DNA of 64,000 nt. Source: Glandiceps talaboti (lineage: Eukaryota > Hemichordata > Enteropneusta > Spengelidae). Numbering within the stretch: the first letter of the stretch is position 1; every line of letters begins with the position of its first letter. The notes beneath the pieces were generated by a model, which was not told the DNA's origin, did no database searches, and saw nothing but the letters and a program-made list of their open reading frames with translations. Below, in pieces: positions 1 to 64,000 of this stretch. Both the position numbers and the translations under genes were made by a program. The DNA lies in assembly GCF_964340395.1 (NCBI RefSeq), contig NC_135566.1:18976501-19040500 (forward strand), in the 5' to 3' direction.

Positions 1-183
1 TCTAGGCCAAATGAAATCCTATGCAACAAAATTTCAAATTCTATGTAATAAACCTTTAGTTGTGATTAAGGTAAAGTATTAAGATGATTGGTTCAATGAC
101 ACATTTTCATTCAACTTTGTCTTTGAAGTACTAGTTTCTTTTCCTTATTTTAACTTGATGGGTAGTTTGGAGGGTAAACTTAC

Positions 184-2860
184 ATTTCTAGCAACGGTAT
201 ACTGAGTAACCATCCAGCTTCAAAATCTGGGAAGGCAAAGATAGTCGGATTGTTGTGGAATTTATAATGATGGATGATAGTTGCTTCTTTGTCTCTCAGC
301 TCCTTACCTAAGAACCACCTCTACATAAACAGAACAAAATAAAAGACAGAAAATTAGAAATTCCAAATATTAATATTAAAATTAGGACCAAAACATAGAT
401 GATCATACATGGTTGATAATACTCTTGTAGAAAATTACTATAAGAGATATACGTACATCACAATACAGGTTATACCATTTGATGTGCTGAATGTTATAGC
501 GCCATCAACCTAATATAATTTATATTCTTTTGTTTGTGTGTTGTTTTTGGTGCCTCACATATTTGTTGTAAATTTACGATTTTGTATTGTTTGCTAAGTG
601 GACATCAACTGCCGAGTTAAACATGATGTGTTATCACGTGTTCAACTTACCTCACTAGGATCATATCGCTTTAAGACTTGTAGCAAACCTGGAATTTTAA
701 CTCTAGTTTCATCTTCACAGAAGAACACCCACTTGTACTCAGATCTTACATAAGCATCTTGTAGCCTAGGTGTAGGTATAGAAATTCAAAATATATATTA
801 TAGCACTAGCAGGTTATTTTATAAATGAATGTGAAAATGGACAATACAAGAAATGAGTGAACTTATAGTTCAATCTCCAACACTTTCACAGCCTGCTATT
901 TTTTTGCTGAATTGTCAGTATTTGTTAACTTAGATCATACAGTTGTAGCTGTTAAGTTCAGGAAAATTCAGAATTTCCCCAAATATCATAATGGTTGTTG
1001 TGGCAGGGTTGGTTTTGCCAGCTCTTTCACAATGTAATGAGAAGGTCCACGGTAGAAACTGCCATACTGATTGGACTGATGTGAGTTTGTTCTTAATATG
1101 AGATGCACAGATTTCTAGAGCTGAAAGTCATCACACACTTATTTTTTTTGTACTCAGTTACTATAAATAAATCACTTTCTATGGTTATGATGCAAACGCA
1201 GTCAAAGTTTTTTAGCATTGAGCATTCGATCTGTCTTGGTTGACGATCCTCATCATGATATGTATAGCCGCACCCCCAAAAGTCGTTATCAAAAACCAGC
1301 ATGTTAGATTTAAATAACCATATATAAATAACATGTAAATTATCACATGTCCACTACATGTGCATGGTGTGTTGCCTACACTTAGCAGGGTCAAGGTTCA
1401 CAGGTCATTATTCCAACATGGATGGCAATGACTTCTGCCGTCTGTGCTCCGTGTCGATAAGGACACAGGGTCGGCTTTCTATCTAGTGTTCATAACATTG
1501 GCCAGGAACCTCTCAGGGAAGACTTAAGGAGAATTTTTGGTGACCAGTTACATGATGACCGAGAGAAATCAAAATGTACATTTGCATAATTTGCTCATGA
1601 ATAGTCTGCTGAGTTGTCATGGTTGAAGGGACTGCTCGCTGTGATTGACCAGGCTATTGGGCAAAAATTTTCAATTTGTTATTATCAGTTTTGACAATGC
1701 AATCAAGACAAGCAGAGAAGACGAGGGCTAGGGAGGTACGACCAGCTAACGATGTATGTGGACAGTGCAGTAAACAGGCTTGAGTTTCTTTGTACTGATA
1801 CAATTTTGATATACACATGACAATGAAGTACGTTACCTTGGTAATAGCGGTAGTAGTACCCACTGACCCATTTCAGGATATTCATCACTCAGAATGACAA
1901 CTAGTGGTTTGTCTAGTCCTAGTAGTCGACATTGTTGTTCAATATCTGCTTTCACTAATTTGGCCCTTTCAGCATGAAAAGGGTGTTTCTGACTGCGAAT
2001 GATAAATACTACTTCTTTCACACTAACAGAATGTTCTTCCTGGGGGTAACAATGAACAAATTCATATTATTATTAGATTATATATACACCATACTACTTG
2101 CACTGGTACTAGTGCATGGGTAGTATTTGCACTGCAGTGCAATAAATACTGTAAGCATTACTGCATACGTGATGAAAATGATATGCAAATGAGGACGACA
2201 GTTCCTTGCACACAAAATCATGTGAACGACAGTATGAGTTTTACATACACTTGACATTTTGGATAAACATATGTAATGATAACAGAAGCCCCTGCCATGT
2301 GAGTGTGAGTATGGGTACTCAGATGTGTTTGTATTCATGATTGCAGTGTTTTCTGCTGCACTTTCACTCACTACGCTCATGAAAGAAGTAATGTACGACC
2401 TCAGAGAACACTGCAGGCATTTTTGTGCAAATACCTGGCATATGTCAAACTTGCACTCATGCATCAAGGGATTCTGTTGTATGTTTTTCCAGTTGTTCAT
2501 ATTCATATAGTATTCAGAATGAAGCATTTCAAACTTCAAAGCATGTACATGTACACCGTCACCCCTACACCTCTAACTCATAATACACTATTTGTGTCAT
2601 CAGCACAGTGTCTTGTAGTTAAAGGGGGTTCGGGGTTCGGGGTAATTGTTGTTGCATACTCAGAGATTCTTGTATACTATAAACCTGGAAATAGTTGCTA
2701 AAGACTTATTTTCACCTATTTTGTTGGAAAACAAAAATGAAAAAATAAGTAATGAATAAAATGCCTTCTAAGTTCTTGTACATGAAAAAAACAATTAGTC
2801 TAACTGAAGACAACATTTTATAGTAGTGAAATCATCTACGTTTCACTTTCAGTATTCTAC

Positions 2861-2903
<43 letters not shown>

Positions 2904-5900
2904 TTCATTCACATATCATCCTACAGGCATTGCCCAATAACAGGAAGTTTCAATGTTAGTGCAGGAGGAAACTAGAGTACCCAGGGGAAACCTGCGTTGT
3001 TCGGTGCAGTCTAACTGAACAACACTCTTCTTTACTTACAGCCTAGTAAATTGGTAAATTTAATCAAACCTAGAGTGGGTTCAAATGCTGACCACAGTGG
3101 TAAGACTAAGAGGCAAGTGGTTTAACCACTCAGTCACTGACAATCCAACCACTTACTGATACTGTACTATCACTTGCTATGGGCAGAACTAAAAACCTTG
3201 TACTCATGTATAACATCCTAAAAAATTTGATGAAAAAATTCTATATCATATATTATGCCAACTATGCTAATAATGACAGAGGATAATTTTTGATGCCATC
3301 AAAGATATTAAATGTTATTCATTGTGTAATTTTACTTCCTCATTCACAACAAGTTGACCAATCACATCTAAATCCTTAACTAATGTCAAAATCAAAAGTT
3401 GATTGTCTAAGTCAACTCTAAATAGAGATATCTGCAGATATTGTGAAGAGATTTGTACATTTTTTTTTCATGCCATACACCTTGGCTTTGAAATCTAAGT
3501 ATATGGACTGGGAAAATAAATATTCACAATATTAGTATACAGTATGAGTGTTCTCCCCAGGATTGAAGCCAAGCATGGCAGATAATTTGCATACTGATTT
3601 ACATATAATTAGCATAATGATTTACATGTGCTTTGCATATCTCCAACATTCATGCCCTCACTTGTTTACAATACTTATTGTCATTGTCAGCAAGCTCAAG
3701 CATGGCAGGCCGAGTTCCAAGCATGGTGGTACTGCCATGTTTTCTCTATGCTAGGGAGATACAAGTTTTAAAAAAGACTTCTGCATTGGGATATTAAACT
3801 TATAATTGACATAGTAAATTTTAACTAGACAGGTTTGACAGTTAACAGTTACAAAGTTGTATGATGAAAGGTAATTATTACAACTGCCGACATCAGACTG
3901 TTGATGAACGGAACCTGTTACAACTGAGGAAAGCAAACAAATGAATTAGATAAATAACACTTGGCGCAGCATATTGGAACAACAGAGACCTGTGATTGTA
4001 TTACATTTCATGGTTTGATAAGAACAGTTTTATGGCCTCTTTGCATGTACATGAAATGGTAGGGGAACTGGAAATTTGTTTCTGAATGTGAACTATTCTG
4101 TAAAGAGGTCATAAAGCTGTTCTTTAAGATGTATCAAATGATGAAATGTAATATATAAGTCACTACTTCCAACATGCTGTACCAAGTGTTATTTATCCAC
4201 TTCAGTTCTTTACTTTCCTTGTTTGTAACAGTTCTGTTTGTCAACAGTCTGATGTCAGGAGTTGTACTTTCATTCACCACTCACACTGAATAATACAATT
4301 GAATATGACCCTTTTTTTCATTTACTATGATGTGTCATATTACCATTTGAGATTAATTAATGCATGACTAATTTATAACAAAAGAAAGTAATTAAATGAC
4401 TTACAATTTGGAAACAGATGGTTACAACAGCTTGAAACAGGCGGGGGGGGGGGGGGGGGGGGGGGAATGACCTTACTATGACAATTATGTATGTTGATAA
4501 TATACAATGGGCTTTTGTACCATATTGTTCTCATATATATTAAAATATTTCTATTTTCAATTGTTCACAGTAAACCTGTATTAGACTCTAAAGCCAGATT
4601 GTCACTTTATTCAAAATATAACAATTGTGACATAAAATTAAATTTCATCCCGTAACAAGGATTTTCTGTCATAAAGCCTGAGATATGCTGTAAATATCTA
4701 CATGAATGTAAACGTTTTGAATATCACACTTGAAAGTTGAATATAACACGACATATGTGAAATTGTCTGTTGTGATAATGTATATGGTGAAATAATCGCT
4801 AGGTTTGATAACATTTTAGTCACCTGTAAATTGTACAGGCCATTTGAAAATACACAACTAACATTGGAGGTGGTCAATTCCTACTAAAGTCTTGGGCTCA
4901 CCAAAGGACTTTGATGACAATAAAATTGTCTTTTGGCATTATGCATAGCATTGAGGGTATAATCACAGGGGACAGCGAGCATGTAACTGATTGATCGATC
5001 GGTTGATTTATTGATTGATTGATTTATTATTTGGTTGAATGATTGATCGATTGAATGATCAATTTTTGTGGTGCAATATAACTTATTTTGTGTGTGATAT
5101 TGATCAATTCACTCATTGAGTTTAAAACTACTTCTTTTTCTTTCCCTGGTTACTTTGCTCTAAGCTATATATATCTCTCAGACCACTAGCAGTCTGAGGC
5201 TGTATGTAATTCTCTCTTTTCTTTTTATTGACTAAATAAAGACGCCTTGTTCATTCTTCTCATCTTATCTAAATTAAAACATTCCTAATCTTATAATTGG
5301 CGAGAGATCACTTACATTAACAGTTTGCTTTATCTCTCATCTGCTTGGAGATTATCACACTGGACAAACATTCGATCATGCATAAACTAGTAAGAACTCT
5401 ATTCATGATCGAATATTTGTCCAGTGTGATAATCTCCCAATAGGTAAAATACAGGAATAGAATAACAGATACATTGTAATACTTAATATGCAACAAAATA
5501 TTACCCGACCCCTCCACGACCCCTCCCATATTAAATTTAGTGTATGTCCCTTAGTCTCTATAGTAATATGCACAGGGGCGTGTATTATTGCTTAGATTTC
5601 CGTTTTCTTAGGAAAATATCATACGAATCTTGCTGCTACAAATGTATCGATCTATAGTACTACTCTCTTTCCCTATACAGGTAGGAATATATATTCAAAA
5701 GGTTGTTATATTTAGTCTGTAGACCTGGAAAACAACAATCTATGAAATATTAAACGCCCCTGTGGTAATACGTACATCCATGGTCCCTTTAAATTGTAAA
5801 TGGTGCGAGTGTTGAAAGTTCCACGATCACTTTGAAAAGTCAATGTGGGCTGAAAATTACAATATCAGTGGAAGCCAAAGACAGGCACAATAATCACCAT

Positions 5901-6186
5901 GATAGTGTTATGGTACACGGTAACACGCCGAGTTAATTACTAATACTGGGGACTGCTCCACGTTGAATATCACATTATCAGAACACAGAGAAAGCGATTG
6001 CATAATCACAACGTACCTGTTCTCTTTCTGAAGCCACAGCGAAGTATGCTGAAAGTCAACAAAAATACAATTGTGAGATAAAGAGTCACTGAATCAATTT
6101 CAATCGTAATACACTAGAGAAATTTTGTGTAATACCTCACCTGTCAGCATGAAAAACAGCAGAATACTATTTAGATTCACCGCCAT
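184..6186 (-). CDS. B3GLCT: B3GLCT-like beta-1,3-glucosyltransferase, 5' exons (partial)
   Basis: Exons on the minus strand, in coding order: 6186-6141, 6048-6017, 2039-1837, 765-651, 320-184; the gene continues beyond the left edge. Phases join cleanly (1, 0, 2, 0, then 2 at the last donor) with GT/AG borders. The protein opens with a hydrophobic signal peptide or anchor ([15 protein letters not shown]). It then shows stretches typical of vertebrate B3[68 protein letters not shown] and [14 protein letters not shown]. This is the N-terminal glycosyltransferase-like half; the C-terminal catalytic half with its DDD-type motif lies outside. The family acts in the ER lumen, adding glucose to O-fucose on folded thrombospondin type-1 repeats. 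Intron 2 (2040-6016) holds a SINE and foldback repeats. Homology is confident; the join of exon 2 to exon 3 rests on phase alone. Confidence 0.88.
2100..2380. repeat. Dispersed repeat, copy 1 (partner at 23.1 kb)
   Basis: Shares a series of segments in the same order with 23110-23370: GTATTTGCACTGCAGTGCAA-like, ATGCAAATGAGGACG, GGATAAACAT and TTTTCTGCTGCA. No coding capacity or clear termini are seen. It is a medium-copy element of unknown class. Confidence 0.5.
2863..3147 (-). mobile_element. tRNA-derived SINE with (AATA)n tail
   Basis: Read on the minus strand from 3147, it starts with a tRNA-like head: box A-like TGACTGAGTGG and box B-like GCATTTGAACCC. A body follows (GGTTTGATTAAATTTACC, then CCTGGGTACTC) and it ends in a tetranucleotide tail, seen as (TTTA)n at about 2863-2905. 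The same landmarks occur on the plus strand near 59.9-60.7 kb, supporting a dispersed family. It sits in intron 2 of the glucosyltransferase gene. Confidence 0.7.
3879..4265. mobile_element. Foldback element with ~165-bp inverted arms
   Basis: The left arm (from ACAACTGCCGACATCAGACTG) and the right arm (ending CAGTCTGATGTCAGGAGTTGT) are imperfect reverse complements over roughly 165 bp each. Shared internal landmarks are AAATAACACTTGG with CCAAGTGTTATTT, and GGCCTCTTT with AAAGAGGTC. The loop is short and there is no ORF. This fits a non-autonomous foldback or MITE-type DNA transposon. Confidence 0.75.
4442..4465. repeat. Poly-G tract
   Basis: About 24 consecutive G (preceded by GC), in intron 2 of the minus-strand gene. 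Length may be unreliable in the assembly. Confidence 0.8.
5347..5437. repeat. 34-bp inverted repeat hairpin
   Basis: GGAGATTATCACACTGGACA at 5347 pairs with its reverse complement ending at 5437. The arms are 34 bp with one mismatch around a 23-bp loop. It lies in intron 2 of the glucosyltransferase gene. Confidence 0.75.
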
Positions 6187-6355
6187 GTTGGCAAGTTTAC
6201 CAATACCTAATACCTATGAAACAAAGTATTTGATTCGTGCACTGTATAAAAGTTCTAGTAAGAGTCCAATCAGATTTGAGGTTATGTCTACCCTTGCAGG
6301 AGAACTCGTAAGTAGATTTGCGCATGTGCAACATTCCCAGTGACAAAAATACGAA
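6187..6355. promoter_or_regulatory. Shared bidirectional promoter region
   Basis: These 169 bp separate the start codons of the glucosyltransferase (minus) and TBC (plus) genes, so both 5' UTRs and the core promoters must overlap or extend into early exons. No TATA box is obvious at a useful distance. A palindromic GCGCATGTGC at about 6320-6329 resembles the NRF1 site, and ATTCCCAG follows at 6333-6340. The arrangement is seen; promoter function is inferred. Confidence 0.6.
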
Positions 6356-26074
<19,719 letters not shown>

Positions 26075-27300
26075 ACTCCACAACTTTACCATCTAACTGT
26101 TAGATTTTGTACCATAATATGATAGGTCACCACTATCTGTAACCATAGATCAATGACATGAATAGTTCCTACAGTCATAGTGTGATGACATCACATGTTT
26201 ACAATGCAATGACATCACCAGTTTATGTAGTCTTAATTCCGAGTGACATCACCAGTTTATGTAGTCTCAATTCAGTGACATCAGCAGTTTGTGTAGTCTC
26301 ATCAATTCAGTGACATCAGCAGTTTGTGTAGTCTCATCAATTCAGTGACATCACCAGTTTTTGTAGTCTGAATTCAGTGACATCACCAGTTTGTGCATCA
26401 GTGATCAGGAAGTTGAAAAAAAGACTAAAATAACATTCAAAGATGAAATAATTGTAAAAGGTCTGTGAATATTTGTAATACACCAAAGGAAAGTGTTGTC
26501 TTGGGAAGTTTGTTGAAAATTAAACATCAAAATGCAAGCTAGAACAATGAGAAAGTTACAAGAACGAGTGTTCATGGTGAATGAAAAGGTTCTGTAGTTA
26601 GTGCTCTAATATATACTGCTGGTTTCATGTTAGTGTTTACTGGCTCTGTTTGATACCAGAAACCAATAAAAAACTGAACATGCTACAATTTAAGACAGCA
26701 AGATTGAATGAATAACGTTTCTTGCTACATTTTGTCTAAATGAAATGAACTAACATGTCTCCAAGCAGACATTAAATGCAGATATCAAAACACTGGTGGC
26801 CATGTGTGTGCATCTAGTTGCAGTATGTTAAATTGTTTATTTCATTTAGACAAAATGTAGCAAGAAAGTGTGATCTTGCTACATTAAAGTGTAGCATATG
26901 CAGTTTCTTATTGGTGTCTGTGAGAGAGCCAGTGAACACTAACATGAAATGGGCAGTAATTTACTCATATTTTCCTCTTCAAGAATCTCTTTCATTTTGT
27001 TGAACACAAGGGGAATGTTTTCAACTTGTACAAAAGAACAAATATTTGTATATTCTCCACAATTTCTTTTATATACTCTGTATATAATAAATATATATAC
27101 TGGAATATATTAATGAAATGTACATTTTATAAATAGATAAAGTGAAATGTACATTGTATAAATAGACAAAGTGAAATGTCTTGTATAGTACAGATTGTAA
27201 CTGTTTTCTATTGATTTCTAACATTTCCGTGCTATTCTGTGTATGCATCTATCTGTATATTCATATAAAAGGTAATTTTTTAATAAACTCATGACAATTG
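26075..27300 (+). other. Probable 3' UTR of the TBC gene
   Basis: Non-coding DNA downstream of the TAG at 26072-26074. It holds a short tandem array with the motif TGACATCACCAGTTT (26165-26400), a foldback element (26615-26957), and AATAAA hexamers, the last at 27282-27287 shortly before the composition changes. The UTR length is inferred from that hexamer. Confidence 0.45.
26615..26957. mobile_element. Foldback element family F, copy 2
   Basis: Same family as 14877-15209: ends CTGGTTTCATGTTAGTGTTT and (inverted) CATTTCATGTTAGTGTTCAC, with paired TTTTGTCTAAATGAAATGAA inner segments. It lies in the 3' UTR of the TBC gene. Confidence 0.75.
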
Positions 27301-27966
27301 TAGATGAAGTTTCAGTATATTGTTTTGATTGCTAGTGTTGGTGTTATGATGAGAGTGGCTTTAGGTAATTCCATGTTTAGCATTGTAATGTCGTATATTG
27401 ATGATGGGTCGGTCGGTAAGTTAATGGTTTTTTTTTAAAGGGCCACAAGCTGAGTTTATATATTTTTGGTATGTATTTTTTTTTACTGCATATTGAAGGT
27501 ACTCATAGTGTTCTACTATCTAATGTATATGTAACCATCACTTGCAATTTACTGAACTGAAAACCTGGTATAAGGATATAACTTATACACGATCCGATGA
27601 CGAAATTGATTATTCATGGAAAAATGTTAATTCATTTTCTCACATTTTAAGCATGAAATTATTTCAGGATTACCAAATAAATGTTACATGTGTATACAAC
27701 GTGTAGTTATAACAGTAGTAGTAGCATTATAATAAATTATAATAAATTATAACAAATCAAATTGTGACACGTCATGTCAAAGAAGCTACCATGTATTAGC
27801 ATGTATTAATGTCTTTTCTTTCCAGTCAGTGAATGATCTATCCGTGGTGGTATGAGGGAGATCTCCCATTATGGCATTATACCGCCATGATCTATCATAC
27901 ATATTGTGTTTTGAATCTATCATAAATGAACAAATTGATTCAAGGCACGTCGAACACACAACTTTT

Positions 27967-30283
27967 TAGCTCCGCTGTCAGCGAAAGCTGAAAGCGTAGC
28001 TTTAGGTATAGGTGGGTATTGAGGTATAGAGAGTAGAGTGAATCATAGGTGTCCGTCAAACTTTTATATTTTTACTATCTACTCCGGAAGTGACAGTCGG
28101 AATTCTTCGATATTTGGTGTGCAGGTTCCCTGGGGGGAGGCTATTCAGATTTGTTCATGCCAAGTTGATCTGTGCCATTTTCAATTTTTTATGATTTTTT
28201 TTCATAAAATGTCATTTTCATCAACTCCTTGAAAACCTCTTATTAGATTGCTTTGATATCTGGCGTGTTGATGCGCAGGGGGTAGCTTACTCAGATTTGT
28301 TAATTTCAAGTCAGCACATCCTCATTTTTATTTTTTATGATTTTTTTTTTGTAATTTGAAAAAAAAATGAATATGTTAATGAGCATAATGACCGACGCCA
28401 TATTGGAAATCAGTCGACGAGACTTTAAGTAAACTGCCACTTTTCAAAAGACACTATTGACGTCAAACAAGCAATGTAATATGTGCTATAGTCATAATTC
28501 TACGCATTGGGCGCCCAAATGACAAGCGTTTGTTCGAAACAGGGTTGTAAACTTCAAATCCAGTTCTGCACCCTTCTACATAATCAGCCAGTCCGCAACA
28601 TCCTCATTTGCATACTCTATCCTGATTCGACCAGAAGCTGAAGGTGACCTCATTTGACCGAGCGATTTTCCACAGCAAGTATCTTGAGTATCAACACAGG
28701 ACGTTCTTGGTACTCACTAAAATCACACTTCAGACCCACTATAAAAGTGTGATGTTTTCAGATAACATGTAACTTGTGGTTAATTCTATATTGTCGTGCA
28801 ATTTTGAATGACAGTGAACCAGAATTCAGACAACTTGCGTAATAGTAAGGAAGGGCATGCGGTTGAAGTTATGGCCGAACTGTTCACATGTAAAGTTAAA
28901 CGACATGAACGTGTCTTGCCTTTCCAAAATGCAAATATTTGGCAAGTAAAAATAATTAAAATAAATACAACTTTAATTTGGCTTCAGACTTTGCATTATG
29001 TTTTGCGTATCTTTCCCCGTTTTACATGTAAATCCGAAAAGGTTCTCTCTCATCATGTCATCAGTGTCAGTGATCATACCGCGCGGGGCTGCTTTGAGTA
29101 CGAGCGAAGTGAGGCATGTTGAGGTATTTTGTTGAGAATTATAAATATTGCGAAATGTCAAGTACAAGGTTTAAATACAATGGAATGATGAAAAAAATGG
29201 CAGAGTCTGCTGACAGGCGCCGGTCACAAGAAACACTGTGAATTAAAATATCAGACGATGTATGTATTAATCGCCGACAATCCACCCGTATGCACGAGGG
29301 ACTAACCCGGAAGCAAGACGTTTACAGCCATACGTTACAGTGGTAACATCGTCCGAGAAATCGCTGCGTTCAGAGTGTCATTATTCACAGAATTGTTGTT
29401 TTCGAGTGAAAACCCGTCTTGAATTGTATAACTCTAACAAATGAAGACATGTCAAGTTATATTTTGAAAGTTGTATCGCTAGTTTGAGACGATTTTCTCA
29501 CGTACTATAGTACTATCGAGGCTTACTTGGAAGTAGTAGGACCTTACTCCAGTTCATCGGGAAGTTTAGCCAGTCCGATAATTCTTTCTGGTTTAGTTTA
29601 CAACACTTTTGATCACGCAGATTTTGTTGTTGTGATGAAAAGAAATTAAAAAAAAAGATCATTTCAACCATTTCGTTGTGTTTTCTTTGTGAGAGGTAAC
29701 CGAACATGAACGAGTGTTACCACTGTAACGTATGGCTGAGAATGACTCTCTTCCGGGTACTTGAGATTGTCGCCGTACGGAAACTAAGATGGCGATTAAT
29801 ACATTTCTTCCCTATATATATCTACCACAACTAGTACAAGTTGAATGTTGTTGACTTTGTAAATTTGTTAGAAAATTGAAATTCAAATTGCCTCAAAATT
29901 ATTTTAGATCCCTAGTTTATTTCATTCATCATTAAAATTTTCCAGGGTTACAGCTGTAAGACACTGGAATTATTTATAGCCAACCTCAAAATCCTCTTTT
30001 TTTCTTTTTCTTGTGTGCATTTCCCAGTCATTTTTTTCTGAGATTTTGTGCAATTTTTCATAACAGTAGATTTTTGTCATAAAATGGTGACTATGGTATA
30101 AAAGTACAATACATTACCAACTTCTGTGTAAAATGTGTTTTATAGTGAGACATCATATGAAACCACTAACCACTTTATTGCATCGCTAAAACAAAACTGC
30201 ATAGTGAAGAGCTGAAGACCTGAACCACTTCTACATGTCACCAAAATAAAAAATTAAATTAAAAAAAAAACCAGCGGAGCTAT
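27967..30283. mobile_element. Possible element with TAGCTCCGCTG inverted ends
   Basis: TAGCTCCGCTG near 27968 and CAGCGGAGCTA near 30273 are exact inverses about 2.3 kb apart. Near the left end, two ~170-bp stretches share GATTTGTT and ATTTTTTATGATTTTTTTT. There is no convincing ORF. It contains the nested inverted repeat at 29257-29806. The class is unknown and the ends are a guess from the inverted motif. Confidence 0.35.
29257..29806. mobile_element. Inverted-repeat element, ~550 bp
   Basis: TGTATTAATCGCC at the left and GGCGATTAATACA at the right. Paired internal segments include GCCATACGTTACAGTGGTAA with its inverse TTACCACTGTAACGTATGGC, and CGACAATC/GATTGTCG. Arms ~105 bp, spacer ~330 bp. 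No transposase. Confidence 0.65.
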
Positions 30284-30629
30284 TCTGACCGATAGGTCGC
30301 TTGTTTCTCTATAAAGCATAGCAAGTATACACTTACATATATGTCAAAATATTTCGGTATTTGTTTCTCCTTACATGATTAACCCTATGAGGGTCAGACT
30401 TCGTCTGAAAGTCAGGGGAGAGCCACAAGATTGAGTTTAATGCTAGTTATATATTACATGCATTCCACAGAAAGAATAACCCCACCTTCGAAAATGCAAA
30501 TGTGTTTGTTTATGCATATAAATTAATAAACATTAATTATTCATATCATGATGAGACTCATCTGTATTTTGAAGTCACACATGATGTTCAGCAATCGCAT
30601 TGATGTCAAAAACTATATGTGTATACATA

Positions 30630-30635
<6 letters not shown>

Positions 30636-30666
<31 letters not shown>

Positions 30667-30670
30667 GTTT
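30636..30670. repeat. (AT)n and (GTT)n microsatellites
   Basis: Short AT run followed by GTT repeats just beyond the 3' end of decarboxylase copy A. A different AT run sits at the matching place beyond copy B (54715-54802). Confidence 0.7.
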
Positions 30671-30780
30671 ATTTATACTTAAGAGTAAATATTGCACAAC
30701 ATGCACAACATATCAAAGTACTACACCCTGACAGAAATCATTCTAATAGACAAATCAAGGTGAACACGTCACAAACCATG

Positions 30781-33700
30781 TTAGTGACAATTTAGATCTC
30801 TTAGTTTCTCTTTGAGTACTGCTAGAAATAGATCAATGATATCTTGGTTACAGCGATAATGAAGTACACACACTCTTAGGCGAAACTTTCCAAGTAACGT
30901 GGTTGATGATAAAAATACGGAACCATCTTCTCTGATCTTCTCACACAGCTTTTTATTAATTATTTCATTTTCTTCTTCCTTACCAGTCTCATAGTGAAAA
31001 GTAATGACTGTAAGCTGTGGATATTTACCAACAACTATGCCTGGTAGTTCTATAGGGAGATAAAATCATAGTGGTATATTAGTGTATCCATATTAAAAAC
31101 CTTCTAAAACATATTTTGCATATATACAACTGTTACAAATGGCTGTGATTTGGGATTCTTAAATGTATATTCGGCGAGGGAAATACTTTCAAGAGCCGAG
31201 AGTATATTGTTAATCAAATTCATTCATGATGTTGTTTATCGCTGGTTTAGCCCCCTATACCTATACAACAGTACTAGAAAGTGGGTGTAAATACGACAAA
31301 TGTGCATCCACGTGCAAACGAGCATAACATGTACAAGAACAACGTTAACGTTCACGGCTTCAATACAAAAATTAAGGTGCTTTGATCAAATTGCTAAATT
31401 TAGGTACATTACAGACCTGAGAGTTTTGCATACAGATATCTGGTCAATTGTATCTTTTCGTCAAGACATTTCCTGAACGTCTTAACTCCATGGAGTTGTA
31501 ATGGAAGCCACATTCGCATACCTCTATGTACAAGAAAAGTAAATTTTTAGTGTAAACCTTCTATCCCGTCAACCAAAATCCAATGTGCGCAGTATAGTAA
31601 CAGGTATTTAGTTTCAGTGATAAGTAAAAGTTTGAATAAAGTGAATGGTTCTCACATTTCATGACAACAATATGACTTAATGGTAAAGAGTCCCAAGTAA
31701 TATTTTTATTAGAAGAAAGTAATAGCACCAATAACGTTGTAGCACAAATGTAAAGTTTTTGAAATTAAAAAAAACACGTTTTTATCCACATGCCAATTCA
31801 TATTTGTTACTCATGGCATACGGTATGCACCATTACTTGCACTGTGCCTTGAGACAGGGAGTCTATGCTTCTAAAAATTGCATTTATTGACCCAAAGTTC
31901 ACACCTCTGGTACAATCATTTTGATTTGAACAATTTTCCAACTAGACCCTCAAAAGGAACATCCCTACCAAATATAAAAACAATCGGCCAAGTGGTTTCA
32001 ATTGTGCGCGCGCGCGCGCACACACACACACACACGCACGCACGCACGCACGCACGCACGTACTCACGCACACAGATAGACAGGCACCGCACCATGCCTA
32101 CAGCACTCCTGAACCCCGTATTGGTTCAGTTGTGCTTTAAAAAATGAGGAAAACAATCACTTTATTTATTTATCTATTTATTTACGAAAGAGTACATCAC
32201 TTTCGACAAGAACATGGTCTGTAGTTCAACTCATTTCAATTCCTAGTTGGACACCCAGCACAGTTATACACACAATTATATTTGTATTTTCAAACATCAA
32301 CATTTATACATGTACACACAATTTCAAAGGCTATAAATACATACCTAAAATGTTTGGTGAACTCAAATGTGAGATTACCTGGTGACTCTTCTTCCATGTT
32401 TAATTTAGTATCTTGTAGGTATGGTGCGTCATCATGTTCAGTATTGGCATTTCGTAGTATATATCCCCTTTTCACTAACACCATACCAGTTCCAAATGGT
32501 AAAAATAAACCTAATACAGAGTGGTTGATGTAAACTTAAATAAATACCCCTCACTATGTAATGTACACATCTTCAAAACTCAGAGGGAACAAAGATCATA
32601 TACTGCAAGTACTAAATAACTTACGACATATTACCTTCATGTGGGTCGATGGCGACTGAGTCTGTTCTATTCACTCCCTTGAAATAGGGTTTGTATTCAT
32701 CCACCAAGACAAAAAATCCCCCATACGCTGCATCCACATGAAACCATAGATTGTATTCTTCCGCCACATCAGCAATCTGGTCTATAGGATCAATAGAGCC
32801 AACATCAGTCGTACCAAGTGTACCAACAATCATAAATGGTAGCAGTCCAGCCTGTACATGGTACAAATTAATATTAATTGTGTCTTCATAAACATGTCTT
32901 ACTAATAATTCTATTGTGTTACGGAATAAGTCCTTTATTATATACTCAGTTGAATTTTGAAAAAACCCATGTTTTACCATATCGGGGTTTCGCTTCTGCC
33001 ATTTTACCCCTTTATTTATTTATTTTTACCCCTTTTGAGATATTTTTTCAAACAAAAGGACTCAATATATAAAACTTTATTCGGATATTCAAAATATACG
33101 ATGAAACCATATGTGTATGTGTAGCTTGGAGGGGACCCTACAGAAATTCTTGTGTTCATTTTCATGCACTGTCTCCCCACGTCCCTGTTATAAATTCTGT
33201 TCGTTCCCATAGGCCTAATACAAAAATATGTGGTTCCGATTATGCTCAATTTTAGAATAGATTGGGTAGGTCGATTTTTTATTCATTTTTTTGAGTGTCT
33301 AGTTCAGGTTTCCATTGCTTTCCAAATGGTCTCTGTGTTGTTTATTTCTTCCTATCAGATGTACCATACAGCAATAACAGCTAGATTGGAAGAACAATTT
33401 TATATTGTCATTTTAAGTTGATGTTATTTTCCGCATCCACTATTTCTCGTGAGACTTCACAATTTTTCCGATTTCATTATTTTTTAATCGAAAACGTAAA
33501 AAAAAATTTAGTTTCGGCAGTGAAAAGCTAGGTGGGGTCGGGTAACCAGTACCAAACAGTTAATTTTTTAGGCCTTATCAGTTGACATACTAGATTTGAT
33601 TAGAGTACCTCTTTGTCTTTCTGTATCAATGTTCGCAGTTCGTCCACTTTCATCCTGAAATTTTCGTCAATTGGTACTTTTCTGATAATAGCTTCAAACA

Positions 33701-34649
33701 GACCAGCAGTATTCAATACTTTCTGATGACATACATGGCTCATCACAGTCATGTAAACAACAAGCCTACAATCGGAGAATACAATTTTAAGTTTTCAGTT
33801 TGATTTATAATAGTATATGGCAATTGTCTCTTTATATATATATTCCCCACCCCAAGAGGACTATTACAATGGGTTATGCCCATTTTGTTCGTGTGTCTGT
33901 CAGCCTATTCGTGTGTGCGTGTGTCACATCTTTGTCATGCAATAACCAATTTCATTCAAACCTGGTATAAAGATGCCATATTATATAGGACATATGCACG
34001 TCACTTTGTTTCATAACATATGCAAATTTGACCGAATAGTGACCGCATTTTTTTGCATAGTTACTGCATAAAACAAAAATTGTAAAATATAGAGGCTCCA
34101 TTCAAGTGTATATTTCTATATTATCAAAATGCATGATTTCTTTTAAGACCTTGACCTTTCAGGGTCAGTTATCACAATCCAGCCATTTCTTGCATATGAC
34201 AGACACTTTGTAGTTTGTTTTAAGTCATGCTTGCAGGTAATATAGAAGAGGAGAATAATATAATATACATGTAATGTGATGTGATGTGATGTGATGACTT
34301 TTACCCTGGCCATGACCTTCAGGGTCAATTATCAAAATCAAGCTATTTCTTCATATGTATCTTGGGCACAAGTATTAATAAAGAATATTCTAATCAAAAC
34401 AATGCAACACAAGTATTGCAAACTTGTCCATTATACCTTGTATAACTACTAAGAGATAGATATACCTTTCAAAGTCACGTCCTTTAACACCCTTACTATG
34501 TCGTGCTGCTACAACAGCCAACAATGTTCCTGCTGAACCACCAGATGTTAAATTCCCAGCATGCCCTGCTGGGTAACCAATGAGATTAGCCACCCATGAA
34601 ATTAACATATTCTCCATCCGGACAGCACCTGCACCCAGTGCAAACGCGG
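30781..34649 (-). pseudogene. Group II PLP decarboxylase, inverted copy A (exons 3-8; catalytic Lys replaced by Glu)
   Basis: Exons in coding order: 34649-34466, 33765-33609, 32851-32635, 32510-32345, 31523-31417, 31049-30781. Each has exactly the same length as its partner in copy B (184, 157, 217, 166, 107, 269 nt), with GT/AG borders and no frameshift or early stop. It retains [11 protein letters not shown], the SHVCHQK histidine region, VDAAYGG (Asp that contacts the PLP pyridine nitrogen) and LFLPFGTG. The Schiff-base lysine in DPHK is Glu here (GAA at about 32638-32636 where B has AAA). Exons 1 and 2 are not found between 34.7 and 41.3 kb. Without that Lys a PLP decarboxylase should be inactive. 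Either a young pseudogene or a pseudoenzyme with other 5' exons; I favour pseudogene. Confidence 0.75.
32006..32060. repeat. (CG)n/(CA)n/(CGCA)n microsatellite
   Basis: GCGCGCGC, then CACACA, then CGCACGCA repeats in intron 6 of copy A. It matches, inverted, the (TG)n at 52338-52434 in copy B and belongs to the module-bearing repeat family described there. Confidence 0.8.
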
Positions 34650-35112
34650 CTGATTCATAATTTGACAGAAATTGGTAAAAAAAATATATGATACATGAAT
34701 TGAGATTGGCAATTTACATATCTTTAGTTCTTATTCAGAGACTCGTATGTAAGCGTGACCTCTGACCATCATGTATCTCTATTGTCTGCTTACCTTTTAA
34801 ATCTATCAAAGAGTGTTCAAGTATCCTTTGTTATTGTGCAATGAATTGTTGTCACCTGGACGTGTCTGTACAACTTTTTTCTGAGTTGAGGACAGTCTCT
34901 ATGTATTGTCCAATTGTGTGAATAAAACATATGCCTCAGTTTAGGGTCCACCTTCAGTAGGTGCTCAAAACTACTAACAGCAAATGAAAAACCATATCAG
35001 ACAACAAACTCAGCCATACATCAATATATCGAAAAGCCCGATATCTTAGAATCCATCTTAGTAAAGGATATTGTAAGAATTAAAATGATCCAGCGATGTA
35101 GCACCGGGTAGA

Positions 35113-35256
35113 AGAGGCCGTTTCAAGCACCTGACTTTAAACACCAACAGTTTCTTTTCTAAAACCATTAGCGACTGGAACTCACTAAATAATGATCTGA
35201 AAGCCAGTCCGGACACTGACACTTTCAAGGCTAAACTCCATAGATATTATTATTAG
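35113..35256 (+). mobile_element. 3' end of a non-LTR retrotransposon ORF (fragment)
   Basis: An open stretch encodes RGRFKHLTLNTNSFFSKTIS then DWNSLNNDL and ends at TAG. The pattern 'ffs.tisdWNsL...l.a.p.tdtFk..L' is the usual C-terminus of CR1/Jockey-type reverse transcriptase ORFs. Upstream DNA (35020-35112) may belong to the same fragment. Low-copy debris, not functional. Confidence 0.65.
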
Positions 35257-35314
35257 GTTTTTGTGTGCATCCATCCCCCAGCTGTGAAATCCGTAAGGAG
35301 ATTAGCATAGATAG

Positions 35315-35337
35315 ATGGACGGACGGACGGACGGACG

Positions 35338-35405
<68 letters not shown>
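35315..35405. repeat. (GACG)n/(GACA)n tetranucleotide array
   Basis: About 22 tetranucleotides, GACG first and then GACA; it lies directly after the non-LTR fragment. Confidence 0.95.
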
Positions 35406-35699
35406 TTAAAGTTCTCCTGAGTGATTTGTGGCTTGTAGTGACAAGACGAAAGATTATGTGTCATATTAAGAAAAAAGGAAATTGGTCCAATCATAATATC
35501 TCCATGGTATGATCGTGATATGATACAAAAGGACACAAAATAGATATATGTTTGTTGCATGTATATGGCAACCTGCACATATATCGCCCCAAATTGCCGC
35601 ACCCTTATTCTTCTTGCTTTGCATATTGGTAGGGTTATGTATTCTATAGTCAGAGTTATTAGTAGAAAGTCATGACATCTACTTGTGTTGATCACATAT

Positions 35700-36830
35700 A
35701 TGTACCTCCGATAGAAGTGTAAGGGTGTGCGTTACAGTGTTAATGACCATGCCATATAACTTGGCATGACAAATAAACAAATCAGTTTCGATGTCACCAG
35801 AAATGACGCCCTGGCGTGGCAAAGTTGTAAAGTTGTAGACTTCAAATATTCTGGCGACTTGTTGTGAACGGTTGGATTATTTCTTATAACTTACCACTCA
35901 CTGATTTCCGTGAAAGTCTGCTATGTCATTTAGCATAAATGACAGGGAGACAGATATAGTCACAATCCTTCAAAACTAAGAAAAATGAGGGAAAGACGTC
36001 CAAGTACTTGTAGTTTTACTGAACGACTGTGTCTTTCTTCTGTGTGTGACCTGAGAATGTTAAGTTAACAAACGAGAGGTTATGGTCATTGTCTGGTGTA
36101 AACCTTTGAGCTTTGGCTTTGAGCCAAGTAACGATTGTCAATCAACCATTCTTGAAGGTCGAAAGAGACACAGTCGCTTCTGTGTTCGCAAGTATTGTCT
36201 CTACAAGCTCTGTGAACGGCTTTAGAAATGTTCAAAAAACGAAATTATTTCTGTTTTTTTGACCATTTTAATGTTTCTTCATTTTTCATCTTACTATCGT
36301 ATTGCACATGCTAGGGAATTCGGGTTTGTTTTAATTGATATAAAGGACGAGGAACTCACTAGAGGGATTTTGTGTTAGTTTAACGGGCAATCAGCACTAC
36401 TTTCTCGAAAATGGGATACAGGATACAACAAATATTGCCATTTTGACGAATAATAGCAAGGATTTGGATCAAAATTCCAATAATTTGTCTAGTGAGATTT
36501 TGACATTTTTATTTATAAATGATATTTATTGGTTGGTTGTTGGCGCAACTAATTTCCACTGATTAGCATATACCATGACAGGCCCAAGCTTAAAGTGCCA
36601 CAAGCTGAGTTTCTAATTGTTTCCTCAACTTACGTCCATCAAATATGCTAATAAAACTTTCCTAGTAAAATGACGTTGATGCATGCCTTTTACGACATTG
36701 CCATTGCCTGTTGGATTGTTAGAACACTGGCTAGCAGGTTTGAAAGGTTTGAATTTAGTTAATTGCAAATGATGGTTAAGTATGCTTCAGTAAGTACAGT
36801 GAGTACACATTAATATGCACCACAAAATAT
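35700..36830. other. Intergenic DNA, nothing recognised
   Basis: No ORF, RNA gene or clear repeat structure seen; AT-rich with scattered poly-T. Confidence 0.5.
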
Positions 36831-36864
36831 TTACACCCCAAAACGTATCAACTCGTATCATTAC

Positions 36865-36899
36865 CTCCCGGAAGGGTACGGGAGGTATTACAAGGGGAA

Positions 36900-36942
<43 letters not shown>

Positions 36943-39900
36943 GTCTGTCTGTCCGTGTGTGTGTCTGTGTCATCATTTGCTAAAAATCGGCTGGCTCAAT
37001 TGTAATGAAATTTGGAATATATAATCTTTTGGGTAGTGGTTACACCTGATTATTTTTTGAGCCAGATCTGTTAATGTTTAATTAGAGAAAATTGCATATT
37101 AATAAAATCAACTAATTAAGCAATAACTTAAGACTGCATACTTCAATTTCAATATAATTTAGTATATTTGTTAAACATAACAACATACATTTGTCCTATA
37201 AAATTTGGTGATGTACCTTACAGCGTTAACGAATAATTTGCATAATTAATTATTTTTGGTAATTGAATTGAATTGAATTGAATTGAAATTTATTTCATCA
37301 GATAACAAAAAACAAACAATAAATAAATAAATAAATAATACATTACACTTTCAAACAAATTGGACAAAAGGAAATATACATGTGTTATCTAATGGGGACC
37401 ATGAAAATAGTTCAGCAGAACTAGTCGTGTCCATGGCCCGTACATTCAATTTTAGATTAATTCAAATTCATAAATGGACGCAATGAAGAAAATTAAGTCA
37501 AAAATAAACACAGCACGCATTCACGCACACTCATACACACACACGCACGCACATACATACATACATACATACATACGCATACACACACACGAGAAGAAAT
37601 AAAGCAAAAACCAGAAATGTTGTAAAAACGCCAAAGAGTATAAATTAAGGTTGGTGTGTAGAATTTAAAATATAATTTCTTAGTTCATTTTTGAACTGTT
37701 GCCTGGACATGTTAATTTTTAGGTGACTTGGTAAAGAGTTCCAGTGCTTTGTCGCTGCATATTTGAAATTGTGTTGGGTGATGGTCAATTTTATCGATGG
37801 TGGACGAAAGTTACCACTGGAGGCTGAACGGTTTTGATATGTATGAATGGGACGGTCAAAATACTTTTCTATGTTGTGGGGATAACGATTATTTCTAAGA
37901 TCATACACAAAAATACAGGAGGAAAATTTACTAAGTTGAAATATATTTAGAACATTAAGTTGGTTAAAAAGGGGTTCAGAGTGTGCGTTGAAATCAGTGA
38001 ATGTTATCAAGCGGACAAATTTCTTTTGTAGTCGGAATATTGGGTCGAGAAGAGTTTGGTAAGTATTGCCCCAAATCTCTAAACAATATGTAAAGTGTGG
38101 TAAAATAAATGAATTATATATCATGATAAGGGTCGATCTGGGAACAAAGTGACGTAAACGTGAAATAATTCCTACTTTTTTGTTAACAACTTTGATGATA
38201 TTTTCTATGTGAGATTTCCAAGAAAGAGAAGGATCAATAGAAACACCGAGGTAACTTGCAGATGAAACTTGCTCTATCGTCGTACTGCCAACATAAAGAT
38301 TACCTTCCAAAGTTATATTTCTCTGTGGCGTTTTAATCAACATGAAATTGGTTTTCCCTTCATTAATAGTAAGTTTGTTAGCCATGCACCATCTAATCAC
38401 ATGTTGGAACTCTTCATTGATAGTGTTGAGGTTAAGTTTTGGGGAATACAATGGTCGAAATAAATTTGTATCATCGGCGAAAAGTCTGAAATTGAAATAG
38501 TTGGTGGAGTTGCAAATATCATTGATATAAATGAGAAAAAGGGTCGGGCCGAGAATTGATCCCTGAGGCACGCCACACTGGATTTGCTGTGGACTTGAAG
38601 ATTTCCCGCCAACAATTACGGATTGATGACGTTTATAAAGGTAGCTACGAAACCAGTTTAGCGATTCACCCCTAATCCCATAGATATGTAACTTGCGTAA
38701 TAAAATTTCGTGATTTATGGTGTCAAAAGCTTTCTTGAAATCGATAAATATTCCAAAGGTTGTATTTCCATTGTCCATCGTATTAGTTAATTCTGCGACA
38801 ATGTCGACAAGGGCCAATTTAGTGCTGTAGCGTTTGCGAAAACCATACTGAATATCTGATAGGATGTTGAATTTGTCTAAATAGGAAACAATTTGCTTAT
38901 TAACGATAATTTCGAAAATTTTGCTGAAAACGGGTAGTACTGAAATAGGTCTGTAATTCCCAACGTTAAGAGGGGACCCCTTCTTATACAATGGTGTAAC
39001 TTTTGCAAACTTAAGTGCCTCGGGAAACATTCCTTTGGTAAGTGACATATTAATAATATGCGAAAGGGGACTAGAAATGTGATTAGCTGCATGCTTGGCC
39101 AACAAGGGATGGATGAGATCGTAACCAGACGCTTTGTTTGTGTCAAGGGACAGTAATTCTTCTGCAATATCTTCAGCAACAACTGGTCTAAAAAAGAAAG
39201 AGTTGTTGTAATTTCCTGTTATGAACTGTTCAAAATCGATATCGGACGATATGTTAGATGCTAAGTTAGGACCAATATTTGTAAAAAAAAATCACAAAAA
39301 GTGTTAGCTATTTTTGTAGGGTCTGTTTCGATCTCTTTCCTGTCTGGCAAATGCAACTTATTTGGTGTAGAATTCTTGTTCACATTTCTATTTAAAATGT
39401 CATTAATAACTTTCCAGGTTTTGGAAGAATTACCCGCTACAGAAGTGAATTTATTATAGAAATGACGTCTCTTAGCAGCTCTCATGACACGTGTTAAAAT
39501 GTTTCTGTACGTTTTATAGTATTCTTGTAAAACATTGTTCCTTGGCGACCGTTTAGTTTTAGAGAACAGTGTGTGTTTCTTTTTAATCGAAATGAGAATT
39601 CCCCTTGTCAACCAGGGTTTATGGAGAAATGACTTTCGCCCAGTTTTCGTGTTAAGGGGGACATGTTTAGAGACTAAACTTTGGAATTTAGCGTAGAATT
39701 AGGCTATATCTGAAGAATGCATCCTTCATATTCAACATAATTTAGTACATATGCTAACCATGAGAAAACACATATATGTCCTATCAAGTTTGTTGATGTA
39801 CCTTTCAGTGTTAATGAATAATTTGCATAATTAATGATTCTTGGTAATTAGGCTATATCTCACGACTGCATACTTCAATTTCAATACAATTCAGTACATA

Positions 39901-40600
39901 CATTAACCATAACAAATTGTGTATGTCCTGTAAAGTTAGTTGATGTACCTTTTATACAGTGTTAATGAAAAATTTGCATAATTAATTATTTTTGGTAATT
40001 AGGCTATACCTAAAGACTGCATACTTCAGTTTCAATACAATTTAGTACATACGTTAAACATAACAGAGTACATATCTCCAATAAAAGTTGTTGATTTTGT
40101 TTGAAGATTTAGTGATTAATTTGCATACTTAATTATTTTCGGTAATTAGGCTATATCTTAAGACTGCATACTTGAATTTCAATATAATTTAGTACATACA
40201 TTAACCATAACAAAGCGGATATATCCTATAAAATATTTGATATAGCTTACAGTCAGTTTTAACGAAAAATTTGCATAATTAATGATTTTAGGTAACTAGG
40301 TTGTATCTTAAAAATGCAAGCTTCAAATTTCGTATAATATGGTACATATATCAACAAGGATAATACGCACCTGTCCTATGAAGTCTGTTCCTACAACTTT
40401 TACCTTTAATGAGTATTTTGAATAATGAACGATATTCAGTAATTAAGTAGTATCATGCACTCTTCAAATTCCGTATAATTTGGCACATACATTAACCTAA
40501 GACAGCACGCTTGTATAAAAAAAGCCTGTTACCATAGTTTTTTTTAGTTTAATGAGTTATTTGCATAATTAGTGATTCCCTTACGGGAGGCATTCAGTTT
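36865..40600. repeat. 150-bp satellite block 1, with inserted retrotransposon
   Basis: Begins near CTCCCGGAAGGGTACGGGAG and a (CTGT)n run (36900-36950), ends near CCCTTACGGGAGGC. Between them monomers of ~150 bp repeat, with landmarks TTAGGCTATATCTTAAG, AATACAATTTAGTACATA and AATAATTTGCATAATTAAT. One monomer lies at 37060-37258 and about six at 39697-40590. The non-LTR element separates them. A second block of the same satellite lies at 58160-58955. Confidence 0.8.
37258..39697 (-). mobile_element. 5'-truncated CR1/L2-like non-LTR retrotransposon
   Basis: Minus-strand coding from about 39695 to 37645. The upstream part (FYAKFQSLVSKHVPLN..., then KPWLTRGILISIKKKH) is the region linking endonuclease and RT. 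A frameshift falls in an A8-9 run near 39285. The RT then follows: KVTPLYKKG, NYRPISVLP, FIDFKKAFDTINHEILL, QCGVPQGSILGPTLFLIYIN and the catalytic FADDTNLF. The C-terminus has HWNSLPSHL. The apurinic endonuclease is missing. The 3' end carries repeats of TTCAA instead of poly(A), as in CR1/L2 elements. It sits in a satellite monomer at GGTAATT/AGGCTA, with AATT on both sides. Confidence 0.88.
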
Positions 40601-41290
40601 AAATCTGGTTTTATTAACTGAAGGGTTAAGGTTCTCAAACATAGCCTAGTGGTACAAAGTATACTTTCATATATTACAAATGTGATAAAGTTTTGTTTTC
40701 TTTCGCTAATAAGTTCGTTTAGGTCTGTCCACTTGAAGTGAATTGTTGTATTTTCGTCCATGGATATACAGACGTCTACATTGTCGCAGGCGACTAACTC
40801 ACTTAAATATCAGAACTGCTTTTAAAATGGGACTTTTTCCTTCGATTACTATATATCACAGTCTCCGTGAGATGGACTATGCAAAAGAAATAAATACATG
40901 CATCATAGACATTGTCAAACAATTCTGTGCATTGTGTACGATCAGTTCTGATTATACGCTTATCAAGAAAATATATATGACAATTTTTTCAGTTTCTGTC
41001 TCGAGTTGGGGGTGCGTGGGTGTGTTGATATTTGTTCATTGTATTTGAGGTCACTGATATTGTGCATGTTCACTTCATTTACTTCAAGCGTTGAATTTTG
41101 ACAAGGAAACAGTGAGACTCTACCGTGTATCTGAACTCTTCTCTGCTCAAATTTAATATCATCACAACTTTTTTTCTGCTTGACGTGCTGTCCACATATC
41201 CACTGAGACAGCTGACTAAGTATAGATAAGACAGCGGAGACTGTAGTGAAATATTCCAAAAGCTTTGAAAACGATAGTTTTTTTTATATT
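40600..41290. other. Intergenic DNA, nothing recognised
   Basis: No repeat or coding structure that I can support; short ORFs on both strands lack family features. Confidence 0.4.
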
Positions 41291-41294
41291 TTAG

Positions 41295-41454
41295 AAGAAC
41301 TGTGGAATCATGAGTGGAGGAGGAAGCAAACCATCTGGTTTTAGACCACCATCTAAAATAGCAAGGCCTCCAGCTCCAATTGGACTACCAAAACCAGTAC
41401 AACCAGGGGAAGTTGAAGATGCTATAGCACATTCTGCAATGGCTGTGGATGTGG
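41295..41454 (+). CDS. Candidate first coding exon of a CLIP-like CAP-Gly linker protein
   Basis: After an acceptor-like TTTTATATTTTAG, an ATG at 41310 opens a reading frame of 56 codons (stop TAG at 41478-41480) that starts MSGGGSKPSGFRPPSKIARP. The pattern 'KPSG(L/F)(K/R)(A/P)P(S/T)KI.(K/R)P' is how CLIP-170/CLIP1-type microtubule plus-end proteins begin, before their CAP-Gly domains. A possible donor, GTATGA, is at 41455. No CAP-Gly exon is seen downstream, so the rest would have to lie beyond the window with the decarboxylase genes inside an intron, or the exon is an orphan. It ends just before the segmental duplication starts (41.51 kb). Confidence 0.4.
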
Positions 41455-41510
41455 GTATGATGTCAACCGATGCAGCTTAGTACTTTCAATTCTTATCATT
41501 GTTCATGTCA

Positions 41511-41915
41511 TCTGTTTAAAATGGTCACAGCTGGCAATATTTATCGATAAGCTAATCCTCGCTCAGATCCAACACTTGCCCTGTATCACCCATTTCCAAC
41601 AGCATTGCAACACCACAGTGACGGCTGACCCTATTCACGTAGAATTGGCGCTTGCATCTCGGAAATTATTGGCCGTTTTCCACTCATATGCACCCAAGTT
41701 CGGTTGATCAAACTTCAGTAAGGTAATTATGATACCAGTAGCTAAGGCAATTACACATGAACTCTCTGATGCGAGAATGTACGTTGTTCAAAGCAAATGA
41801 TTAACTTCCAAAATAGCTGTGTTTTTTCACTGTTTACTGTTGATAATAGTCAATACATGAATTGAACAGGAAACCATATTTTCACACGTGTTTACCGAGG
41901 CCGAAAACGACAAAT
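41511..41915. repeat. Segmental duplication, unit 1 left part
   Basis: Nearly identical to 58955-59362, starting at TTTAAAATGGTCACAGCTGG and ending GAGGCCGAAAACGACAAATC. In unit 1 about 3.2 kb (41916-45165) separates this part from the rest of the duplicated DNA; in unit 2 the two parts are contiguous. Confidence 0.85.
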
Positions 41916-42075
41916 CAGTCTTCTAGTTCAAGTGTCGGTCTTCTAATTCAAGTGTCGGTCTTCTAATTCAAAAATCGGTCTTCTAATAATTCAAGTGTCG
42001 GTCTTCTAGTTCAAGTGTCGGTCTTCTAATTCAAGTGTCGGTCTTCTGGTTCAAGTGTCGCGTCCATCTTCTCAT
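41916..42075 (+). repeat. 20-bp tandem array, left arm
   Basis: About seven copies of GGTCTTCTAATTCAAGTGTC with small variants; followed by a spacer and an (ACTAT)n run at 42083-42124. The same unit appears in opposite orientation at 42727-42980. Confidence 0.9.
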
Positions 42076-42125
42076 TCAAAAGTTTACTATACTATACTAT
42101 ACTATACTATACTATACTATACTAG

Positions 42126-42726
42126 ACCAATGGGATCTCATGTGAGGATGTCCGGCTTTCGAGATATGTCTCACACTTGCACAACGTGTATCATCACATC
42201 ATGGCATCAGAAACTACTGTAGTTCCTGAAAATTTGATACTAGTCACTTTAGACATGGTATATATGTACACAAATACGTTGCAGTCTGACGCAATGCAGT
42301 CAGTTGTCAAAGCACTTGACTCGCCAGTTACACAAACAATCGACTGTAGCATTCCAAAATACAAAACCACAACCACCAGTGTATCTCCTAAAACTATTAT
42401 GTGATTCTCACGAAAACACATTAAAATTTAATGAAGAATTCTACACACAAACATGTGTATGTAGCATGGGCTCTTGGGCATCACCCGAAATAGCCAACAT
42501 AGCATTCCATGAACTGGAAAGTCGCATTATTGAAATCTACACGAATAAAATATCACTCTGGACACGTTTCAGGGATGACGTTTTCAAGATATCTTGTGGC
42601 ACCCAAGTCGAACTAAATAATCTGAGTGAAAAAATAAACCAAATACATCCAACTTTCACATTTTCGTTGGAAAGCTCAGATACGGAAGTAACATATCTTG
42701 ATCTTACAATCCACAAATGTCAATGG
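42126..42726 (+). mobile_element. Penelope-like reverse transcriptase fragment
   Basis: Two overlapping frames cover an RT core. The first (to about 42400) has ENLILVTLDMVYMYTNTL, matching 'ilvtiDv.slYTNip'. The second (42340-42717) has NEEFYTQTCVCSMGSWASPE for 'F.Q..G.aMGs..AP', then FRDDVF at the catalytic (Y/F)xDD, and SSDTEVTYLDLTIHK for 's...i.fLDl.i.k'. These are hallmarks of Penelope-like element RT. A frameshift joins the frames around 42345. No GIY-YIG endonuclease is present. The second frame runs on into the 20-bp array and stops after the first repeat. Confidence 0.7.
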
Positions 42727-42980
42727 CACCAAGACCGACACTTGAATTAGAAGACCGACACTTGAACTAGAAGACCGACACTTGAATTAGAAGACCGACA
42801 CTTGAATTAGAAGACCGACACTTGAACTAGAAGACCGACACTTGAATTAGAAGACCGACACTTGAACTAGAAGACCGACACTTGAATTAGAAGACCGACA
42901 CTTGAATTAGAAGACCGACACTTGAACTAGAAGACCGACACTTGAATTAGAAGACCGACACTTGAATTAGAAGACCGATT
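42727..42980 (-). repeat. 20-bp tandem array, right arm (inverted)
   Basis: About 13 copies of AAGACCGACACTTGAATTAG, the reverse complement of the left-arm unit at 41916-42075. The main variation is AATTAG versus AACTAG. Confidence 0.95.
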
Positions 42981-43009
42981 TGTCGTCATCAGCCACGGTA
43001 CGTGTTTCA

Positions 43010-44160
43010 CTTTTTTGACAGCCACAATAATACGTGTTACAAACTATGTTGATGTACCTGTGTCTTTTAAGAGTAAAATAACCCAGGGCTTCCAGGGGAA
43101 ATCCCATACAACCCCCCCCCCCCCATAAGGTGGACCTATCCCAGTCTCAAGCTCTTCCCCTATCTCTTACTGTCAAGATGCTATTAAAATTTTATTTCAA
43201 AAATATTTCAACCATATATGTGGTTGCTTTTAACATGTTGGTGCTGTCTTGTAAAGCTTGGCAAATAAATGCCAGGCAATTCTTTCAATTTGTGTGCCAA
43301 AACTAAACATTTCATGGTCAAGATGGCTTGGATTTTCAAATGTCCAATCGAATGAATTTTCATAATAGCCCTATATAACAACATTTCTGCAAAGTTTCAT
43401 GCTTGTATCATAATTTCAACAATCATCTACTCTTATCTGCTCCACTAAATATGAGGGTCTATGTATATTACACATTGAATATCATCATTATTGTGTTTAT
43501 ATTACATTTCTGTTATCTTGGCCATCTCTCCCATGCTGTCAAATTTTACAATTTCTCATTTCTGCTGTTATTCCCAGTTGCTAGAGTTTACCCTTTCTAT
43601 AGAAATACAAAACAAAAGCAAATCATGAAAAGGTAAAATTAATTTCACTTTTATCACTAGTATTGAAAATCCTAATAAATGGAGGAAATGCATAATGTTT
43701 TTTCAACTTGATAGCTAAGGAGAGAAAAAGAAAAATTATGTTTGTAAAGTTACCCCGTTTCATAGATTAATTCATTAATTGATTTTGAGGAGAAATTATT
43801 ATTAACTTTGATTGAAATGCCAAATAATATTTTGAACGTATATGTAATATTTTACCTTGAAATATAGAATTGCTATATTTCAAAGACGATAAAAACATCA
43901 AAAAATGTAACTCTAAATTAGGTTAAAACCAATAAAACATATTCCAGTATTTGCACTAGTCATCATTTCCCTTTACTCTACCTTTTATTTGCACATAACA
44001 ATGAGACAAGTCCATGGTGTTTTGGCAAATTTCTCAGGAAATGAGAATTAAAATGAAATGAAATTCTTTGAAAAGAATGAAATATAGCTCGCTATGAAAG
44101 TTGCGCATTGATACACTTGTAGCTAGAAGAACATAACAATAAAAAGTTTCATAACAATAT
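43010..44160. other. AT-rich intergenic DNA
   Basis: Apart from a C tract at 43111-43124 I see no gene or repeat architecture here. Confidence 0.4.
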
Positions 44161-44189
44161 TTGTAAAAAATGTTTACTCACATGCTGAT

Positions 44190-45059
44190 ACATGCTAGGT
44201 AGAGGTGTTCATTTGCTGAATGATTATCCAGTTGCCTATCCAACCCTGTTGTTATCTTTGCAATATAAGCGATCATTTGGCTGTTGACATGGGCGTGGTC
44301 ACGTTGCTAGACATGTTTCCATACAATTGTTGAATGTTTGTTCACTTGTCTGTTAATCCCTGATGTTACCTTTGCAATATACGTGATCTTTTGGCTGTTG
44401 CTATGGGCGTGGTCATGGTTGCTAGGGATATCTGCATACACGTTTTAAAATGTTTATTCACTTGTCTACCAGATGTTCTTATTTAACCAAAATATACAGC
44501 CGTTTGATTGTTGCTATAGCCGTGGTCATGGTTGCTAGGGCCAATTGTGTCAAAATGTTTTGAAGACAATCTGTAGAATAACACTTCCAGAAACATCTCA
44601 CCAAGTTTCATTCTCATTGACCAAGTACTTTTTGAGATATAAGTTTTTAACCAAAATTCACATTTTTACACCTACTTTGCATATCACTGATGAAATCATT
44701 ATATGCTTAATATAATACTTCATCTATACACCCCCAGGTGCACGTATATTTCAGCCCAATTTGCTCAGTAATTAAAGACTTTTGACCAAAAACACACATT
44801 TAGCCCTAATTTGCATATCACTGATGGGATTATCGTGAATAATTCTTACTCTCAACACCTCTAAGAATGTTCCAACCAAATTTTAGATCCATCTGCTGAG
44901 TAGCTTTAGATTTTTTAAATAAAAAATCTGATTTTTAACCCAAATCACACACAGGTGGTAAGGTCATTTTGATTTGAACAATTTTTCAACTTCACACCCA
45001 AGGTAATACACCCAGGAAATATCATGGCAATCGGTCCAGTGGTCTATGAATTTCAGTTG

Positions 45060-45101
<42 letters not shown>

Positions 45102-45130
45102 CACGCACACACACACACACACACACACGG
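44190..45130 (+). repeat. Module-bearing repeat with terminal (CA)n
   Basis: Three ~120-bp modules (44190-44545), each with a core like TATGGGCGTGGTCATGGTTG then CTAGG. These are followed by ~500 bp with AATTTGCATATCACTGATG twice, then GTCATTTTGATTTGAACAATT and a (CA)n run at 45063-45128. The same order, inverted, is present at 52335-53190, and modules alone at 25480-25880. A dispersed, microsatellite-associated non-autonomous element of unknown class. Confidence 0.65.
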
Positions 45131-45299
45131 TGCTCAACAGGGCACATTTGGTATTGATCTCTTTAGGAAAGACTTCCTATAGGGTTGCTTAACAAGGCAA
45201 GTTTTTTCCTAATTGGACAACCTAAATGCCCAATAGGGTAGCTCAATGGGGCAGATTTTGTCCCATAGGATCCTATAGGACAACTTGTGTCCTGTAGGT

Positions 45300-45975
45300 T
45301 TTTTTGTAAGGGATTGACAGCCTCTACTCTACTACAAAGTGGAATGACAGCCTCTACTCTACTACAAAGTGGAATGACAGCCTCTACTCTACTGAAAAGT
45401 GGAATGGCAGCCTATACTCTACTAAAAAGTGGAATAACACCCTCTACTTTACTAAAAAGTGCAATGGCAGCCTCTAGTCTACTAACAAGTGGAATGGTAG
45501 CCTCTACTCTACTACTAAAAAGTGGAATAACAGCCTCTACGCTACCAAAAAATGCAATGACAGCCTCTACTCTATTAAAAAGTTCAATGACAGCCTATAC
45601 TACTAAAAAAGTGGAATGACAGCCTCTACTCTACTAAAAAGTGCAATGGCAGCCTATACTCTACTAAAAAGTGGAATGACAGCCTATACTACTAAAAAGT
45701 GGAATGACAGCTTCTACTCTACTAAAAAGTGCAATGACAGCCTCTACTCTACTGAAAAAGTGGAATGACAGCCTCTACTCTACTAAAACATGGAATGACA
45801 GCCTCTACTCTATTAAAATGTGCAATGGCAGCCTCTACTCTACTAAAACATGGAATGACAGCCTCTACTCTATTAAAAAGTGCAATGACAGCCTATGCTA
45901 CTAAAAAGTGGAATAACAGCCTTTAGTCTCCTAAAAATTGCAATGACAGCCTCAACACTACTAAAAAGTGGAATG
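45300..45975 (+). repeat. ~30-bp array (forward), unit 1
   Basis: About 22 copies of a ~30-bp unit, AATGACAGCCTCTACTCTAC followed by TAAAAAGTGG. Translation gives a repeating MTASTLLKSG peptide, but the array is shared with non-coding unit 2 and has frame breaks, so I do not call a gene. It faces the inverted array at 45985-46100. Confidence 0.9.
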
Positions 45976-45984
45976 GCATAGTAG

Positions 45985-46100
45985 CGGGTGTCGTTGTACT
46001 TTTGTGGTAAAGTAGTGGGTGTCATTGTATTATTGTGGTATAGTACAGGGTGTCATTGTATTATTGTGGTATAGTAAAGGGTGTCATTGTACTTTTTAAG
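45985..46100 (-). repeat. ~30-bp array (inverted), unit 1
   Basis: About four copies of AGTAGAGGGTGTCATTGTAC-type units, recognisable as the diverged reverse complement of the 45300-45975 unit (shared TGTCATT and TAGTAGAG). Ends 160 bp before decarboxylase B exon 1. Confidence 0.75.
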
Positions 46101-46262
46101 TAGCAAAGAAAAGTCATTACTCAATCTATTGATATTGAAAGGTGTCATTCTGCCTTTTTCATAGAGTAAATGATGACATTTGTCTTTTCTCATTCTACTT
46201 TTCATTTGCTTTATTTTGCGCTTGTTATAAAGTTAAATTTCGCAAACCCATCAGTTTTGAAA

Positions 46263-46836
46263 ATGGAATCTAATGAAGACATCGAACGGATCGTGTCATC
46301 TGCTATGAAGACAGAAACACCCGACAAGATAAAACAACTAAACCAAAAAGTGATGCAGTTTGGAGAGTCGCATATACAAAATGTCTGGGAAAGACGATTA
46401 CCTGCATATCAAGTGAAAGCAGATAAGGCAGCTGGGTTGTTGAATTATCGGATTGAAGAAGAACCAAAGAGCATAGGTAAGTAAAAGATAATGAGTGAAA
46501 ATAAAAAAAAATAAAAAAATCCTGATATGAGGGAAGTGAGAAAATTGAAATCTGTGGTGAGTCACAAAAATCTAACAGAACATTATGTATTTGATTATAA
46601 GTTGGTGAAGTGAGTGTTTGTAATTTGGGCAACCTTCAAAAACCCTCAAAAACTGTAACACATAAACCTCCTCTTAAGTGTCTACCCCATATTATCATGT
46701 GCAAGACACTAACCATTGCTCTTGACTTTCAGGTCAAGTATCAAAAACAAGCCATTTTTTATGCATATCACCGACACTTTGTACTAAATATTCGTGGTCA
46801 ACAAATTTCTTTTAAACCATGCTGTCACACAGTCAG

Positions 46837-46923
<87 letters not shown>

Positions 46924-49900
46924 CTCTCGACCTCTCGACCTCTCGATCTCTCTCTCTCTCGACCTCTCTCTCGACTTTATTGAAATTTGCATTGATCACT
47001 GTACTCCTCAGTGAGCCGATACATTTATATACACGAGACATGTCTATAGGTAAGGGAATCTTCAATTATAATCACAATTGGAGAGTACCGAGGCGGTCTG
47101 TTGCATAAAGTATGACTTAATCGAACGCCTGCCACCAAGTTAAAAGTTTCAAAAGTATTGATTATTTCCCAACTACTACCACCGCAGTGAATTTGTATTA
47201 AATTGGCACTAAATAACTGTGTTTGGATCTCATTGGCTGAGCTGAATGGCAGAACATTAACTCACAAACACTAGATGGGCAGTCTCCCTATATTGTGAGG
47301 ACCAAGGTCAACATCTCCACAACATTATCCCTAATATCCTACCCAAGTTTTCCTGCTTTGCAACTGTGAGATAGACCATGTGACTTCTCTCCTCACATCA
47401 CACCTGCCAATTAATTCACTACATGGTTGTCACAGCAACAATTTGATTAGTATGGTCTGATATTACGGTACCTAACCGTTACCCTAACCTATGTGCAGCA
47501 GTAGGATGACATTCCCCGAAATGCAAAATTAGATAATACTGTAGCAATGTGTCAAAGTAAAATGTGACCCTCCCCTCATTCCGTTCTAAAATATGGCCCT
47601 CCCCGTGAGCGAATTTGTAAAAAGCGACCCCATTCCCCCGGCCCTCCCTGTCAAGATCTTACAGGGACTTTATAAATTCAAACGACCTAAGTAAAACACG
47701 TACTTTCCACTGCATAGTACTGACAGTTAAAAAATACGAAGATTCCTGGAAGGGACATGAAGGAATCATTGCAAAAAACATATAGCCATTTAGACATCAG
47801 TGTGACCAGATGTAAAATGAATGCCTTCCATAGGGACAAAGCCTTTAGAGTTTTATTCCCACACAGATTGTTGGAATGCAAAATTCAAATGAATTATTAA
47901 GATTATAAAGCACATTAACAAGCTATAAGACACATGCAATTTGCTATCATCAATGTATGCGCCAAATTATATGAAATGTGATGTTTGCTATCTAAAGACA
48001 AATAATTATCAAAAATCACCAATAGTTATAGAAACGACTAATTACAATTCAAAACTGTATATCAATTCCTATAGTATTATGTCTATGATCAAACCTGTGC
48101 CAAATTATATGACATGTTAAGCTTGCATTCTTATGGTATAGTCTAAAAATCATTTACTATGCAAATGACCCATTAACAACTAGCAGCTACATCAACTAGA
48201 TTTATAGGACATTTGTGATTTGTTACAATTGGCTATTGTATCAAAGTGTGTTTTCTTTAAGATATAGTCTGATTATCTAAAATCATTAATTAATATGTAA
48301 ATGACTCATCAATGTCCATAGAATGTTTACCAAAATTAAATCAGATGTCACCTCATAAGGAGATTGAGAATTGTGACGATGTATTTTTTTGAGATATCAT
48401 GTTCACAGACAAACACACAAACACACACGTGCGCACACACACACACACACGCACATACAAACAGACAAAAATATTAACATAATCTTCCCTTATGGTTGGT
48501 AAAGACACAGTAACAGCAATCTTCTCAAGGCTCCGAAGACTAACATTTTCACAAATTTATCTTTAGGCCTAATAATATATCAACCCCCTAGACCAGAGGA
48601 CTTTGCACAAATACAATTAATTTAGAAATATGCGCTGGATATCTATTCCATAGTATCTAATTGTTCACATTTCAACACACAGATACACTTCTGAAAGTCA
48701 TTGAAGAACATATACTTGGAAATGGCATTGAAACAAGTCACGGCGGTTGTCTTGGTTATATTCCCGGGGGAGGACTTTATTCAGCAGCTTTAGGAGATTA
48801 TATTGCAGCAGTTACAAATAAATTTGCAGGTACAAATTGTAGTATTGTTTGTTTGTTGTTGATGTGCGCCATTGTTCTCGTAGGTTTCAAGCTTTTTGAG
48901 AAAATTTTTATAATTCATATTTTACAAAAGTCGGAACATAAACTATACATCTGAGAATTTATTATAATAGATTTATACGCACATTTTTGTATACGTGTAC
49001 CTGTGTGTATACTTTATGATTTACAAAAGCTTGTTACGTTGTCAAAGGAGAAATCTATCCAACAAACTAAAATCATATGTAACATTACCCAAGGAAAAAG
49101 TTAATTTGTTATTGCTTGCATTTGACGCCTTTGATATTGTCTACTATTTATTATTAAATTGTTGTATAGGACTATAAAAACACCTTTATTGAATTCTTCA
49201 AAACTATTTACGTAATTACACTAAATAATGGTGCATTTTACTAATCACTAAAAGGGGATGTTGTCTGATTAGTGACCTAAAGATATGTAAATTGCCAATC
49301 TCAGTTCATGTCTCATATATTTTTTACCAATTTCTCCCAAATTATGAAATAGCCGTGTTTGCACTGGGTGCAGGTGCTGTCCGGATGGAGAATATGTTAA
49401 TTTCATGGGTGGCTAATCTCATTGGTTACCCAGCAGAGCATGGTGGGAATTTAACATCAGGTGGTTCAGCAGGAACATTGTTGGCTGTTGTAGCAGCACG
49501 ACATAGTAGGGGTGTTAAAGGACGTGACTTTGACAGGTATATCTATCTCTTTAGTTATACAAGGTATAATGGACAAGTTTGCAATACTTGCGTTGCGACG
49601 TTTTGATTCGAAAATTCTTTATTAGGCCTAAAAATATAATTATTTGGTTCCAGTTACCCAACCTCACCTAGTTTTTCACGGACGACCGTAAGCTTTTTTT
49701 TAACGCATTCAAGAAAAAAATAATAAAATTGCAAAAATCGTGAAGTCTCGCGAGAAATATTGGATACGGAAACTGACTTCAACTTAAAAAGACGAAATAA
49801 AACTCTTCTTCCAACCTGTAACGGCTGTACATCTGATAGGAAGAAATAAATAACACAGGGACCATTTGGAAAACAATGGAAAACCTGAACAAGACACTCA

Positions 49901-52334
49901 CACATGAAGAAAAATAAATAAATCAAATAAAAACTCTACCTACCGCACCTATTCTAAAATTGAGCATAATTGGAACCATACAATTTTTGTTTTTTCACCT
50001 ATTAAAAGAAAACGTGCACTTGGTAATATAGGAATAGACACTTGAATTGAGCCTCTATGTTTTACAATTTTTGTTTTATGCAGTAAATATGCAACAAATG
50101 TGGTCACTATTCAGTCAAATTTGCATATGTTGTGAAACAAAAGTGACGTGCGTATGTCCTATACAATATGGCATCTTTATACCAGGTTTGAATGAAATTG
50201 GTTATTGCATGACAACGCAATGACTCATGCACACACGAATAGGCCCATTTTGAACCCATTTTGATAGTCCCCATGGGGTGGGGAATATATATATAAAGAA
50301 ACAATTGCCATATACTATTATAAATCAAACTGAAAACTTAAAATTGTCTTTCTCCGATTGTAGGCTTGTTGTTTACATGACTGTGATTGGTCATATATGT
50401 CATCAGAAAGTATTAAATACTGCTGGTCTGTTTGAAGCTATTATCAGAAAAGTACCCATGGACGAAAATTTCAGGATGAAACTGGACAAGCTACGAACAT
50501 TAATTCAGAAAGACAAAGAGGTACTTTTTCAAATGTCAAGTATGCCAACATATTTGGAAACGAATAGAATTTATAGCAGGGGCCATGGGGAGAAAGTGAA
50601 CACAAGAATTTCTACAGGGTCCCTCCAATCTACACATATATTTTTGTGTAAGTATACCTTAACACATACCCACCCCCACCCCATCCCATTCTGGAGATGT
50701 ACACATGTATAATACACTCCATTAGATATATAACAGTGGCAATCTCCTTCACTGTCCATACATAGATTTCTTTACAAAAAGATGTGGGTTGCATATACAA
50801 ATACATCCGCCTCATAAATAATGGCTTAAGAAAATATATTGCAAAATTACTCCCTGAGGGTTGATTTGATTCAAATCATGAGCAAAATATTTCATTACCC
50901 TTTCAGGCTATCGGAATGATCGAGCCCCCTCCCGCACCGTAGTTTGTCCGTGCCCTCCGATCCACTTTCTTCTTAGGGCCCCAACCATACTTCACGTTGT
51001 CAGTGTGCCATGGAAATATGGCGTTATGTGCATGCTTGTGTAAAGTAACATGCGGGCAGATAACAAAATGTAATGGTGTAGGTAAATTTCCTAAAGTTGA
51101 CATAATCTTTATATTTGAACGTCTTTGTTTACTGTGTATCACTTGGTTTCAGTGTATATTTTGAATATCCGAATAAAGTTCTATATACTGAGTAATTTTT
51201 TTGAAACAATATCTTAAAGGGGTAAATAAAAAAGCGGTCAAGTGAGAGAAGCAAAACCCTGATATGGTAAAACATAAGGTTTTTTCAAAGTTCAACTCAG
51301 TATATAATAAAGACTTCCTCCGTAACACAATAGAATTATTAGTAAGACATGTTTATAAGGACAGTAATAATATTTACCTTGTACAGGCTGGGCTGCTGCC
51401 ATTTATGATTGTTGGGACACTTGGTACGACTGATGTTGGTTCTATTGATCCTATTGACCAGATTGCTGATGTGGCGGAGGAATACAATCTATGGTTTCAT
51501 GTGGATGCTGCGTATGGTGGATTTTTTGTCTTGGTGGATGAATACAAACCCTATTTCAAGGGAGTGAATAGGGCAGACTCAATCGTCATCGACCCACATA
51601 AAGGTAATATGTCGTAAGTTAGTTAGTACTTGCAATATATGATGTATGTTCTCTCTGAGTTTTGAAGATATGTACATTACATAGTGAGGGGTAATTATAA
51701 ATCAACACTATGGGGGGGGGGGGCATGTGGATATCAGTACAGCAGCAGAATTCACAATTATCTGTGTAATATCTCAGACCACCAATGCCCTTTGTGGTTC
51801 CACTATAAAAGTTATCTGAGTGAGTGGTTCATTATGCATTGTACCAGCCATGCTATCCATAAACTTCACAGGGTGAAATAAATTTACATCAACCACTCTA
51901 TACTAGGTTTATTTTTACCATTTGGAACTGGTATGGTGTTAGTAAAAAGAGGATATATACTACGGAATGCCAATACTGATCATGATGACGCACCATACCT
52001 ACAAGATAACAAACTAAACATGGAAGAAGAGTCACCAATTAATCTCACATTTGAATCAACCAAACATTTTAGGTATGTATTTTTAGCCCTTCAAATCGTC
52101 TAACTTTTACACTTTTTTGTGTACATGTATAAATATTGATGTTTGAACATATAATTATGTCTATAACTGTATGGGATGTCCAACTAGGAATTGAAATGAG
52201 TTGAACTACAGACCATGTTATTGTCAAAAGTGATGTACTCTTTCGTAAATAAAGTGACTGGTTTTCTTTAGCACAACTGAATCAATAAGGGGTTCAGTAG
52301 GGCTATAGGCATAGTGCTGTGTCTGCCTGCCTGG

Positions 52335-52420
<86 letters not shown>

Positions 52421-54516
52421 GTGTGTGTGTGTGCACGACTTGAACTCAAAAAACCACAGGGCCGAGTTTTTGATATTTGGTAGGGATGTTCCTTTTGGTG
52501 TCCAGTTGGGAAATTGTTCAAATCAAAATGATTGCACCAGAGGTGTGTTTTGGTCAAATGCCATTTCAGAAGCATAGAACTCCATGTATCAAGGTGCAGT
52601 GCAGTTATACAGTTTTGTTGATGTCATGAAATAATTAAATCTTTTATGGGATAATTCGCACCTAAGTCTGAATGGCAAAATTTGATTTTCTCACTTACTT
52701 GTCAATGGTACCAAGATTAAGTGTTTGAACACACTGTTATTAGCACAGCTAAACCATATTCATTCTATTACAATATACACACTATTTATCTGATAGAGTG
52801 TCTTCTCCATCCGTCTGTCTATATGTGTGTGACTTAAAGTCAAAAACTCACTGGTAAGATTATCTTGATATTTGGTAGGGATGTTCATTTCAGTCTTCAG
52901 TGAGGATACGTTGAAGGAAAAATATACATATCTGCCTAGCAACAACACCACACCCATAGCTACAGACAAATGGTGTTGCTTATTGCAAAAGTAACAGGAA
53001 ATGAATAAAAATTCAACTAAAGGGTGCAAATATGTCTAGCAACAGGACCACTCGCAAAGCAACAGCCAAATGCCTGTATAATTTATAAAGATAATGACTT
53101 TGTTGGACAGTGAATAAACAAGAGAATAAACTTTCAATATGCTTGCAAATATGCCTAGCAAGAAACCACACCCAAACATGGATTCGAATGTTGATACCCT
53201 TTATTTCTTAAAACATTTACTGTTGTGCTACAACGTCATTGGCGCTATTAATTTCTTCTAACCTGTCAAAAAATATTTCTTAGGCCTACTCTTTACCTTT
53301 AAGTCATACTATTGTCATGAAATGTGAGAACCATTCACTTCAATCTAACTTTCACTTATAACTGAAAAAGGAAAGTATGAACGATTAGATTAGACAACAA
53401 AATTAAACTTGAAACTTTATTGGCTTCATCGTGGCACCTAACTCAGTACTTGAATAGGTTGGAAACCAGGTACCTGTCACTGCACACATTGAATTTTGAT
53501 AGACGGAATAGAAGGTTTACACTAAACATTTGCACACCACGTCTGTTCTTTCCTTGACATTTGACCAAAGGTTTGTTTTTCTTGCACATAGAGGTATGCG
53601 AATGTGGCTTCCATTACAACTCCATGGAGTTAAGACGTTCAGGAAATGTCTTGAAGAAAAGATACAATTAACCAGATATCTGTATACAAAACTCTCAGGT
53701 CTGTAAATAAATTTAGCAATTTGATCAAATCATCTTAATTTTTGTATTGAAGCCGTGAACGTTAACGTTGTTCTTGTACATTGTTATGCCTGTTTGCACG
53801 TGGTTGCACATTCTGTAATTGACATATCTCGTATTTACACCCACTTTCTGCTGTATACATGAAGGGGCTAAACCAGTGATACAGATTATTATTTCTATAA
53901 GTTATACCATTATGAAAAACGAATAGCTTACCTATACAAACACACGTTTTATTACTCTAATTAATGTGGGAGATTATAAGGAAAACGTTTAGAGTGATGT
54001 GCATTTTGATGAATTTTTTAAATCTATACTCACTAAAAGCTCAGCCCAAAAATATCGTTTATGTCAAACATCTCATATCGATGACACAGATGTGAAAATA
54101 TTCTCTTGCAGAATTAGTACTACACTTAGGAATATCCAAATCACAGTGATTTGTAACAGTTGTATATATATGCAAAATATTTCTTGTTTTTCCAAGGTTA
54201 TTAATATTGATACACTAATATACCACTATGGTTTTATCTCCCCATAGAACTACCAGGCATAGTTGTTGGTAGATATCCACAGCTTACAATCATTAATTTT
54301 CACTATGAGACTGGTAATGAGGAAGACAATGAAATAATTAACAAAAATCTGTCCGAGAAGATCAGAAAAGATGGTTCCATATTTTTATCATCAGCCACAT
54401 TACTTGGAAAGTGTCGCCTAAGAGTGTGCGTGCTTCATTATCGCTGTAACCAAGATATCATTGATCTATTTCTAGCAGTACTCAAAGAGAAACTAAGAGA
54501 TCTAAATTGTCACTGA
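46263..54516 (+). CDS. Group II PLP-dependent decarboxylase, copy B (complete, 8 exons, 486 aa)
   Basis: Exons: 46263-46476, 48683-48829, 49353-49536, 50364-50520, 51387-51603, 51907-52072, 53592-53698, 54248-54516 (stop TGA). Phases match throughout. Motifs: [60 protein letters not shown] (PLP-stacking His), [25 protein letters not shown] (Asp for PLP N1), then [13 protein letters not shown] with the Schiff-base Lys. The family (aromatic amino acid, histidine, tyrosine, glutamate decarboxylases) removes the alpha-carboxyl of amino acids in the cytosol; the substrate here is unknown. DPHKG differs from the NPHKW usual in animal DOPA decarboxylases. Start MESNEDIER is used because copy C shares it; an upstream in-frame ATG (46170-46172) would add a hydrophobic leader absent from copy C. 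Confidence 0.9.
46841..46975. repeat. (TC)n microsatellite, intron 1 of copy B
   Basis: About 40 TC dinucleotides followed by GATCTCTCGACCTCTC variants. The homologous tract in copy C is at 62148-62256 and is pure, so the interruptions arose after duplication or were homogenised away. Confidence 0.92.
47880..48480. repeat. Satellite-like segment and (CA)n only in copy B intron 1
   Basis: Units with CCAAATTATATGA(A/C)ATGT and AATCA(C/T)-rich spacing resemble the 150-bp satellite family, ending in ACACACACGCACA repeats at 48413-48462. Copy C has a (GACA)n run here instead. Confidence 0.45.
52335..53190 (-). repeat. (TG)n plus module-bearing repeat, intron 6 of copy B
   Basis: (TG)n at 52338-52434, then the inverse of the 44950-45060 segment (AATTGTTCAAATCAAAATGA), then three ~120-bp modules with CCTAGCAA and CCACACCCATAGC-type cores (52920-53185). 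Same family as 44190-45130. Confidence 0.7.
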
Positions 54517-54712
54517 CATGGTTTATGATGTGTTCACCTTGATTTGTCTATTAGAATGATTTCTGTCAGGGTGTAGTACTTTGATATGTTGTGCATGTTG
54601 TGCAATATTTACTCTTAAGTATTTAATTTAGATAATCAACAGCAACAACGACGACGACGACGACAGTCCTTCTCTTCAAAAAATTATAATCATTGTTCAG
54701 GACACTGCATAC

Positions 54713-54714
<2 letters not shown>

Positions 54715-54802
<88 letters not shown>
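54715..54802. repeat. (AT)n microsatellite
   Basis: About 44 AT dinucleotides shortly downstream of decarboxylase B; preceded by an (ACG)n run at 54648-54664. The Ile-Tyr ORFs here are artefacts. Confidence 0.95.
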
Positions 54803-54805
<3 letters not shown>

Positions 54806-55384
54806 ATATACCATCCCTATCGTCTGGAAATCAATAGAAATTGGCATTTATCCTTCCAATGCATTTTTACATGTAGTAATAATGAAACAAGTGACGAGAT
54901 TATATCTTTCTTTACATAAAGTTTCAGATAATTCATTCAGAAAAAAGTACTCTAAGAGTAACCTAAAGAAAACAAAAAAGAAGTAAAAGCAATCATAGTT
55001 TGATAAATCATGCCTCTCAATGTGTTCAGAATTAAAGCAATTCAATTAAAGCATTGAATTCATTTTTCCAAATGACCCTTTATAAGAGGAAGATGTTTTC
55101 TTTGCGAAAGAGTTACAAAATGTTAATTAAACAGACGACGTTATACTTTAAGAAATCTAAACTTTCACAGATAGTGCATTTTCTAAAGACAGTAACTTTG
55201 GAAACTGTTAAAAGAGTTATCATCTCAAGGTGATTGTAATGTTGATTCTTCTGTTACTGCTGATGGTCTGCTGAGCATTTCAAAAAACTAGTGTGAATAT
55301 TTCATCATCTTCTGATGTATCCTTAAGAGACAGAGTTAGTTGTTTTCTATGGAATCTGATGATAGTATGATAGAATAGACTCTT

Positions 55385-56140
55385 AATGTCGCATTTTGTG
55401 AATCAGAAATATTAGAAGTATTGCGTAGATTAAAATGTGGTACATTTCCATGTTGTGATGGTATCTTGAATGAGATGTTGAAATTTGGCAGCCATGTTTT
55501 GCCACTTTGTGTATTATTTAATGCCAGTCTTTAAACCTATTCTGGTAAGTTTCCATCTACCTGGAAAAATGCCATGTTGGTTCCTATATATAAGTCTGGT
55601 GCCAAATGTGATTATTCTTAAGTATAGGGGTAATTCTGTGAATATTTGTTTGGCTTAGTTTTTAACTTCTGTGTTGAATAGTTACAGTGGCCCCTAGGCG
55701 ACAATACAAAATCTTAATTCTTTTGGTAAACTTTTCCTTCTAAAGCACAACTTTCAATCATTTGTTGGTGTTAAACAAGGATGCACTAGTAACTTAATTA
55801 AGTCCAACTTTATAATGATGATCTAAGTTGCTAGGATAAACTACATAGTGGAAATTAACCAAAGTCATTGTATGTAATAAAGGAAATATATTAATTAAGC
55901 GAGTGAAATTTTATTTTGATAGTTTTACTCTTGTTATACAATATTATTTTCTTGGTATCATTATTTCTGCTAATGGTAAATTTAAGCAAAACTTCAATAA
56001 CTTAAAGCTTACATCCATGAGAGCTCTCTTCAGTTTGCTAGAAGTCATTTCTCCCAATGGATATATTTCTATTGACGTGGCTTTAGATCTCTTTGATCGC
56101 TTAATTGTTCCTATCATGACTTATGGCTGTGAAGTATGAA
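55385..56140 (+). mobile_element. Degenerate non-LTR reverse transcriptase
   Basis: Pieces in several frames: SEILEVLRRLKCGTFPCCDG (RT N-terminal 'lk.gkapG.DG'), TWKNAMLVPIYKSGAKCDYS (motif 'W..a...pi.KkG...d'), SFVGVKQGCTSN (the 'GV.QGc.lSp' motif), then YFLGIIISANGKFKQNFNNL and DRLIVPIMTYGCEV near the C-terminal end. Stops and frameshifts separate them, and the (Y/F)ADD segment is missing. Dead element. Confidence 0.7.
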
Positions 56141-56344
56141 CAAATCAGTTTCATAAAAAAGAAAACGTTTCATTGCAACTAGTGCAGCTTTAATTACTAT
56201 GAACTCAGACCACGCTTTTAGTGGTCTGAGCTATGATGTACCAAATCTTTTGTGGTGATATAAAACTTTTTAGTGGTAGTACAGATTGATTCATCGTCAA
56301 GAGTTTGACCTATTATTTGACTATCATTCCTGCATTTCTGTTCA

Positions 56345-56505
56345 TTAATTGAAGACATTGCCTTATCATTTGACGTTCCTGACTTATCACTTGACGTTCT
56401 TGACTTGTCATTTGACGGACCTGACTTATCACTTGACGTTCCTGACTTGTCATTTGATGTTCGTGGCTTATCACTTGACGTTCCAGACTTGTCAATTGAC
56501 GAGTT
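56345..56505 (+). repeat. 21-bp tandem array (~8 copies)
   Basis: Units of TGACTTATCATTTGACGTTCC with TTATCACTTGACG and TTGTCATTTGACG variants. Both strands stay open (YHLTFLT on plus, ERQVISQ on minus) because the period is 21. It lies between the dead non-LTR and gypsy remnants. Confidence 0.85.
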
Positions 56506-56559
56506 CGACTTTTGATGTTACTTTGAGAAGGAATACAAGGCTAGGTGTTTTTAAACCAC

Positions 56560-58165
56560 TATCTGATGATGATCAGTTGTATAATATTGACCTGGGCGCT
56601 AGTCAGATGTATCCCCTTATTGCTATTCTTTTGACACATGAACAGAGAGAATTCTTTTCAGATTTTGACTGGACTGACCATGACTTATCTGACCAACAAC
56701 TTGAACAATTACAATCAGTTCTCTGGCAAATAGTGATACTTTCGTTGATAAATCAGGGACATTGGGTTATTGTGATATCATTAAGCATAGAATTGAATTA
56801 CATGAAAATGCAAAACCTGTCTCTCGGCCATCATATCATGTCTCCCCAGTTAAAGGCAAAGAAATAAGGCCTCAGTTAGATAATTTACTTGACCAGGGTG
56901 TTATTAAACCTTCAACTTCATAGTATAGCAGTCCACTGTTATTGGTCAAGAAACCGTCTGGTGCATATATATTAGTTATTGATTATAGGGAATTAAATAA
57001 ATAAACAGACAGTGCCTATCGTATTTTCCTTGCCAGATTTACAAGATTCTCTTGACGTGATAGGTGATAAGTCCCCTAAATATTTCACTTCCCTTGATAT
57101 GACGTCTGGGTTTTGGCAATTGGCAATAGATGAGAGGGATTTCCACAAAACTGCATTTGTTAGCTTGGATGGTAAATATGAATGGAATACTTTACCTCAG
57201 GGATTACGTAATTCTAGTGCTTCGTTTCAACAGACCATGCAGAACAGCATTTCAACATGCATGTTTCAACAGTATTTGTCCAGAGAATTAATTTGGAGCC
57301 ACCTTGTCGTATATATGGAAGATCTTGTGGTATACAGTGATACTTTTAATAATCATCTGCTTCATATAAATAATGTTTTGACACGATTGTGAGAAGCAGG
57401 TTTGAAACTAGGTCCAAAGAAGTGCCACTTTGGTAGGAAGAAAATTAATTTTTTAGGTCATATTTTGACTAAGGATGGTATCTCTGCAGATCCAGCTAAG
57501 ATTTCAGCTGTTGAGAGTTTTCCAGTCCCTACAAATGTTTCTAAGGGTCAAGAGCTTTCTAGGTCTGGCAGGTTGCTATCGCCGTTTTATCAAAGATTTT
57601 TCTAAGATTGCCCATCCACTTCATAATTTATTGTGTTGAGGACCCTAAGAGATCAAGTACACCTATGGCCAATGTTGTTAATATGGCAGGTTTGGATAAG
57701 TCTGACAAGTCGGATGACTCTAATATTGACATCAGTGAATTATATAACACCTTAGCAACGGTTGCTAGTACAAATAGAATTTCGCGCTTACAGCATAGTG
57801 ACAGTCATTTGATTCCATGATTAAGTTCAAGTGGGGATTTACCAAATGATACAAAGTTGGCCAAACGTATGGCAAACATGCAGGCAAATTATTTGTTGCT
57901 CAGTGGAATTTTGTATCATTTATGGTCACCATCGGGAAAGTCTGCTCTAGCTAAGGATTGTGTCAGACAATTAGTTATTCCATGGTCACTTCATTTGTAT
58001 GTTATAAAGTGGATTCACGATGACGTAACAGGAGGTCATCTCGGGACGTCGTGATGTGTATATACAATTCGATCTCGATATTATTGGGATGGTATGAATA
58101 AGGATATCACAGATTATGTAGCTTCGTGTGCACGTTGTTATACTAGAAAGAGGTGTTAGGGTAAT
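56560..58165 (+). mobile_element. Degenerate Ty3/gypsy pol (RT to integrase zinc domain)
   Basis: In order: LSDQQLEQLQSVLW (upstream of RT); HRIELHENAKPVSRPSYHVSP, with LDNLLDQGVIKPSTS and LLLVKKPSGAY; then FTSLDMTSGFWQLAIDERD, KTAFVSLDGKYEWNTLPQGL; then the catalytic box as YMEDLVVYS in place of the usual Y(L/V)DD; GLKLGPKKCHFGRKKINFLG; ISADPAKISAVESFP. After a gap come PWSLHLYVIKWIHDDVTGGH and CARCYTRK, the HHCC zinc finger of integrase. Stop codons fall near 56922, 57001, 57390 and 57603. No LTRs were found. Inactive copy. Confidence 0.85.
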
Positions 58166-58955
58166 GGCTAGACCTGATTAGGTTTTGAGCCAGATCTGTT
58201 AATGTTTAATTAGGGAAATTTGCATATCAATGAAATCAACTAATTAAGCAATATCTTAAGACTGCATACTTCAATTTCAATACAATTTAGTATATTCGTT
58301 AAACATAACAACATACATTTATCCTATAAAATTTGTTGATGTACCTTACAGTGTTAATGAATAATTTGCATAATTAATTATTTTTGGTAATTAGGCTATA
58401 TCTTAAGAACGCATACTTCACATTCAATATAACTTGGTTCATATGTTAACTATAAGAAAGCGCATATGTCCTTCAAGGTTTGTTGATTTAGCTTAAAGCT
58501 TTTTTGAATAATTTGCATAATTAACGATTTTTGGTGATTAGGCTAGATCTTAAAAGTGCATACTCCAATTTCAATATAGTTTAGTACATAAGTTAACAAT
58601 AACTAAGCGCATAGGTCCTATTAAAAAAATTGTTGATGTCAACTACAGTTTTAATGAATAATTTGCATAATTAATGACGTTCAGCAATTCCGCTTTATCT
58701 TAAGAATGCAATATTTCATAGAATTTGGTGCATATACCAACCATAACAATGCGATTAAGTTTGTTGACATAGCCTTTACTTCAATGAGTAATTTGAATAA
58801 TTAATGATCTTCATTAAGTAAGCTATATATTTGGAAAGCACGTTTCAAATTCCATATAATTTGGCACATACATCAACCCTGACAAAGCGCACATCCTCCG
58901 AAGCCTGTTGACATAGTTTTTAATGTTATGACTAATTTGCATAATCGCTAACAAA
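58160..58955. repeat. 150-bp satellite block 2
   Basis: About five monomers of the satellite in block 1, starting at GAGCCAGATCTGTTAATG and showing TTAGGCTATATCTTAAG and AATTTGCATAATTAAT. It directly abuts segmental duplication unit 2. Confidence 0.8.
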
Positions 58956-59499
58956 CATATGTTTAAAATTGTCACAGCTGGCAATATCTAGCAAAAGTTA
59001 ATCCTCGCTCAGATCCAACACTTGCCCTGTATCACCCATTTCCAACAGCATTGCAACAACACAGTGACGGCTGACCCTATTCACGTAGATTGGCGCTTGC
59101 ATCTCGGAAATTATTGGCCGTTTTCCACTCATATACACCCAAATTTGGTTGATCAAACTTCAGTAAGGTAATTATGATACCAGTAGCTAAGGCAATTACA
59201 CATGAACTCTCTGATGCGAGAATGTACGTTGTTCAAAGCAAATGATTAACTTCCAAAATAGCTGTGTTTTTTCACTGTTTACTGTTGATAATAGTCAATA
59301 CATGAATTGAACAGGAAACCATATTTTCACACGTGTTTACCGAGGCCGAAAACGACAAATCAAATGTCCTGTAGGGTTGGTCAACAGGGCAAGTTTTTTC
59401 CTAATTGGACAACCTAAACGCCCAATAGTAGCTCAAGGGGGCATATTTTGTCCTATAGGATCCTATAGGACAACTTGTGTCCTGTAGGGTTTTTAGTAA

Positions 59500-59790
59500 G
59501 GGATTGACAGCCTCTACTCTACTAAAAGGTGCAATGACAGCCTCTACTCTACTAAAAAGTGAAATGACAGCCTCTACTCTACTGAAAAGTGGAATGGCAG
59601 CCTCTACTCTACTCTACTCTACTGAAAAGTGAAATGACATCCTCTATTCTACTAAAAAGTGGAATGACAGCCTCTACTCTACTAGAAAGTGCAATGGCAG
59701 CCTATACTACTAAAAATGTGGGCTGACAGCCTTAAATCTGCTAAAAATTGCAATGGCAGCCTCAACACTACTAAAAAGTGGAATGGCACA
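59500..59790 (+). repeat. ~30-bp array (forward), unit 2
   Basis: About nine copies of the unit described at 45300-45975, including one ACTCTACTCTACTCTACT expansion. Confidence 0.9.
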
Positions 59791-59794
59791 GTAG

Positions 59795-61285
59795 CGGTTG
59801 TCATTGTACTTTTGTGGTATCGTAGAGGGTGCCATTGCACAATAGTGGAGGGTGTCATTGTACTGTTGTGGCTTAGTAGAGGATGGTGCTGGCCGAGCGG
59901 TTAGCTCGTACGTCTCTTACCTCTGCAGAAGGGTTTAAACCCGCCAGGTGTCAGCTGGGTTTGATTGAATTTACCACGATGTAAGTGTTACGGATGACAG
60001 AATACAACTTTTTAATATTCGCTAAGCTTTGATGTTTTGCTAGGTCACCGTGAACTCTCTGCTGTCATGAATTAATACTTAGAACAAATGTTTGCATTTC
60101 GCGAATAGTATTCTTCTAAGATGACAACATTAAGTTATTAAAAGATCGTTGATGTCAAATAATGACTGATTACAGACAGTTGGAAGAACGATGTCGTGAT
60201 CACATTGTTTAGCTAGTTTTCATATTTGTCAATATCATTTGCATTGAATTAAGGCGACGGCAATACTTCCGTTTTAGTCATTTATGGTGCTGATTATTTT
60301 ATTACCCAATCATTTGAGTATTGTATATTTTATGTTTATAAGAATTTAATGAAATAATAAAATTATGGATTCAGTCTTTGGGAAGAGTCGGTCTGAGACT
60401 AGGAGCTTCGATCTGCTCCGTGGCCGCCTTATAAATGATCCAGATTAACCATGAACATTGTGTGTAGTCTGAGCTAATTCCCTAAAAGTCCAAGTCGATC
60501 CCGTGTACAGAGTGGAGAGAGAGAGTAACATTGAAGGGGGTTACATTAACAGTAGAGGTAACCCCCCCCCCCAATTTGTTACATAAGTACGAAGAATTCA
60601 GTTTGACTCTACCATACAACGTAGGTTTCCCTGGGTACTCCGGTTTCCTGCTGCACTAACACTTACCCAAACGAGCCTATAAATGGGACTAGCCCCCGTT
60701 GGTTATCCGAAAACAAATAAACATCATTGTACGTTTGTGGTATACTAAAGGGTGCCATTGTATTTTTATGGTACAGTAGAGAATAACATTGTATTTTTTT
60801 GGTACAGTAGAGGGTGACATTGTACTTTTGTGTTATAGTAGAGGGTGTCATTGTACTATTGTGGTATTGTAGAGGGTGACATTGTACTTTTGTGGTATTG
60901 TAGAGGTGTCATTGTACTATTGTGGTATTGTAGAGGGTGTCATTGTACTCGGTACAGTGGAGGGTGACATTGTACTATTGTGGTATTGTAGAGGGTGTCA
61001 TTGTACTATTGTGGTATTGTAGAGGGTGACATTGTACTTTTGTGGTATTGTAGAGGTGTCATTGTACTATTGTGGTATTGTAGAGGGTGTCATTGTACTC
61101 GGTACAGTGGAGGGTGACATTGTACTATTGTGGTATTGTAGAGGGTGTCATTGTACTCGGAATAGTAGAGGGTGTCATTGTACTTTTGTGGTATAGTAGA
61201 GGGTGACATTGTACTATTGTGGTATTGTAGAGGGTGTCATTGTACTTTCGTAGTATAGTAAAGGGTGTCATTGTACATTTTAAGT
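59795..61285 (-). repeat. ~30-bp array (inverted), unit 2, split by an insertion
   Basis: GTAGAGGGTGTCATTGTACT-type units at 59795-59880 and 60722-61285 (about 20 copies), interrupted by the 840-bp SINE-bearing insertion. A ~125-bp block with a CTCGGTACAGTGG variant recurs, showing higher-order duplication. Array ends ~190 bp before decarboxylase C exon 1. Confidence 0.85.
59885..60710 (+). mobile_element. tRNA-derived SINE, split copy
   Basis: Head at 59885-59980: box A-like TGGCCGAGCGG, as in tRNA-Leu/Ser, then box B-like AGGGTTTAAACCC, then GGGTTTGATTGAATTTACC. Body at about 60595-60665 (AGGTTTCCCTGGGTACTCCG and CTGCTGCACTAAC) matches the SINE at 2863-3147 in the same orientation relative to its head. 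About 600 bp of unexplained DNA, including a C11 run, lies between head and body. Confidence 0.6.
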
Positions 61286-61476
61286 AGCAAAGAAAAGTCA
61301 TTACTCAATCTAATGATATTGAAAGGTGTAATTCTGCCGTTTTCATAGAGTAAATGATGACATTTGTCTCTTCTCGTTCTACTTGTCATTTACTTTTATT
61401 TTAATAGGAATACCCCAATTATATGCATTTGTTATAAAGTTAAAATTCTCAAACCCATATCCACTCAGTGTTGAAA

Positions 61477-63890
<2,414 letters not shown>

Positions 63891-64000
63891 GTACAAATTG
63901 TAGTATTGTTTGTTTGTTGTTGATGCCATTGTTCCCATAGGTTTCAAGCTTTTTGAGAAAAATTGTATAGTTCACATTTAAAAAGTCGTAACATAAATTA

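Follow-up and report, generated by a model that had tools for sequence, protein, structure and literature searches.

A probable foldback-type DNA transposon with a captured Penelope-like reverse transcriptase fragment in Glandiceps talaboti

A repeat-bounded element of 1,108 bp in the genome of Glandiceps talaboti is, with high confidence, a non-autonomous cut-and-paste DNA transposon of the foldback structural type. The element spans positions 41893-43000 of the window, that is, of the whole 64,000-nucleotide stretch of DNA that was analysed, and carries in its middle a remnant of a reverse transcriptase (RT) of the Penelope type. Its striking structure is genuine, yet mobile DNA of this kind is known already: the element has the build of a foldback transposon and most likely works like one. 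What makes it distinctive among foldbacks is its ends, its double arrays and the captured Penelope fragment. The parts of the element, together with a remnant in the second unit of a segmental duplication in the window (unit 2), are as follows:

41887..41892, plus strand: left half of the target-site duplication, CGTGTT; identical 6 bp at 43001-43006
41893..41916, plus strand: left terminal inverted repeat, 24 bp, TACCGAGGCCGAAAACGACAAATC (TACCG...AAATC); 3 mismatches to the family pattern; inverse of 42977-43000
41917..42059, plus strand: left array, about seven units of GGTCTTCTARTTCAAGTGTC (unit matches and Tandem Repeats Finder)
42085..42124, plus strand: inner array, 8 copies of the pentamer TACTA (tandem-repeat search)
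42125..42730, plus strand: captured remnant of a Penelope-type RT, with a 5' start common to most aligned copies (Pfam and protein alignment)
42731..42976, minus strand: right array, inverted, 12 full units and a partial one (unit matches and Tandem Repeats Finder)
42977..43000, minus strand: right terminal inverted repeat; 1 mismatch to the family pattern
43001..43006, plus strand: right half of the target-site duplication, CGTGTT; exact 6-bp match to the left half
59332..59361, plus strand: insertion remnant in unit 2, consisting of the CGTGTT half and the left terminal repeat, which is intact; a deletion junction follows (alignment)

With up to 3 mismatches allowed, the 20-bp unit has 6 matches at 41917-42059, along with a further copy that carries a small insertion, and 12 inverted matches at 42737-42976. 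These 18 matches in the window compare with none in 100 dinucleotide shuffles, and Tandem Repeats Finder gives copy numbers of 7.0 on the left and 12.4 on the right. The initial annotation had counted about seven units on the left, which is borne out, and about 13 on the right, where the inverted array is upheld and the count comes to 12 matches. The large inverted structure that it described also holds, as the arms 41893-42060 and 43000-42836 pair as inverted repeats at 89.9%; these arms also give one long hairpin when the element is folded as single-stranded DNA, in a prediction made with no shuffle control at the element's length. Its borders, placed at 41911 and 42990, need correction: the true ones are 41893 and 43000, with the CGTGTT duplication lying outside them. 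A degenerate 20-bp-like stretch follows the left array until about 42083, ahead of the TACTA pentamers, whose arrays stand inverted on two sides in many other family copies and of which the window copy has the left one. The element may sit in an intron, as about 430 bp upstream of the insertion lies a segment (41310-41457, MSGGGSKPSGFRPPSKIARPPAPIGLPKP...) which we take to be a possible first coding exon, CLIP-170-like. ARAGORN found no tRNA in the window, and Rfam gave no match at gathering threshold over 38000-64000.

The same structure recurs across the 590-Mb genome, where the exact 20-bp unit occurs 229 times in forward and 181 times in reverse orientation (reversed control: 0) and the terminal-repeat pattern, with up to 3 mismatches, has 91 and 69 matches (reversed control: 2 and 1). 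We read 41 loci, namely the window copy and two sets of 20 chosen among the matches listed, which form a non-random sample. Inverted 20-bp arrays, with at least two units per side, are present in 25 of the 41; in the other 16 the inverted array partner was not seen within the fetched stretch. The RT core occurs in 21 of the 41 loci overall and in 15 of the 25 with inverted arrays, so that the order array, RT, inverted array is indeed found elsewhere. Ten of the 25 are without the core (one of these, L019, retains an 18-codon RT scrap), and at L011, L018, L069 and L075 complete foldbacks were found in which RT was not detected. The genome search for the 20-bp unit, which had been proposed with the initial annotation, thus finds the arrays widespread without RT. 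The middle domain varies among loci: some hold the RT core, and others have arrays alone, a piece of Gypsy-type RNase H or different sequence.

Fixed-length target duplications are a mark of transposition by a DDE-type transposase. Exact flanking duplications of 5-7 bp were found at 18 of the 23 two-ended loci (15 of 6 bp, two of 7 bp and one of 5 bp); two others match at 5 of 6 positions, and L063, L064 and L072 show none. Among 506 mismatched flank pairings used as a control there were no exact 6-mers and 7 pairings that agreed at 5 or more of 6 positions. Two of the matches are weaker, since that of L066 lies in a simple repeat and that of L060 across a tandem triplication. At L063, L064 and L072 the ends repeat the outermost 15 bp of the terminal repeat in tandem. 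If the element is taken to begin at the farthest of these repeats, L064 gains an exact 7-bp duplication, GTTTTAA; L063 and L072, re-read in the same way, are still without one (2 of the 23 two-ended loci). These outer 15 bp (TACCGTGGCCGATGA-like) stand in tandem two or three times at some ends of L026, L063, L064 and L072. At L060 (C11:22658700-22666700), three segment copies spaced by about 3.37 kb each hold the element's left end with the same left flank.

The family also appears to have been active recently, as suggested by two near-identical copies at separate sites, L012 and L025, whose RT cores are identical and whose alignment of 2,517 columns contains 14 mismatches and 12 gaps; their duplications differ. 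Pairwise distances among 19 RT cores range from 0 to 0.08, the core nearest to the window copy being that of L062, at 0.027.

The RT noticed in the initial annotation is present. The stretch 42397-42726 matches Pfam RVT_1 with an E value of 3.9e-4 and a score of 20.6 bits, which falls short of the curated cut-off (29.6). The same genome encodes, at C9:1701236 (L082), a 762-aa open protein of the Penelope type with RVT_1 and GIY-YIG domains by Pfam. Aligned to this protein, the RT pieces of the window show identities of 40% over 80 aa (42397-42726) and 33% over 39 aa, and the Penelope label is thereby supported. A solved-structure search with the RT gave weak matches, among which retron RTs ranked first (E 3.7e-4), ahead of glycosidases and others. 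The two reading pieces of the window, 42207-42353 and 42397-42726, lie in different frames, and the remnant covers the RT middle only, with neither an N-terminal RT part nor a GIY-YIG domain; the core shared among copies is frame-broken and ends short of the GIY-YIG region. In most of 12 aligned copies the core begins at one point after the TACTA array, and it is cut or altered at that start in L014, L017 and L021. Coding constraint was not detected in a test that took in 12 of the 21 RT-bearing loci, where nonsynonymous changes make up 91 of 117 codon variants, the fraction expected under neutrality being 0.764 (p = 0.83); in the same 12 loci, 8 variants create a stop and gaps run over 1, 4, 5, 7, 8 and 10 columns. 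Judged by its sequence, the RT is a passenger, a dead Penelope-like fragment with no detectable coding constraint.

The initial annotation had proposed either a new composite with inverted array ends, which is right, or a Penelope-like relative with repeat termini. In the second case the inverted 20-bp arrays would be the terminal repeats of a Penelope-like retroelement whose own RT drives its mobility, and a core of Penelope type common to 21 of the 41 loci is what such an element would show. We consider this very unlikely, because the core is absent from 10 of the 25 inverted-array copies, because the RT has Penelope-type motifs as a fragment only, non-coding, with no intact frame, N-terminal part or GIY-YIG domain, and because the borders are of the DNA-transposon type, with exact 6-bp target duplications at 24-bp terminal inverted repeats. 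Moreover, those Penelope relatives that have long open frames (364-762 aa) among the scored matches of a genome-wide RT search share just 39% identity with the remnant. Less probable still is a local inverted duplication or hairpin that arose through satellite expansion and inversion, not transposition; unequal exchange and inversion alone could form the arrays, and the single strand does fold into one hairpin, but copies with the same termini are dispersed and bear locus-specific 6-bp duplications. Non-autonomous Helentrons have central arrays, and satellite-like arrays are reportedly present in the Helentrons of an oyster study, yet a Helentron or similar rolling-circle element with satellite arrays is the least credible reading here, given the terminal inverted repeats, the 6-bp duplications and arrays that are inverted at both ends as against a single central array. 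All three readings were rejected.

The genome-wide RT search scored 150 of 389 candidates. The best 24 scored matches (80-100% identity) comprise 13 copies that we read, 7 that lie between paired terminal-repeat matches (for example C9:1340868, C20:16524832 and C19:21589379) and 4 unplaced ones, at C17:23114827, C8:27643639, C6:21469205 and C13:3464664, the last with one terminal repeat nearby. Another 29 scored matches have the query span 17-101 in common at 70-72% identity. L027 and L028, which belong to these, have few 20-bp units (4) and TACTA arrays around the RT, and the terminal repeat was not seen in the stretch read. RT relatives outside the read copies indicate that the RT fragment is not confined to the foldback family. 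L027 and L028 have a long common flank (838 bp at 97.7%) and form a uniform repeat; some of the 29 matches lie near contig ends, e.g. C12:25022970 of 25030103. A further 19 matches to the RT fragment, at 60-69%, fall within C20:2.68-8.37 Mb as a local cluster of a diverged relative.

Unit 2 of the segmental duplication had been described as lacking the element. The bulk is indeed missing, but the left terminal repeat is retained at 59338-59361, where 24 bp are identical and the same three departures from the family pattern recur. Positions 58956-59345 match 41509-41900 at 96.9%, and 59325-59362 match 41880-41917 exactly, a span that takes in the left terminal repeat along with the duplication half. 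With this left end kept and homology to 45175 onward of the window beginning at 59367, unit 2 seems to derive by deletion from the same insertion; it is not an empty site but one that preserves the left terminus of that insertion. Since unit 2 has the duplication half and the left repeat with its private substitutions, the segmental duplication most likely postdates the insertion.

The initial annotation knew of no standard element with array-type inverted ends; this was mistaken, as foldback transposons have inverted termini with tandem units. In the sections drawn on here, foldbacks are described as having inverted termini with an outer part and inner tandem units of varying number (Tetris and Galileo: PMC4079207; Tm1: PMC3169594) and a variable or non-coding middle, as making target duplications and as being often non-autonomous (PMC4079207, PMC3169594). 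FB of D. melanogaster and sea urchin foldbacks are named there too (PMC4079207, PMC3169594; sea urchin: Liebermann 1983, cited in PMC4079207). Like these, the family in the window has terminal inverted repeats with tandem arrays, a variable middle, target duplications and dispersed copies. Unlike Tetris, Galileo, Tm1 and FB, it has TACCG..CGGTA ends, 20-bp arrays followed by TACTA arrays and a Penelope RT middle. Its 6-bp duplications also differ from the 8-10 bp given for Tetris of Drosophila (PMC4079207) and the 9 bp given for Tm1 of root-knot nematodes (PMC3169594).

Most foldbacks seem to be Mutator elements, with exceptions, according to the part of PMC4079207 consulted. The duplication lengths of Mutator and P elements do not agree with those of our family, in which 15 of the 18 exact duplications are of 6 bp and L064 adds one of 7 bp. 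Elements of the P class make duplications of 7-8 bp. IS3EU and GingerRoot elements are described with TA..TA termini and usually 6-bp duplications (PMC10045372), features that our family has as well; unlike them, it shows no integrase-type transposase in its examined frames, and foldback arrays are not mentioned for them in the portion of PMC10045372 cited. The TA..TA ends and 6-bp duplications fit the IS3EU/GingerRoot class rather than the Mutator-like foldbacks compared here. Polintons, which have a 6-bp duplication and genes for DNA polymerase B and an integrase, fit in duplication length, the one feature compared. A foldback architecture on 6-bp, TA..TA ends suggests that such architecture has originated in one more transposon class. 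Among the titles listed in a literature search, none refers to Penelope sequence in a foldback element, which does not prove absence in print. In this family a DNA transposon has plainly multiplied a dead piece of a retroelement, a situation by which RT-based annotation can be misled; satellites, too, can be seeded by the arrays that such elements spread, as was reported for Tetris.

One may picture the history of this foldback family as follows. A transposase supplied in trans would bind the termini and probably the 20-bp units too; the Penelope fragment would have entered once, in an ancestor, and then multiplied as a passenger; and the arrays would have expanded through tandem duplication of a subterminal motif. 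The last step draws on sister ends (L079-L081), which have the same terminal repeat and other interiors and continue with motifs like ATCGCTCTTCTATTT. Degenerate 20-mer relatives occur more than by chance in L080 (2 of 2000 resamples reach the observed value) and L081 (0 of 2000), and not in L079 (1772 of 2000); from their place inside the same terminal repeat in L080 and L081 we infer growth of the array from such a motif. The reason for this growth is likely to be the gain of added transposase-binding sites, by analogy with what is said of Galileo in the section consulted (PMC4079207). Similarity of units is 0.652 within an element against 0.598 between elements, a value reached in 40 of 10,000 permutations. 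Of 113 rare variants, however, just 2 are common to the two arms, and homogenisation of the arms is therefore at most weak. Subsequent losses would have removed the right TACTA array and the 3' portion of the RT core from the window copy, and everything except the left end from the neighbouring segmental copy.

No intact transposase was found in the family. Pfam gave no integrase-type match in the frames of L013 (5), L015 (3), L059 (10), L014 (2) and L062, L068 and L079 (1 each), and no transposase at all in the scanned frames of L013 and L015, two long copies of 7.9 kb and about 7.2 kb; the frames of seven further loci were inspected by eye only. The interior of L014 holds a Gypsy-type RNase H frame, and L083, the interior beside the sister end L081, neither shows an obvious gene on inspection by eye nor significantly matches the frames of L059. 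This last locus is an 8.1-kb copy enclosed by termini of the family; its 20-bp arrays have 12 and 7 units, and its duplication matches at 5 of 6 positions. Its minus-strand frames contain, in order, an OTU-like piece (our own reading, unreported by Pfam), a DUF6589-like piece (E 0.0039, below cut-off) and further pieces. The gene is broken and present as a single copy at 100%, and the only inner inverted pairs found there (28 nt at 75% and 20 nt at 90%) do not bracket it whole. Two of its pieces keep their order in relatives at about 45% identity, one of which has a 2240-aa open frame on C7 that ends in a cysteine-rich stretch, read as CXC-like; the family terminal repeat was not seen in the 1 kb beyond this frame. 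An endonuclease-type frame of L059 looks like a nested non-LTR piece. A solved-structure search with an L059 piece returned nothing, and a literature search for DUF6589 found no papers. The DUF6589-like gene is a weak candidate for the mobiliser. We hold it possible, though doubtful, that L059 is a decayed autonomous parent and that the OTU-like and DUF6589-like protein is a candidate transposase of a TA..TA, 6-bp lineage with foldback arrays; if this were true, the DUF6589 family would gain a function. The family termini with their arrays, the 5-of-6 duplication, the inner pairs and the conserved order of the two pieces speak for this reading; the broken state and single copy of the gene, the DUF6589 match below cut-off and the C7 relative speak against it.

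Other repeats were seen in the window. Facing arrays of a 30/31-bp unit, first forward GGAATGACAGCCTCTACTCTACTAAAAAGT and then inverted-type TGGTATAGTAGAGGGTGTCATTGTACTATTG, are present in two copies, at 45311-46093 and 59501-61281; plus-strand matches between the two are mostly at 80-87%, and 45329-45888 matches 61287-60724 in inverse at 70%. These facing arrays are possibly a second foldback-type element, and an inverted-repeat search inside each region gave a short palindrome only. Between the two arrays of unit 2, at 59886-59960, tRNA-like box A/B words (TGGCCGAGCGGTTAG ... GGTTTAAACCC) are perhaps those of a tRNA-derived SINE, recognised by eye with ARAGORN and Rfam negative. Finally, 17260-22109 is a 4.85-kb minisatellite with a 37-bp unit and a 111-bp higher-order period.
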